Positions 1 to 57,520 of a DNA stretch of 57,520 nt are shown piece by piece. The position numbers and the translations under genes were made by a program. Source of the stretch: an uncultured Ignavibacteria bacterium (GTDB lineage Bacteria > Bacteroidota > Ignavibacteria > Tepidaquicellales > Tepidaquicellaceae); the NCBI GenBank assembly GCA_937872315.1, contig CALMST010000158.1, positions 1 to 57,520 on the forward strand. The letters are read 5' to 3'. A model generated the notes under the pieces. It had not been told where the DNA came from. It ran no database searches and saw only the letters and a list, made by a program, of their open reading frames with translations. How positions within the stretch are numbered: position 1 is the first letter of the stretch; each line of letters opens with the position of its first letter.

Positions 1-46
1 TTTGTTAAGTTTATAAATTTAACAATTTCTGAGGGGACATTTGTCA

Positions 47-2320
47 CTATTTCAATAATATCATTCTCTTTGTTTCGCTGAATTCATTTGTTACCAGCCT
101 GTAAAAATACACACCACTTGGCAGATTGATGGCATTGAATTTATATTCATAGCTTCCCGGCTGAAGTTTTTCATTTGCAAAAGTTTTGATTTCACTTCCT
201 CTCGAATCAAAAACTTTCAACTCTGCGAAAGTGGATTTTGCAATATCAAACTTAATGGTAGTTTCTGGATTGAAAGGATTCGGATAATTATTTCCAAGAC
301 TGAATTCTTCAGGTACATTTGACGATAAAACGCTGATGCCGACATTAGTTCTGACAAGTGTTATAAGGAATGTATTAGCTGAAGGAATTGAATCAATACC
401 GTTATATCCGATTACTCTCCATGTACATTTAACCGAATCTCCTGTTGTTCCCATTACATTAGCAATCGAATCCAGCAGGTCTTTTCTGACCGAAGCAATT
501 GAATCATGACCGTTATTATTACTTTCGAAAGAGAATTCGGGATTATTACCGATTTTTTTGATCTTCACTTTGTAGGTAATGGAAGGATCTGTTCCGCCTC
601 TGCCGAATATGAAATCCTGTGACTGAGTATTTGAATTTGATACTTCCACTCTTGTCCCGGCTACCGGGGAGTAAAGCGGCATTGCCGATATATTTAGAAT
701 AATTGTAAATGCTGCATCAGTTGTATCTCCAACATTTGGATTCGATGAATCAATAAGTCTCAGCTTTGCCTGAGTAGTGGAAGGGATCTCAGGAATTGTC
801 ATTTGATATTGATTAAGAGATGCCTGAATATTATTCTGAACAGTCTGCCATGTCGAACCACCGTCAGGGGATAATTCTAAATTTAAAGTTCCTGAAGACA
901 AAGAACTTCCCCAGTACACCATGGTAGTATTTCCTGTCCTGAATCTCTGACCACCGTTTGGATATCCTAAAACTACAGGTCTCGATGAGATGGTCATGCA
1001 ACCCGCATTTTCTGAATTACTTCTGATCAATGCTCTTGGCTGAGGTCCGAAACCCTGAACCAGACTTATAGATCCGTTAAGATGACAGTAACTCATGATT
1101 GTTCCGACTATCGGGATCTGAGGTCCGCTGTAACAACCTCCTTCTACTGTATAACAACTGTCAATCGGTCCGCCGACCCATCCGCAGTTATGTGTGTGAT
1201 TTGATCCGAAGTTATGTCCGATTTCGTGCGATACAACCATTACATCCCATGAATAAGTCGGGATCGGCTGAAAAGCTCCGTCAGTATTGCTGAAACCGTA
1301 ACCGAATCCTGAGTTTAAACTTGAGCATAATACATTAACATAAGCAATACCTCCGAGACCACCGCTTCTTACCGTGATAAAATGAGCGAGTGTTCTCTGA
1401 ACTGTTTGCTGATTTGTATTCCATTCATTTCTGAACTGATTGAGCAAAGCGTTTGAACCGGAGCCATTATAAGGATCAGTCGTGGTCCAGACTCTAACAT
1501 AAGGAATTGAAAATCTTACGTTAACTTCTTTCATATAAATTGCTGATGAGGATGCCATCAATGCAATTGCGTAATTTGTCGCATTTTCAATTGAAGAACC
1601 AAAATGACTATAAGTTATCTGGTCTATTTCAAGCGCTATATCAGCTACATACATATCGGTTGCCGACTGATCATTCATCTTTCTGATGATCTGCTCTCTC
1701 ATTGCAGCGAGCTTATCAGATGAAAGTTCATCTTCGGTACCGCAATTAAACGGATTCTTTTTCTTCAGATTGGATTCATTATATAAAATATAATTATCAG
1801 CATAACTTCCATCTGAGTTTTTTAATTTTCCGAGAACAAAATTACTGGAAGATGTGATCATTATACCCGATACATTATCTTTTGAGAAAGTGATTGTAAC
1901 AAGAGAATTACTAATCCCTTCAACGCTCCCGGTATATGAGACCGCAAGATCAAGTTCACTTCTGTCAAGCTCAACATTACCTTCTGCTGTCCTTGATACA
2001 ATTTTTATATCCGGCGCTAGTATGTCGAATCTTTTCAGCTTTAATAAAGCTGTACCGTTCTGTCCGTTAAGATTATAAGGAAGTGTTAAGGAAATTTCCG
2101 GACTTTTATTATCATACAGGTTTCTGAGTTCATCTTTATTGATGTTCAAAATGGTCGCTTCACTGATATATTCCTTCATTTCAGCTGAGTTTAAGACTGA
2201 ATTATCTGTGACATCAAAAATATTGTAGTTGTTTTTATTCTGTGAGTAAGAATATTGAGAAGCAAACAAGGAGAAAGCAATAATAAATATTGCCATTGTA
2301 AAACGGGAGTTGAGAATCAT
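47..2320 (-). CDS. Secreted reprolysin-like zinc metalloprotease with T9SS sorting tail
   Basis: Predicted extracellular zinc endopeptidase of the metzincin (M12B/reprolysin-like) type, 757 aa. The N-terminus is a Sec signal peptide ending near YSYSQ (about residues 1-27). The metzincin zinc motif HEIGHNFGSNH lies near residues 363-373, with three His and the catalytic Glu all present. A beta-rich region follows, including about 100 residues (roughly 560-660) that resemble the pre-tail region of the protease at 36293-38566. The last ~75 residues form a T9SS type A sorting domain with NNYPNPFNPETTIKFDI, cleaved on export in characterised systems. It is divergently transcribed from the gene at 2519. 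The stop is followed at once by the palindromic motif GACANNTGTCC (see findings). The family call is firm from the motif; the substrate is unknown. Confidence 0.9.
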   Translation of the reverse strand: MILNSRFTMAIFIIAFSLFASQYSYSQNKNNYNIFDVTDNSVLNSAEMKEYISEATILNINKDELRNLYDNKSPEISLTLPYNLNGQNGTALLKLKRFDILAPDIKIVSRTAEGNVELDRSELDLAVSYTGSVEGISNSLVTITFSKDNVSGIMITSSSNFVLGKLKNSDGSYADNYILYNESNLKKKNPFNCGTEDELSSDKLAAMREQIIRKMNDQSATDMYVADIALEIDQITYSHFGSSIENATNYAIALMASSSAIYMKEVNVRFSIPYVRVWTTTDPYNGSGSNALLNQFRNEWNTNQQTVQRTLAHFITVRSGGLGGIAYVNVLCSSLNSGFGYGFSNTDGAFQPIPTYSWDVMVVSHEIGHNFGSNHTHNCGWVGGPIDSCYTVEGGCYSGPQIPIVGTIMSYCHLNGSISLVQGFGPQPRALIRSNSENAGCMTISSRPVVLGYPNGGQRFRTGNTTMVYWGSSLSSGTLNLELSPDGGSTWQTVQNNIQASLNQYQMTIPEIPSTTQAKLRLIDSSNPNVGDTTDAAFTIILNISAMPLYSPVAGTRVEVSNSNTQSQDFIFGRGGTDPSITYKVKIKKIGNNPEFSFESNNNGHDSIASVRKDLLDSIANVMGTTGDSVKCTWRVIGYNGIDSIPSANTFLITLVRTNVGISVLSSNVPEEFSLGNNYPNPFNPETTIKFDIAKSTFAELKVFDSRGSEIKTFANEKLQPGSYEYKFNAINLPSGVYFYRLVTNEFSETKRMILLK

Positions 2321-2518
2321 ATTAAAGTGTTATTATTGAAAAAATAATGGATTTAGTGGAGTTAATTTAGTGATTATTTAACTCTAAAAAAATGTTTTTA
2401 GTTTCTGAAAACTTTTTTGTAAAATCCCGCGAAACAGTTTTCCCCTTTTTTCACCGGGTTTGTTTAAATATTTTACGGTCAAATATTTTAACGTAAGCAA
2501 AAAAGTTAACCCTCATTA

Positions 2519-4492
2519 ATGAGTTTTAATAAAAAATCAGATAAGATCCCGGATCATTCTTCCGGTAATGAACCTGTTCATAAAGAAGAAGGATCAGTCA
2601 GTAACAGTAAATCCGGAATCTTTTTTTATATTCTGATCATGTTATTACCCTTAGCCGCAGCTTTTTATTACGGTTACAATGCATTCAGGGAAAATGGTTT
2701 TTTAAGCTTTCCGCTTGATGATTCATGGATCCATCTTACATTTGCCAGGAATCTGGCAGAATATTTCAGCTTTTCTTATTTTAAAAATGAAGCTGTGACC
2801 GCAGGTTCGACCTCTCCTTTATATACTATCATTGTTGCGATCGGATTCTTCATCACGGATAATGAGATGATACTGAGTTATGTACTTGGAGTTTCCTTTT
2901 TTGCACTGGCTTCGCTTTACTTTTATAAACTGAATTTAAATGAATACAGGAATGAGATAGTAGTTTGTCTTTTATTCAGTCTTGTGTTTATTTTTGACTA
3001 CTGGATAGTTTTCATTTCACTTTCCGGAATGGAGACAACCCTTTTTATTTTTATGCTGATCCTCGGAGCATATTTATATAAGACTGGAAAGTTGATCCCG
3101 CTTGGCATCGTATCGGGACTTATTTTATGGACTAGACCCGACGGCATTGCGTTCATAGCGGCTGTTATTATTGATATAATTTTCAACCGCTATTTTATAA
3201 AAGACAAAACTAATAAATCATCATATTCTTCTAAAGAAATATATACTGCTTCAGCCATATTTCTTATCATAGCGGGATTATACTTCGGGATGAATCTGTA
3301 TTTATCCGGAACCATACTTCCGAATACTTATAAAGCAAAAGTATATACTAATATAGGCATGGACCAGAGAATAACTTATCTGAAAAACGTTTGGTCATAT
3401 TTTACTGTAGATATTTATAAACTCCTTATGCCGGGATTGATTCTGTCATTAATACTGTTTGTCCGGAAAGTTTTAAAAAGAGAACATTCATCCAATTCAT
3501 TATATATTTTCTTTGTTATATTCTTTCTGTTCATCCATGTAATGAAGATACCTGCTTTTACCAGATTCGGAAGATATCTTATGCCTTTGATTCCTTTTTA
3601 CATTCTGATCTCTCTTTCGGGTTATAAAGAAATTTTCGGAATGCTTTCGGATCATTTTAAAAAAATTCCGGTATTCAGATATGTTATGATAACAGTATTT
3701 GGAGCAGTGATCTCCTTTAATGTATATTACTTTCAGCTTTATAAAAGCATTGTCTCAAGCGAAGATAAATACATATATAACAGACAGGTAAAGACTGCAA
3801 AATGGCTGAACGGTAATACTGAAAAAAGTGATGTGATCGCTGCTCATGATATAGGAGCAATTGGTTATTATTCCGGCAGAAAGATCGTGGATGTTGCCGG
3901 ACTTATCACACCGGAACTGGGTGAGCATCTTAATGACGAAAATTATTCGGATTATATGACGGACTATATGGAAGACAAAGGAGTTACATATACAGCTTTC
4001 CTGAGAGAATGGTATGTAATCAAAAATCAAAAACCAGTATATATGACACCGGGTAATGAAAACAGGGAAGTAATGATAGTTACTAAATTCATTCCGGGTA
4101 AATCTGAAGTGCTGTCGAGAAAGGTAAATTCTCTGATGATGTCAGTAACGGGTTATTTAGAAAAGAAACAGGGAGACAGTATTATATCTCTGATGAATGA
4201 GGTAATAGAAACAGATCCCGAATATTCACTGGCATATTATTACAGATCCTACGGTCATTTAGTTAATTATGAAAACGAAAAATATGAAGCCGATATACTA
4301 AAATCGATAGAGCTTTATCCTGAATTTGCTGAAGCATACCTTAGCTACGGTGGCTATTTAATGGGTATAAGAAATTTTGATAAAGCAAAGGAAGTAATAC
4401 AGAAAGGTCTTGAGATAGATCCATACAATAAATTATTGAAAACAAATCTCAAAGCAATAGAGGATCAGATAAAGGCTCAGGTGCTGAAATGA
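2519..4492 (+). CDS. Polytopic membrane protein, GT-C/PMT-like glycosyltransferase with C-terminal TPR
   Basis: A 657-aa membrane protein. After a short polar N-terminus there is a first membrane segment (about residues 33-50), then the segment PLDDSWIHLTFARNLAEY, an acidic D-D motif in the first periplasmic loop as in GT-C (PMT/ArnT-like) transferases that use polyprenyl-phosphate sugars. About ten hydrophobic helices run to about residue 410. A soluble periplasmic region follows. The C-terminal ~100 residues contain two TPR-like units (SLAYYYRSYGHL and AEAYLSYGGYLM). It stands alone on the plus strand, with the gene at 47-2320 divergent. The GT-C assignment is inference from topology and the D-D loop; donor and acceptor are unknown. 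Start ATG chosen; the upstream ~200 bp is the shared divergent promoter region. Confidence 0.75.
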   Translation: MSFNKKSDKIPDHSSGNEPVHKEEGSVSNSKSGIFFYILIMLLPLAAAFYYGYNAFRENGFLSFPLDDSWIHLTFARNLAEYFSFSYFKNEAVTAGSTSPLYTIIVAIGFFITDNEMILSYVLGVSFFALASLYFYKLNLNEYRNEIVVCLLFSLVFIFDYWIVFISLSGMETTLFIFMLILGAYLYKTGKLIPLGIVSGLILWTRPDGIAFIAAVIIDIIFNRYFIKDKTNKSSYSSKEIYTASAIFLIIAGLYFGMNLYLSGTILPNTYKAKVYTNIGMDQRITYLKNVWSYFTVDIYKLLMPGLILSLILFVRKVLKREHSSNSLYIFFVIFFLFIHVMKIPAFTRFGRYLMPLIPFYILISLSGYKEIFGMLSDHFKKIPVFRYVMITVFGAVISFNVYYFQLYKSIVSSEDKYIYNRQVKTAKWLNGNTEKSDVIAAHDIGAIGYYSGRKIVDVAGLITPELGEHLNDENYSDYMTDYMEDKGVTYTAFLREWYVIKNQKPVYMTPGNENREVMIVTKFIPGKSEVLSRKVNSLMMSVTGYLEKKQGDSIISLMNEVIETDPEYSLAYYYRSYGHLVNYENEKYEADILKSIELYPEFAEAYLSYGGYLMGIRNFDKAKEVIQKGLEIDPYNKLLKTNLKAIEDQIKAQVLK

Positions 4493-4890
4493 TGAAATGT
4501 AATCAGGAAAGATTTTAATCCTGTCTTTTATATTTATTGTTTCTATAGCTGTCCGTCTAATAACAAAACAATTATTTTCCCGCAGATTAACACGGATATT
4601 CACAGATCATCAAAACAATTTAATTTGCAGGAATATATGATTCATGATAATATATGCTTGTTCGCGGCAGGAAAGTTGTCAATCAGTTGCTGTTGATCAT
4701 AAGCGGTCAACTTAAGTTAAGCTAAAATTATATTTTTCAGGATTAGGAACAGCTTTAATATGCAACAAACTGCAATGTCCCCGGAAGTTAAATAAAACTC
4801 TGAATCCATTCAGAAGTCAATTTCAATAAACATATCAATTAGGTATTTTAACCCAACTCAAAAATTTAAACACAGGAGAAAACTAACTAA
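4493..4890. other. Intergenic region upstream of aldehyde dehydrogenase
   Basis: About 400 bp without a supportable gene. It holds a short imperfect inverted repeat just after the GT-C gene (aatcaggaaaga ... tcctgtctt, about 4501-4528), which could act as a terminator, and an AT-rich stretch ahead of the next start. A purine-rich AGGAG at about 4874 precedes the ATG at 4891 at somewhat long spacing. Nothing else is seen. Confidence 0.4.
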
Positions 4891-6405
4891 ATGGCAGAAT
4901 TATTTAAAAATCTGATCAACGGTGAATGGAAAGATTCCGCCGGAGGAAGAACTTTTGAAAACAGAAATCCGGCTAAATGGGAAGATGATATAATCGGGAT
5001 ATTTCCGTCATCTGATGAAGATGATGTAAAAGAAGCGGTGGCTGCAGCTAAAGCAGCTTTTGATAAATGGAGATTGGTTCCGGCGCCGAAGAGAGGCGAT
5101 ATTTTGAAAGTTGTAGGTGACATGATGCTCGAAAGAAAAGATGAGATCGCATTTGAAATGACAAGGGAAATGGGAAAGGTCTTTGCTGAAACCAAAGGTG
5201 ATGTGCAGGAAGGCATAGATACCGCTTATTATGCGGCTTCGGAAGGAAGAAGACTTTTCGGATATAATGCTCCGAGTGAATTACCAAATAAAATGAATCT
5301 GAGTTTCAGAGTTCCGATCGGTGTTGGAGGATTCATAACTCCCTGGAATTTCCCAATGGCAATTCCTACATGGAAAATGTTCCCGGCGCTTGTTTGCGGT
5401 AATACATGTGTATTCAAGCCTGCGGAGCTTACACCAAAGACTGCTACTACTTTAGTTGAGATTATTGACATTGCAATGAGAGAAGTACTCGGAAAGGATT
5501 ACATTCCGGGTGTGATCAATATTGTGCACGGTAAAGGAAGCATTGTAGGGGAAGCGATCATTTCACATAAAGATGTTGATCTGATCTCATTTACCGGTTC
5601 GACAAAAGTAGGTAAGCGGATCAATGAAGTTGCGGGAGGAGAACTCAAAAGAGTCTCGCTCGAACTTGGCGGAAAGAATGCTCAGATAGTCATGAATGAT
5701 GCTGATCAGGAACTTGCTCTCGAGGCGGTTTTATGGGGAGCATTCGGCACAACCGGGCAAAGATGTACAGCTACTTCAAGACTTATATTACACAAAGACA
5801 TTTATGATGAATTTTTGATAAAGCTGACCGACAGGGCTAAAAAACTTAAACTTGGCTATGGTAATGACAAGGGAATAGATGTCGGACCTTGCGTTAGTGA
5901 ATCTCAGAGGGAAACAGTTAATTCCTATGTAAAGATCGGTAAGGAAGAAGACAAAGCCAGACTGGTTACAGGCGGTGAAATTGCAACCGAAGGGAATCTT
6001 TCAAAAGGCTGGTTTTATCAGCCGACTATATTTGCAGATGTAAAACCCGGTATGAGAATAGAGCAGGAAGAAATATTCGGACCGGTATTATCGGTAATCA
6101 AATGTGAAAATCTTGATGATGCTATCAGAATTCTCAACGGAACAGTTTACGGATTATCTTCAAGCATATTTACTCAGAATGTAAATGACGCATTCAAAGC
6201 CGTAAGGGATATCAAAGCAGGGATTACTTATGTAAATGGTGCGACTATAGGAGCCGAAGCGCATATGCCTTTCGGAGGAGTGAAGCAGACCGGTAACGGT
6301 CATCGTGAAGGCGGGTGGACTGTCTATGACTTTTATACAGAATGGAAAGCTGTTTATATAGATTATTCCGGTAAACTTCAGAGAGCTCAGATAGATAATT
6401 ATTAA
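4891..6405 (+). CDS. NAD(P)-dependent aldehyde dehydrogenase family protein
   Basis: Oxidises an aldehyde to the acid with NAD(P)+ in the cytoplasm. At 504 aa it is full length for the ALDH superfamily. The oxyanion region PWNFPMAIPTWKMFPAL, the cofactor motif FTGSTKVGKRI, the catalytic Glu in LELGGKN and the catalytic Cys in GQRCTA are all present, as is the C-terminal FGGVKQTGNG motif. The sequence is most like the semialdehyde-oxidising branch (alpha-ketoglutarate- or aminoadipate-semialdehyde types), but substrate cannot be assigned from sequence alone. It is monocistronic: a strong hairpin terminator follows at 6430-6466. Its last ~25 bp and downstream terminator/promoter segment are repeated at 6892-7023, a relic of a tandem duplication. 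Confidence 0.93.
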   Translation: MAELFKNLINGEWKDSAGGRTFENRNPAKWEDDIIGIFPSSDEDDVKEAVAAAKAAFDKWRLVPAPKRGDILKVVGDMMLERKDEIAFEMTREMGKVFAETKGDVQEGIDTAYYAASEGRRLFGYNAPSELPNKMNLSFRVPIGVGGFITPWNFPMAIPTWKMFPALVCGNTCVFKPAELTPKTATTLVEIIDIAMREVLGKDYIPGVINIVHGKGSIVGEAIISHKDVDLISFTGSTKVGKRINEVAGGELKRVSLELGGKNAQIVMNDADQELALEAVLWGAFGTTGQRCTATSRLILHKDIYDEFLIKLTDRAKKLKLGYGNDKGIDVGPCVSESQRETVNSYVKIGKEEDKARLVTGGEIATEGNLSKGWFYQPTIFADVKPGMRIEQEEIFGPVLSVIKCENLDDAIRILNGTVYGLSSSIFTQNVNDAFKAVRDIKAGITYVNGATIGAEAHMPFGGVKQTGNGHREGGWTVYDFYTEWKAVYIDYSGKLQRAQIDNY

Positions 6406-6515
6406 TTTACTATTCCATGGTTTGTATTAAAACAGGTTTTCATTTATAGAAAGCCTGTTTTTTTTTACAGACTGATTTTGGTCTTATAATACTGAATTTA
6501 AAATTTCAAATTTAA
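6382..6515 (+). repeat. Direct repeat copy 1: ALDH 3' end plus terminator/leader segment
   Basis: This segment and 6892-7023 start with the same 21 bases covering the last ALDH codons (agagctcagatagataatta) and end with the same motif (aaaatttcaaatttaa). Between them they share a CAGG...CCTG hairpin and an ACTGAAT block, with scattered changes. They bracket the scrambled pseudogene at 6517-6890 and show that the ALDH end was copied along with its downstream neighbour. Confidence 0.85.
6430..6466 (+). terminator. Rho-independent terminator after aldehyde dehydrogenase
   Basis: The stem AACAGGTTTTC pairs with GAAAGCCTGTT around a 7-base loop (one G-T pair) and runs into a T tract ending at 6466. 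It sits 25 bp after the ALDH stop. Confidence 0.85.
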
Positions 6516-6516
6516 T

Positions 6517-6890
6517 TATGGGTTCAAGGACATTATCAGTGCAGCAATTGTAAAACAGTTATTGTAAGCTGCTGTAATTCGAATGACGCCGCTTCACTTG
6601 CTGCAAGAGGACTTGCATTTTATCAGACAAAACAATACTTGAAGATGCAAAACGCCAGGCAGCAGAAAATAACACCGGAAAATCCGAAAAGAAGCTTTCC
6701 GAAAATATAAAGAAAACAGAAGAAATTTTCTTGGGGGAAACGGATAATTAAGAATTAGGCAGATGAATTTTATATGAACTTGAAAAGGAGAGATGAAGAT
6801 GAAAAGGGTAATGATTATTTTTTTAATGCTCCAAAGTTTTAATCTGATCTTATGTGGAAATAAAGAGGATCAAAAAAATATTACCATGCA
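6517..6890 (+). pseudogene. Scrambled remnant of a TPR / zinc-ribbon / OB-fold lipoprotein locus
   Basis: No intact gene. It is a mosaic of fragments about 85-90% similar to the intact locus just downstream. 6517-6574 matches the zinc-ribbon 3' part (7888-7945). 6577-6640 matches the TPR gene (about 7629-7689). 6641-6735 matches the TPR 3' end and zinc-ribbon start (about 7757-7850). 6736-6890 matches the zinc-ribbon end plus the lipoprotein 5' end, including its Shine-Dalgarno and start (about 7945-8110). The TPR deletion junction lies at the shared word aaacaatac, suggesting loss by microhomology. The lipoprotein part then runs straight into a second copy of the ALDH end at 6892. Confidence 0.85.
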
Positions 6891-6891
6891 A

Positions 6892-7023
6892 AGAGCTCAG
6901 ATAGATAATTATTGATCAGTGTTTCTGTGATATGTTTATAATCAGGTTCTCTATGATTTAAACCTGTTTTATTTACATACTCATTTTTGTCTTTCAATAC
7001 TGAATATAAAATTTCAAATTTAA
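6892..7023 (+). repeat. Direct repeat copy 2: ALDH 3' end plus terminator/leader segment
   Basis: Partner of 6382-6515. It repeats the last codons of ALDH out of context (agagctcagatagataatta, then tgatc) and keeps a hairpin (CAGGTT ... AACCTG at about 6943-6967) followed by TTTTATTT. It is now the leader of the TPR gene that starts at 7055. Confidence 0.85.
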
Positions 7024-7054
7024 ACCGGTTATTTTTAATTAACAAAACTTAAAC

Positions 7055-7795
7055 ATGAAAAAACTTTTTTCAATATTCACATTCGTTTTTATAATCGGTC
7101 TTTCTGACGGGTTTTCACAGCTGGATCCAAAGGAACAGCTTCAGGAAGGAATTGCTTCTTTTAACGGCAGGGAATATCAGGAAGCTGTTAATTATCTTAC
7201 AAATTATCTCAATACGGTGGCTGATGATAAAACGGCCATGACCTATCGCGCCTATGCATATTATTATCTGGGTAATTACAGAGATGCTTTAGAGGATGCG
7301 ACCAATGCCATTGCAAATGATAACACATACGCATTATCTCATAACGTAAGGGGATTGATTTACACAGCTATGAACAATTATCCCGAAGCCATAAATGATT
7401 TTACTGAAGCAATATTTGACCAGCCGGATCTGGCTGAGGCATACATGAACAGGGGACTTGTATATAAATCTATGAAAGAATATTCTCAAGCGGTTACTGA
7501 TCTTTCCAGCGCAATAGATCTTAATAATACATTGCTCGAAGCATATTATTACAGAGGTGAAATAGAAGTGTATATGGGAAATTATGATGCGGCAATTAAA
7601 GACCTGAATATAGTGCTGATGAACCGATCAAATGACGCAGCTTCACTTGCTGCACGAGGTCTTGCATTATATCAGACAAAACAATACAAAAAGGCTGCTG
7701 AAGATCTTGAAAATGCAATAAGTATTAATCCGGAACTTAAACAGGATTATGAAACAATACTTGAAGATGCAAAACGCCAGGCAGCAGAAAAATAA
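7055..7795 (+). CDS. Exported tetratricopeptide repeat protein
   Basis: A 246-aa protein with a Sec signal peptide (MKKLFSIFTFVFIIGLSDGF, cleaved near residue 21) followed by about six consecutive TPR units of ~34 residues covering nearly all the mature chain. Typical TPR positions are visible in AYAYYYLGNYRDALEDATNA, AYMNRGLVYKSMKEYSQAVT and AYYYRGEIEVYMGNYDAAIK. It is probably a periplasmic protein-protein interaction scaffold; the partner is unknown. Its 3' end overlaps the zinc-ribbon ORF by 47 bp in another frame. Fragments of a second copy lie just upstream at 6517-6890, so this locus was once tandemly duplicated. Confidence 0.88.
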   Translation: MKKLFSIFTFVFIIGLSDGFSQLDPKEQLQEGIASFNGREYQEAVNYLTNYLNTVADDKTAMTYRAYAYYYLGNYRDALEDATNAIANDNTYALSHNVRGLIYTAMNNYPEAINDFTEAIFDQPDLAEAYMNRGLVYKSMKEYSQAVTDLSSAIDLNNTLLEAYYYRGEIEVYMGNYDAAIKDLNIVLMNRSNDAASLAARGLALYQTKQYKKAAEDLENAISINPELKQDYETILEDAKRQAAEK

Positions 7796-7976
7796 TACCG
7801 GAATATCCGTAAAGAAACTTTCCGGAAATAAAAAGAAAACAGAAGATATTTTCCTGTGTCCGTATTGCGGACAGAAAAGCGACCTGGTATGGGTTCACGG
7901 GCATTATCAGTGCAGCAACTGTAAAACTGTTATAGTCAGCTGCTGTAACGGGGATAGGGATAATTATGAATTATGA
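7749..7976 (+). CDS. Small zinc-ribbon protein
   Basis: A 75-aa ORF with two CxxC pairs, CPYCGQ and CSNCKT, 18 residues apart, plus a later CC pair: a minimal zinc-ribbon fold. The N-terminal ~35 residues are basic and overlap the end of the TPR gene by 47 bp in a different frame. No later Met is available, so the start is uncertain; coding may begin at a weak start nearer CPYC. The fragment copy upstream (6517-6574) keeps the CxxC codons and aligns in frame, which supports a real gene. Function unknown; such ribbons occur in nucleic-acid-associated and regulatory proteins. Confidence 0.7.
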   Translation: MKQYLKMQNARQQKNNTGISVKKLSGNKKKTEDIFLCPYCGQKSDLVWVHGHYQCSNCKTVIVSCCNGDRDNYEL

Positions 7977-8028
7977 ATTAGAAATTTTGTAGAAGAATTT
8001 AATATGAATTTGAAAAGGAGAGATGAAG

Positions 8029-8553
8029 ATGAAAAAGATAATGATCGTTTTATTAATGCTTCAAAGTTTTAATCTGATCTCATGTGGAAATAAAGAAGAT
8101 CCTGAAGAAATTACTATACAGAAATCAGATCGTTCGAATGAATCAGATAAATCAAATGAATCTGATGAAATAGTTGATTCTGAACTAAACAAAACTAACG
8201 CAGATAAAACCGGGACTGACAATGAAAATCTGGATGGACATTCTCAGGGTAATTATAATCCGAAAAAAGTAATTGCTTCTGAAGAAGTAAAAAATCATAT
8301 CGGAGATTATTTAACTATCAGAGGTTATGTTGCAGATGTTCATGTAAGTGAAAAAGTTTCTTATCTAAATTTTGAAAACAAATTTCCGAAGAGTATATTT
8401 TCTTGTGTAATATTTTCCTCAAAAGCTGAAGCTTTCGGTGATCCTTCGAAATATAAAGGTAAAGATGTAGAAGTAACGGGAATGATCACAACTTATAAAA
8501 ACAAACCGCAGGTTATTCTGAATTCACCTGACCAGATAAAAATTTTAAAATAA
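8029..8553 (+). CDS. Lipoprotein with OB-fold-like domain
   Basis: About 174 aa from the chosen ATG. The Shine-Dalgarno AAGGAG at 8015-8020 is 8 nt from this ATG but only 2 nt from the in-frame ATG at 8023, so 8029 is preferred. The N-terminus is a lipoprotein signal, MKKIMIVLLMLQSFNLISCG, with Cys as the lipid-modified residue. A Ser/Asn/Asp/Glu-rich linker follows (about residues 22-75), then a C-terminal ~90-residue beta-rich domain with GDYLTIRGYV, a conserved F-rich strand, and VEVTGMITTYKNKPQVIL, matching the OB-fold seen in bacterial nucleic-acid-binding lipoproteins. It is probably anchored in a membrane facing the periplasm. A 5' fragment of a second copy lies at 6736-6890. Confidence 0.8.
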   Translation: MKKIMIVLLMLQSFNLISCGNKEDPEEITIQKSDRSNESDKSNESDEIVDSELNKTNADKTGTDNENLDGHSQGNYNPKKVIASEEVKNHIGDYLTIRGYVADVHVSEKVSYLNFENKFPKSIFSCVIFSSKAEAFGDPSKYKGKDVEVTGMITTYKNKPQVILNSPDQIKILK

Positions 8554-8562
8554 GAAATAATT

Positions 8563-9465
8563 ATGGAAACAAGATCAGGATTCGTAGTGATATTCGGAAA
8601 ACCTAATGCAGGTAAATCCACTCTTTTAAATTCCTTACTCAATTACAATCTTTCAATTGTCAACAGGAAGGTTCAGACCACTCGCGACAGGATCATGGGT
8701 ATTCTGACCGAGGAAAATTATCAAATAGTATTCATTGATACTCCCGGTATACTTGAGCCGAAATATGAACTTCAGAATTACATGGTATCTGAAATTAAGA
8801 CATCTCTTGTAGAAGCAGATCTCATTATACATATAGTGGATGCCGCTAAGGTAAATTTTGAGGATATAAAAAAAGTGAATGAAGATTATAAAGAATTGTT
8901 ATCAAATAAAAAAAAGATAATTGTTCTTAATAAGATTGATCTTATGAAAAAAGATAATCTGCTACCGGTGATACAAAGATTGATAAATGAATTTGACTAT
9001 GATGAGATCATTCCTGTATCTGCATTAAAAAAAGAAAATACCGATGAACTTAAGAAAGTTATATTGTCATATATTCCTGAAGGACATTTTTTCTATGACA
9101 AAGATACTCTTACAGATAAACCCGAAAAGTTTTTCGTCAATGAGATCATCAGGGAAAAGATCCTGGACATGTATCACGAAGAAATACCATACAGCGTGAT
9201 GGTGAATGTTACCGAATTCAAGGAAAGAAGCAATGATCTGACTTATATCGGGGCGGAGATAACCGTTGAACGCGAAACACAAAAAATAATTATCATTGGA
9301 AACAAAGGTGCAAATCTTAAGAAGCTCGGCGAGAGATCAAGAAATGAAATTGAAAAATTCCTGAATAAAAAAGTTTATCTTGAATTGTTTGTAAAGGTCA
9401 GAAAAGACTGGAGAAATAACAAGAAATTCATAAAGGATAAAATGATCAGTAATAACCCGTCTTAA
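8563..9465 (+). CDS. era: GTPase Era
   Basis: Ras-like GTPase that binds 16S rRNA and assists 30S ribosome assembly. At 300 aa it has the family length. G1 is GKPNAGKS (residues 12-19), G2 lies in QTTRDRIMG, G3 is DTPG, G4 is NKID and G5 is SAL. The C-terminal KH domain is present, with GAEITVERETQKIIIIGNKG. It follows the OB lipoprotein by 9 bp, so it may be co-transcribed. Its stop overlaps the convergent gene at 9446 by 20 bp, leaving no room for a terminator between them. Confidence 0.97.
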   Translation: METRSGFVVIFGKPNAGKSTLLNSLLNYNLSIVNRKVQTTRDRIMGILTEENYQIVFIDTPGILEPKYELQNYMVSEIKTSLVEADLIIHIVDAAKVNFEDIKKVNEDYKELLSNKKKIIVLNKIDLMKKDNLLPVIQRLINEFDYDEIIPVSALKKENTDELKKVILSYIPEGHFFYDKDTLTDKPEKFFVNEIIREKILDMYHEEIPYSVMVNVTEFKERSNDLTYIGAEITVERETQKIIIIGNKGANLKKLGERSRNEIEKFLNKKVYLELFVKVRKDWRNNKKFIKDKMISNNPS

Positions 9466-10693
9466 AGGTCCTTTCTTGTGAATACAAAATTGCTTTGTAT
9501 CCGATGTCATTTTTAAATACAGAAGGTTTTACGAAATCATCAACGGAGAAATAAGTCAGGTATTTATTTACTCTCCACCTGAACTCAACACTTCCCGATC
9601 TTCTGAATTCATCCCTCGATAGGTAATTCAGACGCGTACTTCTCTCTTTTGTAACTATATAAAAATTTAATTTCGTATTAACGCTTTTGAATTGAACTAT
9701 ATAAACTCCCGTTCCGGATCCAAGTGAATAGTAAAACTCGGTATTGCCATCCGCTCCCAGAAAATTATCCGTTGGAGTCTGCGGCTCTGGAGGAGACTCA
9801 TTCTGAATGGTTACCCTTCCGTTTGGTTTAACAAAATTATTAGTCTCATATCCGCTGCCGTTTTTAAATTGTATATTGCTCTTAACTAGATACTTTCCCG
9901 AGAACGGAAAAAGCTCGGGGATAATGCATTTCACTGAATGGAGTTTTCCTTCGTCATTGTAAAGAAGTAACCCGGAGTTTTCACTGAAGTCCGTAAAATC
10001 AGCATATACGGAAATATTTTTAGCTGCATAATTTTTTTCCGGGGAATTTACAATGATACTGGATGTCTTTGGATTTACCGCATTACCTGATTTAAGATTT
10101 GTATTTACCGGTATATTACTTTTACTGACCGTTATATTCTTCTCAATAAAACTCTCATATTCATAAGTGTCTTTCTGAATAAAAATGATCTTCCCCGAAA
10201 TAGATGATTTGGTCTGAGGCCAGTATACCGGTATGGTCTTGTTGTTATCGCCGGAATATGCTTCAACTATTCTGCTTGAGAAATCATCCTGGCTTATGAA
10301 TTTTAAAATGGCTGTGCTCTTTACAGGTATCTCAGGAAATTTTACATTAATAAATGCAGCATTTAAATTTTTATCAATGACCGCTCCGAAAAGTACTAAC
10401 TCCGGATTATCTATATTTATGTCTTTGTAAATAACGGCTGTGGAAGAATTTTTGTCGGCGATTGTAACATCGTAAGGTGACGGAACATTAAGCAGTCTGA
10501 ATTTACCGAATTTATCGGTATCTGTTTCTACTCCGTTTATTATTACTTTTATATTCTGCAGAGGAAAATTTCTTTCATCGATGACAGTACCGGCTACATA
10601 ACTCAGATACCCGGCTTTGGATTCCTTAAAATTTAAACTCAGATCTAATAAGATCGAAATAATGATCAGATAAAATAATTTTCGTTTTGGCAT
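9446..10693 (-). CDS. Secreted protein with carboxypeptidase-regulatory-like (CarboxypepD_reg) domain
   Basis: A 415-aa protein with an N-terminal hydrophobic signal (MPKRKLFYLIIISILLDLSL). A beta-sandwich of the carboxypeptidase regulatory-like type follows at about residues 33-85, with AGTVIDERNFPLQNIKVIIN and the DKFGKFRLLNV strand-turn. The remainder has no motif I recognise. There is no T9SS tail, unlike many neighbours. It converges on era with a 20-bp overlap. Likely periplasmic or surface exposed; function unknown. Confidence 0.7.
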   Translation of the reverse strand: MPKRKLFYLIIISILLDLSLNFKESKAGYLSYVAGTVIDERNFPLQNIKVIINGVETDTDKFGKFRLLNVPSPYDVTIADKNSSTAVIYKDINIDNPELVLFGAVIDKNLNAAFINVKFPEIPVKSTAILKFISQDDFSSRIVEAYSGDNNKTIPVYWPQTKSSISGKIIFIQKDTYEYESFIEKNITVSKSNIPVNTNLKSGNAVNPKTSSIIVNSPEKNYAAKNISVYADFTDFSENSGLLLYNDEGKLHSVKCIIPELFPFSGKYLVKSNIQFKNGSGYETNNFVKPNGRVTIQNESPPEPQTPTDNFLGADGNTEFYYSLGSGTGVYIVQFKSVNTKLNFYIVTKERSTRLNYLSRDEFRRSGSVEFRWRVNKYLTYFSVDDFVKPSVFKNDIGYKAILYSQERTFKTGYY

Positions 10694-11017
10694 TTATAAA
10701 GTTTTAACAAACTATTAAAATTATTTATTTGAATAAATGATTAAATGAAAAATTAATACAGGATGGATAATAAATCAATTCAATCATCTGCTAATTGTTT
10801 ATCTGACAATTCTAAATAAGTATATTAAAGTCAGGTTAGCAAAAATTCAATTACTTTTGTAACTCTTTTATTAAAATTGTCCGTTATTAAAATGTAATAG
10901 AGAAAAACAGGAATTCCAAACCACCTTATCTAAAATACAATTATATGAAAATAGATTATACAGATTAATGATATTTGCTTTTTGAAATACCGATCAGGAA
11001 ATGTAATTTAAAAAAAG

Positions 11018-11090
11018 AATCCTCAACCCCCTCTCACTTTAACCAATTTAATATTTGATTAATCTTGTGGCGGAGAGGAAGTTGGGGATT
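11018..11090. repeat. Imperfect inverted repeat, possible bidirectional terminator
   Basis: Left arm AATCCTCAACCCCCTCTC pairs with GAGAGGAAGTTGGGGATT with about three mismatches around a 37-base AT-rich loop. It could end transcription or be a mobile hairpin repeat; a similar C-rich/G-rich hairpin occurs at 33714-33750. Confidence 0.6.
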
Positions 11091-11107
11091 GAATAATTAT
11101 TTACTAT

Positions 11108-11123
11108 TAGGACATTTGTCCTA
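11108..11123. repeat. Palindrome TAGGACATTTGTCCTA
   Basis: Two 7-base arms around TT. Related GACANNTGTC motifs occur at 36-45 and 11351-11361, both immediately after T9SS-cargo stop codons. Confidence 0.7.
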
Positions 11124-11187
11124 TGACTTCGAAAACAATTCCATGAAAATTCAAAAGGAATTATAAATTTTTTCAACTGACTTAACT

Positions 11188-11300
11188 TCTAATCCTTAAG
11201 GATGAACTAAACCTTATTCATTTTTCTACCAACATTTCATCCCTAAGGGATGAGCTAAAACTTAATTATTTTTCTATCAGTAATTTATCCTATGGGATGA
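11188..11300. repeat. Three degenerate ~48-bp units with ATCCYTAWGGGAT-type palindromes
   Basis: Palindrome cores lie at 11191-11204 (aatccttaaggatg), 11238-11252 (catccctaagggatg) and 11286-11299 (atcctatgggatga), spaced about 48 bp. The linkers are alike: gaactaaaccttattcattt and gagctaaaacttaattattt, both followed by tttcta. Confidence 0.75.
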
Positions 11301-11362
11301 TTTTTTTTGATATATTCAGTCTAATGATTCTAACCTTATACCTAACTACAGGACAAATGTCG

Positions 11363-13531
11363 TTATTTCAGCAAAACCATCTTCTTCACCTGCATAAACT
11401 TTCCGCTTTCGATCCTGTAATAATAAACCCCGCTGGGCAGGTTGGATGCGTTGAAATTCAATGTGTAATATCCTGCAGCTTTTAATTCATTGACCAAAAC
11501 AGCTACTTCCCTTCCGGCTGTATTATAAATTTTCAATGAAACAAATCCCAATTCCGGAATTCCAAATTCCAATTTAGTAGTTGGGTTAAATGGATTCGGA
11601 TAATTTTGTGATAAGAAATATTTTTCCGGAATTCCAATTATTACTTCATTCTGTAATTCATGATATTCAAAATTACCGTTAAAGTCGGTTTGTTTTAATC
11701 TGTAATTATATTTACCGGTTGATAAATTCCTGTCTTCAAAAATATAATTTGTCTGAGCAGATATCGTCCCGTGACCATGAATGAATGCAATGCTTTCCCA
11801 ATTACCCTGTCCGCCGGATTCATTAATACGTTCTAAATTGAATCCCGAATTGTTTTCTTCTGAAGAGGTGGTCCAGTTGAGAGTAACGTTATTACCAATG
11901 ACAAATGATGTGAAGGATGCTAGTTCAACAGGCAGCGGAGAATCAACATATACATGCTTAACGCACAATCCCAGCCCGCAGGAGTCTATTGCATTAAAAT
12001 AAAGTACAAAATGCCCTAAAGTATTACCCGCATTTACATATACTGAATCACCGTTCGGATCTGAAGAAATAGATCCCTGTGTGTTTCCGTAATTGGAAAT
12101 CGACCAGTAGCCGGTATTCTGAGAACATGTAAAAAGATTGTTTGCCGAACCTAAAGTAACTTCTGATGGTCCGTTTATTTCGCATTGTGTCGGACAGGAA
12201 ATATAAAGATATGATTTTCCTGTATATGAATTATAGCCCTGAGCACCGACCAATATATCGATCTTGTTATCTCCGTTAACATCCCCTGCCGTAGAAAGAG
12301 AATATCCAAAACGGCTTCCGGCAGTCTCTCCTGTAAAAACCATATCAGGACTGCTTCCCAAATTCGCACCGCCAAAGTAAACGCAGGCTTTGCCTTTGTA
12401 TGAATCATAACCATCAGCTCCTATTATCAGATCTTCGATCCTGTCGTTATTCAGATCTGAGGCTACCGATAAATAGCATCCGAAATTATCTCCTGTATTC
12501 TCTCCGGATATTATCACATCTGCGGTATTATCCGGAGCAGGACCACCGTAATATATTTTCACTCTGCCAATCCCGTTAAAGAAGGGTTCGGAAATGACGA
12601 GATCACTGTACCCATCGCCATTGAAGTCACCTCCAAGTGTCTGATATCCAAACTGATTATGAAATCCCGGACTCGTGAAAGTTAAGTCTGCAATTGTATC
12701 CATATTAGTACCGCCAAAAAACAGATATGCCTTGCCATTCAACGAATTCAGTTCAAAAGCTCCTGTAACTATATCATCATAGCCGTCGCCGTTTACATCT
12801 CCGGCAGGAGCGCTGAGATGAAGTCCGAAAAAGCCATTAGGAGCTTCGCCATTTAAAACAACATCAGGTATATTATCGGGAAATGGTCCGCCATAAAAGA
12901 TGTATATTCTCCCGGTCAGTCTATTGTAGCTTCCGGATGAGATCATAAAATCATCATAGCCGTCTCCGTTTACATCGCCGGCTCTCGCTACACTGTAACC
13001 ATAGGCAAGATCACCAGGACCTTCGGTAAATGTCATATCCGGAATATTATCCATGACAGGACCTCCGAAAAATATGTAAACCTTTCCTCCTGAAAGTGTT
13101 CCTGTAATTACATCTGAATAACCATCGGCATTAACATCACCGGCGCCTGATACTGAGAATCCGATATTGTCATTTACCAGCTGATTATTGATAATTACAT
13201 CCGGGGCTGTATTCATATTTGAACCGCCGTAAAAAATATATGCATGCCCGGGTCCGTCATAAGCTGCACCGATGACTATGTCTTCATAACCGTCACCGTT
13301 TACATCTCCTGCATTTTTGACGGAAATTCCGAAATAATTATCCGGACCGGCACCATTAAACTGCAGTTCATTTAATAAAGGATTTATTGTACTGTTGATC
13401 TGCGCAACTGAAATACTTTGAAAAGAAACGGACATTATGAGTCCAATGAATAAAATAATTTTTTCAGGTGAATGAAAAAGAAATACTTCAAATAAATTTT
13501 GAATAATATTTCTGTGGTTATTATTGTTCAT
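11363..13531 (-). CDS. Secreted FG-GAP repeat beta-propeller protein with T9SS tail
   Basis: About 722 aa from the ATG at 13531; an in-frame GTG at 13543 is an alternative. After a long n-region signal peptide (cleaved near SISVAQ) there are about seven FG-GAP/VCBS-type units, each with a calcium-binding D-x-N-x-D-G core such as DVNGDGYEDIVIGA and DFNGDGYSDLVISE, giving an integrin-like beta-propeller. A beta-sandwich region and a T9SS sorting domain follow (NYPNPFNPTTKLEFGIPE), whose tail closely resembles that of the multicopper oxidase at 31530. Likely a cell-surface or released adhesin or scaffold. Binding target unknown. Confidence 0.9.
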   Translation of the reverse strand: MNNNNHRNIIQNLFEVFLFHSPEKIILFIGLIMSVSFQSISVAQINSTINPLLNELQFNGAGPDNYFGISVKNAGDVNGDGYEDIVIGAAYDGPGHAYIFYGGSNMNTAPDVIINNQLVNDNIGFSVSGAGDVNADGYSDVITGTLSGGKVYIFFGGPVMDNIPDMTFTEGPGDLAYGYSVARAGDVNGDGYDDFMISSGSYNRLTGRIYIFYGGPFPDNIPDVVLNGEAPNGFFGLHLSAPAGDVNGDGYDDIVTGAFELNSLNGKAYLFFGGTNMDTIADLTFTSPGFHNQFGYQTLGGDFNGDGYSDLVISEPFFNGIGRVKIYYGGPAPDNTADVIISGENTGDNFGCYLSVASDLNNDRIEDLIIGADGYDSYKGKACVYFGGANLGSSPDMVFTGETAGSRFGYSLSTAGDVNGDNKIDILVGAQGYNSYTGKSYLYISCPTQCEINGPSEVTLGSANNLFTCSQNTGYWSISNYGNTQGSISSDPNGDSVYVNAGNTLGHFVLYFNAIDSCGLGLCVKHVYVDSPLPVELASFTSFVIGNNVTLNWTTSSEENNSGFNLERINESGGQGNWESIAFIHGHGTISAQTNYIFEDRNLSTGKYNYRLKQTDFNGNFEYHELQNEVIIGIPEKYFLSQNYPNPFNPTTKLEFGIPELGFVSLKIYNTAGREVAVLVNELKAAGYYTLNFNASNLPSGVYYYRIESGKFMQVKKMVLLK

Positions 13532-14063
13532 GATTTTTTCCACTTTAATTTTCTGAAGTATCCGGAATTATATAGTTTTCTTCAGGAAGGGATTGCAGTT
13601 AGTTGTTTTTATATGAATCTACTCTGAGGATTACTTACTTGTACTGAATGGGTATGGAATTGCCTTATGATGAATATTATCCTTCCTATTTGAATGAACT
13701 GACAAAACGTAAGTTCAACAGAATCAAATAAAAAGGCAAATATTCGACCTGAATATATTTTTAATCAATTCTGTCAAAACGATTTTTTAAAAATATTCTT
13801 TGTCTGAATATAGAAAAGCCTTTACGACTTTCTTATGAAAGATCAAAAAAAATCGGTAAAGAAATCCCCGGCGGCCGACTCCCGCTGGTGATTAATTGCC
13901 TGAAATTCATTCGCATTGGCGGCAATTTATTACAGGCAGGTTAAAAAAATTGAACAAACAAAAACCAGATTAGAATTAATTTAAGCTTTCTTACATATTT
14001 GAAAAAGTTTAGGACAGTATTGTTCTTTAGTAAATAGCACATTGAACATTGCACATTGCACAT
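13532..14063. other. Intergenic region with inverted repeat
   Basis: About 530 bp with no gene seen. It has an inverted repeat TGCCTGAAATT ... AATTTATTACAGGCA at 13897-13938 and a short cacattg/aacattg direct repeat cluster at about 14037-14062, abutting the stop of the MoxR gene. It probably contains the terminator for the MoxR gene. Confidence 0.5.
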
Positions 14064-15581
14064 TTACCTGTAAAACTCATCCTCATACCCGCCATAACTT
14101 TCACCCTGTGTGAACATACTTCCTACCATGTCTTTGTATAAGATTTCCGAATCTATTTCATCTTTTGCAATCTTTGAATTCTGATGCAGACCGTCCAGTA
14201 CAAACTCCATGAGCGAAGCCAGTTCTGTTTCACTTTCGTAATACTGCGGATACTTCTTAACAAAATTTTCCAGCCCTTCAACTTTCCTAAGCTCTTTGAA
14301 ATATTCCTTAAACGTCATGTCATCTTTGATATTAACCTTCCCGCCGTACTGAAACCATTCGACTATCTCCGAATAGGGATTTTTTTCTTCTTTTTCGGAA
14401 GCAACTTTCTTTTTCCTCATCAGCGGATCGGGGAAATACTTTTTGAATATTTCTCTGACTGATTTTGAAATAAGAGCTTTTGCGACTTTGATTGCGCCTT
14501 CCTGCTCGCCTTCAAATACGAGTTCTACTTTTCCGGTAATTCCGGGAAGTATAGAAAGAACATCGCACATTCTCGGCATTATAATATTATCTTTGTTGAT
14601 TATAGCTCTTCGCTCGGCATTACTGATGAGATTTTCTATTGAAGAAATTGTAAGTCTTGCGCTTACACCTGATTTCTGATCTATGAATTCACTGACCCTT
14701 GCCATCATTGCAGTCATCTCAATTATCTCTCTGAAATAATAAGGTATGAGAATTTTTTTCTTCTCATCCCTGTCGATCCAAGAAAATGTTTCGGTGATCT
14801 TAATACCGTCTTCGAGAACCTTCGGATAATGAGTAATTATCTGAGAGTCTATTCTGTCTTTAAGCGGAGTAATAATATTTCCGCGGTTTGTATAATCTTC
14901 CGGATTGGCGGTAAAGATCATAAGAACGTCAAGCGGTATTCTGATATTGAATCCTCTGATCTGAATGTCCTTTTCCTGCATAATGTTGAGGAGACCCACC
15001 TGTATCCTTGGCTGCAGATCCGGGAGTTCATTTATGACAAATACGCCCCGGTTGGTTCTCGGAATAATTCCAAAATGTATTGCGCCTTCATGTGAATAAT
15101 GCAGTCTCTGATTTGCGGCTTTTATCGGATCAATGTCGCCGATGAGATCGGCAATGTTCACATCGGGAGTTGCAAGTTTCTCGCTGTAGCGCTGATCTCT
15201 TGAGATCCATTCGATCTCGGTATAATCACCTTTTTCTCTGATCAGATCAACTGCATATTTCGAAACAGGATGAAGCGGGTTGTCATTTATTTCCGAACCC
15301 TTTACTATCGGTATGAATTCATCCAGTAATTTCGGGATCATTCTTGCGATCTTTGTCTTTGCCTGACCTCTCAGTCCAAGTAATATTAAATCGTGCTTTG
15401 CAAGTAATGAATTTATGATTGATGGAATCACGGTCTTGTCATATCCGACTATACCTTCAAATACCGGTTCCCGGTTTGCGATTTTTTCGACAAGATTTTT
15501 TCTTATTTCATCTTTTATGGAAAGAACTTTGTAACCGGAGCTTTTCAGTTCTCCGAGTGTTTTTATTTCTGTTAACTTCAT
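14064..15581 (-). CDS. MoxR/ChlI-like AAA+ ATPase
   Basis: A 505-aa cytoplasmic AAA+ ATPase of the magnesium-chelatase/MoxR clade. The P-loop is a variant GLRGQAKTK. The Walker B/sensor region GVFVINELPDLQPRIQVGLL keeps the N-E-x-P-D-L pattern of ChlI/MoxR proteins. The ChlI-like insert IRGFNIRIPLDVLMIFTAN with sensor-1 Asn follows, then arginine-finger/sensor-2 regions. A ~130-residue charged C-terminal extension follows the lid domain. MoxR ATPases usually act with a VWA-domain partner encoded next door, but neither neighbour here is one. It lies 35 bp downstream of the CBS gene on the same strand, so the two may be co-transcribed. Confidence 0.85.
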   Translation of the reverse strand: MKLTEIKTLGELKSSGYKVLSIKDEIRKNLVEKIANREPVFEGIVGYDKTVIPSIINSLLAKHDLILLGLRGQAKTKIARMIPKLLDEFIPIVKGSEINDNPLHPVSKYAVDLIREKGDYTEIEWISRDQRYSEKLATPDVNIADLIGDIDPIKAANQRLHYSHEGAIHFGIIPRTNRGVFVINELPDLQPRIQVGLLNIMQEKDIQIRGFNIRIPLDVLMIFTANPEDYTNRGNIITPLKDRIDSQIITHYPKVLEDGIKITETFSWIDRDEKKKILIPYYFREIIEMTAMMARVSEFIDQKSGVSARLTISSIENLISNAERRAIINKDNIIMPRMCDVLSILPGITGKVELVFEGEQEGAIKVAKALISKSVREIFKKYFPDPLMRKKKVASEKEEKNPYSEIVEWFQYGGKVNIKDDMTFKEYFKELRKVEGLENFVKKYPQYYESETELASLMEFVLDGLHQNSKIAKDEIDSEILYKDMVGSMFTQGESYGGYEDEFYR

Positions 15582-15616
15582 TAAATAAATTAGATTTTAT
15601 ATTATATAAAAATATT

Positions 15617-16054
15617 TTATCCGTTATACTGGATATATGAATTGAGCATTTCGATCTTTTCTTCCTTTAACGTACTGTCATACAACATCAGATCTCTCAT
15701 TGAGATCATTCCTATAAGATCACTGCCTTCTCTTACCGGCATGTGTCTGATCTTTTCCTGTTTCATTATTTTCAGGCAGTATTCGGGAGTGTCGTGAGAT
15801 TCTACCACAATTACTTTAGGTGTCATTACTTCATCTACCGGAGTTTTGAAAAGATCAAGCTCCTTTGCAATGCATCTCCGGAGAAGATCCCGTTCGGAAA
15901 ATATTCCTTTTAATTTCAGTATTTCCGATTGCTCCAGTACCGGCACCGCACCGATGTTATGAAGTCCCATAAATTTAGCGACATCAATAATGCTCATACC
16001 CGTTTTGACAAAATGCATCGGACGGTCTCCAAGTAATTCTTTCAGAGTCTTCAT
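15617..16054 (-). CDS. Tandem CBS-domain protein
   Basis: About 145 aa from the ATG at 16054. This start has a good Shine-Dalgarno (AGGAGG, 6 nt upstream) and begins MKTLKELLGD. The frame stays open upstream to 16249, but that extension reads through a 9-bp microsatellite giving repeated Gln-Leu-Thr, and is rejected as coding. Two CBS motifs form a Bateman module: IIDVAKFMGLHNIGAVPVLE with GIFSERDLLRR, and EYCLKIMKQEKIRHMPVREG with GMISMRDLM. Such modules bind adenine nucleotides and often regulate a partner. The MoxR-like gene follows directly. Confidence 0.9.
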   Translation of the reverse strand: MKTLKELLGDRPMHFVKTGMSIIDVAKFMGLHNIGAVPVLEQSEILKLKGIFSERDLLRRCIAKELDLFKTPVDEVMTPKVIVVESHDTPEYCLKIMKQEKIRHMPVREGSDLIGMISMRDLMLYDSTLKEEKIEMLNSYIQYNG

Positions 16055-16121
16055 TTTAACCTCCTGTTGTTTAGTTTTATTTGAAAATAGATAATAATAT
16101 TTGAATATACAATCACAGGAT

Positions 16122-16191
16122 AGAGTAAGTTGAGTGAGTTGAGTTAGTTGAGTGAGTTGAGTTAGTTGAGTGAGTAAAGTGAGTTGAGTAT
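16122..16191. repeat. 9-bp-period microsatellite upstream of CBS gene
   Basis: About seven degenerate units alternating gagttgagt and tagttgagt, just 5' of the CBS gene leader. On the minus strand it would encode repeated Q-L-T, explaining the artefactual N-terminal extension of that frame. Confidence 0.85.
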
Positions 16192-16301
16192 GATAAGTAA
16201 AGAAACTAAAAAAGTTTTTCATTCCCGCGCGCTTCAGGAAGGAATCCATTTGTATAGATTATAGTTCATTTTCATAATTTGAGGACTCTGAAGCTTACCT
16301 C

Positions 16302-16319
16302 CACAGACTAATAACTCTA
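16302..16319 (+). repeat. Imperfect 18-bp direct repeat, left copy
   Basis: CACAGACTAATAACTCTA here and CACAGATTAATGACTCTA at 16671-16688 differ at two positions and bracket the broken DUF433 gene. Confidence 0.6.
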
Positions 16320-16450
16320 TTTTGCAAATCCGGTATCATAATCCAAAACTGAATATCCCGGATTAATTGAACCCAAACTCTTTTTCCTAACGAATCTGTT
16401 TCAATAAAAATCTTAGCTTAGAAATTCAGAATGTTTCTTTAAGATTACCT

Positions 16451-16659
16451 ATGGAAACAAACCGGAAAAAAATATATAGAAACAAATCCAAAAGTAATGT
16501 TCGGAAAACCGGTGTTAATCGGAACCAGAATTCCTGTCGATCTTATACTCGAAAAATTATCATCAGGTGAAACTCCTGAACAACTCTTACTGTCTTACCC
16601 AATCTATAAACAAAGAATCAATTTTTGCCTGCCTGGCTTTTGCTTCTGGATCAGTCTGA
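16451..16659 (+). pseudogene. Broken DUF433-family (VapB-like antitoxin) gene
   Basis: The central frame (16476 on) reads IETNPKVMFGKPVLIGTR then IPVDLILEKLSSGETPEQL, the DUF433 signature. The likely start ATG at 16451 is in a different frame, separated by an A-rich run (one frameshift). After LLLSYP the family C-terminus continues only in the next frame (KESIFACLAFASGSV, stop at 16657-16659), a second frameshift. No intact ORF remains. DUF433 proteins are usually antitoxin-like partners of PIN-like DUF5615 toxins; none is seen here. Confidence 0.85.
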
Positions 16660-16670
16660 AATGAAATTGT

Positions 16671-16688
16671 CACAGATTAATGACTCTA
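16671..16688 (+). repeat. Imperfect 18-bp direct repeat, right copy
   Basis: Partner of 16302-16319, differing by two bases. Possible footprint of the insertion or excision that brought in the DUF433 fragment. Confidence 0.6.
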
Positions 16689-16719
16689 ATTGTTGATGAA
16701 AGTGTTGATATTAGAAAAA

Positions 16720-17679
16720 TTATATGGCTATCACCACATTCCCCGTCTTCTCTCCCGTCATTACATATCTGAATGCCTCTTCCGTTTTATCCGGAGTATA
16801 TGTTCTGTCAATTACAGGAGAGAACATACCTTCTTCAAGAAGTTTTTTTATGTAGAGTACACTGCCGTGACGGTTTACGGGCATTGGAAATTTCACTTTT
16901 TTATTTCCCATTACAGGCGTGAACAATGAATAAAACACATTCTGAGCATATGGACCCAGCTCGGATGAAATATAAATGCCGCCTTCATTCAATACCGGTT
17001 TGCACTTTCCAAAAGTACTCTTGCCTACAGTATCAAACACAAAATCAAATTTTTCACCGGACCCGGTGAAATCCTCTTTTTCATAATCTATGACTTTTTC
17101 CGCGCCGAGATTAGTCATGAGTCCGGTGTTTTTTGAATTGCATACTGCCGTAATTTTTGCTCCGGTGTTTTTCAGAAGCTGAACTGCAGCCGAACCGATT
17201 GCTCCCGAAGCACCGTTTACCAGTACTTTCTGACCTGACTTTATGTTTACTTTGTTTAAAAAGTTATAAGCGTAATGAGCGCCTTCTATGCTTGCCGCCG
17301 CCTGCTCAAATGAAATATTTCCGGGAATAACTGCGAGTGCGTTATTTTCGGAAAATGTCATATACTCTGCATGTGAGCTTAAGCCGTTATCATCAAACCC
17401 AAAGACCTTATCACCTGTCTTAAATAATTTCACATCATTGCCTGCTGATTCGACCACACCTGCAAAATCAGTTCCTGAAATTATTTTTTTTGGCTTTGTC
17501 AGTCCTGTCATAAATCTCATAAACCAAGGCTCTGCGGTTAGCATTGCGCAGTCTGTCCTGTTTACTGTTGCAGCATGAACTCTGATCAGTAACTCGTCAT
17601 CTGCCGGAACAGGTTTTTCTATATCCCTGATCTTTATCACTTCAGGAGAACCATATTTATAATGTACAGCAGCTTTCAT
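16720..17679 (-). CDS. Zinc-independent MDR oxidoreductase (quinone reductase-like)
   Basis: A 319-aa medium-chain dehydrogenase/reductase, probably NADPH-dependent, cytoplasmic. The GroES-like domain begins MKAAVHYKYGSPEVI. The Rossmann motif is VLVNGASGAIGSAAVQLL, an A-x-x-G-x-x-x pattern typical of the quinone oxidoreductase branch, and the structural zinc cysteines of alcohol dehydrogenases are absent. The C-terminus has the usual EEGMFSPVIDRTY...AFRYVMTGEKTGNVVI. Monocistronic. The substrate is likely a quinone or enone, but this cannot be fixed from sequence. Confidence 0.9.
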   Translation of the reverse strand: MKAAVHYKYGSPEVIKIRDIEKPVPADDELLIRVHAATVNRTDCAMLTAEPWFMRFMTGLTKPKKIISGTDFAGVVESAGNDVKLFKTGDKVFGFDDNGLSSHAEYMTFSENNALAVIPGNISFEQAAASIEGAHYAYNFLNKVNIKSGQKVLVNGASGAIGSAAVQLLKNTGAKITAVCNSKNTGLMTNLGAEKVIDYEKEDFTGSGEKFDFVFDTVGKSTFGKCKPVLNEGGIYISSELGPYAQNVFYSLFTPVMGNKKVKFPMPVNRHGSVLYIKKLLEEGMFSPVIDRTYTPDKTEEAFRYVMTGEKTGNVVIAI

Positions 17680-17874
17680 ATAAATTAAAGATTAAGTTTT
17701 TTTGAAATTTTAATTATATGTAAAAAAATCTATAGTTTAACGGGTGTATAAAAAAAATTATTTTGTCATTAAATCCTTAAATGTAAATATTTTTCTCGGT
17801 ACCCTTACGCATTAGCGTTAAATTTATTTTGGTTGTAGAGATTTTCCCTGTGTCGAAGGACAATTATGATTTTC

Positions 17875-19041
17875 TCAAAACCGGAAATCCCGAGCAAACT
17901 GAATTCTCTTATCAAGAGAAGGATGTGAATGGAATAAAAATTCTATTACTTTATTAGGAGTTTTGTCAGCGAGATTTTGCCCGGCAAGTTTTTCCATTGC
18001 AGAGATAAATGAATCTCTGTCTTTTGTTGTTTCAAGAGCAAATGTATCGGCTTCCCATTCATACATTCTGGATTGAATGTTGGAAATCGGCGTTGTTACA
18101 AGTCCGTATAAACTAAGATAAAGAAACAGCAGAGGAAGAGCGGCTATTTCATTTACGGCTGTGAATCCGAAATATCCGAGCGAAGCTTCATATAACTTAG
18201 CGGTAACAAATAGTCCGATAAAAGTTACGAGTGTTGAAACTGTCATCATTTTGAGAATGTGACGTTTTGTATAATGTCCTACCTCATGCGCAAATACGGT
18301 TTCGATCTCATTGACGGAAAAATTATTCATGAGAGTATCACCAAGAATTATCCGTCTTGATTTTCCCATTCCGGTGAATGCTGCATTTGCCTTCTTAGTA
18401 TTTTTGCTCATGTCAAATGTGAAAATACCCTGAACCTTTACACCGGTTTTTTTACATAGTCCGGTTAAACGGTTCTTAATGTCTTCATTCTCCACCGGAA
18501 CGAATTTATAAAACAGAGGCATAATAACCGTCGGAGCGATCCTTCCGAGCAATATTGAAAAGACAAACATTACTATACCGAGCACCAGCCACCACATATC
18601 GCCCGAATTGGAGAGTATATAATAAAACGCAAACATTAACGGAATACCGATTATAATTCCGAGCGCGAAACCTTTGAACTTTTCTTTAAAATAACCGGTG
18701 ATAGTTTGATTGGATAGATCATATTTATGCTCGAGAATGTATCCGGAATAGAAATCAAGAGGGAAATTGATGAGACTCTGTCCGGCTCCTATAATTCCGA
18801 AAAAAATAAGCAAAGCAAGATAGTTGTTTGTGGTGTAACCAAACGCTATTCTTTCAATCTCTTTCGAGAGCCCGGTAAATATCAAAATTAAAAGAACAGC
18901 AAAAAAAATTATATTACCGGTCAGAGATAATATCTGATGAGTCCGGGAATATTTTTTTGCAAGACGGTCTCTTTCTTCTGAAGAAATTTTATTGTCTCCC
19001 GGTACCTGATTTATTCCGCTAATATTAATTACTTCATTCAA
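17875..19041 (-). CDS. M48 family (Ste24-like) membrane zinc metallopeptidase
   Basis: A 388-aa polytopic protease resembling CAAX protease 1 (Ste24/HtpX clan). The zinc motif HEVGHYTKRH sits near residues 253-262, and the downstream Glu ligand region SRMYEWEADTFAL is present. Several transmembrane helices flank the active site. The frame begins with TTG at 19041; the nearby ATG at 19037 is out of frame and a TGA lies four codons upstream, so TTG initiation is likely. It is 20 bp downstream of the Yip1-like gene on the same strand. Probable role in membrane-protein quality control. Confidence 0.9.
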   Translation of the reverse strand: MNEVINISGINQVPGDNKISSEERDRLAKKYSRTHQILSLTGNIIFFAVLLILIFTGLSKEIERIAFGYTTNNYLALLIFFGIIGAGQSLINFPLDFYSGYILEHKYDLSNQTITGYFKEKFKGFALGIIIGIPLMFAFYYILSNSGDMWWLVLGIVMFVFSILLGRIAPTVIMPLFYKFVPVENEDIKNRLTGLCKKTGVKVQGIFTFDMSKNTKKANAAFTGMGKSRRIILGDTLMNNFSVNEIETVFAHEVGHYTKRHILKMMTVSTLVTFIGLFVTAKLYEASLGYFGFTAVNEIAALPLLFLYLSLYGLVTTPISNIQSRMYEWEADTFALETTKDRDSFISAMEKLAGQNLADKTPNKVIEFLFHSHPSLDKRIQFARDFRF

Positions 19042-19061
19042 ACTGAACTTTCAATAATTTT

Positions 19062-19862
19062 TTAAAATACCAAAGAAGTAATGACAGTATATATTATAAA
19101 CAGACCGAAAACAAAAGTAGCGGATTTGACCATGCTTATTCTGCCAACTTTTGTCAGACCTATTGAAATAACAACATAAAACCATATCGTAAATACATCC
19201 AGTTTGTTAAGAAAAGAAAATACTTTTTCACCGATAGATTCTTCACTGAGAAATATTCCCGGACTGACTCCAGTCATGTTTCCCTTCATGATGGATATCA
19301 GGATCGCTAATATGCTTCCTACCGAAGATATAAGCATTGCAAGACCGACCACATTCAGTACACTGGAAAATTCAACACTGGATTTCATAATCTTAAGTAT
19401 AATAAAATATATCAGACTGAGCAAAAGAAGTATTAAAAAAGGACCTATCAGAGCGCCGGCATATCCGATTATTTTAAAGAAAGGTCCGTTTGGATTCATT
19501 CTTTCTATAGCTTCATCAGCTTCCTCCTGTGTCATTTTTCCGTCTTTGATATTCTTCTCAAACTTTTCCATCATTTTCGCTTTTTGCTTGTCCATTGTGT
19601 TTCTTGAAAGTTCAGGATCCCTCATAAAAAGGAATGACGAAAGCAGGCTTAGCACCACTGCTATAAGAACGGGATAAGTCCAGTAATTTCTTTTTGGACC
19701 TCCGGCAATTTTTTCAAAAGTTTCACCAGGTTCGGTGATAATTCCGGACATTGCGTCGGATTTGGAAAGTTCTTCGAATTGATCTATGGTCTCAACATTT
19801 TCTTCGGAATTTTTCAGTTTATCTTCATTGTTTCCCTGACCGGTATAGTTTTCCTCATTCAT
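19062..19862 (-). CDS. Yip1-domain membrane protein
   Basis: A 266-aa protein with an acidic, low-complexity N-terminus (about 45 residues) and five hydrophobic helices, with a charged Met/Lys/Glu coiled segment between helices 1 and 2 (MDKQKAKMMEKFEKNIKDG). The layout, with MSGIITEPGETFEKIA before the first helix, fits bacterial Yip1-domain proteins. Function in bacteria is poorly known. It lies directly upstream of the M48 protease and downstream of nadD, all on the minus strand. Confidence 0.75.
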   Translation of the reverse strand: MNEENYTGQGNNEDKLKNSEENVETIDQFEELSKSDAMSGIITEPGETFEKIAGGPKRNYWTYPVLIAVVLSLLSSFLFMRDPELSRNTMDKQKAKMMEKFEKNIKDGKMTQEEADEAIERMNPNGPFFKIIGYAGALIGPFLILLLLSLIYFIILKIMKSSVEFSSVLNVVGLAMLISSVGSILAILISIMKGNMTGVSPGIFLSEESIGEKVFSFLNKLDVFTIWFYVVISIGLTKVGRISMVKSATFVFGLFIIYTVITSLVF

Positions 19863-19950
19863 GTTATTATGGTTATAGATTTATAAAAAAAGATTTACTA
19901 TGCATTTTAAATTATACTAAAATAAAATTACATATATTTGCCAATAAATG

Positions 19951-20544
19951 TTATGGATTTTTGTATAAATTATTTCTGATCACATATTCTTCTACTTTTT
20001 TATCGAGAAGATATTTTACTGAAAGCCCGTTTAATACTTTTTCCCTTATCATGGAAGATGAAATTTCCAGAAATGGGGTATCTATGAATTTTACTTTATC
20101 TTTGAATTCTGATGAATGATCTTCTAATTCAAAATCCGGTCTGTTTAATACTACCACTTCCGAATAATCAAATAATGTCCCGGGATCTTTCCACTTGTTC
20201 AAATTTAAATAGTTATCAGCACCAATTAAGAGAAACAGTTTAACATGATCATTCCTGTATTTTTCGGAAAGTTTCTTAAGAGTATTCACAGTGTATGATC
20301 TCACATCTAAATCTTTTGTTTCAATATCACTTATCTCAAAATGCGGATTGTCCGAAAATGCGAGCTGAGCCATTTCCATTCTCTGCTTAGCCGGGATAGA
20401 ATTTTTCAGCGGCGGATTGCCTGAAGGTATAAATATAATTTTATCCAGCTCAAGCTGCTCGCAGATATTTTCCGCCAATATGGAATGCGCAATGTGAGGA
20501 GGATTAAATGTGCCGCCGAATATTCCGTATTTTTTTAAAGTCAT
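19951..20544 (-). CDS. nadD: Nicotinate-nucleotide adenylyltransferase
   Basis: Converts nicotinate mononucleotide and ATP to deamido-NAD in NAD synthesis. At 197 aa it has the family length. The nucleotidyltransferase motif GGTFNPPHIAHSILAE (HxxH type) is at residues 10-25, and the second motif SSSMIREKV near the C-terminus binds ATP. Its ATG (20544) overlaps the stop of the upstream glycosyltransferase gene by 4 bp (ATGA), so it is translationally coupled to the last gene of the polysaccharide operon. Confidence 0.96.
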   Translation of the reverse strand: MTLKKYGIFGGTFNPPHIAHSILAENICEQLELDKIIFIPSGNPPLKNSIPAKQRMEMAQLAFSDNPHFEISDIETKDLDVRSYTVNTLKKLSEKYRNDHVKLFLLIGADNYLNLNKWKDPGTLFDYSEVVVLNRPDFELEDHSSEFKDKVKFIDTPFLEISSSMIREKVLNGLSVKYLLDKKVEEYVIRNNLYKNP

Positions 20545-21707
20545 TTAGTATTTAGTATTGTGTATTGGGTATTGGGTATTGAGTATTGGGTATTGAGTAT
20601 GGAATATTCATTCATGATTTTTCCGCTCATTTTTTCTTCAGAATATTCAAGTGATTCCTTCAATGCTTTTTCAGAAAGTTCTGTTCTTAAATTTTTATTA
20701 TCAATAAGTTCGTGTAATCTTTTTAAATATTCAACAGGATCATCTGTATTAAAAAGTAAACCATTTGATCTGTCAGTGATCAGTTCCTTGTTGGCTTCAA
20801 TGTCACTTGCAAGTATGCACCTTCCGGTAGCCATTGCCTCTATAAGTGAGATCGAAAGTCCTTCCCAGAGTGACGGAAAAACATATATATCAATAAGCGG
20901 ATAGTAATCTTCGGCATTTGTGATTTCCCCCGTGAAAATAAATCTCTCAGGCATACCGGTATCCTTAGCTGACTCAATGCATTGTTCAAACAAACCGCCG
21001 TTTCCGGCAAGTAATATTTTAACATTGGGATATTTTTTTAACAGTTCTACTGAATTGGCAATAATGAATCTCTGATTCTTCTGAAAATCAAATCTTGAAA
21101 CATTGCCGATGATCAGATCTTCCTCTTTGATATCATACTTCTTTGTGAGTTCATTATTCCTCTGACCTTTTTCTTCTGAAAACTTTTTCAGATCAATGCC
21201 ATTGTTTATCACAGTAGTTTTACTTGTGTCTGCAATTCTATTTTCAGCAGCAGTTTTAAGATCTGCTTCGGATACGCAGATGAACTTATCGGTGTACTGC
21301 ACCAGATATTGCTCGATCATCAGTGAAAAATATCTGCGAAACAAATTTCCGGAATTCAGATAATGTATGCCGTGAATAGTATGTACTGTTTTAATGTTTC
21401 CGTATTTCTTTTTATAAAATCTAGCATACATGCCTGCAACTCCTCCGTGAGAATGAATTATGTCTATTGAGTTTTCCTTTACGATCTTATCAAGATCCCT
21501 GAGGTATTTTGATCTGTAGAATTTCGGGAGTTCGATCTCAGCAAAATTAAATCCATTCTTCTTAACCTCATTCCTGAACCCGCCTTTCCCGGACGCTGCT
21601 ATAAGCGCTTTATACTTTTTTTCATCAAGACAATTCACAAGTGAAAGTATATGCGTCTGTCCGCCGCCAATGAAACCTCCGTCTATGATTTCTAATACAT
21701 TTACCAT
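20541..21707 (-). CDS. Glycosyltransferase family 4
   Basis: A 388-aa cytoplasmic GT-B enzyme. The N-terminal domain has the glycine-rich GGFIGGGQTHIL loop and SHGGVAGMYARF. The C-terminal GT4 motif is FPSLWEGLSISLIEAMATG, with the E-x7-E pattern that contacts the nucleotide-sugar. It probably adds a sugar to the polysaccharide made by this operon. The last ~20 residues (SILNTQYSIPNTQYTILNTK) are encoded by a 7-bp microsatellite, so the natural end was probably earlier and has been extended or replaced by repeat growth. The stop overlaps the nadD start. Confidence 0.92.
   Translation of the reverse strand: MVNVLEIIDGGFIGGGQTHILSLVNCLDEKKYKALIAASGKGGFRNEVKKNGFNFAEIELPKFYRSKYLRDLDKIVKENSIDIIHSHGGVAGMYARFYKKKYGNIKTVHTIHGIHYLNSGNLFRRYFSLMIEQYLVQYTDKFICVSEADLKTAAENRIADTSKTTVINNGIDLKKFSEEKGQRNNELTKKYDIKEEDLIIGNVSRFDFQKNQRFIIANSVELLKKYPNVKILLAGNGGLFEQCIESAKDTGMPERFIFTGEITNAEDYYPLIDIYVFPSLWEGLSISLIEAMATGRCILASDIEANKELITDRSNGLLFNTDDPVEYLKRLHELIDNKNLRTELSEKALKESLEYSEEKMSGKIMNEYSILNTQYSIPNTQYTILNTK
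20547..20602. repeat. 7-bp-period microsatellite (TATTGGG) forming the end of a glycosyltransferase gene
   Basis: About six units of tattggg/tattgag. On the minus strand it encodes the last ~20 residues of the GT4 gene. The same 7-mer array, in opposite orientation, lies at 31479-31529. Confidence 0.9.
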
Positions 21708-21725
21708 TTTAAGATCAGTTAATCC

Positions 21726-22598
21726 TCATTTTATTTTTATACCGGCTGCAAGAAGAAATATTCTCAGATTGATTTTTTTAAATGTCACCAGATACTTGAT
21801 AAAAAATTTTACAAACAAATAACTCCTTAATGCAATATTGTTAAAAAGATCATTGTGCTTTTCATAATACAGCAACTGTGATTCCTTTGAATAATAATAA
21901 GTAGCGGATTGAAATTCACTGTTAACATTCTCACCTTTATAATGTATGATATCGCTGCCGGGATAAAAATAAATCCTGTACCCGGCATCAGTTAATCTTT
22001 TGCAGATATCCGCATCTTCGTAAAAAAGAAAATAGTCATCATCAAAACCATTTACTTTTTCAAATGTATCCTTCTTTATCATAATGGCGGCGCCTGTCAC
22101 CCAGTCAACTTCCTTTATATCACCATATTCCTTTTCCTTTTCCGAAATATAAAGAGTATTTTTCTTCCGGAATTTTCTTTCCTCTGATTTATTATTTATC
22201 TCATTGAAAAAATTATTCTCCTTCCAGAAGGAAAGCTGAACCGAGCCATCCGGATTTTTTAACTTTAGTCCCGCTGCTCCGAAATCTATCTCTTTGAAAG
22301 CTTCCATAAAGGAATTTAAAAAATCTGATTTAATGATAGTATCAGCATTAAGAAATAAAAAGTGATCACCTGATGCAATCTGAGCGCCTTTGTTGTTTGC
22401 CTCGGAATAACCCTTGTTGTCGTTTTCAATTATTTTTAAATCCGGAAATTCAGTTTTAAGATATGAAAGAGATTCTTCCGGAGAATTATTTACAATAATA
22501 ATTTCAAACGGATGTGTTTTAAATGTTCCGTAAACAGATCTTACACATTCTTCCGTGTATTTTTTTTGTTTGTAATTTATGATAACTACAGATACCAT
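21726..22598 (-). CDS. Glycosyltransferase family 2
   Basis: About 290 aa from ATG 22598, one base after the stop of the upstream gene (TGATATG). An in-frame ATG at 22628 would overlap that gene by 29 bp and is less likely. GT-A fold: VSVVIINYKQKKYTEECVRS at the N-terminus, a D-x-D-like FLNADT, and the acceptor-site region FLFYEDADICKRL. It is typical of rhamnosyl- and related transferases that extend surface polysaccharide in the cytoplasm. Part of the minus-strand operon from 27979 to about 19951. Confidence 0.92.
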   Translation of the reverse strand: MVSVVIINYKQKKYTEECVRSVYGTFKTHPFEIIIVNNSPEESLSYLKTEFPDLKIIENDNKGYSEANNKGAQIASGDHFLFLNADTIIKSDFLNSFMEAFKEIDFGAAGLKLKNPDGSVQLSFWKENNFFNEINNKSEERKFRKKNTLYISEKEKEYGDIKEVDWVTGAAIMIKKDTFEKVNGFDDDYFLFYEDADICKRLTDAGYRIYFYPGSDIIHYKGENVNSEFQSATYYYSKESQLLYYEKHNDLFNNIALRSYLFVKFFIKYLVTFKKINLRIFLLAAGIKIK

Positions 22599-22599
22599 A

Positions 22600-23655
22600 T
22601 CAGTTTTTTTTATTACCATTATTCTCAAGAACCTGAAGACCGGCTATTTTACAGTACAAAATTGACATGCTGTTGATGATATTCTCAAACACATTATTGC
22701 CGTTGAATATCTTACCGCTTATGTATCCGAGCACATAATTATCTTCAGTCAGTTTTAATTTATTCAATTCGGCTTTTTTATCTGATATCCATTTTGTATT
22801 TGTGATCAGCCATACATAGACTTTAATGATTCCTGTAAACGTGTATTTTTTTGAGAATATTGATAAAATCAGTTTCATGAGGAAATTAAAAATAAGATAA
22901 GGAATGTATCTTATCACAAAACCCGTGTTAAAAAAAATAAGAAAGTTCAGCAGTCTGTTTCTTTCCTGATAAAAAAACAAATGGGATGGTTTTTTATTCT
23001 TACCTGAGCCGCCTCCGAAATGTTTTACTACCGAACGCGATGTGTGAATTATCTTCAGCCCTCTGAACTTAACCTTCATGCAAAGATATGTATCTTCAGA
23101 ATAGGCAAAATATTCTTCAGGAAAAAGCCCGCCGAGCTGGTCAGCAAGTTCTTTTTTAATTATAAGCGAACATCCGTTTGCCTGAAATATTTCTCCCGTT
23201 CCGTCTTTATCAATATCAAAAATTTCCATCACATTATGTCCGAGGAGATTTACTGTGCCGTTCTTCTCATAATACCGCAACGGAATTCCTTCCGTAATTA
23301 CCAGTGACTGCGCCATGCCGTTGTCTTTGTGAGAAGTTAAGACTGCAAGTAATTCTTCCAGCCAGACTTCCCCGACCACAGTGTCATTATTTAAAAGCAC
23401 TATATACTCCCCTGAGCAATGCTTTAGTCCGAGATTGTTACCGCCTGCAAAGCCCAGATTTTTATCTGTCCGGAAAAACTTTACATTACCGTAATTAAAA
23501 TTTTCCCGCGCGAATTCAAAACTTCCGTCAGAGGAAAAATTATCAATAAAGACTATTTCAAAATCCGTAAAACTCTGTTTGTTTAAAGATTCAAAACATT
23601 CTCCAAGAAAATGCTTTCCGTTATAATTTACTATGATGACGGATACTTTGATAAT
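22600..23655 (-). CDS. Glycosyltransferase family 2, frame opens at ATT
   Basis: The full family-2 fold is readable only if translation starts at ATT (23655): IIKVSVIIVNYNGKHFLG, then LLNNDT, then the FAYSEDTYLCMKVKF acceptor motif, giving 351 aa. There is no ATG, GTG or TTG between the upstream in-frame TAA (23664-23662) and codon 84. An internal ATG at 23400 would remove the first 85 residues of the catalytic domain, leaving a non-functional protein. Relatives normally begin MIKVSVII, so ATT stands where ATG is expected. The spacing (about 20 bp after the previous stop) fits a true operon start. Either a rare AUU start, a start-loss mutation, or a base error. Confidence 0.85.
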   Translation of the reverse strand: MIKVSVIIVNYNGKHFLGECFESLNKQSFTDFEIVFIDNFSSDGSFEFARENFNYGNVKFFRTDKNLGFAGGNNLGLKHCSGEYIVLLNNDTVVGEVWLEELLAVLTSHKDNGMAQSLVITEGIPLRYYEKNGTVNLLGHNVMEIFDIDKDGTGEIFQANGCSLIIKKELADQLGGLFPEEYFAYSEDTYLCMKVKFRGLKIIHTSRSVVKHFGGGSGKNKKPSHLFFYQERNRLLNFLIFFNTGFVIRYIPYLIFNFLMKLILSIFSKKYTFTGIIKVYVWLITNTKWISDKKAELNKLKLTEDNYVLGYISGKIFNGNNVFENIINSMSILYCKIAGLQVLENNGNKKN

Positions 23656-23674
23656 GTGTTTTTATAGTTAAAAA

Positions 23675-24610
23675 TTATTTTAAAATGCTCTCGAGATATT
23701 CATCCGGAACCACCTTGTTCTTCTGAATAAATTTTCTTTTACTGTATGCCTTCGGGATTTTCATCAGACCTCTGAAATAACCTTTCATTGCTGCGAAAAA
23801 CAAGGAGAAAGAATGTTTTGTCAGAAAAAGATAATATCTTTTGACTCTCACAGCGGTAAAGTAAGGCAGACATTTAAGATACATCCCTGACGGATAATTT
23901 TTTAATCTGAGCTGAACGAGATTCTGTTCGCACAGCATAGTCTGGAATTCCGACTTTCCGCCTGTAGTGGCTCCGCGCTTATGAAAGCAAACGGCTTTAG
24001 GATTGTAAAAACACTTATACCCAAACAACTGCATTCTGAAGCTGAAGTCAACATCCTCATAATAAGCAAAAAAATCCTCGTCAAAATATCCCATTATGTC
24101 AAAAATCTCTCTTCTGTATAAAGCAGCGCCCGCGCATGCCCCGAAAATAAATTCGTCCTTATCAAACTGGCCTATGTCCTGTACTCCGTAACCTCTGGCA
24201 TAAGGCGAACCTTTTGCCTTCACAAAATCTCCCGCATCATCTATTACATCGCGGTTTGTATAATTCAGCATTTTGCAAGCGACACTTCCTGTCTCTTTAT
24301 CATTCATTCCGTTTAACATCTCCCGGAGAAAATTTGTATCACATTCGGTGTCATTGTTAAGCAGTAAAACAAATTCAGAACTGCTGACCTTAATTCCCTG
24401 ATTCACGGCAATCGCAAATCCCGAATTATAATTGAATCTTATGATCTTCACTTCAGGGTAATTTTTTTCAGTGAACCGGACGGAATCATCTGTTGAATTA
24501 TTATCCACAAGGAATATCTCAAAATCTTTATAACTTTGATTCTTCAATGAATCAAAACAGTCCTTAAGATGATCCCTGCCGTTGAAATTTGGAATTATGA
24601 TGGAAATCAA
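23675..24610 (-). CDS. Glycosyltransferase family 2, TTG start
   Basis: A 311-aa GT-A enzyme: ISIIIPNFNGRDHLKDCFDS, LLLNNDTECD as the D-x-D region, and FFAYYEDVDFSFRMQLFG. It begins at TTG (24610), directly at the fold's first strand; no in-frame ATG exists upstream before a stop. It lies 26 bp downstream of the next GT2 gene. Likely adds one sugar of the surface-polysaccharide repeat unit. Confidence 0.92.
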   Translation of the reverse strand: MISIIIPNFNGRDHLKDCFDSLKNQSYKDFEIFLVDNNSTDDSVRFTEKNYPEVKIIRFNYNSGFAIAVNQGIKVSSSEFVLLLNNDTECDTNFLREMLNGMNDKETGSVACKMLNYTNRDVIDDAGDFVKAKGSPYARGYGVQDIGQFDKDEFIFGACAGAALYRREIFDIMGYFDEDFFAYYEDVDFSFRMQLFGYKCFYNPKAVCFHKRGATTGGKSEFQTMLCEQNLVQLRLKNYPSGMYLKCLPYFTAVRVKRYYLFLTKHSFSLFFAAMKGYFRGLMKIPKAYSKRKFIQKNKVVPDEYLESILK

Positions 24611-24636
24611 TTTACCTGTCGATGAAAAAATTTTAA

Positions 24637-25575
24637 TTAAAATTTACTATTCTTTAACTGATCCAGAAAATATCTGTGCTTGCGTGATCTGTATCTATCT
24701 TTATCCTCATTACCCGGAATCAATCTGCCTGAAAAAATTACTATACGTGAATTTAACCCCGCAATAAATTTAAGTGTATTTGTCTTTAATCCCGAATAAT
24801 TCTTTCTGAAAAAAACTATCATGCTTGTTATGAACCTTCCGTAAAGCCAGTAATCATCGGATGTTTTAAAACTTGCGCCGCCAAGATGCGTGACCTTTAT
24901 TGAAGTATCAACTGCAAGTTTATGCTTCTTTGCTATCTGATAACTCAGATCTACATCTTCAAAAAATAATTCATATCTGTCATCCATCATTCCTGCCTCC
25001 ATGATCACATTTCTCATTGTAAAAAAGAAAGCGCAGGGTATCTGATCTACATACTCGATCTCTTTGTCAAAATCTTCCGAATAAATGTGAAGATATTTCC
25101 GGGTAAGAGTTTCCGAGCTTTGAAACAACTTTGCAATGACAGAATAAAAATATATATACTGAAGAAGACCGGGATACTTCTGAAAATATCTGTTCTGAAA
25201 ATTTCCGTCCTGACCGAGAAGCATCGGTATTACAGCACCGAGTCCGTCAATATTCTTAAGGTCTTCCGTCAGCTTATTAAATACCGCTTCAGTAAAAATA
25301 ATATCCGGATTCATTATCAGGACAAATTCTCCCGTACTTGCTTCAATTCCCGTATTGTTGGCTTCAGAGAAACTTACTTTTTCTTTATTAAAAATAAACT
25401 TAATATTTTTATGCTTATCTGAAAGTCCGGAAATGATCTCCCGGGAATCATCATCAGATCTGTTATCGATTATAACTATCTCAAAGTTCACCGGATCCTC
25501 ATACAGATAAAGGGATTCCAGACAATCTTTAAGTATCATTCCGGTATTATAGTTTACAATAATAATTGAGATCAA
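24637..25575 (-). CDS. Glycosyltransferase family 2, probable TTG start
   Basis: About 312 aa if started at TTG 25575, just after the stop of the upstream fusion gene. An in-frame TTG at 25608 would add 11 residues and overlap that gene by 23 bp. Fold motifs: ISIIIVNYNTGMILKDCLES, LIMNPDIIF for the D-x-D region, and LFFEDVDLSYQIAKKH. The start context TTG-ATC-TCA-ATT matches that of the gene at 24610 (TTG-ATT-TCC-ATC), supporting the shorter form. Part of the polysaccharide operon. Confidence 0.9.
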   Translation of the reverse strand: MISIIIVNYNTGMILKDCLESLYLYEDPVNFEIVIIDNRSDDDSREIISGLSDKHKNIKFIFNKEKVSFSEANNTGIEASTGEFVLIMNPDIIFTEAVFNKLTEDLKNIDGLGAVIPMLLGQDGNFQNRYFQKYPGLLQYIYFYSVIAKLFQSSETLTRKYLHIYSEDFDKEIEYVDQIPCAFFFTMRNVIMEAGMMDDRYELFFEDVDLSYQIAKKHKLAVDTSIKVTHLGGASFKTSDDYWLYGRFITSMIVFFRKNYSGLKTNTLKFIAGLNSRIVIFSGRLIPGNEDKDRYRSRKHRYFLDQLKNSKF

Positions 25576-25585
25576 ATTAAACCGG

Positions 25586-27979
25586 TTAAAATTGTTTTCT
25601 GGAAGCAAGTTCTTCGATCTTGGAGATATATCTTTTTATGCTGAATATCTTAATCAGATTTGTTTTAAGCTTCACATAAATTGTATCTCCTTTCTCAAAA
25701 TCAGAATATTTGTTTTTGAATACATTTGAGAATTCTTTGTTATGAAATTCTCCGGTAGCATGATATACTTTTACACCCGATAAAATGCCGTATTTCAATC
25801 CTTTATTTCTTATGCGGTTTACATAATCTCCATCCTCGCTGAAGAAGATTCTTCCGTCAAATTTCTTGAGTTTACCGACCAGTTCATAAACTTCCCTGGA
25901 GATCATAAAGCACCATCCTCCTGTCGGACCGACTTCCAGTATTACCTTTCCGTCATCATAATATTCCTTAAAATAATTTTCCACAGGAGGTTTTGCGCCG
26001 TTAGTAGTTTCATCCTGTACCACATCTGAAGCAAGATATCCCATACCGGGAATTGTTTTGTAGGCACGAACCATGTTTTCCACCCATCCTTCAGGAAAAT
26101 CTATGACATCATCATCTACCCCGATGAGAAAATCTCCTGATGAAAGTTCTGCGCCTTTTGCTTTGGAATTTATTCCAATGTTTTCTTCATTCAGGGTAAT
26201 CTTAACTTCCGGAAAGGAAGAAGCAATTTTTTTTAAATATTCCACCGTTCCGTCATCTGAAGCATTGTCAATAATAAGCAGCTCGTAATTGATATTTTTT
26301 AATGTCGGAATCATATTCCCGATGCACTTTTCCAGCATCCCTAACCGGTTATATGTCACTACGAAAATGCTGACCAGCTCTCCTTTGTAATCAGTTTCGC
26401 TTGCCGTGACACTCTGCCCGCTTTTATTCAGAAATTTTGCCGGTATCATCTTCATGATGAACTTAGCAATGATTATCTTATCTTTCATATTGAATAAACG
26501 CAATTTAAAAATCAGAGCAGTGTAAATTAATACAAAAACAGATATCAGAACCGCAAGATATATCAATCCCGGGATCCTTCCTTCAAACCGGTATATGTAT
26601 ATATTGGAAAAATAATAGATCACTCCTGCTATTATTCCGCTGACTGCTGATGCAGCAAGTGTCTTTGAAAAAAAGTTTCTAACCGTACCGGCCTTGCTTC
26701 CTTTAAAAAATTTATGTGATGAGATAAAAATATAAACTGATGAGATGAATATGGAGATCACGTTTCCGATGGCGGCTCCGACAATTCCGTAATATTTTAT
26801 AAGTAAATAACTGAGTATCAGATTTATTCCTAAATAGATCAGACCTTCTCTCATCTGATATTCCGGATGCCCTGTATTGGGTGTTATCGAATTTCCCGGA
26901 GCTGATAGCACCATGTTGAACAGCTGGCCTGCTACAAGTATCTTCAGGATATTTGCAGATAGCTCAAATCCCGGTCCCATCCATGTTGTTATGATTAGAT
27001 CAGAAAATATAAAAATGAAAATAAATACGGGGAATGAAATTACGGACAGGTATTTTGAAATATCCGAAAACAATTCAGACAGCTTTTCATTTTCCTCTTT
27101 TGATTTCAATTCTGAAGCAACCGGCGCGACCTGCGGTATTATCTGAAACGGGATCATCCTGCCTGTGCGGGAGATCTTATTTGCAATATTAAAATAAGTT
27201 ACATTATTCAGTACTGAAAAATAAGCAAGCAGGAACTCGTCATATTTCTCCGAAGCAAAAGATGCCAGTTTGGAGATCTGCATCTGTGAACCGAATTTCA
27301 CCATTTCCTTCACGGGATTTTTTTCTATGTGACGGATCCCGATCCTGATCTCGGGTAAAGACCTCTTTGCAAAAAATATATACAGTATATTGCTGAACAA
27401 TGCTATGACAAGCTGTATCCAGATTATTCCCTCAAGACCGAATCCCATGTTTAACAGAATTATTGTTCCGGCAAGATTTATCACTCCCGCAAACAGACCT
27501 ATGAGACTTGTAATGTACATCTTCTGTAAAGTGATCAGAACGGAAGAAAAAACCGAAAATGCATTTGATACAAAAAAAATGGCAAGACCTATATAAAATA
27601 TCTTTACCGAAGTGTTAAAAAGCTCCGGCGGAATGTTGAGTCTTGAAAGAATCGGGACGGTGAAAAGATATCCTGTTCCGGCAATTATAAGAGAAAATAT
27701 AATATAAAAAAATAATCCCGTATTTACATATTTGTTAAGATTGATAAAATCTTTTTTAACAAAATATCTTGAAATGAAAACTACAAACGAGGATGAAATG
27801 CTGAGATCGAATAAACTGAATATGCCTATAAATCCTATAACAAGCGCATATAGTCCAAACTGAACTTCACCAATTTCTGAAATTATATACGGCGTTAGTA
27901 TGAGGGGAAACAGAAATGTAAAGAGCTGAAAGAGTATATAATAGAATGTATTTTTTATTACTTTGTCGGCTAAGGACAT
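25586..27979 (-). CDS. Wzx-like polysaccharide flippase fused to GT2 glycosyltransferase
   Basis: A 797-aa two-part protein. Residues 1 to about 495 form a 12-14 helix MOP-superfamily oligosaccharide flippase (MSLADKVIKNTFYYILFQLF, then repeated paired helices), expected to flip lipid-linked sugars across the inner membrane. After a short linker, about residues 533-797 are a complete GT-A family-2 enzyme: VSIFVVTYNRLGMLEKCIGN, the metal motif GVDDDVIDF, and FFSEDGDYVNRIRN. These are usually separate genes. No stop or frameshift separates them. First gene of the operon, with ATG at 27979. The fusion suggests coupling of a last sugar addition to export. Confidence 0.9.
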   Translation of the reverse strand: MSLADKVIKNTFYYILFQLFTFLFPLILTPYIISEIGEVQFGLYALVIGFIGIFSLFDLSISSSFVVFISRYFVKKDFINLNKYVNTGLFFYIIFSLIIAGTGYLFTVPILSRLNIPPELFNTSVKIFYIGLAIFFVSNAFSVFSSVLITLQKMYITSLIGLFAGVINLAGTIILLNMGFGLEGIIWIQLVIALFSNILYIFFAKRSLPEIRIGIRHIEKNPVKEMVKFGSQMQISKLASFASEKYDEFLLAYFSVLNNVTYFNIANKISRTGRMIPFQIIPQVAPVASELKSKEENEKLSELFSDISKYLSVISFPVFIFIFIFSDLIITTWMGPGFELSANILKILVAGQLFNMVLSAPGNSITPNTGHPEYQMREGLIYLGINLILSYLLIKYYGIVGAAIGNVISIFISSVYIFISSHKFFKGSKAGTVRNFFSKTLAASAVSGIIAGVIYYFSNIYIYRFEGRIPGLIYLAVLISVFVLIYTALIFKLRLFNMKDKIIIAKFIMKMIPAKFLNKSGQSVTASETDYKGELVSIFVVTYNRLGMLEKCIGNMIPTLKNINYELLIIDNASDDGTVEYLKKIASSFPEVKITLNEENIGINSKAKGAELSSGDFLIGVDDDVIDFPEGWVENMVRAYKTIPGMGYLASDVVQDETTNGAKPPVENYFKEYYDDGKVILEVGPTGGWCFMISREVYELVGKLKKFDGRIFFSEDGDYVNRIRNKGLKYGILSGVKVYHATGEFHNKEFSNVFKNKYSDFEKGDTIYVKLKTNLIKIFSIKRYISKIEELASRKQF

Positions 27980-27983
27980 GGGC

Positions 27984-28041
27984 TCATAAGTTCGTAAAGT
28001 TCATAAAGTTTGTATGGTTCATAAAGTTCATAAAGTTTGTA
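27984..28041. repeat. Short direct repeats in operon leader
   Basis: gttcataaagtttgta occurs at 27999-28014 and 28026-28041, with partial copies (gttcgtaaa at about 27990, gttcataaag at 28017) between PrsW and the flippase gene. They lie in the leader of the polysaccharide operon. Confidence 0.75.
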
Positions 28042-28108
28042 ATGTTATTCAAGTTTATAATCGGAACATTATAATTCAAACTTTGCTTATCAGTTCACTC
28101 CACACACT

Positions 28109-29125
28109 CTATAAACTCTGCACACTCTTATTCTTATGATAAGCCACATTCGCATTATAATACATCATCTGCACCTGATATCTTAAATTTTCAATATCTC
28201 TTAGATAGCTGGTCTGCATATTGCCTTTAGTATTCCGGTATTGATTTTTTCTGAGTGCAAGGATCGTTACAGTCTTAACATAGTTTTTCTGATCTATTCC
28301 CTGCGGACACCAGCCGTATTTAAAACGTCTTGTTACGTAAGGAAGGTGATCAAGATGTTCGGGAGGAATTAGTCCGAGATTCGATTCATCCTGAAGTTCT
28401 TTCAGTATGGTCTTTCCTTCGAAATAAACGGAGATCTGAAAAATTGCAAATGTCACGAACAGATACATAATCAGCAATAAAAATCCGAATATTGATGTTT
28501 CTTTAAAACTCACCGCAAAATTCCATGCAAAATGCAGGAACACTGCAAGAAAGAATCCCATTGGGATGAGTATTATTTTGTATATAAGGGGTTTGAATTT
28601 AGCATAGCCGAGAAATGCGCCGAAGGTTGCGGTGGATAAACAATGCATTACTGCGGAGAATAATGTTCTGATGATAACAAGCATAAACCATGATTCCGGA
28701 GTAGTACCGAATGAAAGGAAATACATGAAATTTTCTGTCATCCCGAATCCAAGACCGATAGCGCCTCCTAGTACTGCCCCGTCCACTCCGCCGTCGAATT
28801 TCTTGCTCATGGAAATTATCACAAGAAAAATGCCTTTTGTAAATTCCTCCACAAGCGGTGCGGTTATGACAGCTCCGGAAAGATTCATGAGCTCCGAAGT
28901 ATTATCATCTGCCACTGCATTTATGACCTCGTTAAGAGGTATCTGAAAAATAATGCTTCCGATAATTCCGAGAAATATTGCACCCGTAGCTCCCCAGAAA
29001 AAATTCAGTAATACAAACCAAAACGGTTCTCTTTCATATCTGTCCAGATACCATATTATGAGAAGGTAAGTGAACATAGGTACGACGGCTGCAATCAATG
29101 ATGCAAATGCTAAAAACAAAACCAT
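28109..29125 (-). CDS. PrsW-family intramembrane metalloprotease
   Basis: A 338-aa polytopic membrane protein. The glutamate-rich motif APLVEEFTKGIFLV in a helix and the later FLHFAWNFAVSF with its His are hallmarks of the PrsW/CPBP-type membrane protease clan. Eight or so helices cover residues 1-240. A soluble C-terminal ~100 residues (LDHLPYVTRRFKYGW onward) has no recognised domain. PrsW in Bacillus cleaves an anti-sigma factor; here no anti-sigma gene is adjacent, so the target is unknown. Monocistronic or leading toward the operon at 27979. Confidence 0.85.
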   Translation of the reverse strand: MVLFLAFASLIAAVVPMFTYLLIIWYLDRYEREPFWFVLLNFFWGATGAIFLGIIGSIIFQIPLNEVINAVADDNTSELMNLSGAVITAPLVEEFTKGIFLVIISMSKKFDGGVDGAVLGGAIGLGFGMTENFMYFLSFGTTPESWFMLVIIRTLFSAVMHCLSTATFGAFLGYAKFKPLIYKIILIPMGFFLAVFLHFAWNFAVSFKETSIFGFLLLIMYLFVTFAIFQISVYFEGKTILKELQDESNLGLIPPEHLDHLPYVTRRFKYGWCPQGIDQKNYVKTVTILALRKNQYRNTKGNMQTSYLRDIENLRYQVQMMYYNANVAYHKNKSVQSL

Positions 29126-29192
29126 TTATTTGCTGTAATGTAAAATTGTTTTTGACTTATTCTGAAAAATAATAGTTTTATGTGCTTTTGGT

Positions 29193-29702
29193 TTATTCCA
29201 GTTCAATCAGCAGTTCATTTTTTTCTACCGAACTCATAGCTTCCACAGTGACCTTTTTTACAATACAATCCGAAGTTGCCTTGATCTCATTTTCCATTTT
29301 CATGGCTTCCAGCACAAGCAGTATGTCACCTTTTTTTACTTCCTGACCGGCTACTACATTCATTGCTTTGATAATTCCGGGCATAGGAGATTTGATGTCT
29401 TTCTTTAAATTACCTCCGCCTTTGCCGATTATCAATTTTTCCTTTATCAGATCAAGTTCGCTTTTACAGGTAAGCGTATATATTTTTGAATCAAGATTAA
29501 TCTCTGCGGTCATATCTTCGTCATTGTAACTTATTGTCATGATAAAGTTTTTATCATTTATCCTCAGCAGAATTACATTCTTTGAAAGGAATTTATGATC
29601 ATAAATAACTTCTTCGCCATTGAATATAGCTGTTGTATCTCCTGTAATTTCGATATTATTTAATGTTTCTGATCCGTCAATTTTTGTTGTGTATTTATTC
29701 AT
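29193..29702 (-). CDS. Biotin carboxyl carrier (biotinyl/lipoyl domain) protein
   Basis: A 169-aa carrier protein. The C-terminal domain has the biotin-attachment motif LEAMKMENEI, in which the Lys is biotinylated, within SPMPGIIKAMNVVAGQEVKK. The N-terminal ~90 residues resemble the linker/BT-like region found in carriers of propionyl-, methylcrotonyl- or pyruvate-type carboxylases. Its ATG overlaps the stop of the biotin carboxylase gene by 4 bp, so the two are translationally coupled and act together. The carboxyltransferase subunit is not in the window. Confidence 0.92.
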   Translation of the reverse strand: MNKYTTKIDGSETLNNIEITGDTTAIFNGEEVIYDHKFLSKNVILLRINDKNFIMTISYNDEDMTAEINLDSKIYTLTCKSELDLIKEKLIIGKGGGNLKKDIKSPMPGIIKAMNVVAGQEVKKGDILLVLEAMKMENEIKATSDCIVKKVTVEAMSSVEKNELLIELE

Positions 29703-31231
29703 CTTAAATTCTCCGCTCTTTTCTTTAGCCAGTTTGAAGGGATATGATTATTTGTCTTATGATTATTGGTAAAATTACCTGCATGGTTGTTATTAAAGAC
29801 ACCGCCTGATTTATTTTTTTTGAACAGTGAAGCTGCAATCGATAGAGCAGCAAGAGTGTCTTTGTCTTCTGTTAATTTTTCAGGTTCTCTTTTCAGAAAT
29901 TCTTTTTCAATGAACTGCGTATGATAATTTCCGTCTGTGAATTCTTTGCAGTCAAGAAGCTGAAGAAGGAATGGAATATTGGTTTTTATTCCTTCGATCC
30001 TGTATTCCTTTAAAGCCCGTTTCATTTTTGCAATTGCCGATTCACGGTCAGAGTCATGAGCTACGAGTTTTGATATCATCGGATCATAATAAACTGAGAT
30101 CTCATCTCCTTCAAGTATTCCCGTATCTTCCCTCATTCCGTTTCCGAGAAACTTATTCATGAATGTGATCTTACCTGTTGACGGCATAAAATTATTTAAA
30201 CTGTCTTCAGCGCATATTCTGCATTCTATGGTATGTCCGGTAAATTTAATGTCTTCCTGTTTAAGAGAAAGTTTGTCTCCGGAGGCAATTTTTAACTGCT
30301 CTCTTACAAGATCAAGTCCCGTTCTTAATTCCGTGACAGGATGCTCGACCTGCAGTCTGGTGTTAACTTCAAGGAAATAGAATTTGTTATCTTTGTCAAC
30401 GATGAACTCAACCGTACCGGCATTCGAATAGCCCGCAGCCTTTACGATACGCTTTGCGCATTCACCCATTTCATTTCTTAAAATGTCGTCAATGATCACA
30501 GACGGAGTTTCCTCTATGATCTTCTGATGTCTTCTCTGCATCGAGCATTCTCTTTCGCCGAGATGAACTACGTTGCCGTGTTCGTCTGCAAGAACCTGTA
30601 TCTCAATATGCCTGGGTGATTCAATATATTTCTCAATGAAAACACTGTCATCGCCGAAAGAAGATTTTGCTTCGCTCTGAGCTGTCCGCAACGAACTCTC
30701 GAGATCCGCTTCTTCATTTACGACACGCATTCCTTTTCCGCCGCCGCCTGCTGATGCTTTGATCAATACAGGATAGCCGATATCTTTTGCGATCTTATTT
30801 ATTAATGAAAAATCTGTTAATGGCTTTTCAGTACCCGGTACGACAGGCACCTCATTTTTAATTGCTAATAATTTTGCTTCTGTTTTGCTTCCGAGAAGAT
30901 CGATGGCCTCATGTCCCGGACCGATGAATTTAATTCCGTTATCTTTGCACATCTTTGCGAAAAAACCCCTTTCAGAAAGAAATCCGTAACCCGGATGAAT
31001 TGCCCCGGCTCCGCACCGCTTAGCTGTTTCAATGATCTTATCAGCAAGTAAATAACTTTTTGAAGAAGGCGATTCGCCTATGTGATATGCCTCATCGGCT
31101 AATTTTGTGAAAAGTGAATATCTGTCAAAATCTGAATAAACGGCAACAGTCTGTATGCCCATCTCTTTTGCTGTGGTGATGATCCTAATTGCGATCTCAC
31201 CTCTGTTTGCTATCAATATTTTCTTGAACAT
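29699..31231 (-). CDS. Biotin carboxylase subunit of an acyl-CoA carboxylase
   Basis: ATP-dependent carboxylation of carrier-bound biotin, 510 aa. It has the biotin-carboxylase N-domain (MFKKILIANRGEIAIR), the ATP-grasp glycine loop KASAGGGGKGMRVV, the active-site region GERECSMQRRHQKIIEE, and FLEVNTRLQVEHPVTE. A ~55-residue Asn/His-rich C-terminal tail (from about residue 455) extends beyond the catalytic core, as in acyl-CoA carboxylases with a separate carrier subunit. It could serve acetyl-, propionyl- or methylcrotonyl-CoA; sequence alone does not decide. Coupled to the carrier gene downstream. Confidence 0.93.
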   Translation of the reverse strand: MFKKILIANRGEIAIRIITTAKEMGIQTVAVYSDFDRYSLFTKLADEAYHIGESPSSKSYLLADKIIETAKRCGAGAIHPGYGFLSERGFFAKMCKDNGIKFIGPGHEAIDLLGSKTEAKLLAIKNEVPVVPGTEKPLTDFSLINKIAKDIGYPVLIKASAGGGGKGMRVVNEEADLESSLRTAQSEAKSSFGDDSVFIEKYIESPRHIEIQVLADEHGNVVHLGERECSMQRRHQKIIEETPSVIIDDILRNEMGECAKRIVKAAGYSNAGTVEFIVDKDNKFYFLEVNTRLQVEHPVTELRTGLDLVREQLKIASGDKLSLKQEDIKFTGHTIECRICAEDSLNNFMPSTGKITFMNKFLGNGMREDTGILEGDEISVYYDPMISKLVAHDSDRESAIAKMKRALKEYRIEGIKTNIPFLLQLLDCKEFTDGNYHTQFIEKEFLKREPEKLTEDKDTLAALSIAASLFKKNKSGGVFNNNHAGNFTNNHKTNNHIPSNWLKKRAENLR

Positions 31232-31478
31232 ATTTTTTGATTATAATATAAGGTTGTTAATTTACTAATTGTTAGTTTATTTAAAAAGCTACTACGAAAA
31301 CGGTTATTCTTAATTTTAATTTTTCACCGAAAGTCATTATCAGGCAATGAAAGGAATTTTATTAAATTATGAAAGTCAGGGTTGTGTTGTAAAGTGTTTC
31401 AACAACTTTTATCCTTTTCCCTCTTACGAAATTACGGGAAATTAGAATCACATCATCAATTAAAAAATTCTTTGTTCT

Positions 31479-31529
31479 ACCCAATACCCAATACCCAATA
31501 CCCAATACCCAATACCCAATACCCAATAC
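31479..31529. repeat. 7-bp-period microsatellite (ACCCAAT / ATTGGGT)
   Basis: About seven perfect units directly after the multicopper oxidase stop. Same 7-mer as at 20547-20602, reverse complemented. The rest of the 31232-31529 gap holds nothing recognised. Confidence 0.95.
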
Positions 31530-33269
31530 TTACTTTACCAGATTCATCTTCTTCACAGCGCTATAATTTCCGGATTCAAGCTTATAATAATAAATCCCGC
31601 TCGGATAATTCGTTCCGTCAAATTGAACAGAATACTTTCCTGAAGGTTTGATCTCATTTACCAGAACGGCAACTTCCGCGCCTAAAGAATTATATACTTT
31701 TAAAGAAACAAATCCCGATTCCGGAATTCCAAATTCCAGATTTGTAGATGGATTAAATGGATTCGGATAGTTCTGATCAAGTTTATATTCATCTGCTGTA
31801 TTTTCATTATCTTCATTTATTCCCACAGGATCTGCAACTTTAAAATTAAGCATCATGCCGTCATCTTCATGCTCCAGGTTATGACAGTGAAATAAATATT
31901 CACCTTTATAGTTTGTGAACTTTACCAGGAGTCTGACAGTCTCAAACGGATTTACCAGTACGGTGTCTTTCCAGCCTTTATCTTCCGGGGGTAAAATGGT
32001 GTTTCCGTTACGCGAGTGCACCTGAAACTGACGCGAGTGGCTGTGCATCGGATGAAGCATATTGGAAGCGTTGATGATCTTCCATTCTTCGAGAGAATTC
32101 TGTGGAGTTTCCCAGTCAATCCGGTTCATTTCAAAAGTAAGTCCGTTAATTCTGTGAATATTCATTCCTCCGCCCATGTTCATCGTCAGTGTAAATGTCC
32201 GGGTTGTTTTAATATCAGCAATGTCATAATAATTTATAGGTGGAAGCGATTCAGGGACAACGCCGCCTGAAGACTGATTTCCCGTTACATCAAATCTTAA
32301 TAAATTCAGCTCTGTGCCCTGAACATATGTACCGCTTCCCGGCGCGGTGAACTGAAGTGATTTAAGAAAAACATTTTGACCGGTATTATAAGTTGAAAAA
32401 TCAACAAGTATCTCCGTTCTTTCACCGGGGGAAAGGAAAAATGAGTTTACCTGTGCAGCACTGTCTTTTAGTCCGCCGTCAGTAGCGATGATATGAAACG
32501 GGCTGTTGTCAGACAGAGCAATTTTATAGATCCTGGCATTCGATCCGTTGAGCAGTCTGAATCTGTATAAAGTTTTTGATACTTCAAAAAATGCTTCGGG
32601 AGTTCCGTTGATAAGCGGGAGATCTCCGAGAAAGCCGTGCATTACATCAGACATTACGGGATCATAAAGAAACTGCGGGATGTTTGCGCTGCGTCTGTCC
32701 TGAATGCAAAGCGGCACATCAAAATTTCCTGCGGGAAGTCCGAGATATTCTTCATCGGGATCGGTAACTATGAAAAATCCCGCGAAACCTTTGAACACAT
32801 GCTCGGCGGTTAGCATATCAGCATGCGAATGATAAAAATAAGTTCCTCCTCTGTTGATCACCGGAAAAGTATAGGTATAATTTCCTCCCGGTAATATTGA
32901 ATCTTTAGGATGACCGTCCATTAATTCCGGCACGTCAACTCCATGCCAGTGAATGGTTGCAGGCTCATTATAATTATTTACAAAATTTGCGCTAAAGACA
33001 GATCCTTTCTGAATTACAACAGAAGGTCCCGGATAAGAACCATTGATAGAAACAACCTGTGTATCCTGACCGGGCCAGACATTTACATTTGAAGAAGCCA
33101 GGGTCATGGTTCCGCCGTTTTGAAAGACCGGGGGAAATCTTAGCTGATTTCCCGTACCTGCTGTTGAAAGAGAATTTTCAAATTCTTTGGCCAGCAGTTC
33201 AAATGGTTTCAGGAATGGAATTACCGCTCCCGCCTGAAGCGATCTGAGGATCATTTCTCTTCTTTTCAT
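31530..33269 (-). CDS. Multicopper oxidase with Tat-like signal and T9SS tail
   Basis: A 579-aa cupredoxin-fold oxidase (laccase/CotA/CueO type). All four copper-ligand blocks are present: HWHGVDVPE, HSHADMLTAEH, HPMHSHSRQFQ, and HCHNLEHEDDGMM with the type-1 Cys and axial Met. The N-terminus MKRREMILRSLQAG has paired arginines before a hydrophobic stretch, compatible with Tat export of a folded, metallated protein. The C-terminus is a T9SS sorting domain (NYPNPFNPSTNLEFGIPE) close to that of the FG-GAP protein at 11363. Likely oxidises metals or phenolics at the cell surface. Its stop abuts a 7-bp microsatellite. Confidence 0.93.
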   Translation of the reverse strand: MKRREMILRSLQAGAVIPFLKPFELLAKEFENSLSTAGTGNQLRFPPVFQNGGTMTLASSNVNVWPGQDTQVVSINGSYPGPSVVIQKGSVFSANFVNNYNEPATIHWHGVDVPELMDGHPKDSILPGGNYTYTFPVINRGGTYFYHSHADMLTAEHVFKGFAGFFIVTDPDEEYLGLPAGNFDVPLCIQDRRSANIPQFLYDPVMSDVMHGFLGDLPLINGTPEAFFEVSKTLYRFRLLNGSNARIYKIALSDNSPFHIIATDGGLKDSAAQVNSFFLSPGERTEILVDFSTYNTGQNVFLKSLQFTAPGSGTYVQGTELNLLRFDVTGNQSSGGVVPESLPPINYYDIADIKTTRTFTLTMNMGGGMNIHRINGLTFEMNRIDWETPQNSLEEWKIINASNMLHPMHSHSRQFQVHSRNGNTILPPEDKGWKDTVLVNPFETVRLLVKFTNYKGEYLFHCHNLEHEDDGMMLNFKVADPVGINEDNENTADEYKLDQNYPNPFNPSTNLEFGIPESGFVSLKVYNSLGAEVAVLVNEIKPSGKYSVQFDGTNYPSGIYYYKLESGNYSAVKKMNLVK

Positions 33270-33416
33270 TTGCTGAAAATTTTATTGATAATAAAAAAAG
33301 TTAAACAAATTTCGATAAAATTAACTCAACTATCTATTCTAAATTGGATAAAACGGTTATGATTTTTGTCATAACAGTACTATCATTATATAGAAGAATT
33401 TCTTTCCGGCATACTT

Positions 33417-33435
33417 CCGCAGCCACCGGCTGCGG
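33417..33435. repeat. GC-rich perfect hairpin
   Basis: Eight-base arms CCGCAGCC and GGCTGCGG around ACC. It is unusually GC-rich for this gap. Confidence 0.7.
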
Positions 33436-33713
33436 GACTGCAGTCAAAGAGTGCTGTATATTGCCAGAGACTATTCCGGAGAAAAATTGTTCAAACAAAC
33501 TCGTTGTAATTATTAAATTCATACTGACCATAGTCAAAGCCGTCAGAAGGTAAATCCGGGAATGCTTTTTCTATTCTGTAGTTCATTAAAATCGTTTTGG
33601 ACTGATGTGAATCATAGAGCTGCTGTAATAAGCGATTACATTCATACCTGTTAAAAAAGTTTATGAAATAAGTATTTACTATTTAATGTCTGATATTCAG
33701 AAGAATAACCCCT

Positions 33714-33750
33714 CCCTTCCCACACTTTGCGAATGGAGTGCAGGGAAGGG
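33714..33750. repeat. Hairpin repeat CCCTTCCC...GGGAAGGG
   Basis: Outer 8-base arms (33714-33721, 33743-33750) and an inner CACT/AGTG stem around a 10-base loop. It resembles the C-rich/G-rich inverted repeat at 11018-11090 in type. Confidence 0.75.
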
Positions 33751-34002
33751 GTCTGTTTATTGATTATAAAATGATTGTCCATTTTGAATCAATTCATAAA
33801 TAGTTTTTATTTCTTTAAAACATTTTGAGCAGGTCCGGAATAATAGTTTAACTATAGATTAATAATAGTTTAAATATGAATTGAATTTTTCATAATTTCC
33901 TCAATTAAACTTATCCCCCGCACAAAATTTTTTATAGTTTAAATAAATTACAAGTTTTATATTGATTGTTAATAAATTTTATAAAAATTACAAAAACAAT
34001 TA

Positions 34003-36090
34003 ATGAATAATCTGATTTTAATGCTGAAGGAAGTAGCAAGCAATATTCACTGGTCATGGAATAAAGATGCAGTTGAACTTTTCAATGAGATAAATCCCGA
34101 TTTCTGGAACTGGTCGGGGCATAATCCCGTCAAACTTTTTAATGAAATAAATCAAAACTATCTCGAATTTATTATAGAAAAGAAAAATCTTGGCAGCCGG
34201 GTATTAAGTCTTTACGCTGAATATAAAAATTATTTAAAAAAAGATACTTATTTTGACAAAAAATATTTTAAAACAGAAAGTCCGATCATTGCATACTTTT
34301 CTGCCGAATACGGACTTACTGAATGTCTGAAGACATATTCTGGAGGTCTGGGGGTACTTTCGGGAGATCATATGAAATCTTCTTCTGACCTGGGACTTCC
34401 GCTGATCGGGATCGGACTCGCTTATCAGTACGGATATTTCACACAGGTAATAAACCGTGAAGGCTGGCAGACCGAGAATTATGAATTGAATGAATTCAAT
34501 CATCTTCCCATCTCACTTTTAAGAGATGAAAATTACATACCGGTAAAAGTATCTGTAAATCTACCGGGAAGAACAGTTTGGCTTCAGGTATGGACTGTCA
34601 AGGTCGGAAGAGTGAATCTTTATCTGATGGATACTTTCATTGCCGAAAACTCAGTGGATGACAGAAGGATCACGGATATTCTATACGGCGGTGATGAGGA
34701 GAAAAGGATGATGCAGGAAATAATTTTAGGCATAGGAGGTATCAGGCTGATAGAAAAACTCGGACTTGATATAAAAGCCTTTCATCTGAATGAAGGCCAC
34801 TCTGCATTTCTTTGTTTTGAAAGAATTAAGAATTATATGAAAAAATTTAATGTCCCTTATTCTGAAGCTAAAAAGAAATGTTACTATTCAAACATATTTA
34901 CGACGCATACTCCTGTTCCTGCCGGGATAGATATTTTTACCAAAGATCTGTTTGTTAAATATTTCAGATCCTATGCTGAAAAAGAGCTTGGAATGAGTGT
35001 TGATGAATTGTTTTACGAAGGGGATCTGAACAAAGGGGACAATAACAATCACAAATTCAACATGGCTTATCTTGCAATTAACAATTCCAATTTTATAAAC
35101 GGGGTAAGTAAGCTTCACGGGGAAGTTTCGAGAAAAATGTGGGAATTGCCAAAATCACGGACTCAGATAGATCATATCACAAACGGTGTCCATACTGCAA
35201 GCTATGTTTCAAGTTATACAAGTAACCTGCTTCGAAAATATTTTACTGATAACTGGTTGTATGAGGAAGATATCTGGAAGAGATTTCCTGAGATCACTGA
35301 TGATGAGATATGGACATTGAGATTGCTGAATAAATTCAAACTGGTAAACTTCTGCAGGGAGAGGATAAAAGAAAAATGGATATTTCTTGGAGCCGATAAA
35401 GTAAAATTAAATGAAGCCGACAGCATCTTAAATCCGGAGACTCTCACCATAGGTTTTGCAAGAAGATTTGCGACATACAAAAGAGGGACTCTGATATTCA
35501 GGGATATAGACAGACTTAAGAAAATAGTAAAAAATAATTCTATGCCGGTTCAGTTCATATTTTCCGGAAAAGCTCATCCAAAAGATGAAGGCGGAAAGAA
35601 TCTGATCTCGGAAATAATATCTTATACGCGTGATAATGATCTAAAAAATAAAGTGGTATTTCTTGACAACTATGATATAAATGTAGCAAGGCATCTTGTG
35701 GAAGGCTGTGATATATGGCTCAACAATCCGCGAAGACCGCAGGAAGCATCCGGTACCAGCGGTATGAAGGTCATAGCCAACGGAGGACTGAACCTCAGCA
35801 TTCTTGACGGCTGGTGGGATGAAGCATATAATCCCGAAAACGGATGGAAGATCGAAAGCGTTATGGATGATTCCGTATCTCAGGAAAATAAAGATAAACT
35901 GGAAGCTATGAGTCTGTATGATACACTTGAAAACGAGATCATACCTTTATATTATTTAAGGAACAGTAAAGGCGTTCCTGAAGAATGGATAAAAAAGATC
36001 AAATCTTCCGTTAAAAATCTGGCAGGATTTTTCAGTACTCAAAGAATGGTGAAGGATTACTGTGATAAGTTTTATATGAAAGTTAAGTAA
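34003..36090 (+). CDS. glgP: Alpha-glucan phosphorylase (glycogen phosphorylase family, GT35)
   Basis: Releases glucose-1-phosphate from glycogen or maltodextrin, cytoplasmic, PLP-dependent, 695 aa. It begins with the DUF3417-type N-terminus (NIHWSWNKDAVELFNEINPD) of the shorter bacterial/archaeal phosphorylase class. Substrate-binding AYFSAEYGLTECLKTYSGGL and FTTHTPVPAG follow, and the PLP-lysine region is EASGTSGMKVIANGG followed by SILDGWWDEAY. Monocistronic with an AT-rich leader. The symbol is used for the family; substrate preference is not established. Confidence 0.93.
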   Translation: MNNLILMLKEVASNIHWSWNKDAVELFNEINPDFWNWSGHNPVKLFNEINQNYLEFIIEKKNLGSRVLSLYAEYKNYLKKDTYFDKKYFKTESPIIAYFSAEYGLTECLKTYSGGLGVLSGDHMKSSSDLGLPLIGIGLAYQYGYFTQVINREGWQTENYELNEFNHLPISLLRDENYIPVKVSVNLPGRTVWLQVWTVKVGRVNLYLMDTFIAENSVDDRRITDILYGGDEEKRMMQEIILGIGGIRLIEKLGLDIKAFHLNEGHSAFLCFERIKNYMKKFNVPYSEAKKKCYYSNIFTTHTPVPAGIDIFTKDLFVKYFRSYAEKELGMSVDELFYEGDLNKGDNNNHKFNMAYLAINNSNFINGVSKLHGEVSRKMWELPKSRTQIDHITNGVHTASYVSSYTSNLLRKYFTDNWLYEEDIWKRFPEITDDEIWTLRLLNKFKLVNFCRERIKEKWIFLGADKVKLNEADSILNPETLTIGFARRFATYKRGTLIFRDIDRLKKIVKNNSMPVQFIFSGKAHPKDEGGKNLISEIISYTRDNDLKNKVVFLDNYDINVARHLVEGCDIWLNNPRRPQEASGTSGMKVIANGGLNLSILDGWWDEAYNPENGWKIESVMDDSVSQENKDKLEAMSLYDTLENEIIPLYYLRNSKGVPEEWIKKIKSSVKNLAGFFSTQRMVKDYCDKFYMKVK

Positions 36091-36292
36091 TTAATATTTT
36101 TTTTTTCATAAATTAATTCTATTTTAATACAACTTTCAATTTTCAAACTCTAAAAATTATTTACTCTTTATATGCAGTGACATTTTTAATATATAAGGAG
36201 TAATTTTTTTTCTCATAGTTAACTTGAAAATCTCTGATATTCTGTTAAAAATTAAATCAATTATAATTTTTTATAAATTTAAATAATGTGTA

Positions 36293-38566
36293 ATGAGAAA
36301 AATCTTTACCTTCACCGGAACAATTTTATTGTATTCAGTACTGATATTTTCATTCAGCGTATCTAACTGCTTATTTGCGCAGGATAACGTCGGGGGACAG
36401 CCAATGAGTTTTTTGCTTAATCTGAATTCAGATATCAATACTGTTACTATGCCGGAAGTCGATGCTCAGAGATTACTTGAAGAAGATGCCGCTACGGCAG
36501 GAATACCCGATATTCCGCTCAGATATGCTAAAGTTCTTGATACTGATCTTAATCTTAACAATTCCGGAACATGGACTAATTTACCTGACGGCAGCAGGAT
36601 CTGGAGACTTGAAATTAGATCGGAGGATGCAAAATCCCTGAACCTTAATTATAAGAATTTTTACATGCCGAAAGGCGCTACGTTTTTTGTTTACAATCTT
36701 AACAGAAGCATGGTTTTAGGCGGCTTTACGGAAAAGAATAATTCAAAGGACGGACAATTTGCAACTGCCACTACAACCGGTTTTGTAACCATAGCTGAAT
36801 ATTATGAACCTGTTTATTCAAAAGGTAAAGGCAGTCTTTCTGTCTCACAGGTAATTCACGCTTATAAGGACATAATGGGATTCAGCACATTTCTTGAACT
36901 TCCATGTAATATTAACATTAACTGTCCGATCGGAGCTCCATGGGTGAACCAGAAAAGATCAGTCGCAAAGATGACTTTTCAGCAGGGAGGATCAGGATTT
37001 TTATGTACGGGTTCTCTGATAAATAATACTCTTCAAAACAGAACGCCATATTTTTTAACAGCTCAGCATTGTGAGTCAGACAACTGGAGTACTCTTGTTC
37101 TTAATTTTAATTATGAATCAGTTACTTGCAGCTCTTTACAGCCCGGTTCGTTTCAGTCTGTATCAGGCGCAACTTCAATAGCAGAGAATTTTGATACTGA
37201 TGTCAGATTACTTCTTTTGAATGATCAGGTTCCCGCCAGTACAAACTCATATTTTAACGGATGGGACAGATCAGGTTCGATACCTCAAAATGAAACAGCA
37301 ATCCATCATCCCGGCGGAGCTATAAAGAAAATCTCGGTTGACAATAATCCGGCTTCTAACTCCAACGGTTTTGGAGGAAGACTTCCAAGCGGTTTCTGGC
37401 AGGTGGTATGGGATGAAGGAATGACAGAAGGCGGTTCTTCGGGATGTCCCTTATATGATCAGAACGGAAGAGTAGTGGGACAAAATTTAGGCGGAATAGC
37501 AGGACAATGTGAGAATCCCCAGATCGTTACAAAAGTATTTGGAAAATTCTCCGAGTCATGGGCGCATGGCGGCAGTTCAACTAACCAGTTAAAAAACTGG
37601 CTTGATCCGGATAATTCCAATGTTATCACTCTGGATGGAATGGATGATATTACCGGAGTAGCACCTGTGGCTAATTTTACATCCAATACACAAAATCTTC
37701 CGATAGGCGGAGGCAGTGTTAATTATTTTGATCTTTCCACTAACAATCCTGAAAGCTGGAGCTGGAGTTTCCCGGGTGGAACACCTTCGACTTCCACTGA
37801 TCAGAATCCGACAGGAATTTCTTATACAGCTACAGGAGCTTATACTGTTACGCTTACTACTACAAATTCATTCGGTTCTAATATGATGACGGTTGTAAAT
37901 TATGTTAAAGTTGCCGGAGTGCCTCTGACTGCTTTCAGCCTCCAGTCACCTGGTACAAACACCACAATAATGGTGTCTCAGAATGATCCGACTTTAGTTA
38001 ATTTTATCTGGGGATCCTCTACTCCCGGCAGCACGGTTAACTATTTGTTCAAAATAAAAAAAGCCGGACCTTTTTCAGAAACAGTTTTGCAGAGCAATAA
38101 CAATGGTTCAGATACAATGATAAGTTTAAGAAAAAGTTATCTTGACAGTCTTGCTTTATCTTTTGGTCTGACAGGAGATTCGGTTAACTGTTCATGGAGA
38201 GCTTCTGCGCTTAATGGTCTCGATACATTGAATTCCACGCCATTTATAGTAAAAATCAGAAGAACACCTGTAGGTATAAATCAGATCTCATCTTATATAC
38301 CGGATAAATTCAACCTTTACAATAACTATCCAAATCCGTTCAATCCGGGTACAGTCATCAGGTTTGATATTTCAAACAGTCAGTTCGTAAAGCTGTCGGT
38401 TTACAACATGCTTGGAGAGGAAGTGACAAATCTTGTAAATGAGAACTTATCGCCGGGAAGCTATTCGGTGGATTTTAATGCTTCTGATCTTTCTAGCGGA
38501 ATGTATTTTTACAGGATCGAGACACCCGGATTTGTTCAGACAAAACGTATGGTTCTGGTAAAGTAA
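36293..38566 (+). CDS. Secreted lysyl-endopeptidase-like serine protease with PKD domain and T9SS tail
   Basis: A 757-aa exported S1-type protease. The signal peptide ends near NCLFAQ. The trypsin-like domain lies at about residues 220-440: His in FLTAQHC, Asp in NFDTDVRLLLLND, Ser in EGGSSGCPL, the triad of Achromobacter protease I-like enzymes. A PKD domain follows (about 460-545, WSWSFPGGTPSTS). A ~100-residue beta domain like the one in the metalloprotease at 47-2320 precedes the T9SS tail (NNYPNPFNPGTVIRFDI). The tail is almost the same as that of the next gene. First gene of the T9SS array; a strong terminator follows. Confidence 0.92.
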   Translation: MRKIFTFTGTILLYSVLIFSFSVSNCLFAQDNVGGQPMSFLLNLNSDINTVTMPEVDAQRLLEEDAATAGIPDIPLRYAKVLDTDLNLNNSGTWTNLPDGSRIWRLEIRSEDAKSLNLNYKNFYMPKGATFFVYNLNRSMVLGGFTEKNNSKDGQFATATTTGFVTIAEYYEPVYSKGKGSLSVSQVIHAYKDIMGFSTFLELPCNININCPIGAPWVNQKRSVAKMTFQQGGSGFLCTGSLINNTLQNRTPYFLTAQHCESDNWSTLVLNFNYESVTCSSLQPGSFQSVSGATSIAENFDTDVRLLLLNDQVPASTNSYFNGWDRSGSIPQNETAIHHPGGAIKKISVDNNPASNSNGFGGRLPSGFWQVVWDEGMTEGGSSGCPLYDQNGRVVGQNLGGIAGQCENPQIVTKVFGKFSESWAHGGSSTNQLKNWLDPDNSNVITLDGMDDITGVAPVANFTSNTQNLPIGGGSVNYFDLSTNNPESWSWSFPGGTPSTSTDQNPTGISYTATGAYTVTLTTTNSFGSNMMTVVNYVKVAGVPLTAFSLQSPGTNTTIMVSQNDPTLVNFIWGSSTPGSTVNYLFKIKKAGPFSETVLQSNNNGSDTMISLRKSYLDSLALSFGLTGDSVNCSWRASALNGLDTLNSTPFIVKIRRTPVGINQISSYIPDKFNLYNNYPNPFNPGTVIRFDISNSQFVKLSVYNMLGEEVTNLVNENLSPGSYSVDFNASDLSSGMYFYRIETPGFVQTKRMVLVK

Positions 38567-38605
38567 AAATTATTGATCCATAACTTTTATTTATTCAAAC
38601 TATCA

Positions 38606-38645
38606 GGGACTGTTGAAATTTTTTTAACAGTCCCGCTTTTAAAAA
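38606..38645 (+). terminator. Terminator after lysyl-endopeptidase-like gene
   Basis: Perfect 9-bp arms GGGACTGTT (38606-38614) and AACAGTCCC (38626-38634) followed by GCTTTT. Confidence 0.85.
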
Positions 38646-38686
38646 AAAATCAGAGAATTTTTAAATATTATTAAAAATAAAAAAAC

Positions 38687-41164
38687 ATGAAAAACATTAT
38701 TGCTACTTTTATTATGGTATTAGTTATAGGTATCATAATTTCAGGAACAACCACACAAAAAGACAATCCTTTGCTTGATCAGCTTCCTCCGGAAAATGTG
38801 GGTCAGGATATAAATCAGATCCCGACTCCATTTGTCAATGAAATTGACAGTGAAGGATATGATAATTTTAATATCGGAACTGACTTTGCCGAAGTGCACA
38901 TGGTCACGAATCCGAATAATCCTTTGCAGTCTATAGCTGCATGGAACTCAACAGGCGGCGCTAATGCTTATGCCACTATTAACGGACTCGACTGGTTTGC
39001 AACTCCCAGTCCTAGCTGGGGTCAGCAAATGAGAGGAGATCCCGTTATGGCTTATGACAGTCTGGGAAATTCCTATTTTGATAATATGTACGGAGCTTCG
39101 ATTTTAGGAACAAGAATTGCCAAAACGACTGATAATGGTCTGTCATGGGCAAATGTTTCTTTTGCAAATATTGGAAATGACAAAAACTGGGTTGCTGCTG
39201 ATCAGACAGGCGGACCTTATAAAGGTTATGTCTATGGGGTAATGACCGGCGGAAGCGTTGTAAGAAGTACTGATTTCGGAATTTCATTTCAGAATGTTTA
39301 TTTCGCTACTAACCAGTTACCCGGTATGATGGTCTGTGTCGGCGCAAATGTATTGAACGGAGCAAATGTGCAGGGTGGATGTGTTTATGTTGTTTCAAAT
39401 ACAGGAAGTTCCACAGCTCCTAACTGGACCTTTCACAGATCTACTGACGGCGGAACCACATGGAGCGCAAGATCAACTGTGGTCTATGCAAACTATGTAG
39501 GAACTTTTGTCGGCGGTAGAAATTCAGTTGAGAATATGAGAACCAGACCTTATCCGATGATCACTGCTGATAACAGTTATGGTCCGCACAGAGGAAGACT
39601 TTATGTGACTTATGCATCAAATTCTCCTGCAGGTGACGGAAACAAACCTGATATTTTCACAAGATATTCTGACGATCAGGGAGCAACCTGGTCCGGAGAA
39701 ACAAGAGTCAATGATGATGTAAATTCGGCAGCTCACAATCAATGGTCACCGGCTAACTGGTGTGATAAAATAACAGGTAAGCTTTATGTCCAGTGGATGG
39801 ATACAAGAGATTGCCCTACAAGTGACAGTTGTCTCATCTATGCATCATACTCCACTGACGGCGGAGTTTCATTCGTAACCAATCAGCCGGTTTCAAATAA
39901 AAAATTCAGGATCAACTGTACAACCTGCGGCGGCGGCGGTACTCCAGCTTATCTGGGAGATTATAATGCTATATCCTCTAACGGTGATATAGCTACTGTT
40001 GCCTGGACAGATTTCAGAGCAGGAAATTTTGGTAATTATATAGGCTATTTCCCTGATTATGCTGTTAAAACCAGTGTCCCGGCAATAAGCATAACTAACG
40101 GACAAAATGCAACATTTAAAGTTTCTGTACCAAGTGTTAAACTGTATTCGGGAAAGGTAAAATTCACCGCATCCGTAGATTCACTTCCTTCTTCAGGAAC
40201 TCTTGCAGTTTCATTTGTAGGTAAAGATTCCGTTACATCTTTCCCTGACTCTGTGACTGTAAAAGTCGAAGCAATCGGCACTGTTACTCCGGGAAGATAT
40301 TCAGTCAGGGTTGTAAGCAGAGGAAATAACGGCACTCCCGCTCATTACAGATTAGTGGATGTATATGTAAACTCTGCACTGGTCAGCGTGGAAACAGACA
40401 GACCCGGCATTACAAATTTTGAAGTTAACGGAGTTTCATACAGTTCCAGACAGGAATTTATATTTACTCTTGGTGAAAATATTACCGTAGCTGCTATAAG
40501 TCCGAGGATTCTCGGTCTTAATCAATATGTATATACCAACTGGTCAAACGGCGGGGATACTTCGCAGACGATCACTGTCAGCTCTAATCTTAATCTGAAA
40601 GCATTTTACAAGATCCAGTATAAACTTAATGTGAATTCTACACAGGGTAATACTTTCGGAGGCGGAATATTCTATGACTCTGCAGGTAATGCAACTTTCG
40701 GTGTGAATTCAAGAGTGATCATAAACGGTGGAACCACTTATTACTTCAGAGGATGGACAGGATCCGGTACAGGTTCTTATACCAGTCCCGACAGTACAGG
40801 TTTAGATTCAGTCATTAATATCACAATGACTAATCCGATCATTGAAGCTGCAAGATGGACTACTACCGTTGGAATAAATCAGTTGTCTTCAACAATACCT
40901 GATAAATTCAATCTTTACAATAATTATCCGAACCCGTTCAATCCGGGTACAGTCATTAAGTTTGACGTTGCAAAGACTCAAATGGTAAAACTCACGGTTT
41001 ATAATCTGCTTGGAGAAGCAGTTGCAAATTTAGTAAACGATAATCTTTCTCCGGGAAGCTATTCCGTGAATTTCGACGGATCAAATTTATCTAGCGGTAT
41101 GTATTTTTACAGAATTGAAACACAGGGATATGTGCAGACAATGCGCATGTTACTGGTGAAATAA
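38687..41164 (+). CDS. Secreted sialidase-like Asp-box propeller protein with T9SS tail (paralogue 1)
   Basis: An 825-aa exported protein. After the signal peptide, residues ~50-460 form a six-bladed sialidase/BNR-type propeller with Asp-boxes such as STDGGTTWSA, SDDQGATWSG and STDGGVSF. Beta-sandwich regions follow, then a T9SS tail (NNYPNPFNPGTVIKFDV). Equal in length to the paralogue at 44787 and alike throughout the passenger, but its tail is closer to that of the neighbour at 36293. A true sialidase arginine triad was not confirmed, so enzymatic activity is uncertain. Confidence 0.85.
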   Translation: MKNIIATFIMVLVIGIIISGTTTQKDNPLLDQLPPENVGQDINQIPTPFVNEIDSEGYDNFNIGTDFAEVHMVTNPNNPLQSIAAWNSTGGANAYATINGLDWFATPSPSWGQQMRGDPVMAYDSLGNSYFDNMYGASILGTRIAKTTDNGLSWANVSFANIGNDKNWVAADQTGGPYKGYVYGVMTGGSVVRSTDFGISFQNVYFATNQLPGMMVCVGANVLNGANVQGGCVYVVSNTGSSTAPNWTFHRSTDGGTTWSARSTVVYANYVGTFVGGRNSVENMRTRPYPMITADNSYGPHRGRLYVTYASNSPAGDGNKPDIFTRYSDDQGATWSGETRVNDDVNSAAHNQWSPANWCDKITGKLYVQWMDTRDCPTSDSCLIYASYSTDGGVSFVTNQPVSNKKFRINCTTCGGGGTPAYLGDYNAISSNGDIATVAWTDFRAGNFGNYIGYFPDYAVKTSVPAISITNGQNATFKVSVPSVKLYSGKVKFTASVDSLPSSGTLAVSFVGKDSVTSFPDSVTVKVEAIGTVTPGRYSVRVVSRGNNGTPAHYRLVDVYVNSALVSVETDRPGITNFEVNGVSYSSRQEFIFTLGENITVAAISPRILGLNQYVYTNWSNGGDTSQTITVSSNLNLKAFYKIQYKLNVNSTQGNTFGGGIFYDSAGNATFGVNSRVIINGGTTYYFRGWTGSGTGSYTSPDSTGLDSVINITMTNPIIEAARWTTTVGINQLSSTIPDKFNLYNNYPNPFNPGTVIKFDVAKTQMVKLTVYNLLGEAVANLVNDNLSPGSYSVNFDGSNLSSGMYFYRIETQGYVQTMRMLLVK

Positions 41165-41213
41165 GTATATAACGTTTGTAACATTTGTAAAGGATATAAT
41201 TATTATTATATTT

Positions 41214-41244
41214 ACCCGCTCCTGTTCAGGGGGCGGGTTTTTTT
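41214..41244 (+). terminator. Terminator, ACCCGCTCC...GGGGCGGGT type
   Basis: GC-rich stem ACCCGCTCC/GGGGGCGGGT with a T7 tract. The same stem type ends the genes at 44787 and 50569. Confidence 0.9.
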
Positions 41245-41248
41245 ATAT

Positions 41249-42595
41249 TACAGTAAAGGAGTTTATATTTATCATGTGAAATCAAGCGGGATTATTTATC
41301 CGAATGGAACAAATATTTTAGCTCAGGATTTAGAATGCGCAGACGGACTTTGGCATTGGAGCAATAAAGGCCAGGAACAGAGATATGCTTGGGATGCCGG
41401 GTATTGCTATAATGGGAGTTTATGGGATTATTACCTGAGAGACAGCGTATCTTATGATAATGACGGCGGATGGAATTATAGCCCAGCAGATGGTCGTAGT
41501 CATACTTATCCTATTTGGGCAGGAATAGGTAAAATAAACGAAACAGATGCCTGTTTAATGGGAACAGACAGGATTTTTACAAACTCTACTGAAATATATT
41601 CAAATGAGGAAGTAAATGGAGACAAGTATGATGCTTGGAGACCGGGATATAATGAAGTATTCAGTCCTTATTCAAGTCCTTCTTCTAATAATTGGAATAA
41701 TAGTAACTCAGGAATTTACATCTGGCTGTATTCAAGTTCCGGCAGCGGACCAACTACTTCGGCAGCGTTTAAGATTTACAAAGCAGGAGAAGGCGGTTAC
41801 ACGGATTCTTCAATTCTTGCACTCACTCCTCCATCTCGTCCAATGGGATTAAAAGTATTGCCTTGCGAATCCCAGCCTGTCATTAATAATCTTAAAAGAA
41901 TAAAGATCAGCTGGAATCATAACATGGAGCCGGATATGAGAAGAACCATAACCGGAGAAACTGATAAATTTAAAAGATATAAAATATACAGAACCACCGG
42001 AGAAGATATGTATGATATACCTGATGATGTCCTTCAAAACTCTGAAAATTTGTATGATTATTTAGCTACGGTTGATTTAAATGAAAATTCCGCACCTTAT
42101 TTCATTGATTCCGGACTTGTATCAACCTGCAATGACGCATTGTGCGGTGCGACTTCTTGCTGGGAGATGTATCCGGTAAGATACAGAGTGCAGGCAGTGG
42201 ATATATATAATGATGTTTCCGTATTATCTGACTTTGTAAACACTGAAGCCTGGAATATAGGTGAAGGAGAAGGAGGTTATTATGGGGATAATATTTCAGT
42301 AAATGAAATTGAAACCAACGAAGGGATCCCGACTGAATATTCGCTTTATCAGAATTATCCGAATCCCTTTAATCCGGTTACAAAGATAAAGTACGGTATT
42401 CCATTTGACGGAAATGTAACAATTAAAATATTTGACATCAGCGGAAGACTGATAAATACTTTGGTTAATGAATATAAAGCAGCAGGACGATTTGAGACAG
42501 ACTTCCACGGTGAGAATCTCTCAAGCGGAGTTTATTATTACAGGATCGAAAGCGGAGAATTCAGTCAGGTGAAGAAAATGATTTTAATAAAGTAA
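41249..42595 (+). pseudogene. 5'-truncated copy of M6-like T9SS protease gene
   Basis: The frame matches the C-terminal half of the protein at 50569-52671, beginning at KGVYIYH (41255) and running through LAQDLECADGLWHW, GTDRIFTN, YDAWRPGYNEVFSPYS and TPPSRPMG to an intact T9SS tail (NYPNPFNPVTKIKYGIPF). The first ~375 residues, with signal peptide and the zinc motif, are missing. Homology starts 5-11 bp after the terminator of the previous gene. A GTG at 41276 opens a 439-aa ORF but would make an unexported protein. Best read as a deletion remnant. Confidence 0.85.
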
Positions 42596-42668
42596 GTGTA
42601 TGTAGCAATCTCTATAGCGGATATTGGAGTTTGTTGAGTGTGTTAAGTTTGTTGAGTAATTTAAATTT

Positions 42669-42717
42669 CGTAATTCGTAATTCGTAATTCGTAACTCGTA
42701 ACTCGTAACTCGTAACT
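42669..42717. repeat. 7-bp-period microsatellite (CGTAATT/CGTAACT)
   Basis: Three CGTAATT units followed by four CGTAACT units, between the truncated M6 gene and its terminator. Confidence 0.95.
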
Positions 42718-42728
42718 TTTAACTTTTT

Positions 42729-42764
42729 AAAAAGCCGTTAGGTTAATACCTTGCGGCTTTTTTT
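42729..42764 (+). terminator. Rho-independent terminator
   Basis: Arms AAAAAGCCG and CGGCTTTTT with inner AGGT/ACCT pairing around TAAT; ends in a T tract. Confidence 0.93.
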
Positions 42765-43218
42765 ATATGGTAAATTCAGATGTGAATTTCTCCCGTCGGA
42801 GTACGAAGAATGCTAAGCTTAGCCTGGATATGGGGTATCGTCATTTTTTGCGAACAAAGTAATTTTTATCTTGAATTTTAACCGGGGAAAAATTATTTAA
42901 GAATAAATTTCAAAAAATTCAAAACTATTTTTCAACAGGTAAGAAATAGATAAGATAAATCTGAACTTTTGAAAAAGAAGCAAGATACTACTTCAATATA
43001 AAAAGTAAACAATATTTTAGGAATTGTCTTTATGCCGGATGTAAAAATTGGATGTTCTTTCTGATTGCCGGTTTTAATTTTCTTTTCACTGCAAGTGTAT
43101 CATAAAAAAAGTTGTAGGGAAATTAAAGAAGAACAAATGTTTTCTCACCCCAAAAGAAATCCATTTTATTCTCATTCAAGAAATTTTTCAAACTCATAAA
43201 AAAATATAATAATTCATT
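42765..43218. other. Intergenic region upstream of Ycf48-like gene
   Basis: About 450 bp, AT-rich, no gene supported. It probably contains the promoter of the gene whose frame opens at 43213. No strong hairpin or repeat was seen. Confidence 0.5.
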
Positions 43219-44466
43219 ATTAAAAAAATCATAATCGTATTTATAATTATTCATTCTACATTTTTAGTTGTAAATGCACAATGGATATCTCAAAACTCCG
43301 GTACAAATCAAAATCTATACGATATAGAATTTATTAACGACAAAACCGGCTGGGCTGTGGGAGATGCAGGAGTTGTGATAAAAACTACTAATGGCGGAAC
43401 TAACTGGATCAATGTTCCTAATCCTTCCGGTCAATATGGCGGATTAATGTGGAGTATCTGTCCTGTTGATTCTGAAGTAGTTTATGCCGTTGCTGGATAT
43501 GATTTTATAATGAAAACTTCAAATGGTGGAAGTAATTGGGATATTATAAACTCAAACCCTGGTATTAATTCCGCAATGCAAGGACTGTATTTTTTAAACC
43601 GAGATACAGGATGGTTTCTCGGCAGTTATAAGATATTTAGAACATATGACGGTGGAAATACACTTGATTCATTCTACGCCCCATGGTTTACAAATTCAGA
43701 TATTTATTTTAAGAATATTGATACAGGGATTTTTTGTGGAGATGGGGTTGTATTTAAAACAACAAACGGAGGTATGAATTGGTTAAACACAAATGTATCA
43801 CCAGGGATATTTTATCAGTTTAGAAAACTTGCTGTCATAAATGACAAAGTGTGGGTGATAGCAAGCGGTGATGCACCTGTTTTTCACAGTACAAATTTTT
43901 GTGAAAGTTGGAATGTGCTTGATACAATAAATTGTTATCCACCTTCTGTAATGTTTAGTGTTGCATTTGCAAATGAAATGACCGGATGGACCGGTGGAAC
44001 ATTTGGCTGGCTTTATAAGACTACTGATGGGGGTTATAATTGGCAAAGGGAAGAGACAACAAGCGATCCTCGTTTCTGGGGATCAATCTATTGTTATAAC
44101 GACTCTAATGTCTGGGGTGCAGGAGGTGCAGGAAAAATTCAGCATACTACAACAGGAGGTCAGACTTTAGTTGGAATATCTTCAATCGGAGAAACTACAC
44201 CGGAAGAATATAGTCTTTCCCAAAACTTCCCAAATCCCTTCAACCCTGTCACAAAAATAAAGTATGATCTGCCGTTTGACGGAAATGTCAGCATAGAGAT
44301 ATTTGACATCAGCGGAAGACTCATAAGAACACTGATCAATGAAAACAAAGCAGCCGGAAGATATGAGATAGACTTTAATGGAGAGAATCTCTCAAGCGGA
44401 GTTTATTATTATAAGATCGAGAGCGGAGAGTTTTCTCAGGTGAGGAAGATGATCCTTCTTAAATGA
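43219..44466 (+). CDS. Secreted Ycf48-like propeller protein with T9SS tail, frame opens at ATT
   Basis: 415 aa if started at ATT 43219. From this codon the frame reads a good signal peptide (IKKIIIVFIIIHSTFLVVNA) then QWISQNSGTNQNLYDIEF, matching the N-termini of the paralogues at 47720 and 49127, which begin with ATG. The in-frame TAA at 43210 and the lack of any ATG before it leave only ATT, or a GTG at 43357 that would remove the signal peptide. The passenger has Ycf48/BNR-type blades (TGWAVGDAGVVIKTTNGGTN). The T9SS tail (NFPNPFNPVTKIKYDLPFDG) matches the M6-type genes, not the other Ycf48-like genes. Surface adhesin or scaffold likely. Confidence 0.85.
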   Translation: MKKIIIVFIIIHSTFLVVNAQWISQNSGTNQNLYDIEFINDKTGWAVGDAGVVIKTTNGGTNWINVPNPSGQYGGLMWSICPVDSEVVYAVAGYDFIMKTSNGGSNWDIINSNPGINSAMQGLYFLNRDTGWFLGSYKIFRTYDGGNTLDSFYAPWFTNSDIYFKNIDTGIFCGDGVVFKTTNGGMNWLNTNVSPGIFYQFRKLAVINDKVWVIASGDAPVFHSTNFCESWNVLDTINCYPPSVMFSVAFANEMTGWTGGTFGWLYKTTDGGYNWQREETTSDPRFWGSIYCYNDSNVWGAGGAGKIQHTTTGGQTLVGISSIGETTPEEYSLSQNFPNPFNPVTKIKYDLPFDGNVSIEIFDISGRLIRTLINENKAAGRYEIDFNGENLSSGVYYYKIESGEFSQVRKMILLK

Positions 44467-44584
44467 TCAGTTGCTGCGGATAATAACATGAGTTTATAAA
44501 ATCATATTATAAGAAAGGTCCGCTACGGAAATTCCTGAGAGGGTTTTATTTATTACCAAATAGCGGTAAATCAATTGTATTGTG

Positions 44585-44606
44585 GAGACGCGCAACTGAG
44601 CGTCTC
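44585..44606. repeat. Perfect 7-bp hairpin GAGACGC/GCGTCTC
   Basis: Loop of 8 bases; no long T tract follows, so it may be a repeat element rather than a terminator. Confidence 0.7.
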
Positions 44607-44618
44607 TGCGGGAAAGCC

Positions 44619-44645
44619 GATGGCATCCAAACGCGTGAAGCCATC
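44619..44645. repeat. GATGGC...GCCATC hairpin element, copy 1
   Basis: Shares the flanking words gccgatggcatcca and gccatcttaa with copy 2 at 47377-47403. Confidence 0.75.
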
Positions 44646-44786
44646 TTAAGGGAATTTTATGTTATGTTAATTTAAAATATATATAACTAAATTACTCAAA
44701 AATTTTTAGTAAGAGTTAGTTATAAACTAATTTGTAACCGGCTCTTATTTTTTTTAAAAATATTAAGTAATCTAAAATTTCTTTAA

Positions 44787-47264
44787 ATGAACAAAATAAC
44801 TATTGTTTTATTTTTTAGTCTTGTTTGTTTCTGTGTTAATATTTCAACCGCACAGATTTCAGATAATTCTTTCAATGACCTGCCTTCTTCTATCGCTATT
44901 CAGCCGGATAATTATTTTACATCACCGACAGGTGTTTTAAGCGATCCTGTCACAGTTAGCGGTTATGATAATTTCCGTTTAGGAACAGATTTCGGAGAAC
45001 CATCAATTGCAACTAATCCCAGAGATCCTAACAACAGCATCTGCGCATTTAATATAAACAATTATTACTATACTCTGAACGGACATGACTGGATTAAAGT
45101 AGGTGTCTCATTTCCCGGTTTTTCCGTACTGGGTGACCCCGTTGTTACTTTTGACAGTATTGGAAATGCATTTTACGTTCAGCTTTATCAGAACGGCGGT
45201 ACATACGGGATCTGTGTAGCCAGGTCAACAAATAAAGGCGTTTCATTTTCCTCTACTTATAATGTTGCTTCCACTACTGTCGGACTTTCGGACAAAGAAT
45301 GGATAGCGGCGGATATTACCAACGGTCCGAATTCAAACAATTTGTATGTTGTCTGGAGACAATTCGGATCTTCCGGTATGAGAGCAGTAAGAAGCACCGA
45401 TGGCGGCGCTACCTGGAGTTCTCCTCTGACATATACAGGTGGACAGGGAGCTTATGTAGCCGTAGGACCGGACGGAAGTATTCAGGGCGGCAGCGTATAT
45501 AATGCTTCTCTTAATGGCAGTACTATCTTGGTAGGACGATCTACTGATGCCGGACAGACTTATTCAGCAATGGTACCTGCTACAACCTTTATACCCGGCG
45601 GAACTATCTGCTTCAATAGATACACGGTTAAAAACTGTATCAGAACGGACGGATTTCCTCGTATTGCTGCTGACAACAGTTATACATCTTCAAGAGGAAA
45701 TGTTTATGTTGTTTATTGTGTAAATCCACTTACCGCAGATTTAGCCGATATTAATTTTGTAAGATCCACTGATTACGGGGTTACGTGGTCACAGCCGATC
45801 AGAGTTAATGATGATAATACAACCACAGACCAGTGGATGCCGGCAATTTCAGTTGATAATAAAACAGGGAAGATATTTATAAGCTGGTTTGATTCCAGAG
45901 AAGATCCGACTAACAATCTATTGACAAAGATTTACGCTTCAGTATCCACAAACGGAGGACAGTCTTTTACGGCAAATGCTCCTGTGTCAAATGCTTTGTT
46001 TAATCCAAATAACATGGCTGTCGGACAGCCTGGTGATGCAAATTATATTGGTGATTATCACGGAATATCGGCAATAGGAAATACTTCATATGTAGTATGG
46101 ATGGACGGAAGAAATAATAATCTGGGAAGTTATACCGGTTACTATCCTGATTTTGCAATGACCACAAACAGCACTTCCGCCAATATTGGAAATAATGACA
46201 GCACAAAAGTAGTGGTAAAAATACCGTCGGTCAATGGTCCTTTCACCGGGAATGTAAAATTCTCTGCAGCAATTGATACTGCTCCCACAAGCGGAAACAT
46301 CAGCTTTGCATTTCAAAACGGCAAAGACTCTGTAACGTCTTATCCTGATTCTGTAACACTGGTTATTAAAACTAATGGTAATATTCCTCCTAAAAGGTAC
46401 AGAGTATTGATTAAAGGTACCGGTACAAACGGACCTCCTGTTCATTCCAGGACAATTGATCTTTATGTGAATACTGCACTTGTGAACATTGGGACAAACA
46501 GACCGGGTATCACAAATTTCAGCGTGAACGGTGTTACCTATACACAGACACAGGAGTTTGTTTTTCCACTCGGTACTAATATAACTGTCGCTGCGATCAG
46601 TCCGAGAGTTCTGGGATTAAACAGATATGTATATACAAACTGGTCTAACGGAGGAGATACTTCTCAAACTGTTTCAATAAATTCTAATCTTGATCTTGTT
46701 GCAAATTATAAAATTCAATACAAACTATTAGTGAATACCACTTTCGGAACAACTTTCGGCGGAGATGAATTTTATGATTCAGCTTCAACTGCGACTTTCG
46801 GAGTTAATTCCAGAATAGTTATCAGCGGCGGTACAACATATTATTTCAAAGGATGGAACGGCTCGGGTAATGGTTCATATTCAAGTACAGATAGTACAGG
46901 ACTTGACTCAATTGTATCAATTACTATGGGTAACCCAATTTCGGAAGCAGCAAGATGGTCAACTACAACAGGTATCAATCAGATCTCTTCTTTTATCCCG
47001 GAAAAATACAATCTGTATCAGAATTATCCGAATCCATTCAATCCAGTGACCAACATCAAATTCGATATCATCAAAAGCAATAATGTAAAGGTGATCGTTT
47101 ATGATATGATAGGTAAAGAAGTGTCGGTACTTATTAATGAAGCTCTGCAGCCCGGATCTTATAAAGTGGATTTCAACGGAGTAAATCTTGCAAGCGGAAT
47201 TTATTATTATAAAGTTGTGACAAATGAGTTTACGGATATTAAGAAGATGATCCTGATCAAATAA
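44787..47264 (+). CDS. Secreted sialidase-like Asp-box propeller protein with T9SS tail (paralogue 2)
   Basis: 825 aa, equal in length to the paralogue at 38687. Signal peptide MNKITIVLFFSLVCFCVNIS, then an Asp-box propeller (STDGGATWSS, STDYGVTWSQ, STNGGQSF) and the same C-terminal beta region (PGITNFSVNGVTYTQTQEF). The T9SS tail (NYPNPFNPVTNIKFDIIKS) differs clearly from that of paralogue 1. Probable surface glycan-binding or glycan-cleaving protein; catalytic residues were not confirmed. It ends at a GC-rich terminator of the family also found after two other T9SS genes. Confidence 0.85.
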   Translation: MNKITIVLFFSLVCFCVNISTAQISDNSFNDLPSSIAIQPDNYFTSPTGVLSDPVTVSGYDNFRLGTDFGEPSIATNPRDPNNSICAFNINNYYYTLNGHDWIKVGVSFPGFSVLGDPVVTFDSIGNAFYVQLYQNGGTYGICVARSTNKGVSFSSTYNVASTTVGLSDKEWIAADITNGPNSNNLYVVWRQFGSSGMRAVRSTDGGATWSSPLTYTGGQGAYVAVGPDGSIQGGSVYNASLNGSTILVGRSTDAGQTYSAMVPATTFIPGGTICFNRYTVKNCIRTDGFPRIAADNSYTSSRGNVYVVYCVNPLTADLADINFVRSTDYGVTWSQPIRVNDDNTTTDQWMPAISVDNKTGKIFISWFDSREDPTNNLLTKIYASVSTNGGQSFTANAPVSNALFNPNNMAVGQPGDANYIGDYHGISAIGNTSYVVWMDGRNNNLGSYTGYYPDFAMTTNSTSANIGNNDSTKVVVKIPSVNGPFTGNVKFSAAIDTAPTSGNISFAFQNGKDSVTSYPDSVTLVIKTNGNIPPKRYRVLIKGTGTNGPPVHSRTIDLYVNTALVNIGTNRPGITNFSVNGVTYTQTQEFVFPLGTNITVAAISPRVLGLNRYVYTNWSNGGDTSQTVSINSNLDLVANYKIQYKLLVNTTFGTTFGGDEFYDSASTATFGVNSRIVISGGTTYYFKGWNGSGNGSYSSTDSTGLDSIVSITMGNPISEAARWSTTTGINQISSFIPEKYNLYQNYPNPFNPVTNIKFDIIKSNNVKVIVYDMIGKEVSVLINEALQPGSYKVDFNGVNLASGIYYYKVVTNEFTDIKKMILIK

Positions 47265-47306
47265 TCCGCATAACCGGATAAAAGTAATTTACATTTTAGT
47301 TTCATT

Positions 47307-47340
47307 AAACCCGCTCCGGATCTCCGGGGCGGGTTTTTTT
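47307..47340 (+). terminator. Terminator, ACCCGCTCC...GGGGCGGGT type
   Basis: Stem AAACCCGCTCCGG / CCGGGGCGGGTTT plus a T tract. Same type as at 41214 and 53003. Confidence 0.92.
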
Positions 47341-47376
47341 AGTAATTTAGATTGAGAAGTTGTTTCATTCTTCGCC

Positions 47377-47403
47377 GATGGCATCCAGAAGCTCGATGCC
47401 ATC
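47377..47403. repeat. GATGGCATC...GATGCCATC hairpin element, copy 2
   Basis: Perfect 9-bp arms around CAGAAGCTC. Related to 44619-44645. The rest of the 47341-47719 gap is AT-rich and shows nothing else. Confidence 0.8.
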
Positions 47404-47719
47404 TTAAACTAAAACATATTGTATGCAAATTTATACATACGAAAATTAAGGAAAGCAAATTTGTAACTTGATTTTTATTTCCATTTTTTTTTTTTTTTAG
47501 TAGAAATTTCAAATATGAATACAATACAAATAAGAAAAGAAAACACTTTCACTAAATAATATTATGAAGGTTAGATTTTAAAAAATCAAAAAATTTCTCC
47601 AACCCCAAATGAGAAATAGCTCTTTGTGAAGAAGCAAATATTGAATGGATAATAAGTTAGAACCCAATTCTGATTATTATTTCATATTAAATTACATTTC
47701 AAAACTAATTATAGTAATT

Positions 47720-48958
47720 ATGGAAAAACTAATTTTTATAATTCTCACTTTTCTTTGTTCAACAATAAATACTCAAGCCCAATGGATTTATCAACAGAGT
47801 GGTGTATCTTCTACATTGAATGACATTGAAATGATAAATGAAAACACAGGCAGGGTGTGTGGAGTAGGAGGTGTAATTCTTAAAACTACAAACAGAGGGG
47901 CCAGTTGGATTCAACAAGTAACAAATGTTCCAAGTAAACCATTAACAGGAATTCATCCTGTTAATGATAGTGTAGTTTTTTCAGTGGGATGGTTTGGAAC
48001 AATTTTAAAAACTACAGACGGAGGAGAAAACTGGATTGCAATTCAAAACGGAGTTTTTGGAGATGGGAATTATTATTGTTTGTTTTTTATAAATGAAGCG
48101 ACAGGATGGGTAAGTGCAAATAATATGGGTCAGGGCAGTGTAAAGAAAACAATTGATGGTGGAAAAACATTTACATCATCAAATACATTTGGATGGCCTC
48201 GTGATATGTATTTTAAAGACAGCTTGAATGGAGTTGGAGTTGATGGAGCAGCAACCATTCATCGAACGACAAATGGAGGGAATAACTGGCAGACATTTCC
48301 CATTGCGAGTTCGGGGGATTTGAAAAGAGTTTCATTTATAAATGCTTTTACAGGATTTGTAATTGGAGGTGCAACCGAGATACTATATAAAACAACAAAT
48401 TTTGGTCAAACGTGGAATAACATTGGTTTTATACCGAATGTGACAGGGTATTCTACTAGTATAGCTTTCATTGATAAGAGTACCGGATGGGTAGGAGGAA
48501 CAAATGAATTATATAAAACAACAAATGAAGGAAATACTTGGATAAGGCAAAACGTAAGTCCAGGAGTTTTATATTCAATAGAACCTGTAACAGATAGCTT
48601 GGTTTGGGCATGCGGAAATGGGGGAAGAATTTGGAATACAATTCGAGGGGGTGACACTATAACAGATATAAAACAGATTTCATATAATATTCCCATTTCA
48701 TTTGAACTTAAGCAAAATTATCCAAACCCATTTAACAGTACTACTGTAATAGAATTTAATTTAAGAAAAAATGGGATTTATAAAATGGACATATTTAATA
48801 ACTTAGGGCAATTAGTTATAAATGTATTTTATAAAAAATTTACTGAAGGAGTGTATGAATTAAAATATAATGCTGAAAAATTAACTTCCGGAATTTATTA
48901 TTATTCAATACAAGGAGAAAATAATATATTAACCAAAAAATTTATATTAATAAAATAA
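47720..48958 (+). CDS. Secreted Ycf48-like propeller protein with T9SS tail (tandem paralogue A)
   Basis: About 412 aa from ATG 47720 (MEKLIFIILTFLCSTINTQAQ is the signal peptide). An in-frame ATG at 47645 would add 25 non-signal-like residues and is rejected. Blades of the Ycf48/BNR kind repeat through the passenger, for example FGTILKTTDGGENWIAI and TGWVGGTNELYKTTNEGNTW. The T9SS tail is a divergent N-Y-P-N-P-F-N-S form. Paralogue of the next gene (roughly 70-75% at protein level, by eye) and followed by a conserved micro-ORF element. Likely surface adhesin or scaffold. Confidence 0.87.
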   Translation: MEKLIFIILTFLCSTINTQAQWIYQQSGVSSTLNDIEMINENTGRVCGVGGVILKTTNRGASWIQQVTNVPSKPLTGIHPVNDSVVFSVGWFGTILKTTDGGENWIAIQNGVFGDGNYYCLFFINEATGWVSANNMGQGSVKKTIDGGKTFTSSNTFGWPRDMYFKDSLNGVGVDGAATIHRTTNGGNNWQTFPIASSGDLKRVSFINAFTGFVIGGATEILYKTTNFGQTWNNIGFIPNVTGYSTSIAFIDKSTGWVGGTNELYKTTNEGNTWIRQNVSPGVLYSIEPVTDSLVWACGNGGRIWNTIRGGDTITDIKQISYNIPISFELKQNYPNPFNSTTVIEFNLRKNGIYKMDIFNNLGQLVINVFYKKFTEGVYELKYNAEKLTSGIYYYSIQGENNILTKKFILIK

Positions 48959-48970
48959 TAAGGAGGTATT

Positions 48971-49018
48971 ATGTCCCGGTGGAAGAAACTGGTAAAATTA
49001 AAACGACGATTTTTCTAA
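48971..49018 (+). CDS. Candidate 15-aa basic micropeptide (copy 1)
   Basis: ATG to TAA encodes MSRWKKLVKLKRRFF, with seven Lys/Arg. AAGGAGG ends 4 nt upstream of the ATG, a strong Shine-Dalgarno, rare in this group. It lies 12 bp after the stop of paralogue A. The surrounding 111 bp (48934-49044) recurs at 50341-50451 with one mismatch. It could be a translated micropeptide or part of a conserved 3' RNA element; I do not recognise it. Confidence 0.45.
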   Translation: MSRWKKLVKLKRRFF

Positions 49019-49126
49019 AAGATATTTAAAGAGGGCGAGACTCTAAGACTATTTTTATGATTTTTTTTAATAGTCATAGACATATCTTTTCAAAAAAAGG
49101 GTTTTAAAAATTTAGGTTTTATTATT

Positions 49127-50365
49127 ATGAAAAAAATAATTTTATCAATACTCGTTTTTTTTAGCTTAACGCAAAATGCTCAAGCACAGTGGATGACACA
49201 GCAAAGTGGAGTAACAAATCATCTCTATGATATGGAGTTTATACACAAAAATACGGGATGGATATGTGGTACCGGAGGTGTAATCCTTAAAACTACTAAC
49301 GGTGGAACGAACTGGATTCAGCAAATCACAAAAGTCCCTGACAAACCGTTATTCGGAATTCATCCTGTAAATGAAAATGTTGTTTATTCAGTAGGATGGT
49401 TTGGAACAATATTAAAAACTACAAACGGTGGAGAGAATTGGATTGCTATAGAAAACGGAGTTGTAGGAGATGGAAATTATTTTTGTGTCTTTTTCATAAA
49501 TGAAACTACTGGATGGATTGGAGAAAATAATAATACGGGACAAGGTGATGTGAAGAAAACAACTGATGGAGGACTGACATTTACCTCATCATATACATTT
49601 GGCTGGCCGTATGATCTGTATTTTAAGGATAGCTTGAATGGAGTTGGAGTTGATGGAGCAGCCACCATACACCGAACGACAAATGGAGGTAATAACTGGC
49701 AGTCATTTGCCATTTCAGGTTCAGGTGATTTTTATAGGGTTTCGTTTATAAATAATTATACCGGTTTTGTAATTGGAGGTACTACCGAGATATTATATAA
49801 AACAACAAATTTTGGTCAAAGTTGGAATAATATTGGTTTTATTCCAAATGTAACAGGCTATTCTACCAGTATTGATTTTATAAACGATAAGGTAGGGTGG
49901 GTAGGAGGAACAAATGGAATTTATAAAACTATAAATGCAGGTCAAGAATGGATAAAACAAATTGGAACAGGTGTAATATATACTATAACAGCAGTTACAG
50001 ATAGTTTAGTTTGGGGATGTAGTAATTTAGGAAGAATATGGCATACTACTAATGGTGGGGACACACTTACATTAATAAATCAGATATCAGAAAATATACC
50101 CGAATCGTTTAAATTAATGCAAAATTATCCAAATCCTTTCAACAGTGAAACTAATATTGAATTTAGTATAAGAATAAAAAATAAATATAAATTGGAAATA
50201 TTAAATACACTGGGAATTGTAGCAGAAATTCTTATAAATGAAGAATTAAATGAGGGAAAATATAAATATAATTTCAATGCTGATAAATTTACTTCAGGGG
50301 TTTATTATTACCGATTAAGTTCAAAAAATTCAATTCAAACCAAAAAATTTATATTAATAAAATAA
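49127..50365 (+). CDS. Secreted Ycf48-like propeller protein with T9SS tail (tandem paralogue B)
   Basis: A 412-aa protein starting MKKIILSILVFFSLTQNAQAQ, a clear signal peptide. Ycf48/BNR-type blades: TGWICGTGGVILKTTNGGTN, FGTILKTTNGGENWIAI. The divergent tail (NYPNPFNSETNIEFSIRIKN) is like that of paralogue A. Followed by the same micro-ORF element as A, then by a long-stem terminator. The tandem pair probably arose by duplication and has since diverged, except for the 3' element. Confidence 0.88.
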   Translation: MKKIILSILVFFSLTQNAQAQWMTQQSGVTNHLYDMEFIHKNTGWICGTGGVILKTTNGGTNWIQQITKVPDKPLFGIHPVNENVVYSVGWFGTILKTTNGGENWIAIENGVVGDGNYFCVFFINETTGWIGENNNTGQGDVKKTTDGGLTFTSSYTFGWPYDLYFKDSLNGVGVDGAATIHRTTNGGNNWQSFAISGSGDFYRVSFINNYTGFVIGGTTEILYKTTNFGQSWNNIGFIPNVTGYSTSIDFINDKVGWVGGTNGIYKTINAGQEWIKQIGTGVIYTITAVTDSLVWGCSNLGRIWHTTNGGDTLTLINQISENIPESFKLMQNYPNPFNSETNIEFSIRIKNKYKLEILNTLGIVAEILINEELNEGKYKYNFNADKFTSGVYYYRLSSKNSIQTKKFILIK

Positions 50366-50377
50366 AAAGGAGGTATT

Positions 50378-50425
50378 ATGTCCCGGTGGAAGAAACTGGT
50401 AAAATTAAAACGACGATTTTTCTAA
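50378..50425 (+). CDS. Candidate 15-aa basic micropeptide (copy 2)
   Basis: Identical in sequence and Shine-Dalgarno to the copy at 48971-49018. It starts 12 bp after the stop of paralogue B. See findings. Confidence 0.45.
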   Translation: MSRWKKLVKLKRRFF

Positions 50426-50436
50426 AAGATATTTAA

Positions 50437-50527
50437 AGAGGGCGAGACTCTCAGACATTTTCCAGGCACGGAATTTTATCAAAGATTAATCTTATAAAAA
50501 TAAGATTTGTCTTGCCCTCTGTTTTTA
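50437..50527 (+). terminator. Long-stem terminator after micro-ORF 2
   Basis: AGAGGGCGAGAC (50437-50448) pairs with GTCTTGCCCTCT (50509-50520, one G-T pair), then GTTTTTATT. A TTG that could open the next gene's frame (50512) lies inside this stem, so that start is unlikely. Confidence 0.75.
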
Positions 50528-50568
50528 TTATAAAAAAAATTATACTAAAAAACTTAAAAAATACTAAA

Positions 50569-52671
50569 ATGAAAAGTCTAAAAAATATCACTTTAGCTCT
50601 TTTGATTTCATTGATCTTTCAAACATCTTTGTTTGCAGATAATGATTGTCCAATGTCCGAATGGTATCCGAATTTGGATATTCCATCGGATTTTACAGGT
50701 GGATTATATAAGCCATTCAGAACAGATTCGGCAGGAGGTCAGGCACTACCTACGACAGCTTCATTTAATGTTTTAATTGTATTTGTTCAATTTCCCGATG
50801 AAAACTCATTAACAGATAACTCCTATTGGCCCATTGGACAGCCGCCGGTAATTATAGATAGTCTCTTAGCTCCAGCAAGAAATAATTCCGGTGCTTTCTG
50901 GAACAGGTACAATGAATCATCTCAACGACTTTCAGATTATTATCAGGAAGTTAGTCGAGGACAGTTTCACATGACAGGAATAACACGACATTACATTTTT
51001 GATCACAACAGAAGTTATTATAATGGAAATGCAACTTTAATGAACAATGAAGTTTACACAAAATTAAAAGCAGATACGGCAATTCAATGGCCAAATTTTG
51101 ACAAATGGCATTACCTATCTTCTGGAAATTTCAGCTATCAGGGAGACGGTCACTTAGATATGCTGATGATGGTAAGAAGAACAAATCCCGGTCATGCAGG
51201 ATTTGCATTATTAGATGGTTCTGAGTTTGAGATAGATCCGAATAATGAAATATGGATTAGAACTGGATTTTATGGAAATGGCTCGGGATTAGTAATACTA
51301 GGAAATTTAGGAAATCCTGTTCAACCTCATTCATATAATAGGTTTTTAGGAATATTAATCCATGAATATGGACATTACTTATACGGACCACATTCATCAA
51401 TTGGTATAATGACATCACGCGGAGGTAATTCAATACACGATTTATTCTATAGTCCTTTTGAAAAATATAAACTTGGATATATAGAACCAACTCTTGTTAA
51501 TTTTTCACAACAGAGTTCTTATTCAATTAATGATATTTCAAGCAGAACATCTAATAACAATGTTCTTAAAGTGCCAATTTCATCAAACGAATACTTCTTG
51601 ATTGAAAACCGCAGAAAGGTTTCAAAATGGGATGTAAAAATGCTTGGAGATACAGCTCATCTTGATATGTTCAGAAATACTTCAAACTATGGAAAAGGTG
51701 TTTATATATATCATCATAGGTCTACTGATTTGGGTTATCCAGGAGATCAGGACCAGGAGTGTGCTGATGGAATATGGAATTGGGTTGAGTCGGGTTCAGC
51801 AATTCCTGACTGGACTTCATCGGGATCTATACCTTTAATAAAAAGAACTTCTTTAGCTTATCCGGTTAATAATGATAACGGATTGTGGGGTAATCTAAAT
51901 AATAAAGATGGTATCTCTGTAAACTCTTTAGTTGGAGGAAATTATGGTGTCGGTGTGTATTTTAGCAGTGGAAATAGTAATGATACTATTGGTCGGACAG
52001 GTACGGATAAAATTTTTACAAACGAGGAAAGTTTATGGACTTCAAGAGAGCAGTTTGGAGACAGATATGATGCATGGAATATAGGATACAATCAGATCTT
52101 TTCACCTTATTCAAATCCAAATACTAAAGATTGGTTAGATGATAGTACAGGTATTTTTATTTATTACGAATCCTTAACCAGCGAAGTAGCAAACCTAAAA
52201 ATATACAAAACAGGATCAGGATATTCGGAAAATGAAATTCTTGCTGTTACTCCTCCTTCAAGACCAATGGGAATTAATTTGCAAAATTACTTTCCAAAAA
52301 ATTCAAATTTTTGTCATCCAAAGATTGTCTGGAATCATAATACAGAACCGGACATGACAAGAACAAATGATACGAAAAGATATAAAATATTCAGGGCCAA
52401 GCAACCAAATATGAATTCAGTACCAAATAATTATTTATATTTAGGTTATAAAGATGTTCATAAAGATTCAATTCCATCATACGTTGATCTTACAATAAAC
52501 AAGTATGATTGCGGTGCAGAACCTGAACCAACCTCTGAACTATTTCCTGTAAGATATTATGTGAGAGCAGTTGATAAATTTGATGATGAATCCGTTCCTT
52601 CGGATTTTGTCCAGACAATAGGAATATCGGGAGGACCACCAGTAGAAGATAATTTTGGAAATACAACTTAG
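50569..52671 (+). CDS. M6-like (immune-inhibitor A type) secreted metalloprotease, cut from its T9SS tail by TAG
   Basis: About 700 aa from ATG 50569 (signal peptide MKSLKNITLALLISLIFQTS). The zinc motif HEYGHYLYGPH begins near residue 265, in a region (FVQFPDENSL...ILIHEYGHYLYG) like M6 family peptidases. The C-terminal beta domain (QDQECADGIWNW, TPPSRPMGIN) matches the truncated copy at 41249. The frame stops at TAG 52669-52671 (FGNTT-stop) and then continues in the same frame as a complete T9SS sorting domain to 52950. The truncated copy has no stop at that point. As read, the protein would be exported to the periplasm but not T9SS-sorted. Confidence 0.85.
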   Translation: MKSLKNITLALLISLIFQTSLFADNDCPMSEWYPNLDIPSDFTGGLYKPFRTDSAGGQALPTTASFNVLIVFVQFPDENSLTDNSYWPIGQPPVIIDSLLAPARNNSGAFWNRYNESSQRLSDYYQEVSRGQFHMTGITRHYIFDHNRSYYNGNATLMNNEVYTKLKADTAIQWPNFDKWHYLSSGNFSYQGDGHLDMLMMVRRTNPGHAGFALLDGSEFEIDPNNEIWIRTGFYGNGSGLVILGNLGNPVQPHSYNRFLGILIHEYGHYLYGPHSSIGIMTSRGGNSIHDLFYSPFEKYKLGYIEPTLVNFSQQSSYSINDISSRTSNNNVLKVPISSNEYFLIENRRKVSKWDVKMLGDTAHLDMFRNTSNYGKGVYIYHHRSTDLGYPGDQDQECADGIWNWVESGSAIPDWTSSGSIPLIKRTSLAYPVNNDNGLWGNLNNKDGISVNSLVGGNYGVGVYFSSGNSNDTIGRTGTDKIFTNEESLWTSREQFGDRYDAWNIGYNQIFSPYSNPNTKDWLDDSTGIFIYYESLTSEVANLKIYKTGSGYSENEILAVTPPSRPMGINLQNYFPKNSNFCHPKIVWNHNTEPDMTRTNDTKRYKIFRAKQPNMNSVPNNYLYLGYKDVHKDSIPSYVDLTINKYDCGAEPEPTSELFPVRYYVRAVDKFDDESVPSDFVQTIGISGGPPVEDNFGNTT

Positions 52672-52950
52672 AATGTTGACATTCCAACAGAATATTCTTT
52701 AAATCAGAATTACCCAAACCCGTTCAACCCTGTGACAAAGATAAAATATGATCTGCCGTTTGAAGGAAATGTAAGCATAAAAATATTTGACATTAGCGGA
52801 AGACTAATAAAAACTCTGATCAATGAAAACAAAGTTGCGGGAAGATATGAGGTAGATTTCCACGGAGAGAATCTTTCGAGCGGAGTTTATTATTATAAGA
52901 TCGAGAGCGGTGATTTTTCTCAGGTGAGGAAAATGATTCTACTTAAATGA
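52672..52950 (+). pseudogene. In-frame T9SS sorting domain separated by amber codon
   Basis: Directly after TAG the same frame reads NVDIPTEYSLNQNYPNPFNP and a full sorting domain ending VRKMILLK. It is nearly the same as the tails at 41249-42595 and 43219-44466. A GTG at 52732 opens a 72-aa ORF with no independent promoter seen. Nothing else in the tail is broken. Confidence 0.88.
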
Positions 52951-53002
52951 TCCGCCGCGGCGGAGTTGTAACGTTTTTAACGTGAAGATTTGTAAGGCAT
53001 TT

Positions 53003-53034
53003 AAACCCGCTCCGGTTTTCGGGGCGGGTTTTTT
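53003..53034 (+). terminator. Terminator, ACCCGCTCC...GGGGCGGGT type
   Basis: AAACCCGCTCCG / CGGGGCGGGTTT plus a T tract. Third member of the terminator family in this array. Confidence 0.92.
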
Positions 53035-53101
53035 AATTATACTGAATCCTATCAACTGATAGATGTATTGTATACAAAAATCTTACACCAAAATTTAACT
53101 T

Positions 53102-53262
53102 AGTACACGTCTATAAACAAATAAGTCAAGTATATACCTTTCCCCACAAAAAAAATTTTATTTTTTTTGCTACTTGATGATGGGGCTCACTTTCGGTCTC
53201 AATATAGAGAACATTTTATTTAACAGGGTAATATCTTTGTGATCTTTCTTTACTTCTTTTAC
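53102..53262 (+). repeat. 161-bp inverted repeat, left arm
   Basis: Runs from AGTACACGTC to CTTCTTTTAC. Reverse complement of 54548-54708 at every base compared, including the A8-T4-A-T8 tract. Confidence 0.92.
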
Positions 53263-53329
53263 TAAGTTATTTTTTAAATTATACGTCTATTTGTACCTTT
53301 AAGGTAATAGTAAATTTTTAATTTTAAAT

Positions 53330-53395
53330 GAGAAGTGGTTAACCGACAAATTGGCTCTCATAAAGGAGCAACGTGTACATTGAACCTATCTTCTC
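53330..53395 (-). ncRNA. Candidate structured RNA downstream of transposase (possible bridge RNA)
   Basis: Plus-strand view: GAGAAG(T)GGTT pairs with AACC...CTTCTC enclosing an inner TTGGCTC/GAGCAA stem-loop. It lies in the noncoding part of the IS110 element, 60 bp past the transposase stop. IS110/IS1111 elements encode a bridge RNA in their noncoding ends; position and pairing fit, but guide loops were not identified. Strand assumed to be that of the transposase. Confidence 0.35.
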
Positions 53396-53455
53396 TTAAT
53401 TTCAGATCACTTTTTATTAAAATGTTTTTTAATTTCTGGTAGTTTTATCCCTGTT

Positions 53456-54469
53456 TTATTTTATTATATTTTCCCTCCATTGATATGGCCGGTAATCTGT
53501 TCCATTTTTCAATACTGCATAACTTACCTTTGCAATGTATCTGGTTATTTTGTTTTGTGCATGTTCACAACTGTAGCCATTCTGTAATAAGTATTCATAA
53601 TATTCACGTATGTCATTCTTTCCTCTTAAAGCTGCTTTAGTTGCTGTCTTGTAATGTTTCTTTAATAATTTATTGTGCCTTATCCGCTTTTTACCATAAC
53701 TTCTTCCTCCGCTGTCTTTCTGATGTTCCGCTAATCCGCAATATGCATAGTATTTATATTTGTTAGCAAATCTGGACGCATCTATTATCGTTGCAAATAT
53801 TCCTACCGATATTATTAATCCAATTCCAGATATTTTATCTAACTGCCTTATTACTTTGTTTTCTTTTCGTATCTTTATAAATACATCTTCAAACTCTTTC
53901 TTTGTTTGTGAAAAATGTTCTATTACTAAATTCTGCTTCAGTGTAATAAACTTCGTAAGTTCACTTTTTGATTGCAATTTCTCTTTCTTATGATCTTTTC
54001 CTTCAGCTCTGAATATTGCTGAACGCTGGTTCTGGATTCTGACGGATGAATTTACAAAATCTTCATATGTACTTACTAACTTTCGTATCTCATATGTTTT
54101 GTCCATGCTATGAAAGACTTCCTTTAACATACCACTTCTCAATAAAAAACAAAGTTTACCGGCATCATGCTTATCTGTCTTTGGACCTTCCTTTAGCAAA
54201 CTATTTCGATATGCATCACATATGATTATTTTATCTACGTGATCTTTTAACTCTACGTATAACCAGTGACTCGTTGTGGTTTCTTCTATTGTCAATATTT
54301 TTTTACCCTGACGTGATTTCAGATATTGCTTCATTATCTTTAGATCAGGTAAAATTGTGGTATGCTCAGGTTCAACACTTGTATCGCGCATTGATGCGAT
54401 AGCTACAATTTCCTGCGACCAATCTACTGCAATGTAGTGTTTATAAATTTCATTTTTTGTAATTTTCAT
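53456..54469 (-). CDS. IS110-family transposase (DEDD/serine recombinase)
   Basis: A 337-aa, apparently intact RNA-guided recombinase. The RuvC-like DEDD domain has the first Asp in YIAVDWSQ, the Glu in LTIEETTTSHW, and later Asp residues in KTDKHDAGKLC. The C-terminal Tnp domain has the SGIGLIISVGIFATI hairpin region and YAYCGLAEHQKDSGGRS, where the Ser is the expected catalytic nucleophile. ATG at 54469, with a purine-rich AAGGA upstream. Length is normal for the family. No frameshift, so the element may still move. Confidence 0.95.
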   Translation of the reverse strand: MKITKNEIYKHYIAVDWSQEIVAIASMRDTSVEPEHTTILPDLKIMKQYLKSRQGKKILTIEETTTSHWLYVELKDHVDKIIICDAYRNSLLKEGPKTDKHDAGKLCFLLRSGMLKEVFHSMDKTYEIRKLVSTYEDFVNSSVRIQNQRSAIFRAEGKDHKKEKLQSKSELTKFITLKQNLVIEHFSQTKKEFEDVFIKIRKENKVIRQLDKISGIGLIISVGIFATIIDASRFANKYKYYAYCGLAEHQKDSGGRSYGKKRIRHNKLLKKHYKTATKAALRGKNDIREYYEYLLQNGYSCEHAQNKITRYIAKVSYAVLKNGTDYRPYQWRENIIK

Positions 54470-54504
54470 TTTAGGGTTCCTTTCATTTTTGAAGTTCTAT
54501 TTTC

Positions 54505-54521
54505 TACCAATTTAATTGGTA
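54505..54521. repeat. Perfect palindrome in transposase 5' region
   Basis: TACCAAT-TTA-ATTGGTA, 7-bp arms, 36 bp upstream of the transposase start. It could be a promoter operator or part of the left-end noncoding RNA. Confidence 0.6.
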
Positions 54522-54547
54522 CTAACTCTTAATGAAAGTGAGCCCTT

Positions 54548-54708
54548 GTAAAAGAAGTAAAGAAAGATCACAAAGATATTACCCTGTTAAATAAAATGTT
54601 CTCTATATTGAGACCGAAAGTGAGCCCCATCATCAAGTAGCAAAAAAAATAAAATTTTTTTTGTGGGGAAAGGTATATACTTGACTTATTTGTTTATAGA
54701 CGTGTACT
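54548..54708 (-). repeat. 161-bp inverted repeat, right arm
   Basis: Reverse complement of 53102-53262. The 12-base word GAAAGTGAGCCC occurs within it (54616-54627) and again just inside the arm (54534-54545). Confidence 0.92.
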
Positions 54709-54789
54709 TAGATCAACCAATCAACACTCAAATCTAACTTTCAATAATCATCCATTAACTTTATTTTGAATAAAAATTTAAAATCATAC

Positions 54790-55899
54790 ATGAAAAAGCC
54801 ATACCCTCCAATATATTATTCCGATTATCTCCAGCTTGAAAAATTACTGACCAGCCAGCATCCAAAGAGTGATGAATACGGCCATCATGCTCACGATGAA
54901 ATGCTTTTTATTATTATTCACCAGGCATATGAACTCTGGTTCAAGCAGATCATACATGAACTTCTGTCAGTAAATGAAATGTTTCAGCATGATAATATTG
55001 ATGAAAAGAATATTGGAATTGCAATTTCCCGTCTAAGGAGAATTACCGTAATTCAGAAAGTTCTGATCGAACAGCTCAATGTCATAGAAACAATGACACC
55101 TCTGGATTTTCTTGAATTCAGGGATTTTCTGATCCCGGCTTCAGGATTTCAGAGCTATCAGTTCAGGATTATTGAAAACATGCTTGGATTAAATATTGAA
55201 AACAGGGTAAAGCTTGATAATAAGAATTACTATTCACTTGTATCTGATGAACATCAGAAGATGCTGCTCGAATCCCAGGATTCCGTTTCAATTTTTCAGG
55301 CAGTTGATAAATGGCTTTCAAGAATGCCTTTTATGAAGATAGAGAATTTTAATTTCTGGGAATATTATAAAAAGGCAATAATGGAAATGTCCGATGAAGA
55401 AAAAGAAATTATTATGAACAATCCGAGTCTTACGGATGAAAAACGTGAAAACCAACTGAAGATGTCTGAAGCAACCAGGGAAAAATATGTTGCTCTTCTC
55501 GATGAGGAAAAGCATAACGAACTCATGAAAAAAGGTGAAAGGAGTCTTTCATACCACGCAACTCTTGCGGCTTTATTTATTAATCTTTACAGAGATGAAC
55601 CGATACTTCATCTTCCATTCAGATTCCTGACTTATCTTGTTGACATAGACGAGAATTTTACCACATGGAGATACAAACACGCTCTGATGGTTCACAGAAT
55701 GATCGGAGCAAAAGTAGGAACTGGCGGATCTTCGGGGCATCATTATCTGATGCAGACTGCGGAGAAGCATAAAGTATTCAAGGATCTGTTTGATCTTCCG
55801 ACTTATCTGATACCAAGGTCAGCTTTACCGGAATTGCCGGAGGAGTTGAAGCTTAAACTTGGTTTTAGTTATGGATTGAATTTAGATGATTTAAAGTAA
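54790..55899 (+). CDS. kynA: Tryptophan 2,3-dioxygenase
   Basis: Heme enzyme converting L-tryptophan to N-formylkynurenine, the first step of the kynurenine pathway. About 369 aa from ATG 54790 (MKKPYPPIYYSDYLQLEKLL); an in-frame TTG at 54766 would add eight residues. The active-site His lies in HHAHDEMLFII, substrate-binding residues in HQAYELWFKQ and FRDFLIPASGFQSYQFR, the heme-ligand His in TWRYKHALMVHR, and the tryptophan-binding GTGGSSGHHYL motif is present. The IS110 right arm ends 82 bp upstream, so its promoter may have been altered by the insertion. Confidence 0.95.
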   Translation: MKKPYPPIYYSDYLQLEKLLTSQHPKSDEYGHHAHDEMLFIIIHQAYELWFKQIIHELLSVNEMFQHDNIDEKNIGIAISRLRRITVIQKVLIEQLNVIETMTPLDFLEFRDFLIPASGFQSYQFRIIENMLGLNIENRVKLDNKNYYSLVSDEHQKMLLESQDSVSIFQAVDKWLSRMPFMKIENFNFWEYYKKAIMEMSDEEKEIIMNNPSLTDEKRENQLKMSEATREKYVALLDEEKHNELMKKGERSLSYHATLAALFINLYRDEPILHLPFRFLTYLVDIDENFTTWRYKHALMVHRMIGAKVGTGGSSGHHYLMQTAEKHKVFKDLFDLPTYLIPRSALPELPEELKLKLGFSYGLNLDDLK

Positions 55900-55949
55900 T
55901 CTTCAAAAGATATACATTCATTAATTTCAAATAAATCAGAGAGGAAATC

Positions 55950-56894
55950 ATGGAATATATAGGTATTGTAATATTAGTATTTTTTATAATAATTACATTT
56001 TTAAAAACAGCAAGAGTGGTACCTCAAAAGAGCGCTTTTATAGTGGAAAGACTCGGTAAATATCACGCAACACTTGAAGCAGGATTTCATATCCTGATTC
56101 CGTTTGTTGATAAGGTTGCATATAAACATTCACTGAAGGAAATTGTAATGGATGTACCGCCTCAGTCTTGTATTACAAAAGATAATATCGCTGTGGAAGT
56201 TGACGGAGTTCTGTACTTTCAGGTAATGGACCCCATGAAAGCATCTTACGGAGTAAATGATTATTCATTTGCTTCAGTACAACTTGCTCAGACTACTATG
56301 AGAAGTGAGATAGGAAAAATGCAGCTTGATAAAACATTTGAAGAAAGAGAGATCATAAATGCTTCGATTGTAAACGCAATTGATAAAGCTTCAGATCCGT
56401 GGGGATTGAAAGTTATCAGATATGAAATCAAAAACATAAATCCGCCTGAGAGCATAAAGGATGCGATGGAAAAGCAAATGAGAGCAGAGCGTGAGAAACG
56501 CGCGCTGATCGCAGAATCAGAAGGAGATAAGCAAGCGAGAATTAACCGGGCGGAAGGTGAGAAGCAGGAAGCTATTGAAAGATCCGAAGGTGAAAAAATG
56601 AAAAGAATTAATGAGGCCGAAGGAAGATCGCAGGAGATTGAGAAAGTTGCTATGGCGACGGCTAAAGGTATCCGTGAAATTGCAATTGCAATTAATGACA
56701 GAGGTGGAATGGATGCTGTGAATCTGCGTATAGCCGAACAATATCTGAATGAATTCGGAAAGCTGGCACAGAAAAATAATACAATGATCATTCCGGGTAA
56801 CCTGAGTGATATCTCAGGAATGGTTGCATCGATCAGTAAAGTATTCAATACTATAAACCCCAAGGATCAGGAAGAAACTAATTTAAAACAATAA
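55950..56894 (+). CDS. SPFH/Band 7 (stomatin/paraslipin-like, QmcA family) protein
   Basis: A 314-aa membrane-anchored scaffold protein. One N-terminal membrane segment (GIVILVFFIIITFL) is followed by the SPFH domain (AFIVERLGKYHATLEAGFHI, FVDKVAYKHSLKEIVMDVPP) and a charged coiled coil (REKRALIAESEGDKQARINR and after), ending in a hydrophobic tail. These oligomers organise membrane microdomains. It is followed by an NfeD gene 18 bp on, the standard partnership. A GAGGAAA Shine-Dalgarno precedes the ATG. Confidence 0.93.
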   Translation: MEYIGIVILVFFIIITFLKTARVVPQKSAFIVERLGKYHATLEAGFHILIPFVDKVAYKHSLKEIVMDVPPQSCITKDNIAVEVDGVLYFQVMDPMKASYGVNDYSFASVQLAQTTMRSEIGKMQLDKTFEEREIINASIVNAIDKASDPWGLKVIRYEIKNINPPESIKDAMEKQMRAEREKRALIAESEGDKQARINRAEGEKQEAIERSEGEKMKRINEAEGRSQEIEKVAMATAKGIREIAIAINDRGGMDAVNLRIAEQYLNEFGKLAQKNNTMIIPGNLSDISGMVASISKVFNTINPKDQEETNLKQ

Positions 56895-56912
56895 GCAAAC
56901 CTAATTTTTGTT

Positions 56913-57353
56913 ATGGAAAACAGTTCAATCATATGGTTTATAGCCGGCATTTTTTTATTAATTGCAGAACTAATCATGCCGGGATTTGTAATTTTCTTTT
57001 TTGGAATTGGAGCGTTGATTACTTCTCTTCTGATATATATGTTTGATCTGAATTCGATTTTTATTCAGATGATAATTTTCATGGTTGTTTCTATCCTGTG
57101 TCTTGTACTTCTCAGAAGAATATTTACTAAATTATTTCAGGGAAAAGTAAGCGGGGATAAAGTACTTAAGGATGATTTCATTGGAAGAAAAGCAATTGTG
57201 ATAAATGAGATAAAACCTAATTCACTAAAAGGTAAAGTTGAAATAAACGGAACAAACTGGGAAGCGGATTCCGAGTTTTATATAGAAAAAGAAACAGTTG
57301 TTGAAATTACCGGAAGGAAAGATCTGACTTTAATTGTGAAACCCATAGATTAA
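56913..57353 (+). CDS. NfeD-family membrane protein
   Basis: A 146-aa protein with two or three N-terminal helices (IWFIAGIFLLIAELIMPGFV) and a C-terminal OB-like NfeD domain (FIGRKAIVINEIKPNSLKGK, EINGTNWEADSEF). This is the short form that partners SPFH proteins; here it sits directly behind one, so the pair probably forms one membrane complex. It lacks the ClpP-like domain of long NfeD. Confidence 0.92.
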   Translation: MENSSIIWFIAGIFLLIAELIMPGFVIFFFGIGALITSLLIYMFDLNSIFIQMIIFMVVSILCLVLLRRIFTKLFQGKVSGDKVLKDDFIGRKAIVINEIKPNSLKGKVEINGTNWEADSEFYIEKETVVEITGRKDLTLIVKPID

Positions 57354-57362
57354 AAAATATAA

Positions 57363-57520
57363 ATGAATATTGATTTAACAAACAAAAGAGCAATTGTCTG
57401 CGGAAGTTCTCAGGGAATTGGTAAAGCCACAGCATTACAATTCGCCGCTTCAGGCGCGAGTGTAATACTGATAGCGCGTAATGAAGACTCTCTGAGAAAA
57501 GTTTTACGGGAGCTCCCGGC
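57363..57520 (+). CDS. SDR-family oxidoreductase (5' part only)
   Basis: About 52 codons, cut by the window edge. MNIDLTNKRAIVCGSSQGIG shows the Rossmann strand and the G-x-x-x-G-x-G cofactor loop in a G-S-S-Q variant, followed by the second strand (GASVILIARNEDSL). Short-chain dehydrogenase/reductase. It starts 9 bp after the NfeD stop, so it may be co-transcribed. Confidence 0.88.
   Translation, partial: MNIDLTNKRAIVCGSSQGIGKATALQFAASGASVILIARNEDSLRKVLRELP

What the first reader, a model, noticed from the sequence alone, without database searches (positions are those of the whole stretch)
53102..54708. IS110 element bounded by 161-bp perfect inverted repeats and a TTA direct repeat
Both arms (53102-53262 and 54548-54708) are exact reverse complements over 161 bp, and TTA flanks the outer GTACACG ends. 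IS110 elements are known for lacking long terminal inverted repeats and target duplications. The simplest models are: (a) the IS inserted at the dyad of a separate long palindromic (MITE-like) element with a 3-bp target duplication; IS110/IS1111 members favour palindromes; or (b) one noncoding end was duplicated in inverse orientation, giving a new unit that may mobilise differently. Zero mismatches imply the event is recent or the arms are homogenised.
Basis: partly seen in the sequence, partly recalled or inferred. Interest (0 to 1): 0.75.

Follow-up and report, generated by a model that had tools for sequence, protein, structure and literature searches.

The report
Transposon fusion with two right ends
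A common kind of RNA-guided bacterial jumping gene (IS110/IS1111 type) has lost its left tip and carries instead a backwards copy of its own right tip, most likely because two oppositely facing copies fused by a deletion that also removed the gene between them; it is a genomic scar, not a new kind of element.

Summary
In detail: 53103-53262 and 54548-54707 are exact reverse complements (160 bp, 161 with the adjoining A/T pair), and TTA lies outside each.

The arms are not a MITE. In 15 related elements, each with one left and one right end (one present as four identical copies in a single-contig genome), the left arm's sequence is the element's native 3' (right) end. In the window the left end has lost its outer ~15 bp. 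An inverted 153-bp copy of the right end plus 7 bp of target abuts the cut.

The element is IS1111-like: DEDD/Tnp_20 recombinase and a downstream noncoding region with a covarying fold. Its guide loop is complementary to the target beside the right end (7-10 of 10 nt across 16 elements; 0 of 100,000 shuffled pairings as good). Both arms are flanked by the same guide-matched 7-mer; TTA is not a target duplication.

thpR, which lies at this place in the nearest relative, is missing from the whole genome. Best model: two guided insertions in opposite orientation, then a deletion that removed thpR and most of copy 2. The remaining unit keeps its recombinase and guide RNA but should not move in cis. 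Template switching is the main rival. Reads were not available.

The parts
53100..53102 (.). left TTA; ordinary flanking DNA, not a target duplication
53103..53109 (.). target half-site GTACACG beside the native right end, complementary to the guide in the RNA
53110..53262 (-). left arm: terminal 153 bp of the native right (3') end of the IS
   Evidence: same sequence is the RE of relatives
53281..53412 (-). predicted seekRNA/bridge-type RNA in the 3' noncoding region; target guide GTACACG at 53372-53378
   Evidence: covarying structure; guide position
53456..54469 (-). IS110-family recombinase, 337 aa, intact
54470..54547 (-). inner part of the left end (LE); its outer ~15 bp, present in relatives, are missing
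   Evidence: LE profile begins at position 16 here, 1-4 in all relatives
54548..54700 (+). right arm: inverted second copy of the terminal 153 bp of the right end
   Evidence: RE profile 196-356 on the opposite strand; identical to the left arm
54701..54707 (.). second guide-matched target half-site CGTGTAC
54708..54710 (.). right TTA; ordinary flanking DNA
54790..55899 (+). tryptophan 2,3-dioxygenase; in the nearest relatives its divergent neighbour is thpR, absent here

Best explanation
The unit is an IS1111-like, RNA-guided IS110-family element whose left tip is missing and replaced by an inverted copy of its own right end (SHOWN by comparison). Most likely two copies of the same IS inserted in opposite orientation at two nearby targets bearing the guide-matched 7-mer, one on each side of thpR. 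A deletion with 2-bp (AC) overlap then removed the tip of copy 1's left end, thpR, and all of copy 2 except its last 153 bp of right end (INFERRED). The 'terminal inverted repeats' are therefore two right ends of two copies. The remaining unit should still make recombinase and guide RNA, but with no LE it should not form the circular intermediate in cis (INFERRED from PMC11187229 and PMC11208160).
For: In 15 relatives there is exactly one LE (profile starting at 1-4) and one RE, never an inverted RE; the window alone has an extra RE on the opposite strand abutting an LE cut at position 16. Four identical copies in a single-contig genome fix the ends. Each arm is followed by the guide-matched 7-mer and the flanks diverge one base further out, as two separate guided insertions would give. 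thpR lies at this place in the nearest relative, beside the dioxygenase gene in two others, and occurs in 23 of 30 genomes searched but nowhere in this genome. Arms with zero mismatches fit recent copies. Other copies of related IS in this genome and relatives are also cut by deletions, leaving LE fragments.
Against: The ancestral state (two IS copies facing each other around thpR) was not seen in any genome. thpR is also absent from several other relatives (for example G013, G015), so its loss could be unrelated. The intergenic targets are not conserved in G002, so no empty site could be aligned. Two guided insertions close together in inverse orientation is an extra event to assume.
Confidence: 0.6

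Rival explanations
1. Template switching in one copy. The IS sat in a near-palindromic target (CTAAGTACACGTGTACTAAG, 9 of 10 pairs). During replication or repair the growing strand switched from the right half-site to the identical left half-site, copied 153 bp of RE, and switched back at 'AC' into the LE.
For: The flanks joined at their shared bases make a near palindrome, and the outer 7-8 bp are shared. The inner joint has 2-bp overlap. Only one IS insertion is needed.
Against: Does not explain the loss of thpR from the same interval. The outer limit of the duplication falls within one base of the guide-matched target, which template switching need not give. The palindrome is reconstructed, not observed, and is not found elsewhere in the genome with up to 3 mismatches.
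Confidence: 0.27
2. Assembly or library artefact: a fold-back or chimeric join, with a normal LE in the real genome.
For: Draft metagenome-type assembly in 386 contigs; no reads available to test.
Against: The right flank is unique, syntenic with G002 over 2.8 kb, and differs from the left flank one base past the half-site; a fold-back would copy the left flank. A 2-bp join cannot arise in a k-mer graph. No contig carries a normal LE of this copy, or thpR.
Confidence: 0.1
3. The IS inserted at the centre of a separate 320-bp palindromic MITE with TTA target duplication.
For: Symmetric appearance and flanking TTA.
Against: The arm is the native RE in the relatives, contiguous with the gene. No arm without transposase was found. 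The bases next to TTA are the guide-matched target.
Confidence: 0.01

Closest known systems
IS1111 group of the IS110 family (seekRNA/bridge-RNA-guided; PMC11187229, PMC11208160)
   Same: DEDD plus Tnp_20 recombinase, long noncoding region downstream of the gene, structured RNA with a target guide that matches the flanking target, short LE and long RE
   Different: This copy has no LE tip and two REs; subterminal repeats in relatives are about 9 bp rather than the usual 11-13
IS621 (IS110 group; PDB 8wt6)
   Same: Homologous recombinase
   Different: IS110-group elements such as IS621 carry the guide RNA upstream of the gene (per PMC11208160); here it is downstream
MITEs and fold-back elements
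   Same: Long inverted repeats
   Different: The arms are one end of the IS, duplicated; no solo copies found

Membership tests
IS110 family | DEDD_Tnp_IS110 (PF01548) and Transposase_20 (PF02371) domains | tested here: met
   both above gathering cut-off; conserved D, E, DxxD and SG positions in the alignment of relatives; the NCBIfam equivalog score (115.5) is below its cut-off of 140
IS1111 group | longer noncoding region downstream of the transposase | tested here: met
   about 346 nt from stop codon to RE end; relatives have only about 90-120 nt upstream of the gene
IS1111 group | noncoding RNA whose guide pairs with the target | tested here: met
   covarying fold and cognate guide-flank complementarity, 0 of 100,000 permutations as good; expression not tested
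IS1111 group | subterminal inverted repeats, usually 11-13 bp, with 7-bp left and 3-bp right extensions (PMC11187229) | tested here: inconclusive
   closest relatives read TCGGTAA-ATTAACAAA ... TTTGTTAAT-AGA: 7 and 3 bp extensions but a 9-bp repeat (sequences); this copy lacks the left one
IS1111 group | excision as a circle and insertion at the RNA-specified site | not testable with these tools
   needs experiment; predicted to fail for this copy
MITE | arms occurring as non-autonomous copies without transposase | tested here: not met
   no arm-only copy in the own genome or the 59 genomes searched

The most novel reading that the evidence does not exclude
The double-RE unit is a functional new form: with identical right ends, each beside a guide-matched half-site, the recombinase could act on both ends and flip or mobilise the unit without an LE.
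Probability: 0.03. Interest if true: 0.6.

Novelty: new member of a known kind. Interest (0 to 1): 0.25.

Why it matters
It shows that long terminal inverted repeats on an IS110-type element need not be a new transposon architecture: they can be a scar of two guided insertions and a deletion. The relatives assembled here also give a natural demonstration, in draft genomes of this bacterial class, that the target guide in the 3' noncoding RNA changes together with the insertion site.

Tried and rejected
MITE/palindrome host: rejected, because the arms are native RE. TTA as target duplication: rejected, because the bases between TTA and RE are the guide-matched target, and relatives show no TTA pair at their ends. 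Rfam scan of the element: no match. Viral contigs: no relatives. Search for the reconstructed palindromic target elsewhere in the genome with up to 3 mismatches: none. Empty site in the same-genus genome G002: synteny found, but the intergenic target is not conserved. Literature searches found no description of an IS110-type element with two right ends; this is weak evidence, as the library is incomplete.

Full report
Observation. The two arms are exactly as reported: 53103-53262 and 54548-54707 are perfect reverse complements (160 bp; 161 counting the A/T pair at 53102/54708), with TTA outside each. The minus-strand ORF 53456-54469 is an IS110-family recombinase. In the own draft genome (4.56 Mb, 386 contigs, 96% complete) no other copy of arm or transposase was found.

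What the arms are. DNA and protein searches in relatives gave 15 further elements in which both ends can be read. Their left end (LE) is short and begins GTCGGTAAATTAACAAAGGGCTCAC... in the closest ones. Their right end (RE) is long and finishes ...CTTGACTTATTTGTTAATAGA before the target. Four identical copies in a single-contig genome (G198) are the same over 1,577 bp and then diverge, which fixes the ends independently. Profiles of LE and RE were searched on both strands of all 16 elements. Each relative has one LE, starting at profile position 1-4, and one RE downstream of the gene. Only the window has an LE that starts at position 16 and an additional RE (positions 196-356) on the opposite strand directly abutting it. 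So the left arm is the native RE, and the right arm is a second RE, inverted, that took the place of the outer LE.

The RNA and the target. The 3' noncoding region (53281-53412) folds into a conserved structure: 26 pairs, 90% of cells paired, 11 pairs with changes on both sides against 4.9 in shuffles and 0-4 when slid. Its first loop carries a variable stretch that is complementary to the bases just outside the RE. In the window the guide is ATGTACACG and the flank CGTGTAC. In relatives the guides differ (for example CGGGAATG, AACACCAACA, AACGGCGTT, AAAACCTCTG) and match their own flanks. The mean best match is 8.3 of 10 for cognate pairs and 6.7 for non-cognate pairs; none of 100,000 permutations does as well, also for a set of 12 from which four elements with repeated guides were dropped. 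This agrees with the seekRNA/bridge RNA described for IS1111-group elements (PMC11187229, PMC11208160). The RNA lies wholly outside the arms, so the right arm carries no second guide. The TTA is therefore not a target duplication: the target begins at GTACACG, inside the TTA.

How it arose. The right arm is 153 bp of RE plus the same 7-bp half-site; one base further out the two flanks diverge (left ...AACTTAGTACACG, right CGTGTACTTAGATC...). The inner joint reads CTTCTTTTAC|AAGGGCTC, where RE and LE share 'AC'. In the same-genus genome G002 the same interval, from a gene ending in a matching T9SS sorting domain (84% identical, against 46% for the next paralogue) to tryptophan dioxygenase, slipin and NfeD, contains thpR (LigT phosphoesterase, PF02834). 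thpR is divergent to the dioxygenase gene in G002, G014 and G010. thpR is found in 23 of 30 genomes searched but nowhere in the window's genome. Two oppositely oriented copies on either side of thpR, followed by one deletion, account for the two REs, the guide-matched flanks on both sides, the lost LE tip, the lost gene and the perfect identity of the arms. Template switching within a palindromic target accounts for all of these except the lost gene and remains the main rival. thpR loss by itself is not rare in the family, so the preference is moderate.

What it does now. Recombinase and guide RNA look intact. Published work on IS1111 members shows that the circular intermediate joins LE and RE and needs target on both sides (PMC11187229). 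Without an LE the unit should be stuck, though it could act in trans. This is inference.

Artefact. Reads were not available. The right flank is unique, syntenic with G002, and differs from the left flank at the second base past the 7-mer. A fold-back artefact would not give that, and a 2-bp joint is too short for an assembly-graph mis-join. Some risk remains.

Novelty. A new member of a known group, in a rearranged state; the rearrangement itself looks like ordinary IS decay. No paper on such a double-RE IS110 element was found in three searches, but the library is incomplete.

Noticed in passing
L049 (G000:C14) 4193-4842 and 7692-7749; L050 (G000:C178) 1708-1825; also L046, L047, L052: LE-only fragments of related IS elements, mostly beside (C)CGCC; in L049 the fragments run straight into a repeated unit that begins with the IS target (CCCGCCGTTGTTG...), in about four copies of roughly 300 bp. 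The LE pieces have different lengths and no RE; how they arose is unclear.
   Followed up: partly
52669-52671: In-frame TAG separates a 719-aa protein (50512-52671, no Pfam match) from the T9SS sorting domain that follows in the same frame (to 52950); either a nonsense mutation or a sequencing error.
   Followed up: no
window 53281-53412 and the LE of relatives: A second motif of the predicted RNA (GTCGGTTAACC and variants) resembles each element's own LE start plus a few bases of left flank (for example L032 CTCGG, G198 ATCCGCGAT, G245 TCTTGGCGG), as expected for a donor/left-target guide; not tested statistically.
   Followed up: partly
53183-53194 and 54534-54545: A 12-bp perfect inverted repeat (GGGCTCACTTTC) inside the two true ends, about 17 bp from the LE tip and 72 bp from the RE tip; perhaps a recombinase or RNA-processing site.
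   Followed up: no
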